Part shown: positions 1 through 64,000 of the stretch, in pieces
How positions within the stretch are numbered: the first letter of the stretch is position 1
Layout of the letters: every line of letters begins with the position of its first letter
Origin: Asticcacaulis solisilvae
Lineage (GTDB): Bacteria > Pseudomonadota > Alphaproteobacteria > Caulobacterales > Caulobacteraceae
Reading direction: 5' to 3'
Assembly (NCBI RefSeq): GCF_017875235.1
Contig: NZ_JAGGMI010000003.1
Coordinates: forward strand, 62,001 to 126,000
Length of the DNA: 64,000 nt
Translations under genes and position numbers: made by a program
Notes under the pieces: generated by a model
Databases searched by the model: none
Seen by the model: the letters and a program-made list of their open reading frames with translations, nothing else
Told to the model about the DNA's origin: nothing

Positions 1-2383
1 GGACGTCGTTGCCGCCCTTGCCGAACAGATGGTCCTCGCCCGTCCCGCCGTTGATCGTGTCGTTGAAACCCGCCCCCGCGATGAAGTTGCCGGCATCGGG
101 GGCCTGGATCAGCGCGGCCGTGGACAACTTACCCGACAGGTCGGCGCCGCCGCTGCCCGCCAGCGTCAGGGAGCTTCCGGCGGCGAGGCCTATGGACGAC
201 AACGCGCTGAGTTGCGCGGCGGTGACCTTCAGGTTGCCGCCGGTGACATAGAGCTGTTCGATGCCCGCCACGGTGGCCGCGCTGAGGTCGCCGTAGCCGC
301 TGAGGGTGTCGACGCCATGGCCGCCGTCATAGACTTCACCGGCCTCGAAGGCATGTGTTTCCGAAATCTCGTCCTGGCCGTATCCGGCTTCGATCGTGTC
401 TATACCCGCGCCGCCGGTCAGGGTGTCATCGCCGTGCAGGCCGCGGATCCAGTCATTGCCGCCCAGGCCGTCGATGCGGTTGCTTTCCCCGATCACCATC
501 TTGTCGAGCAGGATGTCATTGCCGGCAGTCGCCACAAGGCTGGTGAAATTGGCCGGAACCAGATCGGCGACATTGACGTTCTTCAGCCTGACGACGGGCC
601 TGCCTCCGCCCGGCAGGCCGTCGATATCGGCCCACAGGAAGGCGTTCATGCCGTCCGCCACCCAGTACAGATGGCCCGAGGCGAACGGATCGCCGCCCGG
701 ATAGTTTTCCAGCACGGCAACCAGTTCGGACAGATCGAGCATGTCGCCGCCCGCGCCCGCCTGGAATTCCTCCACAGTGATGGCATTGCCACCAGGAGCA
801 AAGACGGGATTAATAACCAGGGCGTCGCGCCCTTCGCCCAGGTGCATGCCGACCGGGGCCACGTCGGAGCGGATGACGTCATTGCCGAGCCCGCCCGAGA
901 TGGCGCTTCCCGCTTCCGACGCACTGGCGATGATCGTGTCGTTGCCATGCCCGCCATCGAGAGAATTGTAGCCGTTGTTAAGCAGGTAGTCGTCACCGGA
1001 ACCGCCGCTTAAGGAATAGCCGTCTTCATCGCCATAGAGCGTGTCATTGCCTTCGCCCCCGATCAGCGTGTCGCCGCCGGGGCCGCCGTGAAGCACGTCG
1101 TTACCGTCGCCGCCGTCGAGGCTGTCATTGTCCGCGCCGCCGTAAAGCGTGTCGTCGCCCGCCAGTCCCTGGATAATATCGCGGCCTCCCAAGCCGTTGA
1201 CCGTGTCGTTGTCCGTCCCCGCCACCATCGTGTCATTGCCTTCGGTCGCGATCGGCGGGCCGTAATGGAACATCCGGGCGTGGATACTGGAACCGTCCTT
1301 GTCGTCCAGGCTGTTGACGCCACTCCAGACGATGACGAAGCTGCCATCGGCCAGCGCGGCCACGGTGGGCCACTGCCCACCTTCACCGGCCTGGGTGGGG
1401 ATTTCGAATTCGGGGGTCACCACACCGCCCGAAGCGTTGAAGACCTCCGCCTTGACCCTGCCGGTGCCCGTGTACCAGGTCACGGCATAACCGCCGCCGG
1501 CAAGAGGGGCAATGTCGGCGACACTGACATCGCGGGCCTCGAATTGCGCACGGACAGTGCCTGACGCGTTGAACACAGTCGACAGTCCGCTGGTGATGAC
1601 AAATCCGCCATCGGCCAGGCCGGCCATGTTCAGGTACCAGCCCGCATCGACATTGATCTCGCTGCCTGCCTTGTTGCCGGCGGCATCAAACATCTGAACC
1701 CGGGCGCCGATGACGACGCTGCCCGACGTCGGATCCATGTCGCCGCCATAGGTGTTCCACGCGATGGCAAAACCGCCATTGGCCAGACCGGCCACCTTGG
1801 CGTAGCCCTGGTTTCCCACCGTCGTGGTGTTGACCAGGAATTCCGCGCCGACCCTGTTACCCTCGGCATCGTATCTCTGCGCTCTGGTGTCCAGGTTGTC
1901 GGTCACGCCGTTTGTGTCGTGCCAGGTGATGACGAAGCCGCCGTCCGCGAGACCGGCGACCGCCGGCAGAAGTTGGGAACCGTTCGTCTGAGTGTTGACG
2001 AGGAATTCGCTGCCGGTCTTGGCGCCCGACGCGGTAAAGACCTGCGCCTTGATGCTGGTCTCGCTGCCATCGCCCAATGTACCGCTGTTGTCCTGCCAGG
2101 TGATAACGAAACCGCCGTCCTTGAGGCCGGCCACGTTTGGACGCGTCTGGGCGCCGGTCGTGCCGGTACTCACCAGGAATTCCCCGCCGACCTTCGCGCC
2201 CGCGGCGTCGAACACCTGCCCCTTGACGTCAATGGCGACGGCGCCGCCGGACGTCCACGCATCGACCTGCCATGTCACGACGAAGCCACCGCCTTCCAGT
2301 TGCGTGACAACCGGAAACGATTGGCTGCCCGCGAACTCCGTATTGGCTAAAAACTCCGTGCCCGCCTGAAGTGTATATGCCAC
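1..2383 (-). CDS. RTX-type calcium-binding secreted protein, C-terminus outside window
   Basis: The frame is open from the GTG at 2383 to the window edge (about 794 codons), so the 3' end is missing. The start is GTG (VAYTLQAGTEF), preceded by an AGGGGGGG ribosome site. The first 400 or so residues are tandem repeats of about 50 residues built on GGFVITW, Q.FDAAG.KVG.EF and VNT. Residues after that carry hemolysin-type nonapeptides (GGxGxDxLx, for example GGHGNDTIIA and GGTGEDHLFG), which bind calcium in a beta-roll. No signal peptide is present, as expected of type I secretion substrates; no exporter gene lies in the window. The architecture is the same as the 1787-residue protein at 26858-32221, so the two are paralogues. 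Substrate or adhesive role is unknown. Confidence 0.85.
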   Translation of the reverse strand, partial: MAYTLQAGTEFLANTEFAGSQSFPVVTQLEGGGFVVTWQVDAWTSGGAVAIDVKGQVFDAAGAKVGGEFLVSTGTTGAQTRPNVAGLKDGGFVITWQDNSGTLGDGSETSIKAQVFTASGAKTGSEFLVNTQTNGSQLLPAVAGLADGGFVITWHDTNGVTDNLDTRAQRYDAEGNRVGAEFLVNTTTVGNQGYAKVAGLANGGFAIAWNTYGGDMDPTSGSVVIGARVQMFDAAGNKAGSEINVDAGWYLNMAGLADGGFVITSGLSTVFNASGTVRAQFEARDVSVADIAPLAGGGYAVTWYTGTGRVKAEVFNASGGVVTPEFEIPTQAGEGGQWPTVAALADGSFVIVWSGVNSLDDKDGSSIHARMFHYGPPIATEGNDTMVAGTDNDTVNGLGGRDIIQGLAGDDTLYGGADNDSLDGGDGNDVLHGGPGGDTLIGGEGNDTLYGDEDGYSLSGGSGDDYLLNNGYNSLDGGHGNDTIIASASEAGSAISGGLGNDVIRSDVAPVGMHLGEGRDALVINPVFAPGGNAITVEEFQAGAGGDMLDLSELVAVLENYPGGDPFASGHLYWVADGMNAFLWADIDGLPGGGRPVVRLKNVNVADLVPANFTSLVATAGNDILLDKMVIGESNRIDGLGGNDWIRGLHGDDTLTGGAGIDTIEAGYGQDEISETHAFEAGEVYDGGHGVDTLSGYGDLSAATVAGIEQLYVTGGNLKVTAAQLSALSSIGLAAGSSLTLAGSGGADLSGKLSTAALIQAPDAGNFIAGAGFNDTINGGTGEDHLFGKGGNDV

Positions 2384-2504
2384 GATACCCCCCCTAAAAT
2401 AGCTTGTGCGGCCTTAACCCCGCCTTCGACTCCCTCCTATCATTGAATTTATTGCGCCGCATCGCGGATTCATCCGGCAGGCGTTTACCTCTGCACGCCG
2501 GCGG

Positions 2505-2711
2505 TCAGGCCTCTACGCCCAGGTCGCGATAGGCGCCGTACATGACAATGCGGATATCGATGGCCGGGCATTGCGCGGCGTCGTCCGCCCACCGCCGCCA
2601 GGCGCACAGGACCAAGGCGATGACCGCCGTGTGTCCGGTGAACTGTTCGACGCAGACTGTGTGCCTCAGCCATCACCTTGCCGACAGGAGGAAAGACAGA
2701 GTCTGCGACAT
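2505..2711 (-). pseudogene. possible small ORF interrupted by one TGA
   Basis: An ATG at 2711 opens a frame that hits TGA at 2673-2675 after 12 codons and then stays open for 55 more codons, ending in IVMYGAYRDLGVEA at 2505. If the TGA is read through, the product would be a 68-codon protein. I do not recognise it. The rest of 2384-2878 shows no other convincing gene, only the GCGGA-rich repeat cluster near 2781-2851. This may be chance. Confidence 0.15.
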
Positions 2712-2780
2712 ATTTATGTTCCACGGACCGTCCGTGTCGGCGCTTGATGCCTCCCCCGCACTTTCCGTGACCAAATTGGC

Positions 2781-2851
2781 AAATGCGGATAAATCCGCCT
2801 TAACGCGGAAATATACGCCATTTCCGCTTGACGGCGGAAACATCCGCATTT
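2781..2851. promoter_or_regulatory. cluster of GCGGA/TCCGC repeats upstream of 2879 gene
   Basis: AAATGCGGAT at 2781-2790 and its exact reverse complement ATCCGCATTT at 2842-2851 bracket two smaller dyads: TCCGC/GCGGAA at 2794/2805 and TTTCCGC/GCGGAAA at 2821/2834. Six GCGGA cores in 71 bases directly upstream of a start codon suggest a multi-site operator or a structured 5' leader. No regulator can be assigned. Confidence 0.4.
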
Positions 2852-2878
2852 ATCGTCATCTCAATACGGAGATGATCG

Positions 2879-3160
2879 ATGAACGCCATCACTACCGCCT
2901 TTTATCAAACCGCCTCTCCCATCCGGCGCGGACACGAAAGCAGCTGGGTCAATGTCGAAGGCGGGACCGTGTCCGGCCGCGTCACCAAGATAATCGGCGT
3001 CGAGGAATATTTCGCCAGCCTGTACGACAGCGCCGCGCAATGCCGCTTCCGCATCGGCGCCGACGCCCATGACCGCCACGGCTTTGCCACTGCCGCCGAA
3101 GCCCAGGGCGCGCTCGACGCCTTCCTGCTCGATACGGCACGCGTAAGGAGGTGCGCGTGA
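2879..3160 (+). CDS. conserved-looking small hypothetical protein (93 aa)
   Basis: The product is not recognised. It begins MNAITTAFYQTASPIRR and has mixed alpha/beta composition with no membrane segment or signal peptide. GGAG at 2868-2871, seven bases before the ATG, fixes the start. The stop TGA overlaps the next ATG by one base (TGATG at 3158-3162), so the pair is almost certainly co-transcribed and translationally coupled. The GCGGA repeat cluster sits just upstream. Codon use matches the GC-rich neighbours. Confidence 0.6.
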   Translation: MNAITTAFYQTASPIRRGHESSWVNVEGGTVSGRVTKIIGVEEYFASLYDSAAQCRFRIGADAHDRHGFATAAEAQGALDAFLLDTARVRRCA

Positions 3161-3402
3161 TGGCCTTCGACACGCCCCACCCCTTCCCGCTTTACCCGGG
3201 CAGCTACCTGACGCGTAACGGCGCCCGCGCCGAGGTCTTCGTCATCCGGGTCAATTATGAGGACCGGCGCATCGCCATCGGCTGCACCTACAATGCCGCG
3301 GGCGACGTCCAGTTCACCTGCGACTGGGACGCCGCCACGGGCCTGAGCCACGTCCACAGCGGACCGTGCCGCGACGACATCATCGCCATGGCGATTGGCT
3401 AG
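3160..3402 (+). CDS. small hypothetical protein (80 aa), second gene of pair
   Basis: Starts at ATG 3160, inside the stop codon of the preceding gene, with AAGGAGG at 3145-3151; a GTG at 3151 is in frame but falls on the ribosome site. The protein (MAFDTPHPFPLYPGSYL...) contains beta-rich stretches VFVIRVNYEDRRIAIGCTYN and three cysteines; no family is recognised. Its TAG stop at 3400-3402 is supplied by the edge of a dispersed repeat, so the natural C-terminus may have been altered by that insertion. Confidence 0.6.
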   Translation: MAFDTPHPFPLYPGSYLTRNGARAEVFVIRVNYEDRRIAIGCTYNAAGDVQFTCDWDAATGLSHVHSGPCRDDIIAMAIG

Positions 3403-3508
3403 ATCGGTATGAGTGGAAACATCATACCGATCTAAGATTTTGTTCTGTCGCGATATTTAAGGCGAAAACTCCAAAGACGCTTCTTGGCACTTTTCGCCAA
3501 CTCGCTCA
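3400..3508 (-). repeat. dispersed intergenic repeat, copy A
   Basis: Inverted relative to copies at 19006 and 22421. It starts TAGATCGGTATGA, has a dyad AGATCGGTATGA/TCATACCGATCT, then the body TCGCGATATTTAAGGCGAAAA and the end CTTTTCGCC. About six bases present in the other copies are missing from the loop. The remaining bases to 3770 contain no gene I can support. Confidence 0.85.
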
Positions 3509-3770
3509 GGGGGCGAGCGAGTCTTGTGCCCGAATTGGTCCCATTGACGGGGAAACCGAGCTCGATGCAATTTCAATTGAAACTTTGAAAGTATCTTGTG
3601 CAATAAGCCTTTTGCTCCGCAATTGGCGGAATGTGTCAATCCTGCCGCACTGCACACTTTCAATACCAATTCCCACACCAAATATCGTACGCAAAAGAAA
3701 CGGTTTACTTTCCGTTAAGCATCGCGGCTCTCATCTGGTCATCTTTTTGCAGTGCACAAAAGGTACACCG

Positions 3771-4811
3771 ATGCCCTCCTCCTCCTCGCTTACCAGTGCC
3801 GTATCGCTTTCCGATATCCTTTCCCAGACGACCAAGGCCAAGACCGTCACCAGCCAAAAGGTGCGCGATATCCGTCAGGTCACATCCAAGCTCCGTATCC
3901 TCGCCCTCAACGCCCTGATCGAGGCCAAGCACGCCGGCGACAAGGGGGCTGGTTTTTCCGTTGTCGCCGACGAAGTACGCAACATCTCGGCCGAAGTCGA
4001 AGGCCTGGCCAAGGACCTCGGCAATGAAATCGTCACACTTGAAGACCTTACTCAGAAGATGGCCCAGCAGTCGCAAGGGTCGCGCCTGACCGACCTGGCG
4101 CTCAACGCCGTCGAGATCATCGACCGCAACCTTTATGAGCGAACCTGCGACGTGCGGTGGTGGGCGACGGATTCCGCCGTTGTGGACCACGCCGCGGCGC
4201 CTTCGCCCGAACGCCAGGCCCACGCTGCCCGGCGCCTTGGGGTCATTCTCGATAGCTATACCGTGTATCTCGACCTGTGGCTGTGCGATCTGGACGGCAA
4301 TATCATCGCCAATGGCCGTCCCGACCGGCATTTCGTCGCCGGGCGCAACGTCCACGACGCGATCTGGTTCCAGAGGGCGATGCGCCTGCGCAGCGGCGCC
4401 GAGTTCGCGGTCGCCGACATCAGCACCGAGCCGTTGTTGCGCAATGCCCAGGTCGCTACCTACGCCACGGGCGTGCGCGCGGGCGGCCATGAACGCGGCG
4501 AACTGATCGGCGTGCTGGGCATCCATTTCGACTGGCAACCGCAGGCGAAGTCGGTCGTCGAGGGCGTGCGCATCGGCGACGACGAAAAGGATACGACGCG
4601 CGTCCTCCTGACCGACGCCACCGGGCTGATCATCGCCGCCTCGGACGGCAGGGGCATATTGAGCGAGCACTTCCGCCTGCGCACCGAAGGCAAGTTGTCC
4701 GGCCATTATGTCGATGCCTCGGGCCAAATGGTCGCCTTCCACCGCACGCCAGGCTACGAAACTTATGACGGGCTCGGCTGGTACGGCGTGATCGTGCAGA
4801 CGTCCGGATAG
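3771..4811 (+). CDS. soluble chemoreceptor-like protein: MCP hairpin tip plus Cache-like domain
   Basis: Residues about 32-85 match the signalling hairpin tip of methyl-accepting chemotaxis proteins (LALNALIEAKHAGDKGAGFSVV then ADEVRNIS), the part that contacts CheA and CheW. Residues about 105-345 resemble a Cache-type small-molecule sensor (ALNAVEIIDRNLYERTCDVR, later LWLCDLDGNIIANGRPDR and VLLTDATGLIIAASDGRG). No membrane segment is seen, so it should be cytoplasmic. The order, tip first and sensor last with no long coiled coil, differs from ordinary receptors. The frame is open back to 3366 through a repeat; the ATG at 3771 after AAAAGG is chosen because homology begins just after it. The 368 bases upstream hold repeat copy A and presumably the promoter. 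Confidence 0.75.
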   Translation: MPSSSSLTSAVSLSDILSQTTKAKTVTSQKVRDIRQVTSKLRILALNALIEAKHAGDKGAGFSVVADEVRNISAEVEGLAKDLGNEIVTLEDLTQKMAQQSQGSRLTDLALNAVEIIDRNLYERTCDVRWWATDSAVVDHAAAPSPERQAHAARRLGVILDSYTVYLDLWLCDLDGNIIANGRPDRHFVAGRNVHDAIWFQRAMRLRSGAEFAVADISTEPLLRNAQVATYATGVRAGGHERGELIGVLGIHFDWQPQAKSVVEGVRIGDDEKDTTRVLLTDATGLIIAASDGRGILSEHFRLRTEGKLSGHYVDASGQMVAFHRTPGYETYDGLGWYGVIVQTSG

Positions 4812-4876
4812 GGGCCGCACGCCGACAACCGTCATGTTCCCAGAAAAGCCGTCCCTCCCCATCCGCGAGTCCCCGT

Positions 4877-5338
4877 ATGTTATGTCCCACCTTCCGCTTC
4901 ACCTTCATGGCCAATCCGGAAAAGCGCGTTATCGTCGTGCGCCCGATCGGCGACATGCCGGCAGACCTGTTCATGGAGCGTCTGTTCGAATCCTCCGCCA
5001 CGGTCACAATGCCTTGGACCTATAACCGTCTGCTGGACCTGCGCCGTTTCGACGGCCACCTCCGCAAGGCCGACTACGACGCCATCGCCGCGCGCTGGCA
5101 AGCGATGACCGCCGGACGCGACTATGAAGCCTATGTCGCCATCGTCGGCTTCGACGCCATGGATGACCTAAGGACCCCGCACGCCGCGCCTCACCTGCCG
5201 AATGAGGTTATCTGTCATTTTTCCGATTTCCACGAAGCCATGGGCTGGCTGACGGCAGGCGACCGTGCGGGGTTTCTGGCCCGGCTGCGGCCGCTGCAAC
5301 GCGTCCGCCGCGATGACGGCCGCATCCGTGTCGAATAG
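4877..5338 (+). CDS. hypothetical protein (153 aa)
   Basis: Not firmly recognised. The product has short hydrophobic beta strands (EKRVIVVRPIGDMPADLFME, EAYVAIVGFDAMDDL) and ends in an arginine-rich tail; the overall look recalls alpha-proteobacterial SpoIIAA/STAS-like hypotheticals, but that is a guess. ATG at 4877 is the first start; an internal ATG at residue 11 (MANPEKR) is an equally possible start. It follows the chemoreceptor-like gene on the same strand after 65 bases. Confidence 0.55.
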   Translation: MLCPTFRFTFMANPEKRVIVVRPIGDMPADLFMERLFESSATVTMPWTYNRLLDLRRFDGHLRKADYDAIAARWQAMTAGRDYEAYVAIVGFDAMDDLRTPHAAPHLPNEVICHFSDFHEAMGWLTAGDRAGFLARLRPLQRVRRDDGRIRVE

Positions 5339-5445
5339 GCGCATCCGGGGTGATGCAAACCTAATCCAGGCCATTTCGCATCGACTTCTTATGGCCGGGT
5401 CGGTCATGTTTCGCGGATACCCATCATCCCGCAGGATACCTTCAT

Positions 5446-5709
5446 ATGGCCGACTTTGCCTATCACCTCATCGACAACAATACCGGCGAAGAAGTCTATC
5501 CGTCCGACACCTTCGACTTCACCGCCATCCCGGTGCCCGAGCACCGCATCAACGACCCTGAGCTGATGGAACGTTACGGCGGCCCGGCGGTCGTCAACCG
5601 CGTTGAACAAAGCGAAGGCGCCAATGGCGTCGAGGTCAACATCTATATCGATGGCGTCGAGGAACGGCTGAACGGTCACGAGATCGACCAGAACTACCGC
5701 CGCTCGTAA
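5446..5709 (+). CDS. small acidic hypothetical protein (87 aa)
   Basis: MADFAYHLIDNNTGEEVYPSD... is acidic, without membrane segment or signal peptide, and of no recognised family. The ribosome site is weak (CAGGAT about 10 bases upstream). Codon use is typical of the region. It stands between two other small hypothetical genes on the same strand. Confidence 0.55.
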   Translation: MADFAYHLIDNNTGEEVYPSDTFDFTAIPVPEHRINDPELMERYGGPAVVNRVEQSEGANGVEVNIYIDGVEERLNGHEIDQNYRRS

Positions 5710-5744
5710 GGTACCTGCGTCCCAAGTGATCACATATCTTTTTT

Positions 5745-6152
5745 ATGCGGCGTCGATTAGTCTCGAACCAAACCATTGGCGGCAAAAGCAGCTGGGTCAT
5801 GCAGGGCAAGACGCTTAAAGACAACGACGCATTACGTTTTGAATTCATCCGGTCGGTCATCCGAAACGTGTCTGACGACCGCGACAACGGGTTCGTGCAA
5901 ACCGTCCTTTTCACCTTCATCAAGGGCAGCGCCCGCTCCCCGCTCGTACCCGGCGACGAAGCGGTCCTGCACGCCTATCTGCGCGATGTGATCGATGCCT
6001 GCCTCAAGCCAGACACCGACGGCGAAGCCCTGATCCACGAGCTGGCGGCGCTGGCCAAGCATGTCGCCGATACCGAGGCCGCGCCGGTCGCGGCCTTCGT
6101 GGCGGCCTTGCGCGACAATCCGGAAAAGGTCGCGGTCAACGGCGCATCTTAA
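5745..6152 (+). CDS. hypothetical protein (117-135 aa)
   Basis: A helical, soluble protein ending in KVAVNGAS; no family is recognised. Two in-frame starts are possible, ATG 5745 and ATG 5799 (MQGKTLKDNDALRFEF); neither has a strong ribosome site and I cannot choose between them. The stop at 6150-6152 runs straight into a strong hairpin terminator. Confidence 0.55.
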   Translation: MRRRLVSNQTIGGKSSWVMQGKTLKDNDALRFEFIRSVIRNVSDDRDNGFVQTVLFTFIKGSARSPLVPGDEAVLHAYLRDVIDACLKPDTDGEALIHELAALAKHVADTEAAPVAAFVAALRDNPEKVAVNGAS

Positions 6153-6153
6153 A

Positions 6154-6181
6154 AACGCCGCCGGAGGTTTCCGGCGGCGTT
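6154..6181 (+). terminator. hairpin terminator, copy 1
   Basis: AACGCCGCCGGA / TCCGGCGGCGTT form a perfect 12-bp stem with a GGTT loop, two bases after the stop of the 5745 gene. The same 28 bases recur at 6334-6361. Confidence 0.8.
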
Positions 6182-6182
6182 C

Positions 6183-6332
6183 CAGGCTGCTGACAAAGTC
6201 TGTGGACAATTTTCATGCGGTATATTGCCACCTGATTCACGGAACGTCTCGGAATCAAGCGGCGAACATATCGGAATCAAATTGTGGCAATTGGCCCTTC
6301 TCAAAAAAGATAGGGGGTTTGTCAGTAGCCTG
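6183..6332. mobile_element. 150-bp MITE-like element or insertion-sequence remnant
   Basis: Bounded by a near-perfect 15-base inverted repeat, CAGGCTGCTGACAAA at 6183-6197 and TTTGTCAGTAGCCTG at 6318-6332 (one mismatch). Inside are a second dyad ATTGCCAC/GTGGCAAT and two direct TCGGAATCAA copies at 6249 and 6271. It encodes nothing. It lies exactly between two identical 28-base hairpins, as if it had inserted into a terminator shared by the convergent genes. Confidence 0.55.
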
Positions 6333-6333
6333 A

Positions 6334-6361
6334 AACGCCGCCGGAGGTTTCCGGCGGCGTT
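6334..6361 (-). terminator. hairpin terminator, copy 2
   Basis: Identical to the hairpin at 6154-6181. It lies 10 bases beyond the stop of the minus-strand gene at 6372-6635 and would terminate it. Confidence 0.75.
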
Positions 6362-6371
6362 CTGGTTACTC

Positions 6372-6635
6372 TTACTCGACGGTCAGCGTCTTCTTGACGG
6401 TGCCGGCGGCGTCGCCGGCGGCATCACCGACCTGCTCGGCGGCGGTAGTGACCGTATCGGCCGGCCGCGACCGCGTCTGCGTTACGAAGAAGGCGCCGAT
6501 TAGCAGCGCGACCAGGATAAGGGCCACGATGATAAGTCCGGCATTGTTGCCGCTGTTGTCGACAACGGGAACCGGTTCACGAATGACTTCGCGTTCCACG
6601 ACGGGAGGGTTGTTCTCGATCTTGACGTCTGCCAT
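6372..6635 (-). CDS. small single-pass membrane protein (87 aa)
   Basis: The N-terminal third is soluble and proline-rich (ENNPPVVEREVIREPVPVVD). One membrane helix follows at residues about 33-51 (AGLIIVALILVALLIGAFFV), then a tail of alanine, threonine and aspartate (TTAAEQVGDAAGDAAGTVKK). The start ATG is preceded by GGAG seven bases away. Function unknown. Similar short anchored proteins occur in stress regulons, but nothing in the sequence proves that here. Confidence 0.7.
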   Translation of the reverse strand: MADVKIENNPPVVEREVIREPVPVVDNSGNNAGLIIVALILVALLIGAFFVTQTRSRPADTVTTAAEQVGDAAGDAAGTVKKTLTVE

Positions 6636-6940
6636 GGCGAAACTCCGGTAATGACATTTGAGACGGCGGCCAATCTATCGACCAGGCCACAAAAATGCGG
6701 CGCAGAAACCGGGCAACCGGCATAGTCATGGCGTTAAAGGACTGTTTTGCCGCTTGTTTTCCACCGCGCGCGCGGAATTTTGTCGCAAATTTACATATTG
6801 GCGCAATGCCGTTGCTTTTATACAGGTTTTCAGGCGTTTTCGCCTTATAGGCGAACCATATTACATTTTTATAAATTTTTAATCATGGTGCCGCCCAGCT
6901 CGCATAAGCAAATAAAAAACGAGACAATTCAGGTATTGGG
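6636..6940. other. gene-free AT-richer intergenic stretch
   Basis: Lies between the divergent 6372 and 6941 genes. It contains a small GGCGttttCGCC dyad near 6832 and a T/A-rich run around 6870-6885 that could be a promoter. The short frames seen here lack start signals and family resemblance. Confidence 0.4.
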
Positions 6941-7222
6941 ATGAATTTCAATTCTAGGGGGCGCCCCGGCAGGCCATCGCGTGTCCGGGCCGTCAGGCGG
7001 TCGGTTCGACGTCTCAAATCTCAATTCTTTCGCGCGCTCGACATCATGGTGTCGGCGACGATCATCTGCTTCCTGGCTCCTGTGTTCGCCGTCCTTGCCA
7101 TCGCATCCTGGCTTCAAGGCCACGACGCCGCCGCCATGGACGGCCTGCTGACGCGGCTCGGCCTTGGGCAGTTGCCGCAGCTCTTCCAGGTGTTTTCAGG
7201 CGAAATGAGCCTGTTCGACTGA
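6941..7222 (+). CDS. miniature sugar-transferase-like protein lacking the catalytic core
   Basis: The 93-residue product keeps the two ends of a WcaJ/PglC-type phosphoglycosyl transferase: an arginine-rich start with a membrane re-entrant helix (RALDIMVSATIICFLAPVFA) and the C-terminal signature LGQLPQLFQVFSGEMSL, equivalent to the family's ELPQL.NVL.GEMSLVGPRP. The region between, which carries the catalytic residues, is absent. Family members are about 180-450 residues, so this is either a relic made by internal deletion or a small regulatory variant. It stops right after GEMSLFD. Confidence 0.6.
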   Translation: MNFNSRGRPGRPSRVRAVRRSVRRLKSQFFRALDIMVSATIICFLAPVFAVLAIASWLQGHDAAAMDGLLTRLGLGQLPQLFQVFSGEMSLFD

Positions 7223-7266
7223 GGCATTCGCGCCTGTGACGGAAGACGCCGTCAAAGCCCAAACCG

Positions 7267-7731
7267 CTAAAGGCCCAAATCCTCCAGCCCGGGATGATCA
7301 TCCGGCCGCCGTCCCGACGGCCACAGGAATCTGCGGTCTTGCGCGGAGATCGGGTGTTCGTTGATGCTGGCGATGCGGCGCATCATCAGGCCGTCGGCAT
7401 CGAACTGCCAGTTTTCATTGCCGTAGGCGCGGAACCACTGGCCGCTGTCATCGTGATATTCATAGGCGAAGCGTACGGCAATGCGGTCGCCCGCGAACGC
7501 CCACAACGCCTTGATCAGCCGGTAGTCCAGTTCGCGGTTCCATTTGCGGGTGAGAAACGCCTCGATTTCGGCGCGGCCGGTTAGGAATTCGGCGCGGTTG
7601 CGCCACTGGCTGTCAGGGGTATAGGCCAGGGCGACGCGGGCCGGATCGCGGCTGTTCCAGGCGTCTTCGGCCAACCGCACCTTCTCCGTGGCGGTATCGA
7701 AATCGAAGGGTGGCAAGGGCGGTCGTGACAT
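7267..7731 (-). CDS. NTF2-like DUF1348 family protein
   Basis: 154 residues that match the DUF1348 nuclear-transport-factor-2-like fold: W26NSRDP, then [19 protein letters not shown], then the core [22 protein letters not shown] and C-terminal SINEHPI. Members are small soluble cone-fold proteins of unknown activity. The start ATG lies only six bases from repeat copy B, which must therefore contain or displace the promoter; no ribosome site is visible. Confidence 0.8.
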
Positions 7732-7737
7732 TCGGGT

Positions 7738-7842
7738 TAGAGCGATATGCCAAAAAGTGTGCAGCGGTTTTTGGCGAAATATCGCGACAAAACAAAAACC
7801 TAGAGCATGATGGCGGTTCGACTTAAACGCATCATGCTCTAG
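7738..7842 (+). repeat. dispersed intergenic repeat, copy B (divergent)
   Basis: Begins TAGAGCGATATGCCAAAAAGTGT, shares the body AAATATCGCGACAAAACAAAA with the other copies, and ends with a different dyad AGAGCATGATG/CATCATGCTCT. Its last bases CTA form the TAG stop of the gene at 7839-8765. Confidence 0.85.
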
Positions 7843-8765
7843 CTCCAGGTTCCGGTTCTGAGATTATTGGGTGATATGCCGGAGGCATCGGCCTGTAGAC
7901 GCAGGGCCAGTGCGCCGGGGCGCAGGACCACGCGCTCCGGCCGGAAGCGCCAGAAACGCTCGGCGCCGTTAAAGGCGTGTGCATCGGCCGACAGTTCCAG
8001 TTCCACCCGGCCCGTCATTTGCAAAAGGTCCCCCGTGGCGTCGTCGAAAAAGACCAGGCCGGCCTTCGGGGTCACCGCGAAATTGCCCAGCGTGTTGAAC
8101 ATACGGTTGCCGGAAAAATCCGGCACGGTCAGCCAGCCATCGTCGCCGATGCAAACAAAGCCCGGTCGCCCGCCCCGGTGCGAGACATCGACCTGCCGCC
8201 CGTGCGCCAGGTCGGCGAACGAGGCGACGAAGAAGGTATCGGCGGCGGCGATGATCGTCCGCGCGCGAACCGTCAGATCATCGCTGATTTCGGGCGCGCC
8301 CCTTACGGCATTGGGGCGCGGCAGGGCATGGCGTATCTGGATATATTTTGGACAGTTGCCGAAGGCGTGTTCCACCGCGACCACGAAGCCCGACGGCGTC
8401 CGGTGCACCGTGCCGTTCAGCCGGTTGCGCCGCCGGGTATGCAATTCGATGCCGAGGAGTCCGATCGCCCGCCCCTCCGTCAGGCCCTCGTCCGCCGGAT
8501 CGTCGGCGTCGGGCGGCAGGCGTACGCTTAAAGCACGCGGGTCGGGCGACCACATAAATCCCGGCTGACCGGCACGTAGAGTGGCCCACGGCCGGCCATC
8601 GTCATCGACCGCGCCAATGACGATGAAGGGCAAGAGCGGATAGAAGTCGCGGTGCTGCTCCGGCATATGGTCGCGGATGACGACGGCGTTGAAGGCGCGC
8701 GTCTTTTCCATGACGCCGGCGGCGTCCTGAAGGCGCACCTCGCCGTCATGGAAGGGCGAGTTCAT
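7839..8765 (-). CDS. pyridoxamine 5'-phosphate oxidase-fold FMN-binding protein
   Basis: 308 residues from ATG 8765, which overlaps the stop of the glutathione transferase gene by four bases (ATGA), showing translational coupling. The sequence has the split-barrel flavoprotein pattern: [20 protein letters not shown], later [29 protein letters not shown] and [23 protein letters not shown]. Such proteins bind FMN and often reduce small organic substrates; the pairing with a glutathione transferase and a LysR regulator suggests detoxification of an electrophile (inference). The longer upstream frame inside the transferase is rejected. Its TAG stop belongs to repeat copy B. Confidence 0.85.
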
Positions 8766-9376
8766 GCGGCAACAAGCCCTGCGGCGGTCTTCGGAAAGGC
8801 CAGAAAGCCCGGCAGCGCTTCGACGCGCTTCAGCCATGCGCGGATGTGGCCATAGGGCGCCAGATCGACATTCCCTTCGGGCGCCGCGGCGATGTAGGAA
8901 TACAGCGCGACGTCGGCGATGGTCGGGGTCGTCGCCGCGATCCAGTCGTGACCGTTCAACTCGTTGTCGATGATAGTGAGGATGGCGTGGGCGCGCGAAA
9001 TCGTGGTTTCCGGGTCGAAGGCCGCGCCAAAGACGGTGATCATGCGCGCGGCGGCCGGTCCGCTGGCGATCTGGCCGGCGGCGACCGACAGCCAGCGCTG
9101 GACGCGCGCGGTCTCGGCGGCGCCTTGCGGCAGCCAGTCGTGGCGGGAATATTTTGTCGCCAGATAGACCAGGATGGCGTTGGAGTCCTGGACGACCAAG
9201 CCGTCGTCTTCCAGCACCGGCACCTGGCCGAAGCGGTTCATGGCGATGAAATCCGGCGCCTTATGCGCACCGCCTTTAAGGTCCACTGCGACCGTCTCGG
9301 CCTGGATACCGATCAGGGAGAGAAATAATCTCACCCGGTGGCAATGGCCCGACAGGGCAAAGTCATAAAGCTTCAT
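8762..9376 (-). CDS. glutathione S-transferase
   Basis: 204 residues with an N-terminal thioredoxin-fold domain ([42 protein letters not shown] carries the cis-Pro and the glutathione-binding Ser) and an all-helical C-terminal domain from about residue 85 with [15 protein letters not shown] lies seven bases before the ATG. It is the first gene of an operon with the FMN protein and is divergent from the LysR gene at 9701. Confidence 0.9.
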
Positions 9377-9426
9377 GGTCGGTCTCCGTGTTTATGTGTC
9401 CGCGGTCTTGCGCGACGTGAAACAAG

Positions 9427-9488
9427 AGGCCCCGCCCACCATCTGCTCCGCAGATGGTCCCCCCTCCCCATAAATGGGGAGGGCGAAA
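9427..9488 (+). repeat. palindromic GC-rich repeat, first of inverted pair
   Basis: AGGCCCCGCCCACC, then CATCTGCtccGCAGATG stem, then CCCTCCCCataaatGGGGAGGG stem. A related element lies in the opposite orientation at 9549-9603. Confidence 0.8.
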
Positions 9489-9548
9489 GGCAGTCGATCA
9501 TTCACCAATTCCAACCAAAATTAGGTTCATGACGGTAATGCTCAGTTC

Positions 9549-9603
9549 TTCGCCCTCCCCATTCATGGGGAGGGGGGACCGCCGAAGGCGGTGGGCGGGG
9601 CCT
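9549..9603 (-). repeat. palindromic GC-rich repeat, second of inverted pair
   Basis: TTCGCCCTCCCCattcatGGGGAGG, then ACCGCCgaaGGCGGT, then GGGCGGGGCCT: the reverse complement arrangement of the 9427 element with a different middle stem. Between the two lies about 60 bases of lower GC. Confidence 0.8.
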
Positions 9604-9666
9604 GCTATCTCAGCAAAATAACGCGGACATGGCCGCAATGAGAACGGGCGACACACGCAAAGGACT

Positions 9667-9683
9667 ATTGCGCATTTTGCAAT
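9667..9683. promoter_or_regulatory. LysR-type dyad between divergent lysR and gst
   Basis: ATTGC-N7-GCAAT, a perfect interrupted dyad containing the T-N11-A pattern of LysR boxes, 18 bases before the LysR start codon. Likely the autoregulatory or activation site. Confidence 0.5.
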
Positions 9684-9700
9684 AATGCTATGACGCGCCT

Positions 9701-10594
9701 ATGGACCGGCTCCACGCTATGCAGGTATTCACCACCGTCGCCGAAACGGGCAGCTTCTCGCGCGCGGCCAATGCCCTGCACCTCAGCGCGCCGGCGGCGA
9801 CCCGCGCGGTGGCGGCGCTCGAAAGCGTCGTCGGCACGCGGCTGTTCACGCGCACGACGCGGTCGGTAGTGCTGACCGAGGCCGGGCGGCGCTATTACGA
9901 TGACTGCAAGCGCATCCTGGCCGAACTGGCCGAGGCCGAAGCGGCGGCGGCCGGGTCCTACAGCCTGCCCCAGGGCGAACTCAGCGTCACCGCGCCGGTG
10001 CTGTTCGGCGAAATGTACGTCCTGCCGGTGGTGACGGCGTTTCTGGACCAGCATCCACGCGTCACGGCGCGGACGGTCTTTGTCGACCGGGTGACCAACC
10101 TCGTCGACGAAGGGCTGGACGTGGCCATCCGCATCGGCGAGCTGCCGGATTCCAGCCAGTCTGCCATCCGCGTCGGCGAGGTCACGCGCGTGATCTGCGC
10201 GGCGCCGTCCTATCTTGAAGCGCACGGCGAACCGCTGACGCCCGAGGACCTCATCCGCCACCGCCTGCTGGTTTCGACCGGCAGTTCCATGCCGGTCGAA
10301 TGGAGGTTCGGCGGCACCCACGCCGTCAGTCTCAAACCTGCGCTGACCTGCAATACGACGCGGGCGACGGTGCTGGCGGCGGTCGATGGCTTTGGCATTA
10401 CACGGCGGCTGTCCTACCAGGTGGCGCCGGACGTCGCCGCCGGGCGGTTGCGGATCATCCTTCCCGGCTTCCAGGAACCGCCCCTGCCCGTCCACGTCAT
10501 CCACACCGAAGGCCGCCGCGCCGCCGCCAAGGTCCGGGCCTTTGTCGATTTCGCCGTGGAACAGTTGCGCCGCAATCCGGCGATCAGGGGGTAG
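9701..10594 (+). CDS. LysR family transcriptional regulator
   Basis: 297 residues. The N-terminal winged helix-turn-helix is clear (MQVFTTVAETGSFSRAANAL, APAATRAVAALESVVGTRLF, TRTTRSVVLTEAGRRYY), followed by the two-lobed effector-binding domain from about residue 90 (GELSVTAPVLFGEMYVLPVV, DVAIRIGELPDSS). Divergent from the glutathione transferase operon, so it most likely controls it; a candidate operator is at 9667-9683. The next 145 bases to the convergent gene hold only degenerate CCCTCCCC-type repeat fragments. Confidence 0.9.
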   Translation: MDRLHAMQVFTTVAETGSFSRAANALHLSAPAATRAVAALESVVGTRLFTRTTRSVVLTEAGRRYYDDCKRILAELAEAEAAAAGSYSLPQGELSVTAPVLFGEMYVLPVVTAFLDQHPRVTARTVFVDRVTNLVDEGLDVAIRIGELPDSSQSAIRVGEVTRVICAAPSYLEAHGEPLTPEDLIRHRLLVSTGSSMPVEWRFGGTHAVSLKPALTCNTTRATVLAAVDGFGITRRLSYQVAPDVAAGRLRIILPGFQEPPLPVHVIHTEGRRAAAKVRAFVDFAVEQLRRNPAIRG

Positions 10595-10739
10595 TCCTTC
10601 ATACCACCCCACTCGTGGGAGGGGACGGCACAAGGCGCTGTTCGTATCGACGAGATGTGGTGGGATTAGCACCTGCGCTGTACCCCTCCACAGCTGCGCC
10701 GTCGCTTCGCGCCGCTGGCGGTCCCCCTCCCCATCTTCG

Positions 10740-12563
10740 CTACCGCGGCACGTTCGCGCTTTCGGCCAGTTTCGTCAGCTCAACGAACTCCGAACGGACA
10801 TAGCCGCTCTGCGCGCCAGCCAGGGCCCGCGCGTCCTTCAGCGTGAAACTCCCCATGTTTGTATCGCCGCGCAGCAGCTGGCCATAGGCCGCCACCGAGG
10901 CCGCGAACGCCATGTCACCCTTCGGCGCCCCCGCGTTCGCCAGCAGGGAGGCCGGCAGCGACTGTTCGATCAGCCGCGACTGGTCCTGGTCCGGCAGCTT
11001 ATAGCGCAGCTTGAGATAGACCATCTCGTCGCCGTGCGGGTCCTTGGCCTGCGCGGTGTTGCCGGCAAAGCGGCGCTCGGGCATCCAGCCCTCGGCGCCG
11101 GCGGGGATGATCTCATACAGCGCCGTCACCTGGTGGCCCGCGCCGATATCGCCGGCATCGACCTTGTCGTTGTTGAAGTCCTCTTCCGCCAGCGCCCGGT
11201 TCTCATAGCCGATCAGCCGGTACTGCGACACCTGGGCCGGATTAAACTCGACCTGGATCTTGACGTCCTTCGCGACCGTATTGAGCGTCGACTGCAGCTC
11301 TTCGTCGAGCACCTTGCGGGCCTCGAGCGCGCTGTCGATATAGGCGTAGTTGCCATTGCCGCTGTCGGCGATCTTTTCCATCATGGAGTCGTTGTAGTTG
11401 CCGGTGCCGAAGCCCAGGGCCGTCAGGGTGACGCCGCCTTCCATCTCCTTTTTCACCAGTTCGACCAGGGCCTCGTCGCGCGTCGTGCCGACATTGAAGT
11501 CGCCATCGGTCGCCAGGATGACGCGGTTGATGCCATTCCTGATGAAGCTGGCCTTCGCGGTCGCATAGGCCAGGGCGATGCCTTGGCCCCCTGCCGTCGA
11601 ACCGCCCGCCGTCAGGCATTCCATCGCCTGTCTGACGTATTTGCCGTCCGAGGTCGGCTTGAGCACCAGGCCCGCCCTGCCGGCATAGACGACGATCGAG
11701 AGGCGGTCATCCGGCCGCAGATTGTCGGCCACCATGCCCAGCGCCTGCTTGACCAGGGGCAGCTTGTCCGGGGAATTCATCGAGCCCGACACGTCGACCA
11801 GAAAGACGAGATTCGCCGCCGGACGGCTTGCGTTCGGCACGTCGTAGGCGCGCAGGCCGATGCGCAGGAGGCGCGACCGGGCGTTCCACGGCGTCGCGGA
11901 CACATCGGTGGTAATCGAAAACGGCTTCGTCTTGTCCTGTGGCAACGGATAATCGTAGCGGAAGTAGTTGACCAGTTCCTCGGTGCGCACGGCGGCTTCG
12001 GGCGGTTTCCTGCCGTCCTTCAGCATGCGGCGGACATTGGCGTAGGCCGCGGTATCCACATCGACGGCAAAGGTCGATACGGGCGCCTCAGCCACGCGCA
12101 TGACGCCCGCGACGGGCTCGCCGTCATAGCGTTCGCGGTCGGGATCAGCCGGCGGCGGCGCGAAGCGGTTCACGGAGACGCCGGGAACGCGCGACAGCGA
12201 CTCGGCCGTCGACTTGTCCGGGAACGCGCCGAAATCGCTGGCGACGACACCGTTCATCTGGCGGGGCGGTTCCCGGTATTCCTGCCTGGCTTCCTTGGGC
12301 ACCGGCGACACAGGGACCGGCGGTGGAGGTGGGGGCGGCGGCGGCGGGGGAGCGTTCTGGGCGGCCGGGTTCGCGACGGCGCTTTGCTGGGCGGCGCGAA
12401 CGCCCGTGACGACGACCGTATTGCCGCCAGGGCTATATCCTGGCGCGGAGGTGGTGCACAGGACCGGAGAGGCCTCTTCCGGCACGGCGGCGTAAACATA
12501 GCCAGCAGGCAGGGATGTAACGAAAACGGTCGCGGCGACGCCGGCGAACAACAGACTGCGCAT
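10740..12563 (-). CDS. von Willebrand factor A domain protein (YfbK type) with TonB-plug-like N-terminus
   Basis: 607 residues. A signal peptide ends near residue 26 (YVYAA). Residues 48-56 read NTVVVTGVR like a TonB box, residues 71-82 are a run of 11 prolines, and residues 109-136 (SDFGAFPDKSTAESLSRVPG, then VSVNRFA) copy the plug of TonB-dependent receptors. A YfbK-type N-terminal domain follows (FAVDVDTAAYANVRRML, EELVNYF.YDYP), then the vWA domain with MIDAS DVSGS at 257-261 and later TDGDFNVG, and the DUF3520-like C-terminal domain (LKLRYKLPD, FAASVAAYGQLLR). No barrel follows the plug motif. Exported; probably a metal-dependent adhesion or scaffold protein. It lies 84 bases downstream of the DUF2252 gene on the same strand. 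Confidence 0.85.
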   Translation of the reverse strand: MRSLLFAGVAATVFVTSLPAGYVYAAVPEEASPVLCTTSAPGYSPGGNTVVVTGVRAAQQSAVANPAAQNAPPPPPPPPPPPVPVSPVPKEARQEYREPPRQMNGVVASDFGAFPDKSTAESLSRVPGVSVNRFAPPPADPDRERYDGEPVAGVMRVAEAPVSTFAVDVDTAAYANVRRMLKDGRKPPEAAVRTEELVNYFRYDYPLPQDKTKPFSITTDVSATPWNARSRLLRIGLRAYDVPNASRPAANLVFLVDVSGSMNSPDKLPLVKQALGMVADNLRPDDRLSIVVYAGRAGLVLKPTSDGKYVRQAMECLTAGGSTAGGQGIALAYATAKASFIRNGINRVILATDGDFNVGTTRDEALVELVKKEMEGGVTLTALGFGTGNYNDSMMEKIADSGNGNYAYIDSALEARKVLDEELQSTLNTVAKDVKIQVEFNPAQVSQYRLIGYENRALAEEDFNNDKVDAGDIGAGHQVTALYEIIPAGAEGWMPERRFAGNTAQAKDPHGDEMVYLKLRYKLPDQDQSRLIEQSLPASLLANAGAPKGDMAFAASVAAYGQLLRGDTNMGSFTLKDARALAGAQSGYVRSEFVELTKLAESANVPR

Positions 12564-12647
12564 GAAAACCCCCAGTTCGCGGGCGTCGGGATGCGCCCGT
12601 TATGCGAACCTGGTCCCGCATTGTGAAGAAAATATGGCGGGGAGCGC

Positions 12648-13814
12648 TCACTCGTCCAGCGCGAACCGGCGGCAGTGTTCGAGATAGGCCACCTCGTGCA
12701 CCCCCAGCAGCGCGACGGTCGACTGCCAGAGCCACGACGGCGCATCGAGGTCGGCCGGGCGCGCCTTGCCCAACGCCTTCAGCCAGTGTCCGCGGTCGTC
12801 GCCGTGCATCTGGCGGGCGTGGGCGCGGCCGACGACGTGACCGAGATAATAGGCGGCGTGCAGCGCGTCCGCGGCCTTGGTATGCGCCATATCGAGCTTG
12901 AGGTCCTGCGGCCGCAGTTCGCGGATAAAGACCGGACAGCCGTTCAGGTCGCCCGCGACCATGCGCTCACCCAGGTACGGCGACAGATGGCGCGCGCCTT
13001 CGACCACACGCCGGCCATGATCGGCCGGCATGGCCGCCACAGTCGCAGTGATCGTATCGGGCACCCCCGCTTCCTTGATGTCCAGCAGGCACAGGGAGGG
13101 ATCGTCCTCCCCAATGCTCAGCAGCGCGGCGTAGCGTGCCTTGCCGAGCGAATTGGTGCCCTTGACCCAGAAGGCCAGGTCGACAATGTCGATCTTGGCG
13201 TCATCGCGCGGCCGCAGGCTGGTGACGATGGCCTCGACCTCCGGGGCGCGCAACAGCCGGCGCAGGCCGGATGTTTCCCTGGCCGATATGTCCCAGAACT
13301 TCTTGCCGCGCGGCAGTTCGTTGTGGTTGTCGTCCAGGCGCTCCTCGGCCAGATGTTCCCATTTCTGGCCGATGGCGCTTTTCAAAGCCTGTCTGACCGC
13401 GTCCGGCGGCGTCATTTCGGTGGGCCGGTCGTGTTCGAGCGCGATCTCGTAGCCGTCGATTACGCGCTCGATGATGCGGGCGGTGACGGCGCCGGGAAAG
13501 TCCGTGCTGCGCGCCGCGCTGGCCAGCGAAAGACTGAGGCGAAGGAGGTCGAAGGCGGGGTTGCCGATAACCGCCTCGTCGAGGTCGCAGATCTGGATGT
13601 CGACATCCCCTCGGGCATTGGCCAGCGGCCCGAGATTGCCGGAGTGACAGTCGCCGCAGATCCAGATGGCCGGGCCTTCCGGAATCGCACCCGCCGGACG
13701 GTCAGCGATCCAGTCGTAGAACAGCCGCGTGCTGCCGCGCACGAAGCCGTGGGCGGACCGGGCCATCTTGATATGGCGCAGGGTGTCGAGTTTTTGCCGG
13801 CGATCCGAATTCAT
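12648..13814 (-). CDS. DUF2252 family protein
   Basis: About 388 residues. DUF2252 hallmarks are present: FVRGSTRLFYDW near the start, WICGDCHSGNLGPLANARG and QICDLDEAVIGNPAFDLLRL, with kinase-like HxN/D motifs, later FWVKGTNSLGKARYAALL and the helical end VVGRAHARQMHGD. Function is unproven; the fold is related to aminoglycoside-phosphotransferase-type kinases. ATG 13814 is chosen because AGAGGG lies 10 bases upstream; a TTG at 13865 would add 17 residues of poor composition. Confidence 0.8.
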   Translation of the reverse strand: MNSDRRQKLDTLRHIKMARSAHGFVRGSTRLFYDWIADRPAGAIPEGPAIWICGDCHSGNLGPLANARGDVDIQICDLDEAVIGNPAFDLLRLSLSLASAARSTDFPGAVTARIIERVIDGYEIALEHDRPTEMTPPDAVRQALKSAIGQKWEHLAEERLDDNHNELPRGKKFWDISARETSGLRRLLRAPEVEAIVTSLRPRDDAKIDIVDLAFWVKGTNSLGKARYAALLSIGEDDPSLCLLDIKEAGVPDTITATVAAMPADHGRRVVEGARHLSPYLGERMVAGDLNGCPVFIRELRPQDLKLDMAHTKAADALHAAYYLGHVVGRAHARQMHGDDRGHWLKALGKARPADLDAPSWLWQSTVALLGVHEVAYLEHCRRFALDE

Positions 13815-13913
13815 CGGTATTGAACCCTCTTCATTCAAGCGCCGGGTTTCCCTGACGGGCGGCAAAGAAGCAATAGGCGTTTTTTTTCGCCTCTTGACTC
13901 CGGATACCTCCTC

Positions 13914-13956
13914 TCATACACTGTATATCACACAGTATGTATCATACAGTGTATGA
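13914..13956. promoter_or_regulatory. double palindromic operator of the PadR gene
   Basis: TCATACACTGTAT at 13914-13926 and its exact reverse complement ATACAGTGTATGA at 13944-13956; each half is itself an odd palindrome (ATACA-C-TGTAT, ATACA-G-TGTAT), spaced 28 bases centre to centre. It ends 10 bases before the PadR start codon, the place expected for autorepression. Confidence 0.75.
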
Positions 13957-13966
13957 GACGAGGCAT

Positions 13967-14308
13967 ATGAGCGACGAAGACGATCTTTTTGAAAGCCTGA
14001 GGCAGGAACTGCGGCGCGGGTCGCTGGGCTTGGCCGTGCTGGCCCGTCTCAGGGTTGAACGTTACGGCTACACCCTGCGCCAGGCCCTGGCCGACGACGG
14101 GCTGGAGATGGAGGAAAGCACCCTCTATCCCCTGCTGCGCCGTCTGGAGTCCAAGGGCCTGCTGCTGAGTGAGTGGCGCGAGGAAGACAAGCGCAAGAAG
14201 CGCTTCTACGTTCTGTCGGCCACGGGCGAGGACATGCTGCGGCGCCTTGTCCAGGAATGGCGGATGATCAACGCGTCGCTGGAACGCATTATGGAAAAGG
14301 GGAGCTGA
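13967..14308 (+). CDS. PadR family transcriptional regulator
   Basis: 113 residues from ATG 13967 (MSDEDDLFESLRQELRRGSL) with the PadR winged helix: LGLAVLARLRVERYGYTLRQ, then MEESTLYPLLRRLESKGLL, then SEWREEDKRKKRFYVLSATG. The in-frame codon at 13937 lies within the operator, so the shorter start with GAGACGAGG upstream is preferred. Followed after three bases by its HAAS-domain partner, a common pairing in which PadR represses the membrane protein gene and itself. Confidence 0.9.
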   Translation: MSDEDDLFESLRQELRRGSLGLAVLARLRVERYGYTLRQALADDGLEMEESTLYPLLRRLESKGLLLSEWREEDKRKKRFYVLSATGEDMLRRLVQEWRMINASLERIMEKGS

Positions 14309-14311
14309 CAC

Positions 14312-15445
14312 ATGGACCTGATCGAAGACTATCTGCGCGCCGTGTCGCGCCTTTTGCCCGCCGCCAAGCGCGAGGACATCGTCACCGAACTGCGCGACGA
14401 GATCCTGACGCGCATCGAGGCCCGCGAAGAGACGCTGGGCCGCGCCCTCACCCCGGATGAAACCGAGCAGGTGCTGCGCGACGTCGGCCACCCCATCGTC
14501 GTCGCGGCGCGTTACCGCGACGAGCCGCAATATGCGGTCGGCCCGGCCCTTTACCCGTTCTGGAGCTACGCCGTCCGGCTGGCCATCCTGATCCAGCTGG
14601 CGATCTGCGTGCTGGTCTTCGCCGGTCGCATCATCGGCGGCGGCGATGTCGCCCAGGCGTTCGGCGCGGCTATCGGCACAGGCGTCACCGGCATCATGAC
14701 CCTGATCGGGTTTGCGACGGTGGCGGCATGGCTGGTCGAACGCAAGACCGTCAAGATCGACTACCTGACCAACTGGCGCGTCCGCGACCTCACCTTTATC
14801 GATTTCACAGCATGGGATTGGAATGACATGAGCGACTGGTTCAAATCCGGCGGTTATCCCGCCACCTCCCCGTCCACGGCCTACGTCAAGGAGGCGCCGC
14901 CGCGCGATCGCGAATGGCGCTTACGTCGTTCCGCCGCCAGTGAAGCCATAGGCGTCATCGTCGGCTCGGTATTTGCCCTGCTATGGTGGACCGGCATCAT
15001 TCGCTTTGGCTTTACCGCCATCGATCCGGCGTCCGTGCCCGTCCTCTATTTCGGCGGTCTTGCAGATATCGATTGGGTGGCGCTGAAGGATATGCTGTTC
15101 GCGCCAGTCATTGTCTACCTGGCCGCCGCCATCGCCCTTGCCGGCCTGACCCTGGCCATGCCCGGCGCGTTCCGGCTGCACGGGGTGATCGCCATCGCCA
15201 CTGGCGTGGCCACGATCGCCATCGCCGCCTGGATCTGGTACCTGTCACCCCTGGCGCCGATCGTCAGCATCTCATCGGCAGGTGAATTCGCCGACCGGGT
15301 GCGCGACGTAATCGGCCTGCCCATCCACCTGCCGGCGATCTTTACCTTTGCCGCGATGATCAACGTCATCGAAGGCCTGTTCCGCATCCTGTCGGGCGTG
15401 ACGACCGTCGTGACCGGCCAGCGCCATGACAAGGTACAGCGCTAA
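14312..15445 (+). CDS. HAAS-domain membrane protein, PadR partner
   Basis: 377 residues. Residues 1-75 form a HAAS signalling domain (LIEDYLRAVSRLLPAAKRED, RIEAREETLGRALTPDETEQ). About seven hydrophobic segments follow, beginning at residue 85 (AVRLAILIQLAICVLVFAGR) and ending near residue 360. Located in the inner membrane. Co-transcribed with the PadR gene three bases upstream. HAAS proteins are thought to sense membrane or envelope state; the signal here is unknown. Its terminator appears to lie inside the convergent glycosyltransferase gene at 15526. Confidence 0.8.
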   Translation: MDLIEDYLRAVSRLLPAAKREDIVTELRDEILTRIEAREETLGRALTPDETEQVLRDVGHPIVVAARYRDEPQYAVGPALYPFWSYAVRLAILIQLAICVLVFAGRIIGGGDVAQAFGAAIGTGVTGIMTLIGFATVAAWLVERKTVKIDYLTNWRVRDLTFIDFTAWDWNDMSDWFKSGGYPATSPSTAYVKEAPPRDREWRLRRSAASEAIGVIVGSVFALLWWTGIIRFGFTAIDPASVPVLYFGGLADIDWVALKDMLFAPVIVYLAAAIALAGLTLAMPGAFRLHGVIAIATGVATIAIAAWIWYLSPLAPIVSISSAGEFADRVRDVIGLPIHLPAIFTFAAMINVIEGLFRILSGVTTVVTGQRHDKVQR

Positions 15446-16557
15446 ACCGGGGCCTGGACGGGATGGGCGCCACGCCAATCATAGGCTGAGGATGTGTTGC
15501 CGATCACCGGCGAGGCATGAATCAGGGCTCCGGTTTCCGCCGGAGCCTTTTTTGTGAGGATCCGCCGGTACAGGTCGATATAGTCATGAGCCATCCGGTC
15601 GACGGAGAAGCGGCGCATCACCGTCCGCGATGTCTCAAGACGGCTGATCGTCCCGATCCGGCCGACCGCGACAACGGCTTCATCGGCGTCCCTGACCAGG
15701 AAGCCGGTGCGGCCATGGTCGACGATTTCGGGCATTGAGCCGCGCCGCACGGCGATGACCGGCGTGCCGCAGGCCATGGCTTCGATGACCGAAAGCCCGA
15801 ATGGCTCGTCGAAATTGATCAGGTGCAGCAGCGCATAAGCCTGCCCCAAGGCCCTCTGTCGCGCCGGACCGCCGACGGCGCCGTGATAGATCACCCGATC
15901 CTTGTCGATATACGGCTGAACCTCGCGCTCGAAATAGCCCTGGTCCTGAACGATGCCGTAGATGTGCAGCCGGCGGCCGGTCGCAGAGGCGACCCGGATG
16001 GCTTCCGCCGTGCCCTTGTCCGGATGAATGCGCCCGAAATAAAGCAGGTCCTGGCTGCCGGTCTCGTCAAACGGAAAGTCGTGCGGGACGATGCCGTGGT
16101 GAATGGTGGCGGCATATTTGAGATCGGGATGCCGGTCGGCGTCGCTGATCGCCACATAGTGAATGCGGTCTTCGAACGGCTTGTACATCGGCAGGATGCG
16201 TTCGGACGAAAAGCCGTGGATCGTTGTCACCATGGGCGTATCGACCAGGCCTGAAAAGGCATGCGCCGGGAAATCCGCCTGGTTATGGATGATGTCGAAG
16301 CGGTCTGCCTGGCCGAAAACGTGGCTGAGGTGGCGGAATTCCCATACCTTGGCGTCGATTGACGGGTCTTCGCTGTAGGGCGCCGGCACCACGCCGTCGA
16401 GCCGCGCAGAGGTCAGGCTGTCCTGCGTCGCAAACAGGGTCACGTCGATACCGCGCGCCACCAGCGCCTCCGTCAGCAGGCTGGTGACCAGTTCCCAGGG
16501 ACCGTAGTGGCGCGGCGGGGTGCGCCAGGCGATCGGGGCAATCATGGCAATGCGCAT
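15442..16557 (-). CDS. glycosyltransferase family 4 protein
   Basis: 371 residues with a GT-B fold. The N-terminus is MRIAMIAPIAWRTPPRHYGP; the donor-binding half has LLYFGRIHPDKGTAEAIRVA, LHIYGIVQDQGYFEREVQPY, and FGLSVIEAMACGTPVIAVRR followed by GSMPEIVDHGRTGFLV, the nucleotide-sugar site of GT4. It likely transfers a hexose from a nucleotide sugar. ATG 16557 follows the alpha-glucosidase stop by one base, so the two form an operon, hinting at maltodextrin or trehalose-type glucan metabolism (inference). The last four bases overlap the convergent HAAS gene. Confidence 0.85.
   Translation of the reverse strand: MRIAMIAPIAWRTPPRHYGPWELVTSLLTEALVARGIDVTLFATQDSLTSARLDGVVPAPYSEDPSIDAKVWEFRHLSHVFGQADRFDIIHNQADFPAHAFSGLVDTPMVTTIHGFSSERILPMYKPFEDRIHYVAISDADRHPDLKYAATIHHGIVPHDFPFDETGSQDLLYFGRIHPDKGTAEAIRVASATGRRLHIYGIVQDQGYFEREVQPYIDKDRVIYHGAVGGPARQRALGQAYALLHLINFDEPFGLSVIEAMACGTPVIAVRRGSMPEIVDHGRTGFLVRDADEAVVAVGRIGTISRLETSRTVMRRFSVDRMAHDYIDLYRRILTKKAPAETGALIHASPVIGNTSSAYDWRGAHPVQAPV
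15526..15553 (+). terminator. rho-independent terminator embedded in convergent gene
   Basis: GGCTCCG-N8-CGGAGCC followed by TTTTTT, oriented to stop transcripts from the PadR/HAAS operon. It lies within the last 36 codons of the glycosyltransferase gene. Confidence 0.7.
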
Positions 16558-16558
16558 A

Positions 16559-18169
16559 TCACTTACTCTCCAGGCGCAGGACCACGCCTTCGTTAGGGGC
16601 GAGAACACCCTCGCCGCCAATGGACGTCAGGGTCGACAGCAGCCGTTCGGCCACGGTGGCGTCCGCCGGGATGATCAGCTTGCGTGGCTGGTCCGTCAGG
16701 TTGAGCGCGATCAGCAGGCGTTGGCCATCTTCGCGGCGTTCATAGGTCAGGACGTCGTGATCGCCCGGCAGAAGCGCGAAGTCTCCACAGTTCAACGCCT
16801 TGCAGTCCCGGCGCAGGCGCAGCAGGCAGCGGTAGAAGTTCAGCATGGACGACGGGTCGGCACCTTGCGCCGCCACATTGCGCGCCTGCCAGTCGTCATT
16901 GAGCGGCAACCATGGCTCCGTGGCGCTGAAGCCCGCATTGAGGCTGTCATCCCACGGCATGGGGGTGCGCGAGCCATCGCGGCCAAGGCCAAGCCCCGGC
17001 TGGCGCAGGTCCTGGGTATCGCGGATGCGGTCGGGCGGGATGGTCACGCGGCCGATGCCCAGCTCATCGCCCTGATAAAGGGTCGGCGTGCCGCGCAAGG
17101 TCAGGACCAGCATAGCGGCCACCCGCGCCTGCGCCTCCCCCAGCCGGCCGGCGATGCGCGGCGCATCGTGGCTGCCGATCACCCAGTTGGGCCAGCCGCC
17201 CGGCGGCAGCGCGGCTTCGTAGTCGGTGATAATCCGCGCCAGCGCCTGGGCATTCCACGGCGCGTCGAGAAGCTGGAAGTTGAACGGCAGGTGGACGCCG
17301 GGCGTATCCGGATCGCCGTAATAGCGTACCAGCTGTTCGACGGGCAGGCATATTTCTCCGACCAGCAGCCGTTGGCCGTATTCATCGGCGATCTGGCGGA
17401 AGCTGTGGGCGACCTGATGGACTTCAGGCTGGTTGGCGGAATGGTGTTGAAGGACCATGAACTTCTCGCCCATTTCCGGGCGGAAATCGGGATTGACGGG
17501 GTTGTCCGGCAGGCCGTCAGCCTTGATGCAGTGCCACATCACATCGATGCGGAAGCCATCGACACCGCGGTCGAACCAGAAGCGCAGCACGTCGGTCATC
17601 GCCTTGCGGACCTCAGGGTTGCGCCAGTTGAGGTCGGCCTGTTCGGTCAGGAAGGTGTGCAGATAATACTGGCCCGTATGCGCATCGAACGCCCAGGCCG
17701 GACCGCCCATATCGCTGGTCCAGTTGTTCGGCAGGCCGCCGTCCGGCGCCGGATCGCGCCAGATGTACCAGTCGCGCTTTGGATTGTCGCGCGATGAGCG
17801 GCTCTCAATGAACCACGGGTGCTCGGTGGAGCTATGGTTCGGCACGAAGTCGAGCAGCAGCTTCAGGCCGCGCTCATGCACCGCCTCCAGCAGGGCATCG
17901 AATTGATCGAGATCACCGAAGATGTCAGCTACGCCGCAGTAGTCGGCGACGTCGTAGCCGAAATCGGCCATGGGCGACGGGAAGATGGGTGACAGCCAGA
18001 TGGCATCCACGCCCAGATCAGCGACATGATCCAGTCTTTGCCGGATGCCTTCGAGATCGCCGACGCCATCGCCGTTGCCGTCCTGAAACGACCGGGGATA
18101 GATCTGATAGACCACCCCGCTTTCCCACCAGGGCCGCGTGGCGTGCGGTACGGATGTATGTGCGTTCAT
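16559..18169 (-). CDS. GH13 alpha-glucosidase
   Basis: 536 residues, a full-length GH13 enzyme of the oligo-1,6-glucosidase/alpha-glucosidase group. Conserved regions: YQIYPRSFQDGNGDGVGDL at 21-39, LDFVPNHSS at 106-114, GFRIDVMWH with nucleophile Asp209, LVGEICLP with acid/base Glu272, and IGSHDAPR with His334-Asp335 as transition-state stabiliser. No signal peptide, so it acts in the cytoplasm, or in the periplasm only by another route. First gene of an operon with the GT4 gene. Confidence 0.9.
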   Translation of the reverse strand: MNAHTSVPHATRPWWESGVVYQIYPRSFQDGNGDGVGDLEGIRQRLDHVADLGVDAIWLSPIFPSPMADFGYDVADYCGVADIFGDLDQFDALLEAVHERGLKLLLDFVPNHSSTEHPWFIESRSSRDNPKRDWYIWRDPAPDGGLPNNWTSDMGGPAWAFDAHTGQYYLHTFLTEQADLNWRNPEVRKAMTDVLRFWFDRGVDGFRIDVMWHCIKADGLPDNPVNPDFRPEMGEKFMVLQHHSANQPEVHQVAHSFRQIADEYGQRLLVGEICLPVEQLVRYYGDPDTPGVHLPFNFQLLDAPWNAQALARIITDYEAALPPGGWPNWVIGSHDAPRIAGRLGEAQARVAAMLVLTLRGTPTLYQGDELGIGRVTIPPDRIRDTQDLRQPGLGLGRDGSRTPMPWDDSLNAGFSATEPWLPLNDDWQARNVAAQGADPSSMLNFYRCLLRLRRDCKALNCGDFALLPGDHDVLTYERREDGQRLLIALNLTDQPRKLIIPADATVAERLLSTLTSIGGEGVLAPNEGVVLRLESK

Positions 18170-18334
18170 GGCGGTCTACCAACGGTATCCGGCCATAAAA
18201 AAACAATCGCTTTGCCACGACATCGACCGCCTGAAACGTCCTCGCCTGCACGGCAGGACGACTTCAGCGTGAGGCACAGCGCATGACTCCCCGGCGGTCC
18301 CGCAATTTGCGTCCGCCTCACATTCAGGAGCTCC

Positions 18335-19009
18335 ATGCCCCCGCACGTCCTCATCCATGTCGTCACCGGCGGCATAGCCGTCCTGGCCGGCGCCATAGCC
18401 CTCACCGCCCCCAAGGGCCGTCCATGGCATATCGGCGCCGGCCGCACCTTCGTCATAACCATGCTGATATCGGCGGGCGTTGGGGCCGTCATGGGACTGC
18501 TCACCTATCACAAGCACCTGATCGCCTTTCATGCCGGCGTGCTGGCCTGCTATCTGGTGCTCAGCAGTTGGGTCAGCGCACGCCGCCGCGCACCGTCAAG
18601 TTATCGCGGACCGCCCGTTATCCTGCTTGCCATCGTCAATCTCCTTAACATGGCGGGTCTTATTGCCGCCGGCGTCACGGCCCGGTCCGCCGACGACGGC
18701 ATGCTGTTTACCTACCACTCCGACGCCTACCTCTTCATGGCGGGACTGGCCCTGGCCGGCGTCATTGGCGACCTCCACATCCTGATTCGCCAAACCTTAA
18801 GCGCCAGGTCTCGCATCGCGCGGCACCTGTGGCGGATGTGCGTCGCCCTGGTCCTCGCCGCCGGCTCGCTGTTCACCGGTCCGGGCGCCAAGGCCTTCCC
18901 CGACGCCGTGCGCGCATCGGGTATTCTGTCCATACCCGAGCCGGTCATTCTGCTCGTCATGGTGTTCTGGCTGGCGCGGACTTTCTGGCCCTCACGCCGT
19001 CGGGCCTAG
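18335..19009 (+). CDS. DUF2306-like multi-pass membrane protein
   Basis: 224 residues with about six membrane helices. The N-terminus HVLIHVVTGGIAVLAGAIAL, then APKGRPWHIGAGRTFVITML, and the conserved histidine-bearing helices (HKHLIAFHAGVLACYL; FTYHSDAYLFMAGLALAGVI) fit DUF2306 family proteins. AGGAG lies six bases before the ATG. The TAG stop at 19007-19009 is the first TAG of repeat copy C, so the original C-terminus may have been replaced. Confidence 0.7.
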   Translation: MPPHVLIHVVTGGIAVLAGAIALTAPKGRPWHIGAGRTFVITMLISAGVGAVMGLLTYHKHLIAFHAGVLACYLVLSSWVSARRRAPSSYRGPPVILLAIVNLLNMAGLIAAGVTARSADDGMLFTYHSDAYLFMAGLALAGVIGDLHILIRQTLSARSRIARHLWRMCVALVLAAGSLFTGPGAKAFPDAVRASGILSIPEPVILLVMVFWLARTFWPSRRRA

Positions 19010-19111
19010 AGCGATATGGCGAAAAGTGTAAGCGGTTTTCGCCTTAAATATCGCGACAAAACAAAAACTTAGATCGGTATGATGTTTCCACTTAAAATCA
19101 TACCGATCTAG
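19006..19111 (+). repeat. dispersed intergenic repeat, copy C
   Basis: CTAGAGCGATATGGCGAAAA, GCGGTTTTCGCC, AAATATCGCGACAAAACAAAA, then the dyad AGATCGGTATGATG / CATACCGATCT and CTAG. It fills the whole gap between two convergent genes and gives each its TAG stop. Confidence 0.9.
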
Positions 19112-19782
19112 CAGGCTGGAGCGACCAGGTGTCTGTCGAAGCCGGCCGCGACCAGTCGCCGGAACGCCGCCAGCACCGCATCAGGAACATGTTGCGGCGT
19201 TTGAAAACCACGCGCCGGATACTCGAGAATACGCTGAAAGTCTCCGACGACCAGATTCAGCATGCGTTCGGGCGCCCAGCGGCCGAGATAGTCGGCAAGC
19301 GCCACCGCCTCCGCCTGTGAATTGCGCTGGACGTCCGGCCATTCGATTTCCGCCGTCGCCCGTCCGCGCCGCATCATATGCGGCCGAGAGACGATAATGA
19401 CGCTTTCAAGCCGGCGGCCCAGCGCAGCCTCGATGAGCGGGCGCGACAGGCGGAAGTTCTCACCGGTATTGGTCGCCCACTCTTCCAGTATCAAGGCGCT
19501 GTCCGGTACGCCGCAGCCCTTCGCGGCGTCGGCGAATACGCGGGCCTCGCTCCGGTCCCAGCCCGTTCCTGCCAGGTCATGCAGATGCGCGATGCCGCCG
19601 GTCATGACCAAAAGCGGCGCCAGCTCCTTGCGCCACAGCCGGGCGCCATGGACCGGCACGTGTCGGTCATTGCTGCCCAGGCACAGGATGACGTCGGCCG
19701 GTGCCTCGGGCTCTCGGCACTGCATGAAGTCCCACAGGATTTCCGCGTCGCAAAGCACCTCAGGCGTCATCGGCGCGTTCAT
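19108..19782 (-). CDS. YdcF/DUF218 family protein
   Basis: 224 residues with the DUF218 pattern: ADVILCLGSNDRHVPVHGAR near residue 29, LLVMTGGIAHLHDLAG, EARVFADAAKGCGVPDSALI, EEWATNTGENFRLSRPLIEA and IIVSRPHMMRRGRAT. DUF218 proteins are linked to envelope or cofactor metabolism; no signal peptide is seen here. It starts two bases after the HAD phosphatase gene, so they are co-transcribed. Its stop TAG is the end of repeat copy C. Confidence 0.8.
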   Translation of the reverse strand: MNAPMTPEVLCDAEILWDFMQCREPEAPADVILCLGSNDRHVPVHGARLWRKELAPLLVMTGGIAHLHDLAGTGWDRSEARVFADAAKGCGVPDSALILEEWATNTGENFRLSRPLIEAALGRRLESVIIVSRPHMMRRGRATAEIEWPDVQRNSQAEAVALADYLGRWAPERMLNLVVGDFQRILEYPARGFQTPQHVPDAVLAAFRRLVAAGFDRHLVAPAC

Positions 19783-19784
19783 CG

Positions 19785-20441
19785 TCAGAACCCCAGGGCG
19801 TGGCGCGCCGCCTCCAGCGACACCGCCTGGTGGTGCGCCAGGAACTCAACGCTGGGCGCCATGTCCGGCACCTGGACGACGGTACGGATACCGGCGGCGA
19901 CGGCGGCGCGCACGCCCGGGTCGCTGTCGTCGAGCGCCGCGCATTGCCGGGGTTCAAGGCCCAGGCGGCGGGCGGCTTCGACATAGAGATCGGGCGCGGG
20001 CTTGCCCTGCCGGACCTGGTCGCGGCCGACAACGGGCCCGACGCGGCCCAACAGGCCAACGCTGCCAAGCTTCCATTCGGCGCGCTCGGTCAGGCTGTTG
20101 GTGGCGATGGCGCGCGGCAGCCCCTTCGCATCCAACGCGTCGAGAAAAGCGTCGACGCCGGGGCGCAACGGGATCGGATGCCCGGCCTGCATCATCGCGT
20201 CCTTCCACACCCGGTCGACGAAGTCGGGTGAGACCGGGCGGCCGGCGGCCTCGCTCATGCGGCGGGCGCCTTCGACGTCGGTCAGGCCGATCAGGCTATG
20301 AAAGAAGGCGGTTGAAAAGCCGAGGCCGTGCGCCCCGAACAGGTCCGGCCCGCGCGCCACCGCCCAGCGCTCGGTATCGAGCAGCAGGCCGTCGAGATCG
20401 AGGATGACGCCCGCAAACGGCGCGGTGCCGGCACTGTCCAT
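19785..20441 (-). CDS. HAD superfamily hydrolase (beta-phosphoglucomutase-like)
   Basis: 218 residues. Motif I is VILDLDGLLLDTE (nucleophile and acid Asp), motif II is IATNS (a serine/threonine-type position), the conserved Lys is in GKPAPDLYVEAARRLGLEP and motif III is ALDDSDPGVRAAVAAG. The cap domain at residues about 20-85 is the helical C1 type. Likely a small phosphatase or phosphomutase for sugar phosphates. Operon with the YdcF gene. Confidence 0.85.
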   Translation of the reverse strand: MDSAGTAPFAGVILDLDGLLLDTERWAVARGPDLFGAHGLGFSTAFFHSLIGLTDVEGARRMSEAAGRPVSPDFVDRVWKDAMMQAGHPIPLRPGVDAFLDALDAKGLPRAIATNSLTERAEWKLGSVGLLGRVGPVVGRDQVRQGKPAPDLYVEAARRLGLEPRQCAALDDSDPGVRAAVAAGIRTVVQVPDMAPSVEFLAHHQAVSLEAARHALGF

Positions 20442-20498
20442 ATTCCCTGCCCCTTAAATGCAACGACGACCTGCCCATAGCGGTTCCGCGGGCGCCCT

Positions 20499-20528
20499 GC
20501 CCGTCAACAAAGGCAACGGTTCGTTTCA
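20499..20528 (+). repeat. 30-base direct repeat, copy 1
   Basis: GCCCGTCAACAAAGGCAACG followed by GTTCGTTTCA, identical to 22556-22585. It lies about 60 bases before the deformylase start. Confidence 0.85.
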
Positions 20529-20589
20529 GGCCCCAGGCATTTCCCGGCGAAGCATTGACCTTCGCGCCCCGAAGCGGCAAGCATGGGTC

Positions 20590-21126
20590 ATGATCAGAGA
20601 CATTCTTAAGATGGGCGATCCGCGCCTGCTGCGCGTGGCCCGGCCGGTCGAGGACATCGCCGCGCCGGACCTCAAGGCCATAATCAACGACATGTATGAG
20701 ACCATGTACGCCGCCAATGGCGTGGGACTGGCGGCGCCGCAGATCGGCGTCGACCTGCGCCTGATGATCTTCGGCTTCGACGCCAATCCGCGCTATCCAG
20801 ACGCCGAACCGGTGCCGGTAACGACCCTGATCAATCCGTGGCTGGGAATCCTGACCGAAGAGACCGAGGATGGCTGGGAAGGCTGTTTGTCGGTGCCGGG
20901 CATGCGTGGAATGGTGCCGCGCGCCACGCGCATCCGTTATGGTGGGACGCTTGAGGACGGCACGACGATTACGCGCGAGGCCGAGGGCTTCCACGCCCGC
21001 GTCTTCCAGCACGAGTTCGACCATCTCGACGGCAAGCTCTATCCGATGCGCATCAAGGACATGACGCAGTTCGGCTTTATCGAGGCGCTCTTCCCCGATA
21101 GCCCTTTGGCGGGACTGGAGGAATAG
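20590..21126 (+). CDS. def: peptide deformylase
   Basis: 178 residues. All three deformylase motifs are intact: [10 protein letters not shown] at 44-53, EGCLSVPG at 97-104 with the metal-ligand Cys99, and QHEFDHLDG with the two His ligands and catalytic Glu. It removes the formyl group from nascent proteins. ATG 20590 is the family start; the frame is open to 20458 but that part covers the 30-base repeat and has no homology. This may be a second deformylase, since no fmt gene is adjacent. Confidence 0.9.
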
Positions 21127-21128
21127 AC

Positions 21129-21608
21129 GTGCACATCGTCACTCAGGAAAACTACGAAGAGGCGACCGATGCCATCAGGGACATTTTCATGATGTACCAT
21201 GACATGACCGGCTATAGCGGTTTTGGTCATTCGAACACCGTTTATCTGCGATTTGACCCGCTCAGGTTTATCGACGCCCAAAGTGATGAAAAGGCCTTCT
21301 ATGTCGATATGGATTTGTTGAGGACAGGTTCAGCCATCGCCTTTCTGAGCCATCTTTTCGACACCTGGCTGGGGGGCGAGATTACCTTTGCATCGAAGGC
21401 GCAGCGCCAGGCGCTCGAGGCAGGCAGGCTCGCAGCCTTCCCCGACATAGAGGCTGTTGCCAGGGAAGCGCTGACGCGGGGGCACATGCCTTTGGAAGAC
21501 GGGTGGTTTGATGAGGCCTTGCAGCCGATATATCGCAAATACGTGCTCGCGTTTTTCAAAGATTTGTCGGAGTGCGACCGGCCTAGGCTCCCCTCACCCC
21601 ACTCTTAG
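21129..21608 (+). CDS. hypothetical protein (159 aa)
   Basis: Starts at GTG 21129, two bases after the deformylase stop, with GGAG at 21117. Sequence MHIVTQENYEEATDAIRDIF is acidic and soluble; no family is recognised. Codon use is less GC-biased than its neighbours. The 3' end overlaps the convergent phosphatase gene by 15 bases. Confidence 0.5.
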   Translation: MHIVTQENYEEATDAIRDIFMMYHDMTGYSGFGHSNTVYLRFDPLRFIDAQSDEKAFYVDMDLLRTGSAIAFLSHLFDTWLGGEITFASKAQRQALEAGRLAAFPDIEAVAREALTRGHMPLEDGWFDEALQPIYRKYVLAFFKDLSECDRPRLPSPHS

Positions 21609-22409
21609 CCAGATGGCTGTGGCGTCGTCGCTGACCTTGAAACGCGGATAGCGCAGGCAGCCGGCGTCGTCGTGCTCGATGCCGCGCAGTTCGCCCGCCA
21701 GTGCCGCGAGGCCGCCGTCCAGCATCGCCTGGATGAGGCTGTCCTTGTCATAGGCGTCATAGGTTTCGATCAGCGCCGCGAAACCGTCGGTCATCAGCAG
21801 GATGTCGTCGCCCGGCGCCACGGCGGCATAAGCATACTGGACCGCCGCCCTGGCCCTGTCCGCATCGACGCTCAAGACCTGGCGCGGCCGTTCGCGCGCC
21901 GCCCGCCGGTCGGCCAGCACGGCTTCGGAACGGACGCTAGCCGCCCCCGCGCCCGGCCCCAGCGCCTCGGCCTCGGTCCGCTCACTGACCCGGTCCGGCG
22001 CCGGCGTCAGATAGGCCACGCCGTTCGCGCTGCGGTGAATGACCGTGCAGTCGAACAAAAAGGCGCAAGCGAGCCGGTCGCCTTCCAGCGCCACGGCCGC
22101 CAGCGCGGCGCTGGGCAGTTCCCAGTCGGCCAACACGTCGCGTTGCCGGTCGTGTTCGAACCGCACCGCAACCGTGTCGAACACGCCCGCGCAAATCTCG
22201 GCCAAGGGGCCCGAAGCCGCCTGAAATGCCTGATGCGCCGTGGCCGCCAACCAGGCCGCGCCGCCGCGCGCGCCGACCAGCCCCGGTGGGCCAAGATCGG
22301 TCGCGCCGTCGATCACCCAGGCGTGCCGGTCGCCACAGCCCGCGCGATCGTCATTGGGTACGCCGGGCTTGCCGTTGAGGCTTATGGATTGAATCATGTC
22401 GAAATGCAT
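21594..22409 (-). CDS. PP2C-type protein phosphatase
   Basis: 271 residues with PPM/PP2C metal-binding motifs: NDDRAG near residue 19, VIDGATDLG at 32-40, LLMTDGFAALIE and the terminal SDDATAIWLRV. It should dephosphorylate serine/threonine phosphoproteins in a Mn/Mg-dependent way. No kinase partner is adjacent. An alternative start is Met5 (22397). Repeat copy D begins only 12 bases upstream of the ATG. Confidence 0.8.
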   Translation of the reverse strand: MHFDMIQSISLNGKPGVPNDDRAGCGDRHAWVIDGATDLGPPGLVGARGGAAWLAATAHQAFQAASGPLAEICAGVFDTVAVRFEHDRQRDVLADWELPSAALAAVALEGDRLACAFLFDCTVIHRSANGVAYLTPAPDRVSERTEAEALGPGAGAASVRSEAVLADRRAARERPRQVLSVDADRARAAVQYAYAAVAPGDDILLMTDGFAALIETYDAYDKDSLIQAMLDGGLAALAGELRGIEHDDAGCLRYPRFKVSDDATAIWLRVG

Positions 22410-22420
22410 AACGCACCGTT

Positions 22421-22538
22421 TAGAGCGATATGGCGAAAAGTGCCAAGAAGCGTCTTTGGGGTTTTCGCCTTAAATATCGCGACAAAACAAAAAACTTAGA
22501 TCGGTATGATGTTTCCACTTAAAATCATACCGATCTAG
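22421..22538 (+). repeat. dispersed intergenic repeat, copy D (longest)
   Basis: TAGAGCGATATGGCGAAAAG, then AAGAAGCGTCTTTGGGGTTT, then TTCGCCTTAAATATCGCGAC and the dyad AGATCGGTATGATG / CATACCGATCT with final CTAG. It is the reverse complement of copy A almost base for base. Confidence 0.9.
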
Positions 22539-22555
22539 CCCATGGCCCGGCGCCC

Positions 22556-22585
22556 GCCCGTCAACAAAGGCAACGGTTCGTTTCA
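22556..22585 (+). repeat. 30-base direct repeat, copy 2
   Basis: Identical to 20499-20528 and again upstream of a plus-strand gene, here 79 bases before the glyoxalase start. Confidence 0.85.
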
Positions 22586-22664
22586 AGGCAAGCGACGATC
22601 GTCCGGGCACGGACGGGCGCGGCGACTCATGCTATGTGTAATACGGAACCAGAAGGAGGCGGAC

Positions 22665-23024
22665 ATGGGTGTCACCGGCGTCGGCGGCTTTTTCTTTCGC
22701 GCAAACGATCCTGAGGCCTTGCGCGCCTGGTATGCCGAGAACTTAGGCGTCGGCACCGGGCCTTACGGTATGTGGGACCAGCACGCCGGCCCGACCGTCT
22801 TTTCGCCGTTCAAGGCCGATACCGATTATTTTCCCGCCGACCGGCAATACATGCTGAACCTGAGGGTCGATGGCCTCGATGGCCTGTGCGACACGTTGCG
22901 CACGGCCGGGATCGAGGTCATAACCAAGCCCGAATGGGACATGCCGGGCGTCGGCCGCTTCGCCCGCATCCACGATCCGGAAGGTAATCCGATCGAATTG
23001 TGGGAACCGGAAGCGGCGGAGTGA
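22665..23024 (+). CDS. VOC/glyoxalase family protein
   Basis: 119 residues. ATG 22665 has an excellent AAGGAGG at 22653. The vicinal-oxygen-chelate pattern is clear: VGGFFFRANDPEALRAWYAE, LGVGTGPYGMWD, FPADRQYMLNLRVDGLDGLC, and ARIHDPEGNPIELWEP carrying the metal-ligand Glu. Substrate unknown. The longer frame from 22542 is rejected as it crosses the direct repeat. Confidence 0.85.
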   Translation: MGVTGVGGFFFRANDPEALRAWYAENLGVGTGPYGMWDQHAGPTVFSPFKADTDYFPADRQYMLNLRVDGLDGLCDTLRTAGIEVITKPEWDMPGVGRFARIHDPEGNPIELWEPEAAE

Positions 23025-23160
23025 GGGCAAGGGCCGCAAAAAACGCGTTCGCCGTTTAATTCCCCCTGACTGTGCATCGAATGAGAAACATTCACCTGTT
23101 CCAATCTATGAATGGTAGCAAAGTCGTTATTGTCAAAAACTGTCCGGACGGCGTGAATTT

Positions 23161-24165
23161 ATGAGCATTCAGGACGGCAGAATTTTTTTCTTAGGAGCTG
23201 GCTTCTCTGCCGGCGGCGGAGTTCCCCTAACAAACACGCTTTTGCCCAAGGCCTCGGAATTTTTTAAGTGGGAAGCTGAGGGGCTGTTCGAAAGAGTAGC
23301 GGACTACGCAAATCAAGTGGACGTAAATCTAAACGGCTCACCAGATGCCGAAGATTTTGCTCGCTTATGCACTCACCTGGAGTTTGTAGAACTACGCGAA
23401 CATGCCGGGGGGGAGCGGTGGAGTTCCGCTGGTTGTCGAGAAAAAGTCGCGCTAAAATTTTTCCTATCCAAAGCAATTGCGCAATCAACACCATACGACC
23501 AAGACATTCCGCAGCAATACATTAAATTTGCTCAGGCACTTACATCCGATGATACCGTCGTTACATTTAACTGGGATTTGCTTCTCGAAAGAGCAATTAA
23601 TCTCGTGGGCAAACAATATTCATATAACTGGGAAGATGGAAAAATCCAAATTACTAAACTCCACGGCTCAATTAATTGGATAAACAATGAACCGCGCTCC
23701 TATGGTACAAATCGCAGGAATTTTGAATACGTTCCCATCGGGCTAAAAACCGATATGATTGACAATGAAGTCTACCACTCTAGACTCTTAGAACAAAAAA
23801 GTAACTGGTGGAATGTAAGTCCGCTGCTTGGAGAGGTTAGGCCGTTAATTGTTTTGCCGGGATTTGGCAAAGCATATGACGTCCGCACATTATCGACCCT
23901 TTGGTATAAAATTGAATTTTTAAACATACACCAAGGTGGGGTATCTATTATTGGTCTTAATGTATCCCAAGATGATTTTATCATGGAGAGTTTATTCCGG
24001 TATCTGTTCAGGGGAATTTTCAGCGACGACCGCAGTGTAAGGATTTTGAATCCGGATCAGAACGCCTATTCTCGCTTCGATAGTTTCTGCGATGGATTGA
24101 AATTAGATTTCAAATGCGAGCGCTTCGATAGCGACACACTAACTTTTGCTCTGCATACAGATTAA
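23161..24165 (+). CDS. SIR2-like domain protein, candidate NADase
   Basis: 334 residues. Rossmann NAD-binding motif GAGFSAGGGVP at 12-22, TFNWD at 135-139 with the catalytic-type Asn137, KLHGSINW at 166-173 with His168, and IIGLNVSQDDFIMESLF at 263-279 fit the SIR2-like family (SIR2_2) used by many antiphage systems to destroy NAD. It lacks the zinc cysteines of deacetylase sirtuins. The gene is markedly richer in A/T than its neighbours, stands alone, and is followed by an imperfect hairpin at about 24246-24268 then TCTTTT. These are signs of horizontal transfer. Role in defence is inference; a housekeeping role is possible. There is no second effector or sensor gene next to it. Confidence 0.8.
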   Translation: MSIQDGRIFFLGAGFSAGGGVPLTNTLLPKASEFFKWEAEGLFERVADYANQVDVNLNGSPDAEDFARLCTHLEFVELREHAGGERWSSAGCREKVALKFFLSKAIAQSTPYDQDIPQQYIKFAQALTSDDTVVTFNWDLLLERAINLVGKQYSYNWEDGKIQITKLHGSINWINNEPRSYGTNRRNFEYVPIGLKTDMIDNEVYHSRLLEQKSNWWNVSPLLGEVRPLIVLPGFGKAYDVRTLSTLWYKIEFLNIHQGGVSIIGLNVSQDDFIMESLFRYLFRGIFSDDRSVRILNPDQNAYSRFDSFCDGLKLDFKCERFDSDTLTFALHTD

Positions 24166-24278
24166 CGCGCAGATAAACAGGTCTTGAGGCGGTCTATTGA
24201 AATTCATGACAGGCTGATCGTCCCAGCAAATCTAAACTCCATATTACCGCCACTTGCGGCGCGGTATCTTTTATGAGG

Positions 24279-25916
24279 TCAGATCACCCCCGTGATCTTC
24301 AGCGCCACGCCGATATCGTGGTGCGCCGCCTCAGGCAACGTCACGTGCAGCCCCTTGGCGTCCTGGCGGAAGCTCAGCGGTGCGTCGCGGCCCACGGCCT
24401 CGACGCGGCGGACGTGGCCCGCCTTGCCCTTGGCCAATGACGCGACCGACACGGAGCCATTGGGCCGCCCAAGCGTAATGGCGTAGAGCGTCTTGCCCTT
24501 GGTGGTAAAGCGGATGTCGGCGGCGGTGAATGGCTTCTGCCGCCCTTCGCCAAACATGCCGGCGCCGACCTCGGTCGGGCCTTCGCCGAAGACGCGCCAC
24601 GGCCGCGTGCCGTAGATAGCCTCGGAAAACCGGCCCATCCATTCGCCGATGCCTTCGACGATGCGGCGCTCTTCGCTGTCGATCGAGCCGTCGCCGCGCA
24701 CCGGAATGCTCAGCAGCAGGTTGCCGTTCTTGGAGACGATGTCGCACAGGCGGTGAATGACCGCCGCGGCCGGCAGATAGCGCTTTTCTTCATAGACCCT
24801 GCGGTTGTAGTGCCAATCACCGATGCAGGTATCGGTCTGCCACGGCTGATCGCTGATGCCGGCTCGGAAGCCGCGTTCGACATCGGCGACGTAGCCGCCG
24901 CCCGGCGTGCCCTGTGGCTTGATGTTGATGACGCCGTCCAGCTTACCGTGGCGCTTGATCGAGGCATTGTAGTAATGCGCGGCGATATCGAGCCCCGCCT
25001 GCCCCAGCGGCAGGTCGAAATTGTCGAAATAGACCAGGTCCGGATCGTAGCTGTCGATCAGGTCCTTGCAGCGCAGGTACCATTGCCGCGTGAAGGCGGG
25101 ATTGTTGAGTGGTGCAGCCTCGTTCCAGACGCGGTCGTTTTTCTCGTGCCAGTCATAAGCCTCGGCCTTGGTCTTGATCCCCGCGGGCAGGGGCATGGTC
25201 GCCCCGGTATAAAGCTCCTGCGGGTCCAGCCCTTCCCACCACTGGCCCTTGCCATCAATCTTGTAACGGCGCCAGGCGTCGTAGCGCTCGCCGGCGCGCG
25301 GACCTTCGGGGTCATACCCATAGGCGGTCTGATACCAGTGCCAGGCGTGCGCCGAATGGTTCGAAACGCCGAACCTCAGGCCGTGCTTGCGCGCAGCCTT
25401 GGCCCAGCCGCCGATAATATCCTTCTTCGGCCCGATGCGCGTCGAATTCCAGTCGTGGAACTTCGAAGCGTACATGTCGAAATTGTCGTGGTGGTTGGCC
25501 ATGGCGACGAAATACTTCGCCCCGGCCCTGGCATAGAGGTCCAACAGACCGTCCGGATCCCAGTTTTCCGCCTTCCAGCGCGGATAGAAGTCCATGAAGC
25601 CAAAGTCGGCCGGGTGACCATAGGTCTTCACGTGATGCTCGTAGACCGGGTTGCCCTGCAGGTACATGCTGCGGGCATACCAGTCACCGAACTCAGGCAC
25701 GCATTGCGGCCCCCAGTGCGCCCACAGGCCGAACTTGGCGTCACGGAACCAGTCGGGCGCGCGGTAATTCGCGGCCAGCGACGCCCAGTCCGGTTTGAAC
25801 GGTCCGTCCGCAATGTCGGCGAAGCCCGGCTCCGCCAGGTCGGCGGCATGGGCGGACGCGGCGGAAGCGAGCGTAAGGCCCGCCGTCGCCTGCAGGAGGT
25901 GGCGTTTGGTCAGCAT
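24279..25916 (-). CDS. alpha-L-fucosidase, GH29 family
   Basis: 545 residues from ATG 25916, with AGGAACGGA upstream. An N-terminal signal peptide (MLTKRHLLQATAGLTLASAA ending ASAHA) sends it to the periplasm. The catalytic domain has FGLWAHWGPQCVPEFGDWYA, YFVAMANHHDNFDMY, FGVSNHSAHAWHWY and DPDLVYFDNFDLPL, where the Asp after YF is the expected nucleophile of GH29. A C-terminal beta domain has LYAITLGRP. It releases fucose from glycans. A perfect dyad at 25958-25980 is a likely operator, but no regulator or transporter is adjacent. Confidence 0.9.
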   Translation of the reverse strand: MLTKRHLLQATAGLTLASAASAHAADLAEPGFADIADGPFKPDWASLAANYRAPDWFRDAKFGLWAHWGPQCVPEFGDWYARSMYLQGNPVYEHHVKTYGHPADFGFMDFYPRWKAENWDPDGLLDLYARAGAKYFVAMANHHDNFDMYASKFHDWNSTRIGPKKDIIGGWAKAARKHGLRFGVSNHSAHAWHWYQTAYGYDPEGPRAGERYDAWRRYKIDGKGQWWEGLDPQELYTGATMPLPAGIKTKAEAYDWHEKNDRVWNEAAPLNNPAFTRQWYLRCKDLIDSYDPDLVYFDNFDLPLGQAGLDIAAHYYNASIKRHGKLDGVINIKPQGTPGGGYVADVERGFRAGISDQPWQTDTCIGDWHYNRRVYEEKRYLPAAAVIHRLCDIVSKNGNLLLSIPVRGDGSIDSEERRIVEGIGEWMGRFSEAIYGTRPWRVFGEGPTEVGAGMFGEGRQKPFTAADIRFTTKGKTLYAITLGRPNGSVSVASLAKGKAGHVRRVEAVGRDAPLSFRQDAKGLHVTLPEAAHHDIGVALKITGVI

Positions 25917-25957
25917 GATTTCCGTTCCTGTCGGCAATTTATAGCCATATTTAAAAA

Positions 25958-25980
25958 CATGTTTCCTATATGGAAACATG
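25958..25980. promoter_or_regulatory. operator-like dyad upstream of fucosidase
   Basis: CATGTTTCC-N5-GGAAACATG, a perfect 9-bp inverted repeat, 42 bases before the fucosidase ATG and directly after the methyltransferase stop. Suits a GntR- or LacI-type repressor. Confidence 0.6.
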
Positions 25981-25984
25981 CCTG

Positions 25985-26674
25985 TCAAGGACCGGCGGGC
26001 TTCTCGAACGTCCAGATGCGGATCATGGCGCGGCCGACATGGCGAATCCAGTCGCGATTCAGCCCGGCCAGGGCTTCGCCGCCGAAGACGTCGGTATGGG
26101 TGAGCAGCCGCAAGCCCGCTTGGCTCGCAGTTGCACGAATGTCGGCCTCGCTGTGGGCAAAGCTTTGCAGCTTGACGGCCCGACCGTCGCGATCGACAAA
26201 GTTTGCTTGCGTTCCGCCAGCGATCCGGTCGGGGTGAATTTCCGAAATGTAGAAGCCGCCGCCGGGCGTGAGCAGGTCCGCGACGCGAGCAAAGAAAACA
26301 GCAGGATCGTTGATATGCTCCAGCACCAGCGCGGTCACCACGGCGTCGAATGGCCCCGGCGGCGGCGCCGTCAGGATATCGCCTTCGATCAACGCGACAT
26401 CGAGGCTGGAAAGCTTCTCCCGCGCCACCGCCAGCATGCCGGGCGACAGGTCGATGCCGGTGACGCGATTGCCTGCCCTGGCCAGCCGGATGGTGTGGCG
26501 GCCGGTGCCACAGCCGATATCGAGGACGCGCAGGCCTGATAGATGCGCATAGACCGGCGGAAAATACAGGTCGTCGATGGCAACGGTCGAGTTGACATAG
26601 CCGTCATAGAGCTCCGCCCAGCGGTCATAGCTTTCGCGGTTCGTGGTCGAAATGGGAGATTCGGATTGCGTCAT
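25985..26674 (-). CDS. class I SAM-dependent methyltransferase
   Basis: 229 residues. Motif I LRVLDIGCGTGRHTIRLARA, motif II GIDLSPGMLAVAREKL, post-II LIEGDILTAPPPGPFDAVVT and LEHINDPAVFF, and LLTPGGGFYISEIHP identify a methyltransferase_11/25 fold. Substrate is not evident. ATG 26674 fits the family; the frame extends to 26767 without homology. Confidence 0.85.
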   Translation of the reverse strand: MTQSESPISTTNRESYDRWAELYDGYVNSTVAIDDLYFPPVYAHLSGLRVLDIGCGTGRHTIRLARAGNRVTGIDLSPGMLAVAREKLSSLDVALIEGDILTAPPPGPFDAVVTALVLEHINDPAVFFARVADLLTPGGGFYISEIHPDRIAGGTQANFVDRDGRAVKLQSFAHSEADIRATASQAGLRLLTHTDVFGGEALAGLNRDWIRHVGRAMIRIWTFEKPAGP

Positions 26675-26816
26675 GGCAATGGCTCCATAGCACAGGCCGG
26701 GCTTACCCGCCGGCCGGTCTGGAGCGTGAATTATGTGACCGGATACCGGACCGCAGCGCCACTGCACGGGGTGTGTTTAGCGGGATGAAGAGTGCCTGTC
26801 CATACTGAACTCGCGC

Positions 26817-26846
26817 GTGCCGGACACTGTCATCAGTATCCGGCAC
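26817..26846 (-). terminator. stem-loop after the large RTX gene
   Basis: GTGCCGGA-N14-TCCGGCAC, 11 bases beyond the RTX stop; no T-run follows, so it may act as a 3' mRNA-stabilising structure rather than a true terminator. 26675-26816 holds nothing else I can identify. Confidence 0.5.
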
Positions 26847-26857
26847 GTCGACAAACA

Positions 26858-29800
26858 TTACATGAAGTACAGGTCGTCCTTGGTTACACTACCGACGATC
26901 AGTGCGATATCGATGGCCGCGCCCGCCCCGGTGCCGTCGGCATCCCAGTAGAGCTGCCCCGTGGTGTCGTCCCAAATGAACTGAGCGTCCGTGCCCACCG
27001 ACGCAGTCCCGATGGTGAACTCCGAAGCCGACAGGGTGTGGCTGGCCGCGAAGCCGTAATCCGCGCCCGTGAACACCAGCCGGTCGGTGTCCTGTTCGAA
27101 GTCAGTGATCGTGTCGGTGCCGTTGGCTGCCGCGTCCGAGAAAACGAAGTCATCGGTATCGCCACCGCCGGTCAGGCTGTCATCGCCCACCCCGCCGGTC
27201 AGAATGTTGGCACCCGACGTACCGGTGATGGCGTTGTCGAGACCGTTCCCGGTGCCATTAGTTGCACCGCCGGTCAGAATGATGTTTTCGACATCGGCCG
27301 TCAGGGAGTAGTCCACCGAAGCGGTTACCGTGTCCGTCCCTTCGCTCGCAGCTTCGACCACCACGTCGCCAGCGTCATCGACGACATAACTGTCGTCGCC
27401 ATCGCCACCGGTGAGCGTGTCTGCACCTGCGCCGCCATCCAGGACATTGTTGCCGTTGGTGCCGGTAATGGCGTTGTCGAGCGCATTGCCCGTGCCGTTG
27501 GCCGCCAACCCCGTCAGGATCAGGTTTTCGACGTTGGCCGTCAGGGCGTAATCCACCGAAGCTGATACCGCATCCGTGCCTTCGCCGGACGCTTCGGTCA
27601 CCACGTCGCCAGCGTCATCGACGACATAGCTGTCGTCGCCGCCGCCACCGGTTAGCGTGTCCGCACCCGCGCTGCCATCCAGCGTGTCATTGCCGTCCCC
27701 GCCCGACAGGCTGTTGTTGCCCGCCGTCCCTATGATGGTGTTGGCCTGGCTGTTGCCCGTGCCGGACAACGCCGCGCCGGTCAGGATCAGGTGTTCGACC
27801 TCGGCTGTCAGGCCATAGTCGATGCCGGCTGAGACCGTGTCCGTGCCCTGGCCGGCTATTTCCACGACAACATCGCCGGCATCGTCAACGACGTAAGCGT
27901 CATTGCCCGCGCCGCCGCTGAGGCTGTCCGCGCCGACGCCGCCATCGAGACTGTCCTGGCCATTGCCGCCCGAAAGCGTGTCATTGCCATCGCCGCCCGA
28001 GAGGCTGTTATTGCCGCCATTGCCTGTCAGCGTGTTGTCGAGGGCGTTGCCGGTCGCCGATGTGTTGCCCGATCCCGACAGGATGACGGTTTCGATATTG
28101 GCCGTGGCGGTGTAGCTGATCGACGACGACACCGTATCCGCGCCTTCGCCGAGGGCTTCGACGACAGAGTCCGAAGCGCTGTCGACAGAGTAGAAGTCGT
28201 TTCCGAGCCCGCCGATCATGCTGTCGCTGCTTCCGCCACCGTTCAGCGTGTCGTTACCGTCACCGCCGATCAGCGTATCGTTGCCGCCTCCGCCGGACAG
28301 ACTGTTGTCGCCGCTGTTGCCGGTGAGCGTGTTGGCTTGGCTGTTGCCTGTGCTCGATATATTACCGGAGCCGGTCAGCACGACGTTTTCGACGTTCGCC
28401 GCCGCATTGAAGCTGACCGAGGCATGGATCGTATCGGTACCTTCGCTGGCGTTTTCGACCACCACTTCGCCAGCATCATCAACATAATAGGTATCGTTGC
28501 CCGCACCACCGTTCAGCGTATCCGCTCCCGCAGCCCCGTCCAGCGTGTTGGCCGAGGCATTGCCGGTGATGGCATTGGCCCCGGCATTGCCGGTGCCGTC
28601 GCTGGCCGAACCCAGCAGGGTCAGATGCTCGAAATCGGCCGCGAGGGTGTGGCTCAGGTGGGAGCGGACCATGTCAGTGCCTTCGCCTGCGTTTTCAACG
28701 ATGACGTCGCTACCGTTGTCGATGACGTAGGTGTCGTCGCCAAGTCCGCCGCTCAGGCTATCCGAGCCCAGGCCACCGTCCAGCGTATCATTGCCGTCAC
28801 CGCCGTTGAGCGTATTGTCGCCGTCATTGCCGGTGAGGACGTTGTCTGCGCTGTTGCCGGTTCCGGTCAGCGCCGCCGCACCGGTCAGCGTCAGGTTTTC
28901 GAAATTGGCGCCCAGGGCGTGCGAGGCATTGATAACGACCGTATCAGTGCCCGCGTTGGAGCCTTCGGTGAAGACATCGCCGGCGTCGTCGACGATATAT
29001 GTGTCGTCGCCCAGCCCGCCTGTGAGCGTATCGGCACCTGCGCCGCCGTCGAGAATATTATTCCCGCTGTTGCCATTGAGCACATTGCCGTTGTCATTTC
29101 CGGTGACATCGATGTTGCCGGAGCCCGTCAGATTCAGCGCTTCGATATTGTCTACGCCGGCCAGCGAATAGGAGGCGGTCGCCTCGATGGTGTCGTTGCC
29201 CTCACCCGCCAATTCGGTGACGATATCGCCGGTATTATCGACGCGGTAAAGATCGTCGCCGACTCCGCCAATCAGCGTGTCCACACCGCCGCCGCCATCG
29301 ACCGTATCGTTGCCGTCATGGCTTGTCAAAACGTTGGCGGCGACATTGCCTACCATGTCGTTGGCGACGCTGTTGCCTGTGCCGTTGATGGTGTCGGCAC
29401 CCGTCAGGGTCAGGTTTTCGAAGTTGGTCGCCAGGGTCCACGTGATGGAGGAACGGATACGATCGATGCCCTGCCCGGCCGTTTCTGTCAGCAGGTCAGC
29501 GATATTATCGACGCCGTACGTGTCATTGCCGGTGCTGCCGGTCAGGGTATCAACGCCGCCACCGCCATCCAGCCAGTCATTGCCGTCATACCCCAGCAGC
29601 GAGCTGTTGCCGGAATTGCCGAGGATGACGTTGTCGAGGACGTTACCGTAGCCATGGATATTGGCCGTACCTGTCTGTGTCAGGTTCTCAACATTGGCTT
29701 CGAGCGTATACCCCCTGTGGACATACACAAGGTCGGTGCCCCCATTGGGGTCCTCGAAGGTGCGATCGTTGAGATCGACCAAGGTCACATCAACGACAAA

Positions 29801-32221
29801 GGTGTCGTCACCCAGGCCGCCGTACATTGAGTCATAGCCGGTGCCGCCGTCGATGTAATCGTTGCCGCCGTTGCCAAACAGGAAGTCCCTGTCGCCGCCG
29901 TAGCCCATCAATATGTTATTGCCGCTGTTGCCATTAAGCTGGTTGTTGATGGCATTGCCGCTTGCATTGATGTCGGCGGTTCCGAGGAGAGTAATGCGGT
30001 CCAGGTTTGCGTCGGCCACAAGACTGAAATAGGTATAGGCGTGGTCTGCGCCCGCGCCACCGATTACCACATCACCAATATTATCGACCATATAGGCATC
30101 CTGACCGCCGCCGCCGACCATGGTGTCGGCGCCTTCGCCGCCGTCAAGATCATCGTCCCCGGTCCCACCTTCCAGGCGGTCGGCACCCTCATAGCCGAAA
30201 AGTGTGTCGTTTCCTTCGTTGCCGTACAGCGTGTTGTCACCCGACGTTCCGCGCATGATATTGGCCGCCTTGTTGGCATGGCCGACAAGATTACCCGTGC
30301 CAGTCAGGATCAGTTCGTCGATATTGTCGCTCAGGTCGTAGGTCACCGATGAATAAACGATATCCCAACCATGGGCTGGCAAGGTTTCCTGAATAACATC
30401 GTACCAGGAGTCGACATAATAGACGTCATCCTGCGACAGGCCGATCATGGTATCATCGCCCACGCCGCCGTCCAGCGTATCGGCACCGATATAACCGTGC
30501 AGCACATCATTGCCGCCACCACCTGTGATGAGGTTGGCGCCGGAATTGCCGATGATTACGTTAGCGACGGCTGTGCCCGTGATGTCGGCGCTTATGGTAT
30601 CCGTCGCCGTCAGCGTCAGGTTTTCGATATTGGCGAGGGTGTTCATATCGGTGGAGAATGAGGTGTAGACAGTGTCCGCCCCCTCACCCGCCGCTTCGAC
30701 GACAACGTCACCGAGATGGTCGATATAGAAGGCATCATTGCCTGTTCCGCCCGTCATCGTATCCGCGCCGGTCCCGCCATACAGGGTGTCGTTGCCCCCG
30801 GACCCGATGAGGTTGTCCGCTCCGTCGAGGCCGTACAGCGTGTCATTGTCCGCACCTCCGTCAACAATGTCATCACCTGCATCGCCACTGATGAAGTCGG
30901 TTCCGGCCGAGCCCCACAGGGTGTCGTTGCCGCCGCCCGCGTAGATGGTGTCGTTGCCGGCCCCGCCATCAATGGTTTCGTGCGCGACCGTGCCATAGTA
31001 TTTTTCGGCGCCGCCGCTGACAGTTGTATTGGTGAAGACCTGCTGGTGCACGTCACCCAGTGACTGATAATGCACCCAGGCCGCGACAAAATTGCCGTTC
31101 TCGGTCTCGGCAAAGACAGGATGAACCTGACTTCCGGTCAACTGGGTATTGACCAGGGTCTCAAAGCCCACCGTATTCCCGTCAGCGTCGTAACGCTGCA
31201 TATAGGTGCCGTAGGGCAGGCTGGAGACGACGTCCTGGTTCTTACTGGTCCAACCTATGACGAAACCTCCGTCGGCCAGGGCCGTGACCCGGCCGTAATT
31301 CTGGTTTTCTGCCGTGTAGGTATTGACCCGGAACTCTGCTCCCAGCGCGTTGTCGGCCGAGTCGAAACGTTGCGCATAAACACCCAGATCGCTACCGTCC
31401 TGCCCGTAGCTGCTCCAGGTGATGACGTAGGTGTCGTTGTTCAGCACCGCGACAAATGGAATCCCCTGATCGCTGGTGGTATAGGTGTTGATACGCCTTT
31501 CGGATCCCACCGCAACGCCGCTGGCATTAAACCGCTGGGCATAAACGCCCCAGGTCGAGCCGTCCTGAAGGTAGCTGGCCCAGGTGATGACATAGCTGCC
31601 GTCGCTGAAGGCAGCGACGGACTGGTTGGTTTGGGCATTGGCCGTGGTGGTGTTAATTCGGGTCTCCCCTCCGGCCGCAGCGCCCGACAGCTCGTAACGC
31701 TGAGCGAAGATGCCGGAGGAATCGACCTGGCCGGTCTGCGCGCCGTTGCCTTCCCAGGTGACGATAAAGCCGTTCGCGCCCAGATCACTGATCTGCAAAC
31801 CCAGCAGCGGCTCGGTCGTTGCCAGCCCCTGATTGCCGGCTGTAGTCGTGTTGACGCGGAACTCCGAGCCCTGCGTCGTGCCATCCGAATTGAACCGCTG
31901 GGCGTAAATCCCTGCCCCTGGCCCGTCCTGACCATTGCTGACCCAGGCAACCACGTAGTCGCCGTCGTCCAGGCGCGCGACCGTCGGCGTCGTCTGCTCA
32001 CCCGCGGTCGTGGTGTTGACGCGGGTTTCGGCGCCAACCTTGGTTCCGGCATTGTCAAAGCGTTGCTGGTAAATGCCATGGCCGGATCCGTCCTGGCCGC
32101 TGCTCTGCCATATGAGCGTATAGCCGCCCCCCGGATGCGTGACGATCTTGTGATCGAACTGGTTGCTTGTCACGTAGGTGTTGGCGGTTGTGACCGCACC
32201 GGCCGTATAGGCAGTGACCAT
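26858..32221 (-). CDS. giant RTX-repeat secreted protein (1787 aa)
   Basis: Residues about 15-380 are seven tandem repeats of roughly 53 residues, each with WSSxGQDGSGxGIYAQRF, VGxExRVNTxT and a VAxLxDGxYVVTW strand. From about 400 to 1690 there are more than 20 blocks of hemolysin-type calcium-binding nonapeptides (GGxGNDTLxGGxGxD) alternating with the linker YVVDDAGDVVVEAAxEGTDT. The C-terminal region (FIWDDTTGQLYWDADGTGAG, ending DDLYFM) is the usual type I secretion signal module. No signal peptide. Ribosome site AGGGGA is seven bases before the ATG. Likely a cell-surface or matrix protein folded by external calcium; no transporter is in the window. Confidence 0.9.
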   Translation of the reverse strand: MVTAYTAGAVTTANTYVTSNQFDHKIVTHPGGGYTLIWQSSGQDGSGHGIYQQRFDNAGTKVGAETRVNTTTAGEQTTPTVARLDDGDYVVAWVSNGQDGPGAGIYAQRFNSDGTTQGSEFRVNTTTAGNQGLATTEPLLGLQISDLGANGFIVTWEGNGAQTGQVDSSGIFAQRYELSGAAAGGETRINTTTANAQTNQSVAAFSDGSYVITWASYLQDGSTWGVYAQRFNASGVAVGSERRINTYTTSDQGIPFVAVLNNDTYVITWSSYGQDGSDLGVYAQRFDSADNALGAEFRVNTYTAENQNYGRVTALADGGFVIGWTSKNQDVVSSLPYGTYMQRYDADGNTVGFETLVNTQLTGSQVHPVFAETENGNFVAAWVHYQSLGDVHQQVFTNTTVSGGAEKYYGTVAHETIDGGAGNDTIYAGGGNDTLWGSAGTDFISGDAGDDIVDGGADNDTLYGLDGADNLIGSGGNDTLYGGTGADTMTGGTGNDAFYIDHLGDVVVEAAGEGADTVYTSFSTDMNTLANIENLTLTATDTISADITGTAVANVIIGNSGANLITGGGGNDVLHGYIGADTLDGGVGDDTMIGLSQDDVYYVDSWYDVIQETLPAHGWDIVYSSVTYDLSDNIDELILTGTGNLVGHANKAANIMRGTSGDNTLYGNEGNDTLFGYEGADRLEGGTGDDDLDGGEGADTMVGGGGQDAYMVDNIGDVVIGGAGADHAYTYFSLVADANLDRITLLGTADINASGNAINNQLNGNSGNNILMGYGGDRDFLFGNGGNDYIDGGTGYDSMYGGLGDDTFVVDVTLVDLNDRTFEDPNGGTDLVYVHRGYTLEANVENLTQTGTANIHGYGNVLDNVILGNSGNSSLLGYDGNDWLDGGGGVDTLTGSTGNDTYGVDNIADLLTETAGQGIDRIRSSITWTLATNFENLTLTGADTINGTGNSVANDMVGNVAANVLTSHDGNDTVDGGGGVDTLIGGVGDDLYRVDNTGDIVTELAGEGNDTIEATASYSLAGVDNIEALNLTGSGNIDVTGNDNGNVLNGNSGNNILDGGAGADTLTGGLGDDTYIVDDAGDVFTEGSNAGTDTVVINASHALGANFENLTLTGAAALTGTGNSADNVLTGNDGDNTLNGGDGNDTLDGGLGSDSLSGGLGDDTYVIDNGSDVIVENAGEGTDMVRSHLSHTLAADFEHLTLLGSASDGTGNAGANAITGNASANTLDGAAGADTLNGGAGNDTYYVDDAGEVVVENASEGTDTIHASVSFNAAANVENVVLTGSGNISSTGNSQANTLTGNSGDNSLSGGGGNDTLIGGDGNDTLNGGGSSDSMIGGLGNDFYSVDSASDSVVEALGEGADTVSSSISYTATANIETVILSGSGNTSATGNALDNTLTGNGGNNSLSGGDGNDTLSGGNGQDSLDGGVGADSLSGGAGNDAYVVDDAGDVVVEIAGQGTDTVSAGIDYGLTAEVEHLILTGAALSGTGNSQANTIIGTAGNNSLSGGDGNDTLDGSAGADTLTGGGGDDSYVVDDAGDVVTEASGEGTDAVSASVDYALTANVENLILTGLAANGTGNALDNAITGTNGNNVLDGGAGADTLTGGDGDDSYVVDDAGDVVVEAASEGTDTVTASVDYSLTADVENIILTGGATNGTGNGLDNAITGTSGANILTGGVGDDSLTGGGDTDDFVFSDAAANGTDTITDFEQDTDRLVFTGADYGFAASHTLSASEFTIGTASVGTDAQFIWDDTTGQLYWDADGTGAGAAIDIALIVGSVTKDDLYFM

Positions 32222-32356
32222 TTAAAATTCCCCTGTAAGCAAGCGCGAGCGCTTCATTGCCTCGCCCGTTGGGGAATACGGTAACACCGGTTTGCGACGG
32301 TTACTTGCTGAAAATCGCGTTAAGGACGAAGTTTCCACATACAAGTCATGCGGATT

Positions 32357-32372
32357 GATAACGATCGTTATC
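32357..32372. promoter_or_regulatory. 16-base perfect palindrome upstream of RTX gene
   Basis: GATAACGATCGTTATC, extended by imperfect CGGAT/ATCCG flanks, 136 bases before the RTX ATG and just after the sugar dehydrogenase stop. Shape typical of LacI/GntR-type operators. Confidence 0.6.
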
Positions 32373-32377
32373 CGTGC

Positions 32378-33709
32378 CTACCTCACCCTCAGTTGCGTGT
32401 CCGGCGTGACGCGCCAGACCGTATTGCCGGCGTCATCCGCCACCAAAAGCGCGCCGTCGATATCCTGAGCCACGCCGACCGGCCGGCCGCGCGCCTTGCC
32501 GTCGGGCCCTAAAAACCCGGTCAGCACGTCCTGCGGCATGCCCGAAGGCTGGCCGCCCGAAAACGGCACGAATATCACCTTGTAACCCGACGGCGGATTG
32601 CGGTTCCACGATCCGTGCTGGCCGACAAAGGCCCCGTTCTTGTAGCCTTCCGACAACAGCCCACCCGTATAGAAGGTCAGGCCCAATGAGGCCGTATGCG
32701 CGCCCAAGGCAAAGTCCGGCTTGATGGCGGACGCCACCTTGGCCGGGTCCTGCGGCTTCACCCGCGTATCGACGATCTGGCCATAATAGCTGTAGGGCCA
32801 GCCGTAGAACCCGCCCGGCTTCACCGAGGTCATGTAATCGGGCACCAGATCCGAGCCGATCTCGTCGCGCTCATTGACCACGGTCCACAATGCGCCGGTT
32901 TCCGGGTTCCACGCCATGCCGACCGGATTGCGCAGGCCGCTGGCGAACAGCCGTGTCGCCCCTGTGGCCGCGTCGATTTCCAGGATCGCGGCGCGGTTGG
33001 ATTCCGCCGCCATGCCGTTTTCGGCGACGTTGGAGTTCGAGCCCACCGACACATAGAGCTTGCCGCCGTCCTTCGACGCAATCAGCCCCTTGGTCCAGTG
33101 ATGGTTGATCGGCCCGCCCGGCAGGTCGGCGACCTTGGTGGCCGGACCGGTGATGGCCGTATCGCCTTCGTGATAGGTATAGCGGACAAGGCTGTCGGTA
33201 TTGGCGACATAGAGCTGGTCGCCGATCAGCGCCATGCCGAACGGCGAGTTGAGATTCTGCAGGAAGACGACCTGAAGCTCGGCCGCGCCGTCGTGATTGG
33301 CATCGCGCAAGAGCGTGATACGGTTGGGGCTGCCGCGATTGGAGCCCGCCTTCTTCATCAGCATCTTCATGAAAAAGCCGCGGATGCTGTTGTCTTCCTT
33401 TGGCTTGGGCGGGGCGTCGCTTTCGGCCACCAGCACGTCGCCGTTCGGCAGGACATGGAGCCAGCGCGGGTGGGTCAGGTTGCGCGCGAAGGCTTCGACC
33501 TGCAGGCCAGGCGCGGGCGTCGGCGCCTGGTCGATCGTCCAGCCGGCGACCTCGGCGATCTTGACCGTCGGCACCAGGGTTTTCACGGGCTTGGGCAGTT
33601 TCGGATTGACGCCCATGCCATCTTCGGGACGCAGGGTCGCGGTTTCGCCGCAGCCGGTGAGCACGAGCGCGACACCGAGCAGCAGAAGCTTTTTCATGGG
33701 CCGGTTCAT
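32378..33709 (-). CDS. PQQ-dependent sugar dehydrogenase (sorbosone dehydrogenase-like) lipoprotein
   Basis: 443 residues from ATG 33709 (AGGATCAGG upstream). The start MNRPMKKLLLLGVALVLTGC has a lipobox (LTGC), so it is anchored to a membrane facing the periplasm. The beta-propeller of the glucose/sorbosone dehydrogenase family is seen in HPRWLHVLPNGDVLVAESDA, RITLLRDANHDG, GLIASKDGGKLYVSVGSNSN, LFASGLRNPVGMAWNPETG, WTVVNERDEIGSDLVPDYMT and HGSWNRNPPSGYKV. It oxidises a sugar or polyol with PQQ. The Csp-like gene lies 11 bases upstream in the same operon. Confidence 0.85.
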   Translation of the reverse strand: MNRPMKKLLLLGVALVLTGCGETATLRPEDGMGVNPKLPKPVKTLVPTVKIAEVAGWTIDQAPTPAPGLQVEAFARNLTHPRWLHVLPNGDVLVAESDAPPKPKEDNSIRGFFMKMLMKKAGSNRGSPNRITLLRDANHDGAAELQVVFLQNLNSPFGMALIGDQLYVANTDSLVRYTYHEGDTAITGPATKVADLPGGPINHHWTKGLIASKDGGKLYVSVGSNSNVAENGMAAESNRAAILEIDAATGATRLFASGLRNPVGMAWNPETGALWTVVNERDEIGSDLVPDYMTSVKPGGFYGWPYSYYGQIVDTRVKPQDPAKVASAIKPDFALGAHTASLGLTFYTGGLLSEGYKNGAFVGQHGSWNRNPPSGYKVIFVPFSGGQPSGMPQDVLTGFLGPDGKARGRPVGVAQDIDGALLVADDAGNTVWRVTPDTQLRVR

Positions 33710-33720
33710 GGGGCCTGATC

Positions 33721-34080
33721 CTATGTAAGCGCCGCCACCTTCGCGTGGCTCATCTCCCTGCATACGTGGCCGCAGCGCTGGCAGATCTCGGCGCAGGCCA
33801 GCATTTCCGCACCCCCGACGGTTTCGCAGGAGATGGCGCAGGCGTCGCAGACGTCGGCGCAGGCCAGGCACGTCGCCATGTGCAGCTCAGAGCCGCGCGT
33901 CAGGAAGTCGGCGCAGGTCTGGCACATCTGGATGCAGTCGGCCATGATCTTCACATGGGCGGGCGCGGCGTGGGCGCCGCCCATCTGAAGGCAATGATTA
34001 TAAAGGGTTGTCTGGCACGTGTCGCGGCATTGCCAGCACAGCTCGATACAGGCCCGGGACGCGTTGGGATCGTGATGCAT
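33721..34080 (-). CDS. cysteine-rich four-helix copper-binding protein (Csp/DUF326-like)
   Basis: 119 residues with 17 cysteines in CxxC/CxxxC spacing along helices (CIELCWQCRDTC, CIQMCQTC, CLACADVCDACAISC, CAEICQRCGHVC), the pattern of copper storage proteins of the Csp/DUF326 group. No signal peptide, so it resembles the cytosolic Csp3 type. It precedes the PQQ dehydrogenase gene by 11 bases, which suggests co-transcription. Copper binding is inferred from the family. Confidence 0.85.
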   Translation of the reverse strand: MHHDPNASRACIELCWQCRDTCQTTLYNHCLQMGGAHAAPAHVKIMADCIQMCQTCADFLTRGSELHMATCLACADVCDACAISCETVGGAEMLACAEICQRCGHVCREMSHAKVAALT

Positions 34081-34237
34081 GGCGGGGCCCTCTCACCGGC
34101 GGTTTTCCTCCGCGTAGCGTGTTCCGTCATGAGGATACAGTCACAATTGCATGGCTGGCGATAAGAAAGGCGTAAGTGTTCACAGGCGGCCGCCACTGTG
34201 CGCTGTGAAAATTTTTCATTCTCCCCGGCCTTGCCCT

Positions 34238-34267
34238 CTTGAAGACCGGCCGTGACGCTTCCCATAT
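34238..34267 (+). promoter_or_regulatory. sigma-32-like heat-shock promoter
   Basis: CTTGAA-N16-TCCCATAT, close to the CTTGAAA/CCCCATNT consensus, 66 bases before the first Hsp20 gene. In the leader, CTCAT at 34291 can pair with ATGAG at 34320, covering the start of the GAGGA ribosome site. Confidence 0.65.
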
Positions 34268-34332
34268 CTTGCCCGAGCGCGGTTTCCGCTCTCATTTGTC
34301 CTTCCAAACTCTTGTTCCGATGAGGATTTGCA

Positions 34333-34797
34333 ATGACAGCACAACTTTTCCCCAACTCGCTTTTCGGCAGCACGATCGGCTTCGAACGCCTGAACGACCT
34401 GTTCACGCAGCTGAGCCAGGGCGATAATGACGGCTATCCGCCATACGATATCGAAAAGGCCGGAGACGACCAGTACCGCATCACCATCGCCGTCGCCGGC
34501 TTCAGCGAGGCAGAACTCCAGCTCAGCGCCAAGGACGACGAACTGGTCGTCACCGGCCGCAAGGAGACGTCGAACGACAACGGCACCTACCTGCATCGCG
34601 GCATCGCCGCCCGCCAGTTCGAGCGCCATTTCCGTCTGGCCAGCTATATGGTCGTCAAAGGCGCGGAACTGAAGGATGGCCTGCTGCGCATCGACCTGGC
34701 CCGCGAGCTGCCGGAGACGCTAAAGCCGCGCCGCATCGAAATCCGGTCCGGCGAAAATGGCCTGGCCGCGCCGGAACGGCAGAAGAAGCTGGCCTGA
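34333..34797 (+). CDS. small heat-shock protein Hsp20 (IbpA-like)
   Basis: 154 residues: a short N-terminal arm (FPNSLFGSTIGFERLNDLFT), the alpha-crystallin domain at about 35-135 (YDIEKAGDDQYRITIAVAGF, LVVTGRK, HRGIAARQFERHFRLAS, GLLRIDLARELPE) and a C-terminal RRIEIRS tail equivalent to the IxI motif. The family motif FERHF.LA is that of class A rhizobial/IbpA proteins. It is an ATP-independent holdase in the cytosol. GAGGA ribosome site; sigma-32-like promoter upstream. Confidence 0.9.
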   Translation: MTAQLFPNSLFGSTIGFERLNDLFTQLSQGDNDGYPPYDIEKAGDDQYRITIAVAGFSEAELQLSAKDDELVVTGRKETSNDNGTYLHRGIAARQFERHFRLASYMVVKGAELKDGLLRIDLARELPETLKPRRIEIRSGENGLAAPERQKKLA

Positions 34798-34843
34798 CGT
34801 TCACCCCGTCTTGATGACCTGTTTCAATAAGGAGGTTCATGTC

Positions 34844-35401
34844 ATGGACATCAAGAAACTCAATCCGTGGAACTGGTTCAGCCGTGAAGAACCGGCACAC
34901 CACAATCTTCCGGTCACGGCTTCGCAAAACGCGGTCGCGATCCATCCCGCCGATGCGATGACGCGCTTTCATCAGGAGCTGGACCAAAGCTTCGCCAACC
35001 TGTTCCGCAATTTCGGCATGGGGCCGCTTGCCGCCTGGCCAGACGCCGTGGGCGCTGGTACGTGGCGGCCATCGGTCGATGTCGTCTCGCGCGACAAGGA
35101 CTATGTCGTCAGCGTCGAAGTCCCCGGCGCCGACGCGCAGGACGTCCATCTGGAAGTGACGCCCGACGGCGCCTTGATCGTCAGCGGCGAGAAGCGGCAG
35201 GAGAATAGCAGCAAGGATGGCGGCGTCCACCGCATCGAACGGTCGTACGGCGCCTTCCGGCGGGTATTGTCCTTGCCGGATGACATCGACCGCGACGCCA
35301 TTGATGCCCAGTTCCGGGATGGTGTTCTGACCATCACCTGCCCGAAGACCGCCGTGGCGACTACGCCCGGCCGCAAGATCGACATCCGCAAGGCGGCGTA
35401 A
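34844..35401 (+). CDS. second small heat-shock protein Hsp20
   Basis: 185 residues from ATG 34844, with AAGGAGG eight bases upstream. The alpha-crystallin domain spans about 70-175 (WRPSVDVVSRDKDYVVSVEV, LIVSGEKRQE, RIERSYGAFRRVLSLPDDID, DGVLTITCPK) and ends in an IDIRKAA tail. It is the class C/general Hsp20 type, different from the upstream IbpA-like one, so the pair may form mixed complexes. 46 bases separate the two genes; they are probably one transcript. Confidence 0.9.
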   Translation: MDIKKLNPWNWFSREEPAHHNLPVTASQNAVAIHPADAMTRFHQELDQSFANLFRNFGMGPLAAWPDAVGAGTWRPSVDVVSRDKDYVVSVEVPGADAQDVHLEVTPDGALIVSGEKRQENSSKDGGVHRIERSYGAFRRVLSLPDDIDRDAIDAQFRDGVLTITCPKTAVATTPGRKIDIRKAA

Positions 35402-35430
35402 GCCTATGGACGGTTCAAAAGGTGGTCATC

Positions 35431-35601
35431 ATGAGCGAAACCGCAACCGATATCCGCACAACCGATCCGCAGGTGGCGGACACCGGCGAATCCGCCGCGT
35501 CCGCCCAACCCGCCTTTACGCCGTCCGGTCGCGCCACGTTCCGCCGCAGCGTTCTCTTGACACCTGAGGAAGAACGGGTCTGCGACATGGCAACGGATTA
35601 A
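35431..35601 (+). CDS. short hypothetical protein (56 aa) downstream of hsp20 pair
   Basis: ATG 35431 with AAAGGTGG about seven bases upstream. The sequence starts MSETATDIRTTDPQVADTGE and ends TPEEERVCDMATD; it is disordered-looking, with one arginine-rich stretch (PSGRATFRRSVLL). No family is recognised. Placed 29 bases after the second Hsp20 gene on the same strand, so it is likely part of the heat-shock transcript. Confidence 0.5.
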   Translation: MSETATDIRTTDPQVADTGESAASAQPAFTPSGRATFRRSVLLTPEEERVCDMATD

Positions 35602-35651
35602 GGCCGGCACATTGTCGAAACTTGGCGAAGCCGGCGCCCCGGCTTCGCCTC

Positions 35652-37403
35652 TTACGCCACCCTGAGCAGCCTCGCCGCCGGGCCGTTGTCCTGCCAGCGC
35701 AGCGCCGGCACCGCGTCCAGCATCGGCCGCAGTTGCGCCAGCGAGGCCGGCTTGACCATATAGCCCGCCGCGCCCAGCCTACGCGCCTGTTCCTGGTCGC
35801 TGTCCTGGGTCGAGCCCGTGCACATCACCACCGTCATGTCGGCGAAGTCGCCTTCGCGGCGCAGGGCCTCCAGCGTCTCGAAGCCGTCCATGCCCGGCAT
35901 GTTGATATCAAGCAGGATCAGGTCGAAGCGCTCACCGCTCACCCGCGCCTTGCGCAGCACATCCAGCGCCTCGCGGCCCGAGCGCGCCACGGTCAGGTCG
36001 AACTCGGCCTTGTCGCGGTCGCGCAAAAGGACGCGTGTCAGTTCGATATCGGCTTCGCGGTCGTCGACCAGCAGCACATGCGCCAGGCCCGCGGCCTGTC
36101 CCGCCGGAGCGGCGCTCTTTACCGCGCGCGCGCCCGCCGCGCGCGCCGTATCGGCCGCCTTGGGAAGGGTAAAATGGAAGGTCGCGCCCTCGCCTTCACG
36201 GCTTTCGCACCAGATGCGGCCACCGTGCATGGCGATGATTTTGGCGCAGATGGCCAGGCCGAGGCCCGCGCCCTCCTCGCTGAGCCTCAGGCGCTTGAAC
36301 GGCTGGAAGATGCGCTGCAGGTCGCTTTCCGCGATCCCCGGCCCGTTGTCGGCGACGGTGAAATGCCAGTGCGCGCCGTCGTCCTTCGCATTGATGCGGA
36401 CACGGGCTGGGCCGTTCGCATGCTTGATGGCATTGCCGATCAGGTTCTGAAAGACCTGGAGCAGCTGCGCGGCATTGGCGTCCACGGTCGGCAGCGGACC
36501 GGCCTCGATCGTCGCGCCGGACGATGTGATGAGCTGGCGCAGGCTGTCCTGGGCGCCGCTGAGGACGTCTCCAGCATCCGTCGCCGCCTTGACGGCGCGT
36601 GACGGGTCGTGCAGCCGCGTGTAGGAATAGACCGTTTCGACCAGCATGCCCATGCGGTCGGCGGCCTTGCGGATAAAGTCGAAATAGAGCGGCCCGCTGT
36701 CGCCGACATCGCCTTCGGCGATCAGGTCGGAAAAGGCCCGCACCGTGCGCACCGGCTCCTTCAGGTCGTGCGCCAGGGCGTGGGTGAAGACCTCAAGCGA
36801 TTCATGCTGCTGCTGGATGCGGGCGCTCTGGGTCTCCAGCATGCCCACCTTCTGGCGCAGCTCCTCGATCAGCCGGACGTTTTCCAGCGCCACCGAGGTG
36901 GTGTTCGCCAGGGCCTGCAGCACCCGCAACTGCTCATCAGTCGGATGGTAGTTGGTCGCCCAGTAATTGCCGATGGCGCCCACCGGCGACTCCGTGCGGA
37001 TCGGCACCATGGCCAGGGACTTCACGAAGGTCGGGCGGTAGGCCTCGGCCGGCACGCGCGCGTCATTATAGATGTCTTCGATGACCACGGATTGCGCGTG
37101 GTTCATCACCCAGCCCGAGACGCACATCTCCATCGGAAAGCGCTTGCCCTTCCACAAGGGCGCGATGGCGTTCTCGTCGGCATAGTAGCACTGATCGCCA
37201 TCCCTGAGCACGAAGGTCGCCCCGTCGGCGCCGGTCAGCTCACGCGCGGCATCGCGGGCGATTCGCGTTATGGTGGCAACATCGCGCGCCTGCGACAGCG
37301 CCTGGACGACGCCAACCAGGCGTTCCATCGCCTCAAGATAGGTCGGAAACCGTTGTTTTTCTTCACCCGCCTGGGTGTGCTGGCCGGACAAGGAGGTGGT
37401 CAT
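35652..37403 (-). CDS. hybrid histidine kinase with GAF sensor and C-terminal receiver
   Basis: 583 residues. A GAF domain spans about 25-180 (bacteriophytochrome-like: SGWVMNHAQSVVIEDIYNDA, VKSLAMVPIRTESPVGAIGN). HisKA follows with phospho-His212 in HALAHDLKEPVRT, then the ATPase domain with N-box FQNLIGNAIKHA, DNGPGIAESDLQRIFQPF and GAGLGLAICAKI. A receiver domain begins near 450 (VLLVDDREADIELTRVLL) with phospho-acceptor in LDINMPGMDG. No membrane segment, so a cytosolic sensor. Divergent from corA; the promoters share 37404-37558. Confidence 0.9.
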   Translation of the reverse strand: MTTSLSGQHTQAGEEKQRFPTYLEAMERLVGVVQALSQARDVATITRIARDAARELTGADGATFVLRDGDQCYYADENAIAPLWKGKRFPMEMCVSGWVMNHAQSVVIEDIYNDARVPAEAYRPTFVKSLAMVPIRTESPVGAIGNYWATNYHPTDEQLRVLQALANTTSVALENVRLIEELRQKVGMLETQSARIQQQHESLEVFTHALAHDLKEPVRTVRAFSDLIAEGDVGDSGPLYFDFIRKAADRMGMLVETVYSYTRLHDPSRAVKAATDAGDVLSGAQDSLRQLITSSGATIEAGPLPTVDANAAQLLQVFQNLIGNAIKHANGPARVRINAKDDGAHWHFTVADNGPGIAESDLQRIFQPFKRLRLSEEGAGLGLAICAKIIAMHGGRIWCESREGEGATFHFTLPKAADTARAAGARAVKSAAPAGQAAGLAHVLLVDDREADIELTRVLLRDRDKAEFDLTVARSGREALDVLRKARVSGERFDLILLDINMPGMDGFETLEALRREGDFADMTVVMCTGSTQDSDQEQARRLGAAGYMVKPASLAQLRPMLDAVPALRWQDNGPAARLLRVA

Positions 37404-37558
37404 GCGAGGAATCCCTAACCTGCTGCCAAAGAACGCCGGCAGTCCGCACTACCTGTACTATGAATTGAGTGAACGAAAATCTAATAACAATTTTGTGCCT
37501 TAAAGCTTTGGTCACACGGCCTTTCTACACTCTGGCGAACCAGTTCCGGGGGAGTGCC

Positions 37559-38536
37559 ATGATCACGGTGTTTCATACGACGGGTGGAAGGGTTGCCGAA
37601 CTGCAACTCGACCCGACGCATAATGTGCCGGACGAACCCATGTGGATCGACCTGCTCAACCCGACCAATGACGAACTGCGCCTCCTGCCCCAGACGCTGA
37701 ACCTGGCCCTGCCCAGCCGCGAGGAGATCTGGCGCAACCATGCGCTTAACCGCATGTACACGCGCGACGGCACCTCCTACATGACCGCGGCGCTGACCGT
37801 CGGCGGTGAAGGACAGCCAAAAACCTCCACGGTCACCTTCATCCTGACGCCGGATTTCCTCATCACCATCCGCGATATCGATCCGGAGCCCTTCCTGAGC
37901 TTTCAGCAGGACCTGCTTTTGAACGGCAAGCGCTTCCGCACCAGCGCCGATGTCCTGGAAGGCCTGCTGGAAGAGGTGATCCTGCGCGTCGCCGCCGACC
38001 ACGCCCAGGTCGTCCAGGGGCTGGACGGCCTGTCGCGGCGCATCTTCGCCGATCACGCGTTCGACGGCCGCAAGGGCAATCCGTCGCTGATCATGGGCGG
38101 GGTGCTGAAGGAACTGGGCCACATCGCCGACCTCAATTCCAAGATCAACGAAAGCACGCACAGCCTGATGCGCCTGCTGACCTATATCCGCGAAGACCAC
38201 AGCCCGGACAATGCCGCCATCTGCCATGATGCCGCCCGCCTGATCAAGGACGCGAAGTCGCTGGCCGACCAGTCGGCGTTCCTGAACGACAAGATCAATT
38301 TCCAGCTCGAAAGCGCGCTCGGCATGATCAATGTCGAACAGAACCTGATCGCCAAGATCTTCTCGGTGGTGGCGCTGATTTTCCTGCCGCCGACTCTTGT
38401 GGCGGGCTTCTACGGCATGAACTTCGCCCATATGCCCGAGCTGACCTGGGCATACGGCTATCCCATGGCGATCATCCTGATGGCGCTGTTCGCCGTGCTG
38501 CCGTATGTGTACTTCCGGCATAAGCGGTGGCTATAA
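37559..38536 (+). CDS. corA: CorA family magnesium/metal channel
   Basis: 325 residues from ATG 37559 (GGGGGAG upstream). The N-terminal cytosolic domain begins MITVFHTTGGRVAEL; the C-terminus has two membrane helices flanking the signature YGMNFAHMPEL, where GMN forms the pore entrance, and ends in the basic tail YFRHKRWL. The family transports Mg, Co or Ni. The frame is open to 37469 but homology begins at 37559. Confidence 0.9.
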   Translation: MITVFHTTGGRVAELQLDPTHNVPDEPMWIDLLNPTNDELRLLPQTLNLALPSREEIWRNHALNRMYTRDGTSYMTAALTVGGEGQPKTSTVTFILTPDFLITIRDIDPEPFLSFQQDLLLNGKRFRTSADVLEGLLEEVILRVAADHAQVVQGLDGLSRRIFADHAFDGRKGNPSLIMGGVLKELGHIADLNSKINESTHSLMRLLTYIREDHSPDNAAICHDAARLIKDAKSLADQSAFLNDKINFQLESALGMINVEQNLIAKIFSVVALIFLPPTLVAGFYGMNFAHMPELTWAYGYPMAIILMALFAVLPYVYFRHKRWL

Positions 38537-38637
38537 GTCGCACATGAACCGCTTATGTCCGTAGCGCCTTACCATGCCACGGCCTTACGTATCAGGCGCT
38601 ATCCTCAACTGCCGCCACGCAGTCCCAGGAGGATGAA

Positions 38638-38907
38638 ATGCCAGACAACAACTTCCAGAACCAAGGTCAGGGCCAGTCGCAAGGTCAGCAGGGCGACCTC
38701 GGGAACGACGCCATCGACAAGGGTATCGATACCGAAAACGACGGCGATATGGGCACGGGCAACGATGTCGTCGGCGTCGATGGCAGCGTGCTGAACCCGG
38801 ACGGCTCGCCGGAAGGCACCGATCTGAACGGAAATGAAGACCTTACGCCCAACGTCGAAGCCGAAGACGACCCGCAAGCCAACCGAAACGAGCAGGCCGC
38901 GACCTGA
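38638..38907 (+). CDS. acidic, Asn/Gln/Gly/Asp-rich low-complexity protein (89 aa)
   Basis: Begins MPDNNFQNQGQGQSQGQQGD and continues with many Asp, Gly and Asn residues; no hydrophobic core, so probably intrinsically disordered. AGGAGG lies about six bases before the ATG. A strong terminator follows. Function is unknown; such hydrophilin-like proteins are often stress-induced, which is only suggestive. Confidence 0.65.
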   Translation: MPDNNFQNQGQGQSQGQQGDLGNDAIDKGIDTENDGDMGTGNDVVGVDGSVLNPDGSPEGTDLNGNEDLTPNVEAEDDPQANRNEQAAT

Positions 38908-38930
38908 CCGACCAAACCACCATTAAAGAA

Positions 38931-38952
38931 GGCGCACTCCGGTGCGCCTTTT
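38931..38952 (+). terminator. rho-independent terminator
   Basis: GGCGCAC-tccg-GTGCGCC followed by TTTTC, 24 bases after the stop of the 38638 gene. Confidence 0.85.
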
Positions 38953-38971
38953 CGTTTACCACGGACGACAA

Positions 38972-39166
38972 ATGACGCCACACGACCAGTTCGCCAGCGA
39001 TCTTGAAGCCATCCTCGAAAGCATCAAACAGCAACGCATGGAGCTGATGAACGGCAGCTATGACAAAGAGACGCGCGCGCTCGTCTGCGAGCGCCTTCGC
39101 TATCTGGCCAATGAGGCGAAAACGCTCCTTACGGAACTGGACCGGATCGACGAGGCGGCGAAGTAG
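38972..39166 (+). CDS. small helical hypothetical protein (64 aa)
   Basis: From ATG 38972 the product (MTPHDQFASDLEAILESIKQ, then ELMNGSYDKETRALVCERLR) is a short helical, probably coiled-coil protein. An earlier GTG at 38942 lies in the terminator and is rejected. No family recognised. The 3' end overlaps the LysR fragment on the other strand by 38 bases. Confidence 0.5.
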   Translation: MTPHDQFASDLEAILESIKQQRMELMNGSYDKETRALVCERLRYLANEAKTLLTELDRIDEAAK

Positions 39167-39545
39167 CGGCACTGCGCAGCACATCACTGATGATACGCGC
39201 CGCTGGCCCAGGCGCATAATCGCCGCGGTGCGCAAGATATGCGGTGAGCATGCTTTCGCCGCCTGCCCCCAGTGCCGGAGCGTCCAGCCTTACCAGCCGT
39301 CCCGCCGCCAAATCCGCTTCGATCAGCCACAGTGGCAACCGCCCCCAACCAACGCCTTCGACAATAAGGGCGTGTTTGGCGGCCTGGCTCTGGACGCGCC
39401 ACGTTTCCGGCGACAGCACGCCATAATCGCTGCCTTCGCTCCAGGTCGTGGGATCGCTGATGACGATCTGCAGATGGCCGGCCATGTCGGCGACCGTCAC
39501 CGCCGCCTTGCCAAACCGGACCGAAACGTCGATAACCTGCTGGTA
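39129..39545 (-). pseudogene. C-terminal fragment of a LysR-type regulator
   Basis: The translated segment QQVIDVSVRFG onward matches the effector-binding half of LysR regulators: ISDPTTWSEGSDYGVLSPET, KHALIVEGVGWGRLPLWLIE, ADLAAGRLVRLD and APGPAARIISDVL. The DNA-binding domain and the first lobe are absent; the only upstream start is a TTG in junk sequence. Homology stops where the exonuclease gene begins on the other strand, so a deletion or insertion truncated the gene. Confidence 0.7.
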
Positions 39546-39571
39546 CAAAAGAGAGAGAAACAGCAAAGACA

Positions 39572-40097
39572 ATGGGTGTCTTTATTATCGACGTTGAGTC
39601 CGACGGCCCGGCCGCCGGCATATATTCCATGGTATCCATCGGCATCGTAAAGCTTGACCGGGACCTGAAAACCACCTTCACAGCGCGGTTCGCGCCGATA
39701 TCCGAGCGTTGGATTCCCGAAGCCCTGGCCATATCGGGCATCACGCGCGAACAGCATCTGGCCCGATGCTGAGATCGGTACGCGCGCCATGATCGCTTTC
39801 CTGGCTGAGCATTCCACCGACCGGCCGTCCTTTGTGTCGGACAATCCAGCCTTCGATTTCCAGTGGCCGAGCCATTACTGCGCCCGCATCGATGCGCCTA
39901 ACCCGTTCGGTCATTCGGGCCGGCGGATAGGCGACCTCTATGCGGGCCTGACGCGCAAATGGTCGGCAGCTTCCGACTGGAAGAAGTTCCGCAAGACCGC
40001 CCATACCCACGATCCGGTCGATGATGCCTTAGGCAATGCCGAGGCACTGATCTATCTGGCGGATCATTACGGCCTGAAAATCAAGGGGCTGTCCTAG
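39572..40097 (+). pseudogene. DEDDh 3'-5' exonuclease, frameshifted
   Basis: Two frames together give one exonuclease. The first (39572-39772) has Exo I with IIDVESDGPAAGIYSMVSIG and runs through ISGITREQHLA before a premature TGA. The second, in frame from about 39763 (PDAEIGTRAMIAFLAEHS), has Exo II in FVSDNPAFDFQW and Exo III in THDPVDDALGNAEAL. One extra base near 39762-39764 (or two missing) explains the break. Either a genuine mutation or a sequencing error; all catalytic acidic residues remain. Overlaps no other intact gene. Confidence 0.75.
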
Positions 40098-40156
40098 CCT
40101 ATCGCTGTGCGGAACGTCCCCTGCTCGCCGTAGTCTGGGAGGGCATTCGTGTGACT

Positions 40157-40906
40157 TCAGACACCATGGCGAGCCAGCATCCACACCGCCATGGCGACCA
40201 TCATAAGGTTTTCGGTCAGCGACACGAAGCCAAGCGGCACATTGCTGTCGCCGCCGACGCAGGCGCATTTCAGCTCGCGCCTGTCGATATAGACAGCCTT
40301 ATAGACCGACGCGGCGCCGATGGTGCCGATGACCAGCGCCACCGGGATCGACAGCCAGTTGAGCACGCCGGCGATCATCAGCACGCCCGCGCCAAATTCC
40401 GCGAACGGATAGATATAGCCGTAGGGCACCCAGCGTTTGGCCAGCAGGTCGTAGTTCAGGAACATGGTCGAGAACTTTTCGACATTCTGCAGCTTCAGCA
40501 CCGCCAGCACGACCATGGTGAAGGCGATGAACAGCTCGGCGGCGTGGAGCGTCAGCGGCGCTCCGCCAAGGAGGTAGCTGACCGCCATGGCCATCAGCGC
40601 CGTGCCGGCGAATACCGCCAGCACCGGCGTATAGCTGGGCGTCTTCGGGTCGGGCACCTTTTGGCCGAAATGACGGCGCAGGTCGTCATAACCGCCGATG
40701 CGCCGGCCATCGATAAAGACCTGTGGCGTCGTGGCGACACCGTGCTCAGCCTTGAACGCGTCGGTCTCCCCGCGCGTTGTCAGCCAGTGGTCGTTGACCG
40801 CAAAGCCTTTGGATTTCAGCAGGTGCAGGGCCTTCAGGCCATAGGGGCAGGTGTGGCTGGCCATCACCATGCGATGGATTTCAGCGGTTTTTGGGGGCTG
40901 GGTCAT
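40157..40906 (-). CDS. glutaredoxin-MauE/DoxX fusion membrane protein
   Basis: 249 residues. Residues 1-85 are a glutaredoxin with active site C20PYG and the cis-Pro loop TTPQVFIDGRRIGGYDDL. Residues about 90-245 hold four or five membrane helices of MauE/DoxX type (AELFIAFTMVVLAVLKLQNV, RWVPYGYIYPFAEFGAGVLM) ending with a KCACVGG motif. A membrane-bound thiol-redox protein facing the cytosol or periplasm. Divergent from a MerR-type regulator with a shared promoter, so expression is likely induced by metal or oxidative stress. Confidence 0.85.
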   Translation of the reverse strand: MTQPPKTAEIHRMVMASHTCPYGLKALHLLKSKGFAVNDHWLTTRGETDAFKAEHGVATTPQVFIDGRRIGGYDDLRRHFGQKVPDPKTPSYTPVLAVFAGTALMAMAVSYLLGGAPLTLHAAELFIAFTMVVLAVLKLQNVEKFSTMFLNYDLLAKRWVPYGYIYPFAEFGAGVLMIAGVLNWLSIPVALVIGTIGAASVYKAVYIDRRELKCACVGGDSNVPLGFVSLTENLMMVAMAVWMLARHGV

Positions 40907-40931
40907 GGGTGCAATCCTCTCGATTGCTCCC

Positions 40932-40963
40932 TATATGGGGTCTGTACCATAGTACGGAGTCAA
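40932..40963 (-). promoter_or_regulatory. MerR-type promoter with long spacer
   Basis: On the minus strand: -35 TTGACT, then the dyad CCGTAC-tatg-GTACAGA, then a -10 CCATAT/CATATA with a 19-20 base spacer. The over-long spacer with a dyad inside is the hallmark of MerR-activated promoters. It drives the glutaredoxin-MauE gene. Confidence 0.75.
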
Positions 40964-40967
40964 GCCT

Positions 40968-41372
40968 GTGGATCACAATATGACGATCGGCGCCCTGGCG
41001 CGCGAAGGCGGCGTGGGGGTCGAGACCGTGCGCTACTACCAAAGGCGCGGCCTGCTGGACACGCCCGATCGCAGCGGCGGCAACGCCCTGTCGGGCGGGG
41101 TGCGGCGCTATGGCCCGGGCGACCTGCGCCGCCTGCGCTTTATCCGTCAGGCGCAGGCCTCGGGCTTTACGCTCGAGGAAATAGGCGAATTGCTGGCGTT
41201 GGACGCGGGACATGACCGGCCGCGCGCCCAGGCCTTGGCAACCGCGCGCATCAAGGCGCTGGACGCCAAAATCGCGGAGTTACAGGCGGCGCGGACGGCG
41301 TTGCAGAAGCTGGCGCAGGACTGCGCGCATTCCGACGGCCCCTGCCCGATCATTTCAGCGTTTGAGGCCTAG
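40968..41372 (+). CDS. MerR family transcriptional regulator
   Basis: 134 residues (or 130 from ATG 40980; the GTG at 40968 has GGAG nine bases upstream). The winged helix is MTIGALAREGGVGVETVRYY followed by QRRGLLDTPDRSG, with the dimerisation helix later. The C-terminal CAHSDGPCP resembles the metal-binding loop of MerR (two cysteines), while the third mercury-ligand cysteine of MerR is not obvious, so the inducer is uncertain. Divergent from the glutaredoxin-MauE gene. Its stop overlaps that of the convergent EF-G-like gene. Confidence 0.85.
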   Translation: MDHNMTIGALAREGGVGVETVRYYQRRGLLDTPDRSGGNALSGGVRRYGPGDLRRLRFIRQAQASGFTLEEIGELLALDAGHDRPRAQALATARIKALDAKIAELQAARTALQKLAQDCAHSDGPCPIISAFEA

Positions 41373-42289
41373 GCGCGCATGCCCATCGCCGGCGGAAAGA
41401 CACCATCGGGTGGCGTTTCCACCGGCACCGGCGCGTAGTGGGCGAATCCCGAGACGTAACGGGCGCGGCCACCGGACATGGCTGTCAGGACGTTGCGGTA
41501 CCCAAGCAGGCCAGCCAGGGGAATCTCGGCGAGGATGTCCATGGCGCCCCCGCGCATGGGCTTGTCTCGCACCACGCCGCGACGGTCGCCAAGATCGGCG
41601 ATGATCGCAGGCAGGCAATCCGGTGGCGCTTGGATCCTGACCGTCATGATAGGTTCGAGCAATGCCACCACGTCCTTGTCGCGCAATTTTTCGAAGGCTT
41701 CACGTGCCGCGATCTCGAAGGCCTCAGGCGACGAGTCCAGATCGTGATAGGCGCCGTCGAACAGCGTCGCCTTGAATGCGACCACCGGAAAGCCAGCGAT
41801 CAGCCCGTCATAGCGGGCGGCGTCCAGCCCCTTGAAAACCGCCGGGATATAATCTCCGGGCACCGCTCCGCGCATGATGGCATTTTCGAACGTGAAGCCG
41901 GTGCCAGTCTTGCACGGTTCGAAAGCCAGCACGACGCGGGCGAATACGCCTCCGCCACCGATAAGCTTCCTGTAGGTGTGATCGATGACAATCCGGCGCG
42001 TAAGGGTCTCACGATAGGCGACCTGCGGCGCACCAAAATCGGCTTCGACCTTGCCCTGCCCCTTCAGTGCCGTGATTACCCGGTCGAGGTCCGCTTCGTC
42101 ATCGCCTTCGAGGACCGCCTCGCCAGTCTGGTCGTCCAGAGCGAGGAAAAAGCTCGCCTCCACGTCCAGCCTTACCTTCAGCACCTCCGCCAGTTTTTCC
42201 GCATCCGCAGGTGATTTCGGCCGGATCGTTACGGTCAGCAATGGCCAGACGAAGGCGTCCAGGGTCGGTTCGAGCGGGATTTCGGTCAT
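41369..42289 (-). CDS. EF-G fragment: domains III-V without the GTPase
   Basis: 306 residues. Residues about 8-95 match EF-G domain III (WPLLTVTIRPKSPADAEKLA, then VEADFGAPQVAYRETL). Domain IV spans about 96-215 (GFTFENAIMRGAVPGDYIPA, LFDGAYHDLDSSPEAFEIAA) and domain V about 216-290 (LLEPIMTVRIQAP, ILAEIPLAGLLGYRNVLTAM, then SGGRARYVSGFAHYAPVP). Domains I (GTPase) and II are absent, and the SGMGELHLE motif of domain III is replaced by EGDDEADLD. GGAG seven bases before ATG 42289 shows a genuine start, not a broken end. Function is unknown; it may bind the ribosomal A site or recycle without GTP hydrolysis (speculative). Confidence 0.8.
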   Translation of the reverse strand: MTEIPLEPTLDAFVWPLLTVTIRPKSPADAEKLAEVLKVRLDVEASFFLALDDQTGEAVLEGDDEADLDRVITALKGQGKVEADFGAPQVAYRETLTRRIVIDHTYRKLIGGGGVFARVVLAFEPCKTGTGFTFENAIMRGAVPGDYIPAVFKGLDAARYDGLIAGFPVVAFKATLFDGAYHDLDSSPEAFEIAAREAFEKLRDKDVVALLEPIMTVRIQAPPDCLPAIIADLGDRRGVVRDKPMRGGAMDILAEIPLAGLLGYRNVLTAMSGGRARYVSGFAHYAPVPVETPPDGVFPPAMGMRA

Positions 42290-42396
42290 GTCCGTTCTCC
42301 GGTTTCCTGTCGGCAAGGAATTAGCCGCCCCTCATGCATCACAAGGATATAGCACCTGCTGCCGCTTTTTCGCGACTCAAAGCATGATAAGGCGGC

Positions 42397-42897
42397 ATGG
42401 ACTATTACTACGCCCATATCGACACGCCCGTGGGCCGGGCGGCGCTCACCGCCAATAGTGACGGCGCATTGGTCGAATTCTACTTCCTCAATGAGGACAG
42501 TCTTAAACCGAAATTGGGCGTGCCGGGCGTGGCTGTGCTTGCGCCCGACCGCTTGCGCGATGCCGAACACCAGATAACCGAATATTTCGCCGGCAAGCGC
42601 AGGACGTTTGATTTGCCGGTTAAACCTGCGGGCACACTTTTCCAGCAGAAGGTGTGGCGGGCCCTGTGCGACATTCCGTTCGGCCAAACCATCTCCTATC
42701 AGCAGTTGGCGATCACCGTCGGCGACATCAACGCCATGCGCGCGGTGGGCGCCGCCAACGGCAAAAACCCGGTGTCCCTGGTCATTCCGTGCCACCGCGT
42801 CATCGGCAAGAACGGCAGCCTGACCGGCTATGGCGGTGGTCTGCCGCTCAAGAAATGGCTGCTGGCATTTGAATCGCCGCAATCCACCTTGTTGTAG
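42397..42897 (+). CDS. ogt: methylated-DNA-protein-cysteine methyltransferase
   Basis: 166 residues with active site PCHRV at 131-135 (acceptor Cys132), upstream FQQKVWRALCDIPFGQTISY and NAMRAVGAANGKNPVSLVIP for DNA binding, and the terminal GYGGGLPLKKWLLAFE. It transfers the O6-methyl group from guanine to itself in a suicide reaction. The length fits Ogt, not Ada. Single gene, no alkylation-response regulator adjacent. Confidence 0.9.
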   Translation: MDYYYAHIDTPVGRAALTANSDGALVEFYFLNEDSLKPKLGVPGVAVLAPDRLRDAEHQITEYFAGKRRTFDLPVKPAGTLFQQKVWRALCDIPFGQTISYQQLAITVGDINAMRAVGAANGKNPVSLVIPCHRVIGKNGSLTGYGGGLPLKKWLLAFESPQSTLL

Positions 42898-42967
42898 CTG
42901 CGGCAATTTAGCCGTCGTAAAACGCATCTGGCTGGCTTAGAAGGTGTCAACGACATCGGGGCCGATC

Positions 42968-43498
42968 ATGTTGAAATCCTGGAAAGCCGTTTGTTTCCTG
43001 CCCGTCCTGGCCTTAACCGCCTGTGGGCCGCGCGGCGCCGACAATGACGGCGGCGAAGCGATCCAGCTGGCCGCGCCCATCGTCTATACGGACGCCGAAA
43101 AGGCCGAAATCCTGAAGACGTTTCCCGCGCCCTACGACACCGCCGACCTCGCCGCCGGCGAAAAGCAGTTCAACAAGTGCCGCGCCTGCCATACCATCAC
43201 GCCCGACGGCATGAACATGTCCGGCCCGCACCTGTTCGGCGTCTTTGGCCGCAAGGCCGCGACGGCAGCGGGCTATCCCTATTCCGAAGCCATGCGCAAG
43301 CATGCGGTGGTGTGGGATTATGCGACTTTGGACACTTTCCTCACGGCGCCTCAGGCGACGGTCAAGGGCACCAAGATGGGCTATCCTGGCATCAAGGACG
43401 ACACCGACCGCCGCAACCTGATCGCCTATATCCGGCTGATGTCCGCGCCGAAGGCAGGCGCTCCGGTGTCCGCCGAGAGCGCTTCGGCTGCGGAATAG
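42968..43498 (+). CDS. c-type cytochrome lipoprotein
   Basis: 176 residues from ATG 42968. Lipobox LTAC at 16-19 after the signal MLKSWKAVCFLPVLALTAC, so membrane-anchored in the periplasm. Heme motif C71RACH75 and a likely Met ligand in GTKMGYPGIKDD, both as in class I cytochrome c (cytochrome c2/c550 group). It shuttles electrons between periplasmic enzymes and oxidases. A GTG at 42944 with AAGG upstream would spoil the signal peptide and is rejected. Confidence 0.85.
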   Translation: MLKSWKAVCFLPVLALTACGPRGADNDGGEAIQLAAPIVYTDAEKAEILKTFPAPYDTADLAAGEKQFNKCRACHTITPDGMNMSGPHLFGVFGRKAATAAGYPYSEAMRKHAVVWDYATLDTFLTAPQATVKGTKMGYPGIKDDTDRRNLIAYIRLMSAPKAGAPVSAESASAAE

Positions 43499-43562
43499 TT
43501 TGTCCACAGCCTCAAAATCCAGCCTGGATCTGCCGGGCAACCGCCGGATAAGCGCCGTATGA

Positions 43563-43772
43563 TCACGCCTTCGGCTTTGGTGGGTCGCGCTCGAAAATGT
43601 CCTCGATCTTGCAACCGAACGCATCGGCGATGGCAAAGGCCAGCGACAGCGAAGGGTCGAAGTGGCCATTCTCAATCGAGATGATGGAGTTGCGGGAGAC
43701 GCCGACCTGTGCCGCCAGTTCCGCCTGGCTCCATCGGCGCTCCGCGCGCAGCACCCGGATCCTGTTTTTCAT
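43563..43772 (-). CDS. small XRE-family helix-turn-helix regulator (69 aa)
   Basis: MKNRIRVLRAERRWSQAELA then QVGVSRNSIISIENGHFDPS is a classic Cro/C1-type HTH; the rest (LAFAIADAFGCKIEDIFERD) fits the short YozG-like regulators. ATG 43772 overlaps the stop of the upstream membrane protein gene (ATGA), so the pair is translationally coupled. The much longer frame to 44342 is a shadow of the membrane gene. It probably autorepresses through the palindrome at 44304-44323. Confidence 0.85.
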   Translation of the reverse strand: MKNRIRVLRAERRWSQAELAAQVGVSRNSIISIENGHFDPSLSLAFAIADAFGCKIEDIFERDPPKPKA

Positions 43773-44245
43773 GCGAGGTCGCGGGGGCCGCGCGACTTCC
43801 AGGCCGTCCACGCGACGCTGAGCACGGCGGTGCAGACGAGCTGCGCGACAACCGTCGCCATGAAGCCAAAGGTAAACGTAATCAGCACCAGCGTCGGGTC
43901 CGGATCCGGCACCTTGGTCCAGCTCGCAACCCAGACGGTGATCAGATCCCGGATGGGCGGCACGGCAAGAAGCAGCGCCACGAGGCTTGCGCCGGCGGTC
44001 CAGCCCCATTGGCTGGAAAAGCGCGCATTGCTCCGGTTCCATTCGTCGACGCCGCGGTCGTGGAGAATGGCAAGGATAAAGCTGGCCACGACCGTAAGCG
44101 CCGCGGCAATGCCCGTGAGCAGGAACACCACTGCGTCCGGTTGCTCGGCGAGCCACGGCATGGTTGCGACAACGCAGATCGGCGGAATGATCATAAGCCC
44201 GAAAAGCAGCGCCTTGGGCAAACTGGATTGGCGTTGGGTAGACAT
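43769..44245 (-). CDS. four-helix membrane protein paired with XRE regulator
   Basis: 158 residues from ATG 44245 with hydrophobic segments at about 11-28 (ALLFGLMIIPPICVVATM), 35-57, 78-95 and 118-145. It resembles the small inner-membrane proteins that are encoded with YozG/XRE regulators in many bacteria (DUF2178/DUF2975-like), but I cannot name the family surely. First gene of the operon. Confidence 0.7.
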   Translation of the reverse strand: MSTQRQSSLPKALLFGLMIIPPICVVATMPWLAEQPDAVVFLLTGIAAALTVVASFILAILHDRGVDEWNRSNARFSSQWGWTAGASLVALLLAVPPIRDLITVWVASWTKVPDPDPTLVLITFTFGFMATVVAQLVCTAVLSVAWTAWKSRGPRDLA

Positions 44246-44303
44246 TCGCGTGCCTCCTGAATGATGGCGCCCTGAAACAGGATCGCACAGTATGTTTGGC
44301 ATA

Positions 44304-44323
44304 ATGCAAAGTTAACTTTGCAT
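44304..44323. promoter_or_regulatory. 20-base perfect palindrome (operator)
   Basis: ATGCAAAGTT/AACTTTGCAT, 58 bases upstream of the membrane-protein start, with TTGCATAT-like promoter boxes around it. The expected position for binding by the XRE protein encoded in the same operon. The stretch 44324-44459 holds only a GCACTCC/GGAGTGC dyad at 44416-44450 beside the next gene's end. Confidence 0.75.
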
Positions 44324-44459
44324 ATTGGAGAAAGACTGTCAAGCGGTGTGCAGGACCTATGATGCAGTCCGGCAGGCAGCAGGCACTATGATGCGCTACT
44401 TATCGACTGAAGGGAGCACTCCAGTGGCAAGCGAGCGCGTGCCGGAGTGCAGTGAAATT

Positions 44460-45266
44460 TTAGACCGCGTACCCCGGCATTTCGCGGTCCAGCCGCCGGA
44501 TCAGACCCGGCCAGACCAGCACACCGACAAAGCCCACGCCCGCGGCCAATGGCGCGACCTTGTCCTGCACCTCTTGTCCGACTTCCAGCACACGGTCACG
44601 GCCGGCGCTCAGGGCCGCGATCTGCTGGCGGCAGGCCTGTTCGAGGAAATAGATGGCGGTGAACGCTTCTCCCGCCGTCCCGCCCCAGGCCAGCGCGCCA
44701 TGATTGCGTAGCATCAGGAAGCGCTTTGTGCCGATATCGGCCACCAGCCGCTCGCGCTCATCCAGTTCCAGCGCCACCCCTTCATAGTCGTGATAGGCCA
44801 GTTGCGGCCGGATCAGCAGCGCGTTCTGGGTCAGCGGCAACAGGCCTTCGGTCTGCGCCGACACGCCGGTCATGGCGTCAGTGTGCAGGTGAATGACGCA
44901 GTGCGCGTCCTTGATGGCGCCGTGAATGGCGCTGTGGATCGTGAAGCCCGCCGGATTGACCATGGCGCCTGAGCCATCGACCACGCGGCCATCGCCGTCG
45001 ATCTTGACCAGGCTTGATGCCGTCATCTCGGCGAAGAAGACGCCGTAGGGATTGATCAGGAAGTGGTCGGTCTCGGACGGCGCAAAGCTGCCGTCGGCCT
45101 GTTTGACCAGCGAATCCCTGGCCGGCACGCGCGACGAAATGTGGGTGAAGATCAGATCGTCCCAGCCATAGAGCGCCACGGCCCGATAGAGCGCCGCCAG
45201 GTCGCAGCGCAGCTTCCATTCGGCTTCGGACACGCCGGGGCGCGTGGGGGTCTGGGTATCGGGCAT
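44460..45266 (-). CDS. class II aldolase/adducin family protein
   Basis: 268 residues. Metal-binding histidines are in HLHTDAMTGVSAQ (HxH) and RNHGALAWGG, with the family pattern FTHISSRVPARDS, ETDHFLINPYGVFF and TIHSAIHGAIKDAHCVIH. Related to fuculose-1-phosphate aldolase and to proteins annotated only as class II aldolase; the substrate is open. AAGGA nine bases before the ATG. Confidence 0.85.
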   Translation of the reverse strand: MPDTQTPTRPGVSEAEWKLRCDLAALYRAVALYGWDDLIFTHISSRVPARDSLVKQADGSFAPSETDHFLINPYGVFFAEMTASSLVKIDGDGRVVDGSGAMVNPAGFTIHSAIHGAIKDAHCVIHLHTDAMTGVSAQTEGLLPLTQNALLIRPQLAYHDYEGVALELDERERLVADIGTKRFLMLRNHGALAWGGTAGEAFTAIYFLEQACRQQIAALSAGRDRVLEVGQEVQDKVAPLAAGVGFVGVLVWPGLIRRLDREMPGYAV

Positions 45267-45401
45267 GGCGTTTCCTTTTTTGGCATTAGGCGCGCGATTT
45301 TACCCCCGCGCAAATCATTTCTGCGCGTAAATCCTTTTGACGTAAGGGAAGGCGGGCTCTCTTCTTATACCTATCCGCGCTACGGGGAGGTATAGTTTGC
45401 C

Positions 45402-45896
45402 TTAGTTCACCGGCGTCACGAACAGGCGGCCTTCCTGGACCTCATCGATGACCACGCGGTCGGCCTTTTTGAGCACGGCGTCCCCTGCCCCCGCCTTGAG
45501 CACGGCCGGCCACTCGACACCTTCGAAGCTGACCCGGCCGGTGCGCTCACCGCCCGCGACGATTTCGAAGCCGCTCAACACCTCAGCCTGCTTGCCCAGC
45601 AGCCGGTCATTGGGCGCATTGACGTCGGGCCCGGCACCGGGGACCTTCATGAACTTGCGCGTCATCAGCGACATGACGAGGCTTAAAGTGGCAAAGGTGA
45701 TGACCTGCGCGACGATGCCGAACGGCAGGCCGGTCAGGCAGACGACCGCCACCACGCCGGCCGAGGCCGCCGACCACAGAAGCCATTGCGTGCCTAAGAA
45801 CACCTCGACGCCCAGCAGCAGGATGCCCAGGGTCAGCCAGATCCAGAAGGCCTGGGTGCCCATCGGTCCCATCAGGAAGATCGTGACCATATCCAT
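45402..45896 (-). CDS. NfeD-like membrane protein
   Basis: 164 residues: three membrane helices at about 15-90 (IWLTLGILLLGVEVFLGTQW, AGVVAVVCLTGLPFGIVAQV) then an OB-fold of the NfeD C-terminal type (LLGKQAEVLSGFEIVAGGER, TGRVSFEGVEWPAVL, KKADRVVIDEVQEGRLFVTP). It lies 13 bases after the SPFH gene in the same operon, the standard NfeD/stomatin pairing that forms membrane quality-control complexes. A TATACCT/AGGTATA dyad at 45366-45394 follows the stop. Confidence 0.85.
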   Translation of the reverse strand: MDMVTIFLMGPMGTQAFWIWLTLGILLLGVEVFLGTQWLLWSAASAGVVAVVCLTGLPFGIVAQVITFATLSLVMSLMTRKFMKVPGAGPDVNAPNDRLLGKQAEVLSGFEIVAGGERTGRVSFEGVEWPAVLKAGAGDAVLKKADRVVIDEVQEGRLFVTPVN

Positions 45897-45909
45897 CTCG
45901 GGTCTCCCG

Positions 45910-46875
45910 TCAGGTCGTCGGAACGCTGGTCTTGCGCGGCGGCTGGGCCGGCTGCAGTTTCGGTCCGCCGCTGCCCCCCGATTGGATCAGTTCGGTGACG
46001 CCGGTAATGGCGCCGGCCAATGACGACAGGTCGGCCGGCACGATCAGCGTCTTGGTGTTGTTCGACTCGGCGAACTTGCCGAAGGCCTCGACGTATTTCT
46101 GCGCCACGAAGTAGTTGATGGCGTTGACGTCGCCCTTGGCGATGGCCTGCGACACCAGGTCGGTGGCGGTCGCCTCGGCCTGGGCGGCGCGTTCGCGGGC
46201 TTCGGCGTCTCTAAAGGCGGCTTCGCGGCGGCCTTCGGCTTCGAGGACAGTCGCCTGCTTCAGCCCCTCGGCGCGGGCGATCGCCGCCTGCTTTTCGCCG
46301 TCGGCCTCGATGATCAGGGCGCGGCGCTCGCGCTCGGCCTTCATCTGGCGCGCCATGGCGTCGGTGATATCCGCCGGCGGCTTGAGGTCCTTGATCTCGA
46401 TGCGGTTGACCTTGATGCCCCACGGCGAGGTGGCGTGGTCGATGACGTTCAGGAGGCGCGAATTGATCGAGTCGCGCTGCGACAGCACCTCGTCCAGTTC
46501 CATCGAACCTACGACGGTGCGCAGGTTGGTCATGGCCAGTTGAGTGATGGCGTTGTCGAGATTGTCGACGCGATAGGCGGCTTCGGCGGCGTTCATCACC
46601 TGGACGAAGACGATGCCGTCGACGCGGACATTGACGTTGTCCTTGGTGATCACGTCCTGCTGCGGCACGTCGAAAACGCGCTCCATCATGTTGACGCGGC
46701 GGCCTATGGTTTCGATGAAAGGCGTCAGGAAGCTGATGCCGGGCTTGAGCGTGCGCATGTAGCGGCCGAACCGCTCGACGGTGAATTCGTAGCCCTGCGG
46801 CACGATCTTCACGATCGAAAAGACGATAAACAGCGCCAGGACGAACAGGATACCGATGAAAATGCTGACAACCAT
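45910..46875 (-). CDS. SPFH/Band 7 stomatin-like protein (QmcA type)
   Basis: 321 residues from ATG 46875. An N-terminal membrane anchor ([20 protein letters not shown]), then the SPFH domain ([60 protein letters not shown]) and a long alanine/glutamate coiled coil ([20 protein letters not shown]). Proline-rich tail. It forms large oligomeric cages on the inner membrane, often with FtsH; NfeD is its partner here. The longer frame to 47055 is not supported. Confidence 0.9.
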
Positions 46876-47019
46876 CTTTAGCCCCCGTAAACGGCCACGG
46901 GTCTGATGCCCGTCCGTGCCCGGATTATAACGGGAATCGGGACGCAGGCCACGATGATTTTCGTGTGGAGGACTGCACGCGACAGCGGCATAGTCACACG
47001 CACCGCGCAATACCCCTCC

Positions 47020-47034
47020 ACCGCCTTCGGCGGT
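47020..47034. repeat. degenerate GC-rich hairpin repeat
   Basis: ACCGCC-ttc-GGCGGT preceded by TACCCCTCC, related to the palindromic elements at 9427 and 61604. It lies in the 253-base gap 46876-47128, which otherwise shows nothing identifiable. Confidence 0.45.
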
Positions 47035-47128
47035 TCTCCTTCCTGTGCGCAGCATGGGGTATAGCGCCAGCGAAAGTATAGCTTTCGCCAGCGCCGTCTT
47101 AGCTCCGCCACATGTTAGAGGAAACCGA

Positions 47129-49729
47129 CTACGCCGTCTTCGCCATCGGCGCGGGCGCCGCGCCCTGCTCCGTATCGATATGCAGCAGCGAGGTCACCGT
47201 ATCGATCAGCTTGTCCATGATGATCGGCTTGGAGATGTGCGCGTCCATGCCCGCCGCCAGGCAGGCGTCGATCTGCTCGGGCATGGCGTCAGCCGTCAGC
47301 GCGACAATCGGCACGTGATGGCCGGCCGCTTCAGTCTCGCGGAACAGCCGCGTGGCGTCGATCCCGCCCAGGCGCGGCATGTTGATGTCCATCAAGACCA
47401 GGTCGAAGTTTTCCATGTGGGCGTCCAGCGCCTCCTGGCCGTCGACCGCCTCGGTGATCTCGAAGCCGAACGGCTCCAGGAACAGGCGAGCGACCTTGCG
47501 GTTCACCGGGTGGTCGTCGACCAGCAGGATGCGGTAGCCGCGCGTGTGGTCCGACTGGGCTTCCGGCTCAGGCTCGGGCGCGCGGGCCGGCGTGTTGACG
47601 ACCTCGCCGGCGTGGAATGTCATGACGAAGATCGAGCCCACGCCCTCCTCGCTGGTGACGCTGAGCGTGCCCTGCATCAGTTCGGTCAGGCGGCGGCTGA
47701 TGCTGAGGCCCAAGCCCGATCCGCCATACTTGCGCGCCGTGCCGGCGTCGGCCTGGGCATAGGCTTCGAACAGCTTGTCGACCGTGGCGCGGCTCATGCC
47801 GATGCCGGTGTCGCGAACCTCGACGCGCACCAGGTAACCCGGGCGGTCCTCATATGGCGTGGCCGAGGCGACGACACGGATCGTCCCGCGTTCGGTGAAC
47901 TTGGTGGCGTTGGACACCAGGTTCGACAGGCACTGATAGACGCGCAGCACGTCGAACATCATCGGCGCCTGCGCGCTGTCGTCGATGTCGTAGCGCAGCG
48001 CCACCGGCTTGTCCTCGACGGTCGGGATATAGGTGTTGATGACGCGCTCGATCATGTCCTTCATCGATGCGGCCGTCGGCGCCAGCTCGACCTTGCCGGC
48101 CTCGATGCGCGACATGTCGAGCACGTCATTGAGCAGGACCATCAGGGTCTCGCCCGACTCGATCAGGATATCGACCTGGCCGTGCTGCTCGTCGTTGAGC
48201 TTGCCCTTGCGCAGGGCCTGGGCCATGCCCAGCACGCCATTCAGCGGCGTGCGCAGTTCATGGCTCATCACCGCCAGGAAGCGCGACTTGGCAGCATTGG
48301 CGGCCTGGGCATGTTCGTGGGCGTCCCTGAGCTGCCATTGCATGCGGCGCATGCGCATGACCCAGACGATGCTGACCGCGGCCAGCGCCGTCAGCAGCAG
48401 GCCGATGGCCACCGCAAGCACCAGCATGATCCGCTGCATCTCGACCTGCTTGTTGAGCAGGCGGCTTTCGGCGGTCTTGCTGTCGAGCTGCTTGCGCAGG
48501 GTGCGGTACATGTCCTGGATCGCGGCGATGCGGCGCTGATCGGCCTGGCGCTGCATCGGCAGGGTCAGGTCGCCGAGCGCCTGGAAGGCCGCATCCGAAT
48601 GCCCCTCCGCCGACTTCAGATAGGCTTCGATGTAACGCGTGAACAGCGGATCCGGCGAGATCATGGTTGCCGGCAAGGCATTCAGACGATCCAGCGACTG
48701 ACGCGCCTGAAGGACGCGGCCCTCGCGGGCATAGGCCTTTGTGAGAAGCCTGAGCTGAAAGGCATCATAGCCCGTGGCGATCAGGCCCCGCGCCACCGAT
48801 GTGCCGCTCAGGCAATCGATCACGGCGCGGTAATGTTCGGCCTTGTCCTCGACGATCGCGCACAGCTGCTGGCTCCACGGCTTCAGCTCGCTAATATCGT
48901 GTTTTGCCACTTCGTCAGCATAAAGCTTCTGCAGTGACGATGCGAGGGTGATGTTGTTGTCCTGCGCCGCGAAGTAGGCCAGGTCGTAGACCAGGTCTAT
49001 CTGCTGCTGATAAAAGGCGTTGTGTTGCGCCAGCCGCGCCGCTGCGAGCATGTGGGACGCGTATGCGGTGTTGTCGCCGACCCGGAGCATGTTGTAGGCC
49101 ATGGCCTGCTGCGCGGCCATCATCAGGCCCTGCGCCTTGCTGCCCTCGCTCGGGAGGCGCAGGACAAGGGCGTCGCCAACATCGATGGCTTCGGCCCAGT
49201 TGCCCTGATATTGCAGCGTCCGCTGGCGCTCCAGCATGACGATATTTTGCAAGGCGACACTGGAGGCCGATTGATAGTCCCGCCAGTCGGCGTCCTTCAG
49301 CAGCGTATAGCCGCCGATCTCGTTCTGGTAGGCCTGGTACATGAACCGCGCCAGCAGGTCGAGGCGGCTGTCGCGCTCCTTTTGCGCCAGACCCAGCAGG
49401 CGATTGTGCCAGGCCTGCATCTTGGCTTCGTTCTGGAAGGTCTTATAAGCGAAAAGGACGCGCCACAGGGCATAGAGGCGCTCATCGCCCGACATGCTCA
49501 TGGCCTTGACGCCATAGTTTTCGATTTCGTTTTCGCTGTAGGCAAAAGGCAGGCTGGCGACCTGGGCCTGGATGCCATTCAGACTCTGCACATAAGCCTG
49601 GCTGTCCTCCGCGACCACGGGAGCAGCATGTACCTGTGCTGGCTGCGCCACGCAGAGTCCAACCGCCAGTGGCAGTATAAAACCGCGTAAACCCTTCACC
49701 CAACCACCGTCTCTATATGAGCGACTCAT
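47129..49729 (-). CDS. large membrane-bound hybrid histidine kinase
   Basis: 866 residues. Signal peptide to about residue 36 ([13 protein letters not shown]), a periplasmic all-helical region with TPR-like repeats to about 420, one membrane helix ([20 protein letters not shown]), then HisKA with phospho-His in [20 protein letters not shown], an ATPase domain ([32 protein letters not shown]) and a C-terminal receiver with [11 protein letters not shown]. No sensor ligand is evident. AGGAGG lies near 49734. The cognate phosphotransfer protein is not in the window. Confidence 0.9.
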
Positions 49730-49826
49730 GTCGCCTCCTGAGTACCATCAGGGGCGTGTTAAATCACAAAGACATTAGGATTGGCTTAAACCGCGTCGGG
49801 ACTTCCGGATTTCCGGAGATAAAGTG

Positions 49827-49855
49827 ACGGGTAAGAGCAAATGCGTCTTACCCGT
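49827..49855 (-). terminator. hairpin terminator of the secreted-peptide gene
   Basis: ACGGGTAAG-N11-CTTACCCGT, 11 bases beyond the stop of the 49866 gene, followed on the minus strand by CACTTTAT. It separates the peptide gene from the kinase gene. Confidence 0.7.
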
Positions 49856-49865
49856 TGGGCATTAC

Positions 49866-49985
49866 TTACCAGCCACCGCAGGCCTTCACGGTGCAGACCG
49901 GCGGAACGGCAGCAGCTTGACCAGCAGCCGCGGCGACACCCAGGACGGAAACCAGAGCGGCGACCGTGATAACAAACTTCTTCAT
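49866..49985 (-). CDS. 39-residue secreted two-cysteine peptide
   Basis: ATG 49985 with AGGAG nine bases upstream opens a 39-codon gene: signal peptide MKKFVITVAALVSVLGVAAA ending AGQAAA, then a mature peptide of about 13 residues, AVPPVCTVKACGGW. The two cysteines could form a disulfide, and the terminal GGW is unusual. A longer frame from 50108 is a shadow. A perfect CtrA-type box is 166 bases upstream and a terminator follows. Function unknown; a signalling peptide, bacteriocin-like peptide or envelope factor are all possible. Confidence 0.7.
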   Translation of the reverse strand: MKKFVITVAALVSVLGVAAAAGQAAAVPPVCTVKACGGW

Positions 49986-50111
49986 GACTGTACTCCTGAT
50001 AATAGACTCACCAAAACCCGGAGGTTCAACTTGCTGTTGACCTCCTTCTTTCCTTGCGGACGCCAATTCCCAATGCCGGCCGAGGCCGTTGTCATAAAAA
50101 ATTCGCACCGA

Positions 50112-50166
50112 ATGGTAACCTTAAGCAAAGGTTTGCATATATGGTTACCATTAACGGAACTTTAAC
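50112..50166. promoter_or_regulatory. CtrA-type box with adjacent 9-bp inverted repeat
   Basis: TTAA-N7-TTAAC at 50151-50166, the exact CtrA consensus, next to ATGGTAACC (50112-50120) and GGTTACCAT (50143-50151). The region 49986-50283 is AT-rich and carries no other gene. It most likely drives the minus-strand peptide gene at 49866-49985. Confidence 0.6.
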
Positions 50167-50283
50167 CACAAAATAAAAAATCCATCAAGACGAGAATCTG
50201 AATCGGTGTAAAAATTTGCGTGAGGCGGGGCGGGACACGAATTCTGTTGCAGAATGAACCACTCGCCCGGCTGAAAATTGCCG

Positions 50284-50730
50284 TCAGGACATATCGCGCG
50301 TTCGGCGAATTATGGTCCGCGATTTTTGCAAAACATCAATGATATCATCGCGGCTGACCGTTAACAGCGCATCATTAATGGGAACGAAGCGCGCCTCGTC
50401 GGCGTCGTCGCCGGCCCTGGGCTCTCCCGCCACCCAATGCGCGGCATAGTCGATCAACACATAATGGAATTCGGCCTCAAGGATTTCATACACTTCAACC
50501 AGGCCGGCCATCTCCGCCGTCACGCCGGTCTCCTCCAGGAGTTCGCGCAAGGCCGCGTCCGCCAGGGCCTCGCCCAACTCCACCTTGCCGCCGGGGATCG
50601 ACCATTCGCCCTGGCGTGGCGCCCTGCCCCGCTTGATCAAGAGCACCTCATCGCCGCGCCAGCACACGACGCCGACGCAGGGAATGGGATATGAACGCTG
50701 CTGGGTTTCTTTAGGTTTTGTGGCTTGCAA
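50284..50730 (-). CDS. Nudix hydrolase
   Basis: 148 residues with the complete Nudix box GGKVELGEALADAALRELLE followed by ETGV, after IPCVGVVCWRGDEVLLIKRG. It cleaves nucleoside diphosphate derivatives; specificity not evident. No ATG fits: the start seems to be TTG 50730 (MQATKPKETQ), with no clear ribosome site. The divergent gene at 50782 shares the short promoter region. Confidence 0.85.
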   Translation of the reverse strand: MQATKPKETQQRSYPIPCVGVVCWRGDEVLLIKRGRAPRQGEWSIPGGKVELGEALADAALRELLEETGVTAEMAGLVEVYEILEAEFHYVLIDYAAHWVAGEPRAGDDADEARFVPINDALLTVSRDDIIDVLQKSRTIIRRTRDMS

Positions 50731-50781
50731 AGGACGACTCGCTGATTTAACGCGACGTCACTGTTAATGGAGAGCCCCCGG

Positions 50782-52215
50782 ATGTCCACCGCCACCGCCT
50801 TTGCCGAAGCGCCTGCCGTCGCAGCCGAAGTCATCGCGCAGATCAAGGCCGTCGTGGGCGATGCCGGCTGGAGCCAGGATCCGGGTCGCGTCGACCCCAA
50901 GCTGACCGAATGGCGCGGCAAGTGGAAAGGCCATACTCCCCTCCTCGTCCTGCCCAAGTCGACCGAAGAAGTCTCGAAGGTCGTCAAGATCTGCTACGAC
51001 AATGGCGTGGCGATCACCCCCCAGGGCGGCAATACCGGGCTTGTGGGCGGCCAGATCCCGTTCGGTGAAATCCTCATTTCCCTTGAGCGCATGAAGACCG
51101 TGCGCGATGTCGCCCCGACCGACGACACCATGGTGCTGGAAAGCGGCCTGACGCTTCTGGAAGCCCAACAGATTGCCGAAGGCGCCAACCGCTATTTCCC
51201 GCTGTCGCTGGCGGCCGAAGGCACGGCCACGGTCGGCGGCGTCATCTCGACCAATGCCGGTGGCACGGCCGTGCTGCGCTATGGCGTGACGCGCGACCTG
51301 GTCTCCGGCCTCGAGGTTGTCCTGCCGACTGGTGAAATCTTCAATGGCCTGAAGCGCCTGCGCAAGGACAATACCGGCTATGACTTGAAGCAGATGTTCA
51401 TCGGCGCCGAAGGGACGCTGGGCATCATCACCGCGGCGTCGCTGAAACTCTTCCCCATCATGAATTCGCGCAGTGTGGCGATCGTCGGCTTTGAGTCCTC
51501 CCAGAAAGCCATCGACCTGCTGGTCCGCGCCAAGCAGGAAACCGGCGGCACGGTCGAGGCCTTCGAACTTATGGGCCGCTATGGCCTGTCTCTTGTCCTC
51601 AAGCACATCCCCGATACGCGTGAGCCCTTGAGCGCCGAATATCCGTGGTACGCCCTGATCGAAGTCGCTTCGGGCGACCCAGAGGGTGCATCGGCGGCGA
51701 TGGAACGCCTGCTGGAAGCGGCCTTCGAAGAAGAGCTGGTGCTCGACGCCGCCATCGCCCAGAACGAGACGCAGGCCGCCGAATTCTGGCGCCTGCGCGA
51801 AGACCACTCCGCCGCCGAAAAGGCCGAAGGCGCCGCCTGGAAACACGACGTGTCGGTGCCTTTGTCGCGCATGGCCGAATATATGGAAGAAGGCGATAAG
51901 GCGATCCAGGCGTTTCTGCCGGGCGCGCGCCTGGTGGCGTTCGGTCACGTCGGCGACGGCAATGTGCACTTCAATGTCATCCTGCCGGAAGGCATGGACG
52001 CGGGCGAATTCAACGCCATGCGCGATGCGGGTTCCAAGGTCGTCCACGACCTGGCGCACGCCTATGAAGGCTCGATCTCTGCGGAACACGGCCTCGGCCG
52101 CATGAAGACGCAGGAAGCCTTGCAATACAAGGACCCGGTGGCTGTCGCCGCGATGCAGGCGGTGCGTCAGGCATTGGACCCGAAGCGCATCATGAACCCG
52201 CACGTGTTGTTCTAA
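50782..52215 (+). CDS. FAD-binding D-2-hydroxyacid dehydrogenase (GlcD/D2HGDH family)
   Basis: 477 residues. The FAD-binding PCMH domain has TPQGGNTGLVGGQIPFGEIL and PLSLAAEGTATVGGVISTNA, GTAVLRYGVTRDLVSGLEVV. The C-terminal cap has FGHVGDGNVHFNV and SISAEHGLGRMK with metal-binding histidines, ending LDPKRIMNPHVLF. The closest named members oxidise D-2-hydroxyglutarate or D-lactate. ATG 50782 is preceded by GGAG nine bases away; an ATG at 50767 would add five residues. Confidence 0.9.
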   Translation: MSTATAFAEAPAVAAEVIAQIKAVVGDAGWSQDPGRVDPKLTEWRGKWKGHTPLLVLPKSTEEVSKVVKICYDNGVAITPQGGNTGLVGGQIPFGEILISLERMKTVRDVAPTDDTMVLESGLTLLEAQQIAEGANRYFPLSLAAEGTATVGGVISTNAGGTAVLRYGVTRDLVSGLEVVLPTGEIFNGLKRLRKDNTGYDLKQMFIGAEGTLGIITAASLKLFPIMNSRSVAIVGFESSQKAIDLLVRAKQETGGTVEAFELMGRYGLSLVLKHIPDTREPLSAEYPWYALIEVASGDPEGASAAMERLLEAAFEEELVLDAAIAQNETQAAEFWRLREDHSAAEKAEGAAWKHDVSVPLSRMAEYMEEGDKAIQAFLPGARLVAFGHVGDGNVHFNVILPEGMDAGEFNAMRDAGSKVVHDLAHAYEGSISAEHGLGRMKTQEALQYKDPVAVAAMQAVRQALDPKRIMNPHVLF

Positions 52216-52269
52216 ATTCTGTACCGCGCTTCGGTTCTTGTTTTGCGCCCTGAGCGGAATGTAAAAAGA

Positions 52270-52293
52270 CCGCCCCGCACGAATGCGGGGCGG
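52270..52293 (+). terminator. hairpin terminator
   Basis: CCGCCCCGCA-cgaa-TGCGGGGCGG, 54 bases after the dehydrogenase stop. No T-run on the plus strand; AAAAA precedes it, so it can also stop minus-strand transcripts of the TonB receptor gene. Confidence 0.65.
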
Positions 52294-52408
52294 ACAAGGT
52301 TCCGGAAAAGGCCTGGACGATGCGAGCCCCAAGGCTTGGGAGACTTGCGACATTGTAAGTCGCCTTGTCGCTCGCGGAGGCAGCCTTCTCCGGCAGGAAG
52401 CCTGCCTC

Positions 52409-55400
52409 TTAGAACTTACCCTTTAAGCCGAACGTGAAGTAACGGCCCATGTCGTCATGGAACGCAGCCGTTGGATAGGTGAGACCTGGGACACCAGCGC
52501 CTGGCATGAGTGGTGCGCGTGTGTCGCCAAGGTTGCTGATATTGATGAAGGCTTCGCTGCGGCCGCCCCGGAATGAGAAGGCCTTGCTGATCGTCAGGTC
52601 GACGACATTCATCGAAGGCAGGTAAGGGATGACATAGTTTTGATTATTGCTGGCCACTGAGGGGTCACTGGTGGCCTTTCTTGCCTTACCGATATATTGG
52701 TCCTGAACGGCCACCGTCCAGTCGCCGTCGACATAGGCCAGGAAGGTCGTCTGCCTGAACTCAGGTTGGAATGCCCATTGCTCGGCGGTTCCAGGGATAT
52801 TGACCGTCGTGTTGGTGGGTTGGACGCTTATCAAGGTTCGCGCAGTAAAGCGACCTGGCAACCAGGACACGATATCTTCCATGCTCCATGCATAGTTTGC
52901 CTCGATATCATAACCACTGATCGTCGAGCTCGCCGCATTGAGAGGTGCACTGAAGATTTTCGTCGGGAAGTTCGCCGCGGTCTTGTAATTCGGATCCGAT
53001 GGATCGGTAATCGGGCGAACGGCCAAAGAACAGAAGTTCGACGAGTAGGTCGGCGCGCTGGCGAGACACAGGTTTTGGATCGCCGCATTATTGTAGCTGA
53101 TGTTCGTGATAGCGTCCTTCATATCCGTTTTGTAGTAATCAAACGACACGTTAAAGTTACGGATAAAGCTTGGCGTAAAGACGACACCAAGAGTTGTCGT
53201 GCGCGCGATTTCAGGCGTTAGGTTCGGATTACCCGAGACTTGAAACTGTGTATTTTGATTCAGCCCCGTCAAGAAATCCGAGAAGGTCGAAGCCGAAATA
53301 CCCGCCGGTTGATAAAGGTCGTTCAGGTTGGGCGCCCGGATGTCGACCGACTGCGTGCCACGAACGTGGAACATCGAATTCAGATGCCAATCAAGACCCA
53401 GCTTCCAGGAATGAACGGCATCAAAGGTCGAATACTTGGTGTAACGACCAGCAGCTGCCAAGGTCAGATCATCAACAAGCGGCAAATCCTTCAACAAGGG
53501 AATGTTGAACTCAAGAGCGGCTTCGACGACGTCGTTCTTGGCATCCACCGGGTTGTTGACGTTTTGAATCCACAGGGCCGGCGCTGCACCCACGCCTGCC
53601 GAATTGCCGGTGGCCAGGCACAAGCGAAGACCGGTACAATTGACAAAATCCGTCGCCAGCGCATTGGTGGTCATCTCGTAGGTTGCGGTACGGGCATCGA
53701 CCGAAATGTTGCCCCGGATGTTACCCGCCGGAAGACCGAAACCCAGGTCGCCGCCGATGGAGGCCCCGAAGTTCTGCATGGTCTGTTTCAGGGTCCAGTG
53801 CGTTTCCTGAACAAGATAATCATATGACGCCGCCGACGGGCCGTTCGGATCGACGATATTGGTCGGCACGCAGCCTGGATAGAGCGAGGCAAAGGCGGCC
53901 TGGGTCGAGACCCAGCACACGATTGTGCCGCTGACATTTACGCCATTTATCATCGTGCCCGAAGGCGCGATAACCGCGTCAAGCGAAGCCAGGAACCTGT
54001 CGTTGCGCTGGTTGTTCGGGTTCGAGACCGTCAGCTCGCTGGAGCTGTTGCTATAGAAGACATCCCAGTCAAAATTACCCAGCGTTCCCCTTAGACCGGT
54101 TTCAAAGTTGAAGCTTTTTTGATTCGACAGGGTCTTGTAGACGCGGCCTTGCGGACCGGCGTCCTGGCCGTCGATCTTGTTCCAGATATAGGAGGGAACA
54201 GAAAGATAAGGTGTCGAAGGCGGCGGTGGCGTGGTCGCGCCCGGCATGAGCGTGCCGTCGTAGCTATACCTGTCCTGGGCTGTCAGCGGGGGATTTGGCA
54301 GGCAGCGATAGCCGGCTGCCGCAGGGGTGCCGCAGGTTATGCCGGCACCCAGGGCCGCTTGAGATGCGGGTGACAGATACGGATTGTTGGCAAAGATCGT
54401 GCTTGGACGTCCTGAGCCGGACGAGCTCACAACCGTATTGACCCAATCCGACGAGACGTCGGCTTCAGCCAGGCTGATCTGGGCATAACCATGGACATTA
54501 TCAGAAAAATCATAGTCAAACCGGCTGAAGGATTCCTTCATCTCAAGACCTGAGCGGAAGGTGCCGAATTTGACGTAACCACCGTTGCCGCCGCTATCAA
54601 TGGTGCCGCTTCCCGTAGGCGTGCCGCGCGTCAGCGGGCCAAAATTGCCGGGCGAAGTGACGGTGTAGCCATTGAGCGCGCAGGCTGAGCCGCAGTTTAC
54701 AATGCCGGTCATCGGCTGGTTGTTGACGCGCGCATAGGGCGTATTGGTAAATGGATTCGAGGCCGATCCGTTACCCGTCAGAAACCAAACCTGTCCATCC
54801 TTGGCGTAAGGACGATCCGTATTGAGGATCTTGTCCTGGTGGCGGTAGCGGAAGGAGGTCTCAAAATGCCCACGCCCGTCAAGAAGTTCCGTACCCCAAG
54901 CGGCTGCGATGGAATGTTGACGTCCATCACCATAGCCGGAAATGCCGGTATCGACCTTATATTTGAAGCCGTTAAAGTTTTCGTCGATGACAAAGTTGAC
55001 CACACCAGAGACGGCATCCGAACCATAGACGGCCGAGGCGCCGCCAGTAACGATGTCAACACGCTTCATCAGGATTTGCGGCAGGACGTCGATATTGACC
55101 GTACCGTCCTGATTGTTCGGCGCGACGCGGTGACCGTTGAACAGCACAAGCGTGCGCGAAGGGCCGAAATTGCGCAACGCCAGGACGTTGCCGCCGTTGT
55201 TATTGGCGCCGTTGCCCTGGTTGCGCGGCGTGCGCCCGCCAATGATCTGCGGCAGCTTGTTCAGCGCATCCGGAATGTCGCTGGGTGTCGTCTGGCTAAG
55301 TTGTTCCGTGGTGACCGCGGTGATCGGCGTCGGTGATTTTTCGTTCGTCCGGATAACGCGCGAACCGGTCACCACGACGACCTCAGAGTCATTACCCGGT

Positions 55401-55522
55401 TGCGTCTCCGCCGAGACAGCGCCGGCCGTAGTCTCCTGGGAGAACGCGACCAGAGGGAATGCGCAACCGCAAATGATGGCGGCGCCCGATGCGCCGTAAA
55501 GCATGGCCTTTAGAGTTTTCAT
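52409..55522 (-). CDS. TonB-dependent outer-membrane receptor
   Basis: 1037 residues. Signal peptide MKTLKAMLYGASGAAIICGC to about 28, TonB box EVVVVTGSRVIR at about 47-58, plug domain (PTPITAVTTEQLSQTTPSDI, NVLALRNFGPSRTLVLFNGH, VSGVVNFVIDENFNG) and a 22-strand barrel ending with a terminal aromatic residue (RYFTFGLKGKF). It takes up a large ligand, such as an oligosaccharide or cofactor, across the outer membrane. Preceded by AGGGGA. It ends near the dehydrogenase terminator; the FadR-type regulator at 56248 is divergent and may control it. Confidence 0.9.
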   Translation of the reverse strand: MKTLKAMLYGASGAAIICGCAFPLVAFSQETTAGAVSAETQPGNDSEVVVVTGSRVIRTNEKSPTPITAVTTEQLSQTTPSDIPDALNKLPQIIGGRTPRNQGNGANNNGGNVLALRNFGPSRTLVLFNGHRVAPNNQDGTVNIDVLPQILMKRVDIVTGGASAVYGSDAVSGVVNFVIDENFNGFKYKVDTGISGYGDGRQHSIAAAWGTELLDGRGHFETSFRYRHQDKILNTDRPYAKDGQVWFLTGNGSASNPFTNTPYARVNNQPMTGIVNCGSACALNGYTVTSPGNFGPLTRGTPTGSGTIDSGGNGGYVKFGTFRSGLEMKESFSRFDYDFSDNVHGYAQISLAEADVSSDWVNTVVSSSGSGRPSTIFANNPYLSPASQAALGAGITCGTPAAAGYRCLPNPPLTAQDRYSYDGTLMPGATTPPPPSTPYLSVPSYIWNKIDGQDAGPQGRVYKTLSNQKSFNFETGLRGTLGNFDWDVFYSNSSSELTVSNPNNQRNDRFLASLDAVIAPSGTMINGVNVSGTIVCWVSTQAAFASLYPGCVPTNIVDPNGPSAASYDYLVQETHWTLKQTMQNFGASIGGDLGFGLPAGNIRGNISVDARTATYEMTTNALATDFVNCTGLRLCLATGNSAGVGAAPALWIQNVNNPVDAKNDVVEAALEFNIPLLKDLPLVDDLTLAAAGRYTKYSTFDAVHSWKLGLDWHLNSMFHVRGTQSVDIRAPNLNDLYQPAGISASTFSDFLTGLNQNTQFQVSGNPNLTPEIARTTTLGVVFTPSFIRNFNVSFDYYKTDMKDAITNISYNNAAIQNLCLASAPTYSSNFCSLAVRPITDPSDPNYKTAANFPTKIFSAPLNAASSTISGYDIEANYAWSMEDIVSWLPGRFTARTLISVQPTNTTVNIPGTAEQWAFQPEFRQTTFLAYVDGDWTVAVQDQYIGKARKATSDPSVASNNQNYVIPYLPSMNVVDLTISKAFSFRGGRSEAFINISNLGDTRAPLMPGAGVPGLTYPTAAFHDDMGRYFTFGLKGKF

Positions 55523-55579
55523 GGTTTCCCCTGCATTTTATGCGTGGTTTGCTTTGGGGATTTGGCGCATCCCGGCCAT

Positions 55580-55609
55580 ATACTTATTTTATTTTTCACA
55601 AATAAGTAT
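55580..55609. promoter_or_regulatory. 10-bp inverted repeat in TonB receptor leader
   Basis: ATACTTATTT-N10-AAATAAGTAT, 58 bases before the receptor ATG; AT-rich, so an operator or mRNA hairpin. Confidence 0.55.
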
Positions 55610-56247
55610 AACACCAACTTTAATTGGCAAAATCCCGTTCTTTGTACGCTTTTTACTAACAGACTCAGGCGCGCATTTTCGGCAGGTGCTGGCGCCACAC
55701 AGCCTGGGCCATCAGACACACGCTTCGTTGTGATGTCCGACTTGCAAAAATCCGCTCATAAAGTCTGACTGTATATATGATCCATAACCATGATATTCGT
55801 CAACGTGAAATCTTTTTCCATGGATGGAATCTGAAAAATTTGGCAGATACAGTGATATTTATCAGGTAACTATATGAAATTAAACGATAAAATATTTTAA
55901 TACCAGAGACTACGCGACGAGTGACATTGGAAATATATGTTGGCTTTTAGAGAGGATGGAATTAATAGTCTGCCTTTAATGTGCAAATAGTCTGATCTTT
56001 TTCAACGGACATCAGAAAATCACGGGCGGATTCAACGCCATCATGCCAAGGCAACGCTGTTCTGTATTTTTCTTCCGAATACATGCTGCGCTGCGAAAGA
56101 TTTGTCGATCAGCTTAAACCTGCGCCCCCGCGCGCAGGCAACCGCGCGGCGTGGCAGTGAGGCGCACGCGATTCGGCGGCCCTGAAGTCCAAGCGTGCAT
56201 ATGGCTTTTGCCCCTGCGGAGACAGGTTATCGATCCAGGTGTCAACG
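55610..56247. other. AT-rich intergenic region between divergent TonB receptor and GntR genes
   Basis: 638 bases with runs of A/T near 55780-55960 and no coding frame that shows family resemblance, a ribosome site or codon bias. It probably carries both divergent promoters and operators. I see no RNA gene in it. Confidence 0.5.
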
Positions 56248-57054
56248 ATGCAGATAACAACAGATAAGCTCGACAAACGCCGCCAGGCCGTCATCTGGGA
56301 CAGGGCGCCGGGCAAGCGGGCCGAGCCGGGCCCCCGCGCCGCTTCACCGCTTCACATGCTGCTGGCACAGAAGCTCGCGCACGAAATCGTCTCCGGGCAG
56401 CGCCTGCCGGGAGATGTCCTGCCGACCGAGCTCGACATGTCGATTTCCCTGGCGATATCGCGGACCGCGGTGCGCGAGGCCATACGCATTCTTTCGGCAA
56501 AGGGCCTTGTCGAACCCCGGCCAAAGCGGGGAACCTGCGTAACCGAAAAGACCAGCTGGAACCTGCTTGATCCGGACGTCATCGGCTGGATGTTCGCCGA
56601 CACGCCCGAAGACCGCCTGGTTCGCAACCTGTTCGAACTGCGGCTCATTATCGAGCCGGCGGCCGCCAGTCTCGCGGCGCAGAGGCGCACCGTCACGCAT
56701 CTCGCCGCCATGTCCAACGCGCTGGACGTCATGGCCCAGGCTACGCTTTTTACCGAAGCGGGGCGGCAGGCCGACAAGGACTTTCACGCGGCATTACTGG
56801 CGGCGGCGGACAACGATCAGCTGGCGTCGCTGAATGCGTCTATCGGCGCGTCGGTGGCCTTGTCCACCCGCTACAAGATCGCGCAGGACGTCCTTGGGCC
56901 CAATCCGGTTCTGGCCCACAGAGTCGTCTACGACGCCATAGCGTGCGGAGACGCGGCCGAAGCGCGCTGGTGCATGGAATCCCTTATCCGCCAGGCAATG
57001 AAGGATATCGTCAAACGCCCGCAATATGGAGCGATGGATAGTTTTAGCCCTTGA
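56248..57054 (+). CDS. FadR-type GntR transcriptional regulator
   Basis: About 268 residues. N-terminal winged helix (LAHEIVSGQRLPGDVLPTEL, AISRTAVREAIRILSAKGLV, EPRPKRGTCV) and a C-terminal FCD effector domain from about residue 110 (DRLVRNLFELRLIIEPAAAS, then DKDFHAALLAAADNDQL). WNLLDPDVIGWMF is the linker seen in DgoR/UxuR-like regulators of sugar acids. ATG 56248 is chosen with AGGTG upstream; a GTG at 56239 is alternative. Its end overlaps the convergent VOC gene by 11 bases. Likely regulates the TonB receptor or the lyase at 57671. Confidence 0.85.
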   Translation: MQITTDKLDKRRQAVIWDRAPGKRAEPGPRAASPLHMLLAQKLAHEIVSGQRLPGDVLPTELDMSISLAISRTAVREAIRILSAKGLVEPRPKRGTCVTEKTSWNLLDPDVIGWMFADTPEDRLVRNLFELRLIIEPAAASLAAQRRTVTHLAAMSNALDVMAQATLFTEAGRQADKDFHAALLAAADNDQLASLNASIGASVALSTRYKIAQDVLGPNPVLAHRVVYDAIACGDAAEARWCMESLIRQAMKDIVKRPQYGAMDSFSP

Positions 57055-57526
57055 CCGCCGCCTCGATCCTGGCGACGTCGATCTTGCGCATCTCCATCAT
57101 GGCTTCGAACGCGCGTTTGGCGACGTCGCCGCCCTTGGCCATGGCGTCGGTCAGGACGCGCGGCGTGATCTGCCAGGACAGGCCCCACTTGTCCTTGCAC
57201 CAGCCGCAAGCGCTTTCCTTGCCGCCGTTGCCGACGATGGCGTTCCAGTAGCGGTCGGTCTCTTCCTGGTCCTCGGTGGCGATCTGGAAGGAAAACGCTT
57301 CGCTGTGGTGGAAGGTGTCGCCGCCGTTCAGCCCGAAGCACGGAATGCCGCAGACGGTGAATTCGACGGTCAGGACCTGGCCGGCCTTGCCGCTCGGAAA
57401 GTCGGAGGGCGCGCGGTTGACCGAAGTGACTTCGCTGTCGGGAAAGGTCTCGGCGTAAAAGCGCGCGGCCTCTTCCGCGTCCTTGTCGTACCACAGGCAG
57501 ATCGTGTTCTTGTTCTTGGGGTTCAT
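57044..57526 (-). CDS. PhnB-like VOC family protein
   Basis: 160 residues from ATG 57526 (AGGAG upstream). The 3-demethylubiquinone methyltransferase-like/PhnB pattern is clear: NTICLWYDKDAEEAARFYAE, PDSEVTSVNRAP, CGIPCFGLNGGDTFHHSEAF, SFQIATEDQEETDRYWNAIV, CGWCKDKWGLSWQITPRVLT. Function unknown despite the family name. Divergent from the lyase at 57671. Confidence 0.85.
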   Translation of the reverse strand: MNPKNKNTICLWYDKDAEEAARFYAETFPDSEVTSVNRAPSDFPSGKAGQVLTVEFTVCGIPCFGLNGGDTFHHSEAFSFQIATEDQEETDRYWNAIVGNGGKESACGWCKDKWGLSWQITPRVLTDAMAKGGDVAKRAFEAMMEMRKIDVARIEAAVKG

Positions 57527-57670
57527 GGCGGCGCTCCTCTGGGTTTCACGGCGGGATAGACCAGGCTGGCATAAAAACCCAATGCGTGCCACCACATGTC
57601 AGTGGCCTTGCCCGGTTCGGTACTGACTGATAGAGCAGCGCAGCCAGAAGACCGCGGTTAAGGAGCCAAT

Positions 57671-58543
57671 ATGATCGTCCCCAAAGGCCTGTCCGCCTTT
57701 CCGATTACGCCGTGCACCCCTGACGGCCAGGTCATCGAAACCGATCTGCGCCGCATCCTCGGCCGATTGACGGCGGCGCGCGTCCAGTCGATCGGCCTGC
57801 TCGGCAGCACCGGCACCTACATGTATCTGACGCCACAGGAACGCAGACGGACGCTCGATATCGGCCTGGACGCGGCGGGCGACATACCGGTCGTGGCCGG
57901 CATAGGGGCGCTCAGGACCGATGCGGCCGTGGGTTACGCCAGGGATGCGAAGGCGGCGGGCGCGAAAGCGGGTCTGCTGGCCGCCGTTTCCTACGCGCCG
58001 CTTAACCCGGACGAAGTGTTCGAACACTTCGCAGCGGTGGCGCGGGAGAGCGGCCTGCCCATCGTTATCTACGACAATCCGGCCGCCAGCCATTTCCACT
58101 TTTCGCCGGAGCTGATCGCGCGGCTGGCCCAGGTGCCGGGAATCAAAGCCATCAAGAATCCCGGCGGTGACGCCATCGCGCCGCACCTGGCCACGCAACG
58201 CTCAAGCCTGCCTGCGGATTTCTCAATCGGCTATAGCGGCGACTGGTTCTGCGCCGAGGCCATGATCGCAGGCGCCGACACCTGGTTCAGCGTGCTGGGC
58301 GGGATTTTGCCCGAGGCCTGCTTGAAGATCACCACCGCCGCCAGAACCGATCCGGGCGAAGCGCGCCGATTGAACGCGGCACTGGAACCGCTGTGGGTGC
58401 AGTTCCGCAAACATGGCGGGCTTCGGGTCGTCTATGCCATCGCCAATATGCTTGGCCTGACCGACGCTGCGCCACCGCGCCCAATCCTGCCCATTCCCGA
58501 GGCGGACCGCCAGACCCTGGCGACGGTTCTGGCCGGGCTATAA
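57671..58543 (+). CDS. dihydrodipicolinate synthase family aldolase/lyase
   Basis: 290 residues in a TIM barrel. IGLLGSTGTYMYLTPQERRR is the GSTGE-type phosphate/carboxylate loop with Thr replacing part of it, IYDNP has the catalytic Tyr134, and AIKNPGGD has the Schiff-base Lys162. The C-terminus is VYAIANMLGL. Members include DapA, N-acetylneuraminate lyase and keto-deoxy sugar acid aldolases; the tail and the GntR neighbour favour a sugar-acid lyase rather than lysine synthesis (inference). Confidence 0.85.
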   Translation: MIVPKGLSAFPITPCTPDGQVIETDLRRILGRLTAARVQSIGLLGSTGTYMYLTPQERRRTLDIGLDAAGDIPVVAGIGALRTDAAVGYARDAKAAGAKAGLLAAVSYAPLNPDEVFEHFAAVARESGLPIVIYDNPAASHFHFSPELIARLAQVPGIKAIKNPGGDAIAPHLATQRSSLPADFSIGYSGDWFCAEAMIAGADTWFSVLGGILPEACLKITTAARTDPGEARRLNAALEPLWVQFRKHGGLRVVYAIANMLGLTDAAPPRPILPIPEADRQTLATVLAGL

Positions 58544-58577
58544 AAAAAACGCCGGCGGATGGGGTGATCCGACGGCG
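58542..58577 (-). terminator. rho-independent terminator
   Basis: On the minus strand CGCCGTCGGAT-N6-ATCCGCCGGCG followed by eight T, 25 bases beyond the stop of the glycine-rich gene. One mismatch in the stem. Confidence 0.8.
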
Positions 58578-58602
58578 CTTCAAGTTGTCTTTGGTCAGTC
58601 TA

Positions 58603-59394
58603 TCAATTCGTCTTGCCGGCCTTGGCTGAGGCATTGCCGCTGGCCGAGCCTGACGCCGTCGCCGTCACGGGCGAACCCGGAACGGAGACACTGTTGCGGG
58701 CGCTGTCGGCCAGGCCACGCGCACGGCCGGCGGCATTCCGCGCCGCTCCGGTGGCCGAGCCCACGACATTTTCCGTCCCCGTGACACCCAGATTGCCGCT
58801 GCCCTGGCCGGCCCCCGTCAGGCCCTTGTCGAGCGAAGCCGAGCCGGAGCCCGCGACATCGCCCGCCGCTTCGACGCCCTTGGCGGCGCCGGCGACGCCA
58901 CGCGCATCGGCGCCGGTGGCCTCGATGACGCCGCGCGCCTGACCGGCGGTCGAGCGGGCACCTTGCGCGGTTGACTTCAGAGCGCCGGTCGCGCCGGAAC
59001 TGTCGAGCGTAGCGTTACCAGCGGCATTGCCGGCCGCATTGCCAGCGACGTCCTGGCCCAGCAGGCCACCGGTCAGGCCGCCATTGGCGCCTGCCTGGCC
59101 ACCGGCGCTGACCGGCTGCTGCGCGGTGCGGGCGGTGTCGCGGACCGTATCCCTGGCCCGATCGGTTTGCTGGCGCGCTTCGCGGGTGGCGCGATCCACC
59201 GTGCCGGTCACGTCACCGCCAAAGGCGCCCTGGCCCTGACCCGCGATCGAACCACCCAGGCTGCCCGCGCCGCCGCCGAGACCGCCGGTCAACCCACCGG
59301 TCAGCCCGCCCGAACCGCCCAGCAGTTGTGCGTTCGCCGAAAAAGCCACCAGCGAAGCCACGGCAGCCGTCGTAAAGAGTGTCTTGAGGTTCAT
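58603..59394 (-). CDS. glycine/alanine-rich secreted protein
   Basis: 263 residues. Signal peptide MNLKTLFTTAAVASLVAFSA ending ANA, then a mature start QLLGGSGG and a glycine-rich stretch of GGLTGGL repeats, a helical segment TREARQQTDRARDTVRDTAR, and a low-complexity Ala/Gly/Ser region with AGNAAGNAAGNAT and RGLADSARNS. No catalytic motif. Its mature N-terminus is the same as that of the adjacent subtilase (AQLLGG). Likely an envelope or surface component. Confidence 0.7.
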   Translation of the reverse strand: MNLKTLFTTAAVASLVAFSANAQLLGGSGGLTGGLTGGLGGGAGSLGGSIAGQGQGAFGGDVTGTVDRATREARQQTDRARDTVRDTARTAQQPVSAGGQAGANGGLTGGLLGQDVAGNAAGNAAGNATLDSSGATGALKSTAQGARSTAGQARGVIEATGADARGVAGAAKGVEAAGDVAGSGSASLDKGLTGAGQGSGNLGVTGTENVVGSATGAARNAAGRARGLADSARNSVSVPGSPVTATASGSASGNASAKAGKTN

Positions 59395-59504
59395 TTTCGT
59401 CTCTCCTGTTGTTCATGGCCGTCTCTCACCGGCTCCACATCAGGATCAACGCCTGCCCTCCGGAATTTTCTCCATGGCGGACAACATTTTTTGAGAAATT
59501 TTTG

Positions 59505-60788
59505 TTATTTCTTCTTTTTCAATGATTTAAGATCAGGCCGAACGGTGCCGCCGACCAATCCCGCGCCATAAATATTGTCGCGGCCACGGGCGCCCAGGTC
59601 CAGTGCCTCGGCCACCAGCGCGGCGGCTGCGGCGCCCGCGCGCGCCGGATCCGGCCGGTCGTACTTGCGCGCCAGCAGGCCCGCCGCGATCGGCGCGGCA
59701 AAGGACGTCCCGCGCACACCGGCAAAGCCACCGCCGGGCGCGGCCGCGGCAATATCGGAGCCGGGCGCCGCCAGATCGACCTGCGCGCCCCTGCCCGCCT
59801 CCAGCAAGACCTTGTTGCGGCGGTCGACGCCGGTGACGCCGATGACGCCGTCGAACGACGCCGGATAGAGCGGTTTCGCGGCCGGGCCTTCATTGCCGAC
59901 CGCCGCGACGATCAGATGGCCGCGCCTGACCATGGCCGCGACCGCCGCCTTCAAGGGCGCATTGGCCGGCCCGGTCAGGCTGATATTGATGACGCCCACG
60001 CGCTCCTTCGACAGCCAGTCGAGCGCCTGGATGATGGCCGAGGTCGAGCCGCCGGTGGGCTGATTGCAATAGACGTCGGCGACGATCAGTTCGGCGCCGG
60101 GGGCCGCGCCTGCAAAACCGTCCGAGCGCCCGACCAGCAGCGATCCCGTCGCCGTGCCGTGCGGGCTTGGAGCCGCTGTTCCCGCAAAGCCCTTCTGGAT
60201 CACCTTCGCGCCGCGAAAGGCGGGATGTCCGGTATCGACGCCGCCGTCGATCAGCCCGACCCGGCCGCCGCCCGCGCCCGCCGCTGCGCCACCACCGCCG
60301 CTCCCCGATTGCGAGCCCAAATATATGTCGTTGAAATCGTAGGTGCCGTCGGGATCGAGCTTTTGCAGCGTCTGCAGAGCCTTCCTTGTGGAAAGCCCGC
60401 GCGGCGCAGCCAACACCACCAGCCGCGTGTCGAGCCCTTCCAGCACCTGTTCGCCGCCAACCGTGAAGCCGGCCTTTTCGGCCGCCGCCAGGGCTTCGGG
60501 CGTCGGCGCATAGGCCACGACCTGGTTGCGGACGATCAGGTCGCCGTCGGGATCGAGCTCCAGCACGTCGCGATGGCGGCGCAACAGGTCCTGGACCTGC
60601 TGGGCGCGCGGCAGGATGGCGCCGTCGAGCACGCCGCGCGTCGTATCCGTCACGCCGTCGAGCGTCCGCTCGACGGTTCCCGGCAGGTTGCGCACCACCG
60701 GAAGCGACGGCGACGGCAGGCCGCCAAGAAGCTGCGCCGAGGCGGGCGTGGCGGCGAAAACAGACAGCAGGATCAGGGTCGTGCGCAT
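59505..60788 (-). CDS. subtilisin-like (S8) serine protease
   Basis: 427 residues from ATG 60788, with GGAG six bases before it (a start two codons earlier is weaker). Signal peptide MRTTLILLSVFAATPASA, mature start QLLGG. A prodomain to about 155, a glycine linker, then the triad: Asp in VGLIDGGVD (about 181), His in SPHGTATGSLLVG (about 210) and Ser in GVRGTSFAAP. Ends in a KSLKKKK tail. Secreted or periplasmic; presumably self-processing. The sigma factor gene is divergent 117 bases away. Confidence 0.85.
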   Translation of the reverse strand: MRTTLILLSVFAATPASAQLLGGLPSPSLPVVRNLPGTVERTLDGVTDTTRGVLDGAILPRAQQVQDLLRRHRDVLELDPDGDLIVRNQVVAYAPTPEALAAAEKAGFTVGGEQVLEGLDTRLVVLAAPRGLSTRKALQTLQKLDPDGTYDFNDIYLGSQSGSGGGGAAAGAGGGRVGLIDGGVDTGHPAFRGAKVIQKGFAGTAAPSPHGTATGSLLVGRSDGFAGAAPGAELIVADVYCNQPTGGSTSAIIQALDWLSKERVGVINISLTGPANAPLKAAVAAMVRRGHLIVAAVGNEGPAAKPLYPASFDGVIGVTGVDRRNKVLLEAGRGAQVDLAAPGSDIAAAAPGGGFAGVRGTSFAAPIAAGLLARKYDRPDPARAGAAAAALVAEALDLGARGRDNIYGAGLVGGTVRPDLKSLKKKK

Positions 60789-60857
60789 GGGCATCTCCGG
60801 TCTTTGCCAGTCTAACGCCTGACGCCCGCCTATTGCTGCAAAAAATTTTCGGGCGTA

Positions 60858-60884
60858 GGGAGAAAAATCACCCTAGGCTGCGTT
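60858..60884 (+). promoter_or_regulatory. possible ECF-type promoter of the sigma gene
   Basis: GGGAGA at 60858-60863 and CGTT at 60881-60884, spacer 17 bases, resembling the -35 GGGAA and -10 CGTT of ECF sigma promoters, which suggests autoregulation. The transcript leader would be short. Confidence 0.4.
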
Positions 60885-60905
60885 GACCCCACAGGGAGCC
60901 AGATC

Positions 60906-61403
60906 ATAGGCATCAACGACACCCGTTCAGAGATCGTCGCGCTGCTGCCGCGCCTGCGCCGGTTCGCGCGCGCCCTGACGGGCAATGTCAGCGACGCCGA
61001 CGATGTGGTGCAGATCGCCATCGAGCGCGGTTTGCGCAATCTTTCGCAGTACCAGCCGGGCACGCGCCTCGACAGCTGGCTGTTCAAGGTGGTGAAGAAC
61101 GCCTGGATCGACGAGGTCCGCTCCCGCCAGCGCCGCGACCGGATCTTCGCCCCGGCCGAGGACGGCGACCATGTGGGCGATGATGCGGCCGGCGCCATGG
61201 ATCAGCGCCGCCAACTGGCAGAAGTGGAGGCCGTCATGCTTGAACTTCCCGAAGACCAGAGGCTGGCTATCGCCCTGATCTGCGTCGAAGGCCTGTCCTA
61301 TACAGAAGCGTCCGAGGTGCTGGACGTACCCGTGGGCACCCTGTCGAGCCGGCTGACGCGCGGTCGCGAGACGCTGATGGCCAGACTGGGAGGCCGCGCA
61401 TGA
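60906..61403 (+). CDS. ECF sigma factor, start codon uncertain
   Basis: About 165 residues. Region 2 is IVALLPRLRRFARALTGNVS, DADDVVQIAIERGLRN, LDSWLFKVVKNAWIDEVRSR; region 4 is LPEDQRLAIALICVEGLSYT, EASEVLDVPVGTLSSRLTRG. No ATG, GTG or TTG precedes region 2 in frame. Family proteins would begin near GINDTRSE, where the codons are ATC (60903) and ATA (60906), eight bases after AGGGAG at 60893; the first in-frame GTG (61005) would cut region 2. The stop overlaps the anti-sigma start (ATGA). Confidence 0.85.
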   Translation: MGINDTRSEIVALLPRLRRFARALTGNVSDADDVVQIAIERGLRNLSQYQPGTRLDSWLFKVVKNAWIDEVRSRQRRDRIFAPAEDGDHVGDDAAGAMDQRRQLAEVEAVMLELPEDQRLAIALICVEGLSYTEASEVLDVPVGTLSSRLTRGRETLMARLGGRA

Positions 61404-62131
61404 TTACGGCTGAAAAGGTCGTCGCCTATGTCGATGGCGAACTGGACGAGGCTGGTCGTGCCGAGGTCGAAGCCGCCGCCAAAGCCGATCCGGCCGTGGC
61501 CGCCGATATCGCCGCGCACCGGAGCCTGCGCGCAAAACTGGCCGCTGCGTTTGGCCCCATCATTGACGAACCGGTACCGGAGGCCCTGACTCGAAGTGCA
61601 TCCACACCCTCCCTCCCCCGTGCATCGTGGGGAGGTGGCAGCGCCGCGCGCGGCGCTGACGGAGGGGTACGCCACCAGCGCCTTACTCGCCCACTGATCA
61701 CCCAGATCACTGCCATGGCGGCGTGCCTGGTGGCGGGCATCCTGCTGACCTTCGCCGTCACCGCCCCGCGCGGTGATTTTACAGACGGATCAGGCGGCCT
61801 GATCGCGCGCGGCGCCCTCAAACAGGCGTTGGAAAAGCAACTGGCCGCCGACACGACCGAAGGCCGGCCACGTATAGGCATGACCTTCCGCGATGGCACG
61901 GGCGCGGTCTGCCGCACGTTTGCGACCGCTTCAAACGAAGGCCTGGCTTGCCGTAGTGGCAGCGACTGGCGCGTCGAAGTCGCTGCTCGCGCCGAGGCTA
62001 AAACCGAATTCACGCAGGCCTCGTCGCCCCTGATCACCCAAGCCGTCGAAGCGCGTATCTCTGGCGACGTCTTCGATGCCGACGCCGAGAAAATGGCCCG
62101 CGATGGCGGGTGGCTGCCTGATAGCCGTTAG
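61400..62131 (+). CDS. anti-sigma factor with in-frame palindromic insert
   Basis: 243 residues. The N-terminal part (MITAEKVVAYVDGELDEAGR, AEVEAAAKADPAVAADIAAH) is the typical zinc-less anti-sigma helix bundle that binds the ECF factor; a membrane helix lies at about 100-120 (ITAMAACLVAGILLTFAVTA) and a periplasmic domain follows (GMTFRDGTGAVCRTFATASN). Residues 67-93 (ASTPSLPRASWGGGSAARGA, DGGVRHQ) are the translation of a GC-rich palindromic repeat. Couples to the sigma gene by a 4-base overlap. Confidence 0.8.
   Translation: MITAEKVVAYVDGELDEAGRAEVEAAAKADPAVAADIAAHRSLRAKLAAAFGPIIDEPVPEALTRSASTPSLPRASWGGGSAARGADGGVRHQRLTRPLITQITAMAACLVAGILLTFAVTAPRGDFTDGSGGLIARGALKQALEKQLAADTTEGRPRIGMTFRDGTGAVCRTFATASNEGLACRSGSDWRVEVAARAEAKTEFTQASSPLITQAVEARISGDVFDADAEKMARDGGWLPDSR
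61604..61674 (+). repeat. palindromic element inside the anti-sigma coding sequence
   Basis: CCCTCCcccgtgcatcgtgGGGAGG stem, then GCAGCGCCGCGCGCGGCGCT, then GACGGAGGGGT. Its sequence is related to the intergenic elements at 9427 and 9549; here it keeps the reading frame open. Confidence 0.8.
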
Positions 62132-63261
62132 CCTTTCAACCGATATTCAGTCGGCGTCAGGCCGGTCTCCTTGCGGAAGGCGCGGTAAAATGACGAGCGC
62201 GCATTGAAGCCGTGGTCAAAGGCGATATCGAGTACTCCCTTGCTGCCGTTTATGACATCAGCGGTGGCCGATTGCACCCGCCAGCGATTGACATAGTCGA
62301 AGAAGGACAGTCCGATAGATGTATTGAGCGCCTGTGAAATATGGTTGGCGGGCACGCGGATATGGCGCGACAGCTTGGGCAGGGACAGGTTCGGATCAAG
62401 ATAGAGGCGGTCTTGCGCCATGGCCGCCTCAAGCTTCGCGGCGATGCGTGCCGTCTGCTCGCTTCCAAGCCCGGACTTCTGGTACTTGGTCGCCGGCCCT
62501 TCCGGCGCTTCGAAACCGGTCTCGACCCGCTGCAATCCCGGCCTCTGGTTCAGCCCCCAGAGCCCAAGCGACCAAACCAGCACCAACAGCAGGACCGCAC
62601 CCAGCCATTCGGGCAGGATATCGATGTCCAATACATTGCGCAGGATGACGAAGACCAGTACGCCGACCCACAAGACCGCGATTACCGCGCCCACGCCTTC
62701 CAGGCCGCGCAAATCGGCGTGGTCGGTATTAGAAACCAGCATGCTCAGGCGGACACGATAGGCCGGCAGCCGGCGCATCAGGTCGCGCACCAGAAAGACG
62801 GCCTGGGCGATCCAGGCGACGAGCGTAACGCCCCATAGCCCCGCGACCGCCACGACATAGGCCTGCTTCCCCAGCGCCGCCGCCGGCGTCGTAACCGCGA
62901 AGTCCGGCACGTTAATATCGAACAGCACCAGGACAAGGCTCAAACCCGCCGGCAGCAGGTGGCCCAGATGGCGGCGCTCGATCCGCCAGGGTGCTTCGGC
63001 CGTCATGCCCTCGATCCAGATGCAAAGGGCCGGCCCCATGATGAGATAAGCCGGGACCGACAGTTCGAAAAAGGCCGGTTGTAGGTGCGGCGCGAACAGC
63101 GCGACCAGCGGCCCGCCCCCGGCGAGGCACAACGCAACAAACACCGCCGCCAGAAGCCCGCTGGCCGGTGTCTCGCGCGATCGCACCGCCAGGATTGCCG
63201 TGCAGAACAGTGCCTGCGCCACCATGCCCGCCGTCACGACCAGCAACAGGCTGTTCGTCAT
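62128..63261 (-). CDS. AraC-type regulator with seven-helix membrane N-terminus
   Basis: 377 residues from ATG 63261 (GGGGAGCGA upstream). About seven hydrophobic helices cover residues 1-230 (LLLVVTAGMVAQALFCTAIL onward); the C-terminal 110 residues are an AraC HTH (LPKLSRHIRVPANHISQALN, GVLDIAFDHGFNARSSFYRA, FRKETGLTPTEYR). A membrane-tethered AraC protein that presumably senses an envelope or lipid signal. Its stop overlaps the anti-sigma stop in convergent orientation. Confidence 0.85.
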   Translation of the reverse strand: MTNSLLLVVTAGMVAQALFCTAILAVRSRETPASGLLAAVFVALCLAGGGPLVALFAPHLQPAFFELSVPAYLIMGPALCIWIEGMTAEAPWRIERRHLGHLLPAGLSLVLVLFDINVPDFAVTTPAAALGKQAYVVAVAGLWGVTLVAWIAQAVFLVRDLMRRLPAYRVRLSMLVSNTDHADLRGLEGVGAVIAVLWVGVLVFVILRNVLDIDILPEWLGAVLLLVLVWSLGLWGLNQRPGLQRVETGFEAPEGPATKYQKSGLGSEQTARIAAKLEAAMAQDRLYLDPNLSLPKLSRHIRVPANHISQALNTSIGLSFFDYVNRWRVQSATADVINGSKGVLDIAFDHGFNARSSFYRAFRKETGLTPTEYRLKG

Positions 63262-63434
63262 CTTTCGCTCCCCGATCTTTTTTCCCACGATTAGCCGCAG
63301 TCGCGTGCGCCAACAAGCGTCCGGCTGTCCCATCCCACACGCCGGGACATCGGGACACGTCCCAGCCAGCTCTACGGGACGACAGGCGTGGTCATGGCTG
63401 CCACGCTTGCCGCACCTCAAATGGGAGACACAAC

Positions 63435-64000
63435 ATGCAAAACTGGAAGACCAGACACCCCCTTGTCCTGACCCTGCTGTTCGCCGCGCTGGCCTATGGC
63501 TGGTCCTATCTGTGCTGGCGGCCGATACTCAATGACATCAAGCCCAACCTGTTCGGCATGGCGCCGCAATCGCTGGCCCTGATGCTGCTGGGCGGGTTCG
63601 GGCCGACGGCGGCCGCCATCATCCTGTCACTGGTCAGCGGCGGCCCGCGTGAGGTCGGCGCGCTTCTTGGGCGAGCCACACGCTGGCGCGTCAATGGCTT
63701 CTGGTACCTCCTCGCCTTCCTGTTTCCGCTTCTCGCTATCGGCGGCGGCGTCGCCATCTATGCCACCCTCGGCCACAATCCGGGTCCGGTGCGCTGGGAT
63801 CACTGGTGGATCATCGCGGCCTTCTATGGCGTCGCTATTTTCCTAGGGCCACTGCTGGAAGAGACTGGCTGGCGCGGCTTTGCCCAGCCCGTCCTGTTCA
63901 ATCGCTATGGCATCTTCGTTACCGGCATGATCACCGGCACGCTGTGGACCTTCTGGCATACGCCTTTGTGGTTCGCCGCCGAGGGCTCAAGTCTGTCGGG
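63435..64000 (+). CDS. CPBP family intramembrane metalloprotease, C-terminus outside window
   Basis: The first 188 residues of a multi-pass protein: MQNWKTRHPLVLTLLFAALA, a Pro/Ala-rich second helix and the CPBP motif LLEETGWRGFAQP (EExxxR), followed by FWHTPLWF with a metal-ligand His. CPBP (Abi/CAAX-like) proteases cleave within the membrane. GGGAGA at 63423 precedes ATG 63435. The gene is divergent from the AraC gene at 62128, which may regulate it. Confidence 0.85.
   Translation, partial: MQNWKTRHPLVLTLLFAALAYGWSYLCWRPILNDIKPNLFGMAPQSLALMLLGGFGPTAAAIILSLVSGGPREVGALLGRATRWRVNGFWYLLAFLFPLLAIGGGVAIYATLGHNPGPVRWDHWWIIAAFYGVAIFLGPLLEETGWRGFAQPVLFNRYGIFVTGMITGTLWTFWHTPLWFAAEGSSLS

Follow-up and report, generated by a model that had tools for sequence, protein, structure and literature searches.

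The window analysed here is a 64,000-nucleotide stretch of Asticcacaulis solisilvae DNA (assembly GCF_017875235.1, contig NZ_JAGGMI010000003.1, positions 62,001-126,000, forward strand), and positions without a locus prefix are counted from its first base. A glyoxalase-like gene, with its stop codon at 23024, is followed by a single open reading frame encoding a SIR2-like protein and then by a convergent alpha-L-fucosidase gene that ends at 24279 (Table 1). An earlier note on this DNA gave 23025-24278 as the range of the SIR2-like gene; that range does contain the gene, but it is the entire gap between the two neighbours, spacers included, and the gene proper is shorter. The start position of the frame is the same in the closest relatives in the alignment, and a genome search with the protein found one copy in the genome. 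The gene had been called solitary, and it is: its only neighbours are the glyoxalase-like and fucosidase genes, with no partner gene adjoining. Promoter and terminator scans at the locus yielded about as much as shuffled sequence, no tRNA was found in the window, and no repeat of at least 14 bases was common to both flanks of the gene.

Table 1. Positions of the SIR2-like gene, its spacers and its motifs in the window
Feature	Position	Strand	Remarks
SIR2-like protein gene	23161..24165	+	334 aa, ATG start, stop codon included; ORF list, SIR2_2 match, homologues, AF2 model
Upstream spacer, 136 bases	23025..23160	.	G+C 0.471; by eye, no leader ORF in common with relatives
Downstream spacer, 113 bases, up to convergent fucosidase gene	24166..24278	.	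G+C 0.487
GAGFS, codons 12-16, dinucleotide-binding-type loop	23194..23208	+	Invariant in 37/37 aligned members
TFNWD, codons 135-139, with catalytic-type Asn137	23563..23577	+	Asn137 invariant 37/37; Pfam SIR2_2 stretch 132-174
KLHG, codons 166-169, with catalytic-type His168	23656..23667	+	His168 invariant 37/37
IIGLNVSQDD, codons 263-272, late Rossmann strand and loop	23947..23976	+	Gly265, Asp271 and Asp272 invariant

Two other genes of the window deserve mention. The alpha-L-fucosidase gene (24279-25988, minus strand) has 8 matching pieces in its own genome, about five genes by manual count, and at least one match in each of 24 congeners, which suggests growth on fucose-bearing polysaccharides. 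On the same strand, 26858-32221 encodes a protein of 1,787 residues in which 13 stretches match the RTX calcium-binding repeat family HemolysinCabind of Pfam; it is predicted to be a large secreted protein.

Sequence family and predicted structure

The four motifs read from the sequence in the earlier note are all present, with Asn137 and His168 at the residues given there. The Pfam SIR2_2 match (E 1.3e-4, 22.5 bits) falls slightly below the curated cut-off of 24.5 bits, and the features of that superfamily, namely a Rossmann fold, a GxGxS-type loop, TxN and HG, are found in the sequence and in the model. Among 5.8 billion proteins, 442 homologues were found at E<=0.001, the closest of the matches listed being 66% identical; two of the best 120 of the 442 carry the name "SIR2 family protein". 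From those 120 we aligned 37 members with lengths of 333-366 residues, in which GAGFS, Asn137, Trp138, Asp139, Lys166, His168, Gly169 and many further positions are invariant. In a profile alignment His168 falls, by manual count, on His146 of KomC, and H146N appears in a PDB entry title. Canonical sirtuin deacylases carry a four-cysteine zinc module. The four cysteines of this protein (70, 92, 310 and 319) are scattered, with no CxxC, CxxxC or CxxxxC pair, so that the reported lack of zinc cysteines was confirmed and a zinc-type sirtuin was rejected.

No dedicated family name was found in the domain and family libraries searched; NCBIfam gave no SIR2 match, and PADLOC gave weak matches to its SIR2 and Aga_SIR2 models. 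A PDB search with the single sequence gave no match, and with a profile it gave marginal SIR2 matches (best E 0.01). The AF2 model of the 334-residue protein (pLDDT 92.1) has a SIR2 fold over its full length. Its closest folds are SIR2-HerA chains at 14-20% identity, and the fold alignment reaches residue 329-334 of 334, with no separate sensor or second domain in the model. The SIR2-like domain read from the motifs is thus predicted from end to end, with catalytic-type residues that are invariant. A BFVD fold search with the model gave no match at E<=0.001.

Composition, distribution and neighbours of the relatives

The gene has a G+C content of 0.436 (GC3 0.433). For 1,213 other stretches of 1,005 bases from the window the lowest value is 0.493 and the mean 0.626; for 4,560 stretches taken from twelve 20-kb pieces elsewhere in the genome the lowest value is 0.503 and the mean 0.619. 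Since the gene lies below both minima its composition is extreme, which bears out the "AT-rich island" of the earlier note. A search of 119 genomes of relatives matched three, namely the genome itself, a second of the same order (G084, 49% identity) and, weakly, a third (G037, 7.9e-15), and 24 other genomes of the genus gave no match. Class-wide, among 385 genomes, only its own gave a match at 1e-30. The lack of a match in the 24 congeners and the extreme composition support the proposal that the gene was acquired, and the refuting outcome named in the note, homologues at one shared position in every close relative, did not occur. The stretches fetched around the glyoxalase and fucosidase genes of the congeners, with about 1.5 kb on each side, never contained both genes, and no empty-site junction was seen.

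GTDB contigs gave 59 loci, of which 17 (L024-L040) encode proteins 36-58% identical in the best segment and the remaining 42 proteins 23-49% identical, mostly below 30%. At 17 of 19 loci the gene is poorer in G+C than its flanks, though several differences are tiny; it is richer at L032 and equal at L033. The carriers in a tree of 19 proteins include, by their record titles, Pseudomonadota, Nitrospirota, Campylobacterota and Ignavibacteriota; with stars on 4 of its 16 inner branches, this tree has poor resolution and does not prove transfer. Judged from sequence, the SIR2-like gene was probably acquired horizontally. A phage origin was rejected: the protein has no match in phages and no BFVD fold match at E<=0.001, and viral contigs contain three distant loci (25-29% identical; L083 among them). 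Plasmids hold one weak relative.

An all-against-all comparison of the neighbours within 8 kb of the 19 loci matched just one kind of gene at three of them, a tyrosine-type integrase (L027, L037, L108); the other recurrences are pairs, one LysR-like by eye (L025, L034), one not identified (L031, L036), and one with RTX-type repeats (L031 and the window). A hidden partner gene next door was rejected, as none recurs within 8 kb at these loci. Eight of 17 loci have a defence or mobile-element gene that could be named: a second SIR2_2 protein at L025, AbiV at L027, OloA at L028, an MmeI-type IIG enzyme at L030, a caspase and TniQ at L034, Mrr at L036, an integrase and PDC-S06 at L037, and an HNH nuclease at L108; none could be named at the other nine, the window included. 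The second SIR2_2 protein (L025:4075-5352, minus strand) differs from the family member and lies 2.6 kb from it. In a Colwellia MAG (L034:31-10576) the family member stands between the TniQ-type gene and the caspase-domain gene, an arrangement that looks like transposon cargo.

No recognised defence gene was found near the A. solisilvae copy when 20 ORFs of the window were scanned singly against PADLOC: at 1e-5 there was no match for 18 of them, and the other two, a methyltransferase and an amylase-type enzyme, hit mad2 and a GlgB model respectively through generic domains. Singly scanned neighbours that were chosen by eye gave PADLOC matches in 7 of 10 cases at 1e-4 in one set and in 1 of 10 at 1e-5 in another. 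A pooled scan at E<=1e-8 matched 56 families among 129 neighbour ORFs (17 loci) and 22 families among 150 control ORFs (15 regions), tallies in which a single protein may count under many models and housekeeping proteins count as well; both sets contain look-alikes. Among the 25 of the 56 families that were listed, the neighbour tally, kept by family and not by locus, includes PDC-S13, PD-T4-6 and mad6, and the best mad2 match of the scan is the window's own methyltransferase. L038 and L040 were excluded (contig end, broken frame), as were 4 of 154 control ORFs (all three of L145 and one of L146). ORFs were taken greedily by length, which admits some spurious antisense frames; two genes of the window (PP2C and deformylase), which the pooled scan missed, were scanned singly, as were L037:11351-13705 and L032:3623-7993, which lie beyond its 6-kb rule. 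As for homologues lying in defence islands, a defence or mobile-element gene stands at the 8 loci named above, with neighbours picked by eye, and none could be named at the locus itself; control ORFs matched PADLOC too, and the tallies are no clean measure of enrichment.

Among the lower-identity loci 28 of 45 were inspected, one of which (L069) has no readable frame. The frames of these distant relatives are 326-418 residues long, many near 390, and no neighbour recurs at 27 loci (two ORFs a side) except in one near-identical pair. This pair, L049:6466-10170 of Pandoraea aquatica and L083:6369-9921 of a viral contig, has the distant SIR2-like gene between an integrase-like gene and a downstream gene; the aligned parts of these two neighbours share 97-98% identity, and a mobile element therefore seems to carry the distant family.

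Candidate function and its alternatives

We lean, at slightly better than even chances, towards an acquired, partnerless, single-domain SIR2 protein which would cleave NAD+, hold itself off, respond to phage and stop the infected cell. The sequence and the model support this reading with a predicted SIR2 fold, an invariant Asn/His pair, no zinc cysteines and no separate second domain, and the sequence comparisons add the lack of a recurrent partner, a patchy distribution and a foreign composition. By analogy with GbbAgaS, described below, the protein probably works like the NADase effectors, and it is probably a single-gene abortive-infection factor. Against this reading, nothing defence-like was recognised near this copy, nine of 17 loci have no defence or mobile gene that could be named, control ORFs matched PADLOC too, the SIR2 domain of DSR2 by itself left NAD+ undegraded, and phages gave no match and plasmids one weak relative. 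Because nothing nearby could hold it off, the protein would have to keep itself inactive from the start, for instance as an oligomer or by a lid that closes the pocket; a phage-derived signal would then switch it on, and the loss of NAD+ would stop the infected cell before phage release. As far as sequence can tell, the earlier note was right on fold, acquisition and solitude, and the defence role it proposed is a reasonable one. We suggest more tentatively, as a possibility we would put at about one in three, that proteins of about 335-365 residues form a SIR2 family with neither partner nor separate sensor domain, whose single compact domain would do both jobs, sensing infection and destroying NAD+.

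It is unlikely, in our judgement, that the protein is instead an NAD-using enzyme with a role outside defence, deacylase-like or in nucleotide metabolism, which has spread as an accessory gene. The zinc cysteines are absent, most SIR2-HerA chains give a higher Z and more aligned residues, no metabolic neighbour recurs in the 19 loci, and the distribution is very patchy.

We give a little less credence to a split system in which this gene supplies the effector and a HerA-like ATPase, an Argonaute or another sensor, encoded elsewhere, controls it in trans. The closest folds are SIR2-HerA chains, and 36 of 37 members weakly match the PADLOC Aga_SIR2 Class II model (343 positions; best 1.1e-8), although the protein itself scores only 21 bits against it, with its best stretch at 118-178. 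A passage of PMC10620215 reports that GbbAgaS, a SIR2_2 protein, by itself lowers NAD+ and reduces viability about 10^4-fold, effects that are abolished by N155A, and that it is silenced by its Argonaute. However, no Piwi match was found in the A. solisilvae genome or in any of 17 carrier genomes, an absence that is soft, since several carriers are MAGs and completeness is given for only 2 of the 17. All 17 carriers have a DUF87 match of some kind, but it is strong (<1e-15) in only four, and the weak matches say little because DUF87 was also found in 14 of 14 control genomes. An Argonaute or HerA in trans was accordingly rejected as a general account: bearing in mind the MAGs among the carriers, the family is not explained by either partner.

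We regard it as improbable that the protein is the toxin in a toxin-antitoxin-like or selfish element, with a small unnoticed gene or RNA as its antitoxin; single-gene insertions at unrelated sites and a GTG-initiated frame of 30 codons (23072-23164) that overlaps the start codon would fit it, but a conserved short upstream frame was rejected, as none was common to 15 loci by eye (the start is inexact at L028 and L108). Slightly less credible still is that the gene is what is left of an acquired element in decay and no longer has a function. The missing tRNA, flank repeats and junction agree with this, but the frame is intact over 334 residues and, wherever the other 36 aligned members are invariant, has the same residue.

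Comparison with known SIR2 systems

The SIR2 defence effectors known to us are switched by another domain (DSR2), by a protein (HerA, Argonaute, KomB) or by a nucleotide signal (ThsA). Were a conserved family to lack switching domain, partner and signal alike, the question would arise of how a bare NAD-destroying domain stays harmless, and of what triggers it. The likeness to SIR2-HerA (Nezha) lies in the fold of the SIR2 subunit; the differences are that no HerA gene stands beside this gene and that identity is low. The PADLOC Aga_SIR2 model is presumably bAgaS of the long-B Argonaute systems (BPAS), likewise a SIR2_2 protein and weakly matched by nearly all members, but the Argonaute partner of BPAS and SPARSA was not found in its own genome or the 17 carriers. 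ThsA of Thoeris has chains of 467-473 residues, with SLOG as its second, ligand-sensing domain, whereas the 334 residues here align end to end as SIR2; four neighbours scanned gave no match to a TIR protein. The DSR1/DSR2 type differs in the same way, DSR2 chains being about 920-1,000 residues long, with a long C-terminal phage-sensing domain that is lacking here. A passage of PMC10973363 describes that C-terminal sensing domain and reports no NAD+ degradation by the SIR2 domain of DSR2 alone; a SIR2 domain on its own is therefore not necessarily an autonomous sensor.

KomC (Kongming) was solved in complex with KomB, according to several entry titles, whereas no such partner recurs at the relatives' loci. 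The PADLOC candidate defence models PDC-S21 and PDC-S25 were matched (E 7.6e-4 and 9.7e-4), but at only 16-17 bits and with partial coverage of the models. In the open-licence literature, outside preprints and most subscription journals, no paper on a solitary SIR2 defence protein could be tied to this family; PMC9519451, in a passage, names a Sir2 homologue as one of its systems. As every named system differs in a tested feature, the protein is best described as belonging to a solitary SIR2 family, and if the distant relatives, likewise without a recurring neighbour, work in the self-sensing way suggested above, self-contained SIR2 immune proteins would form a broad class.
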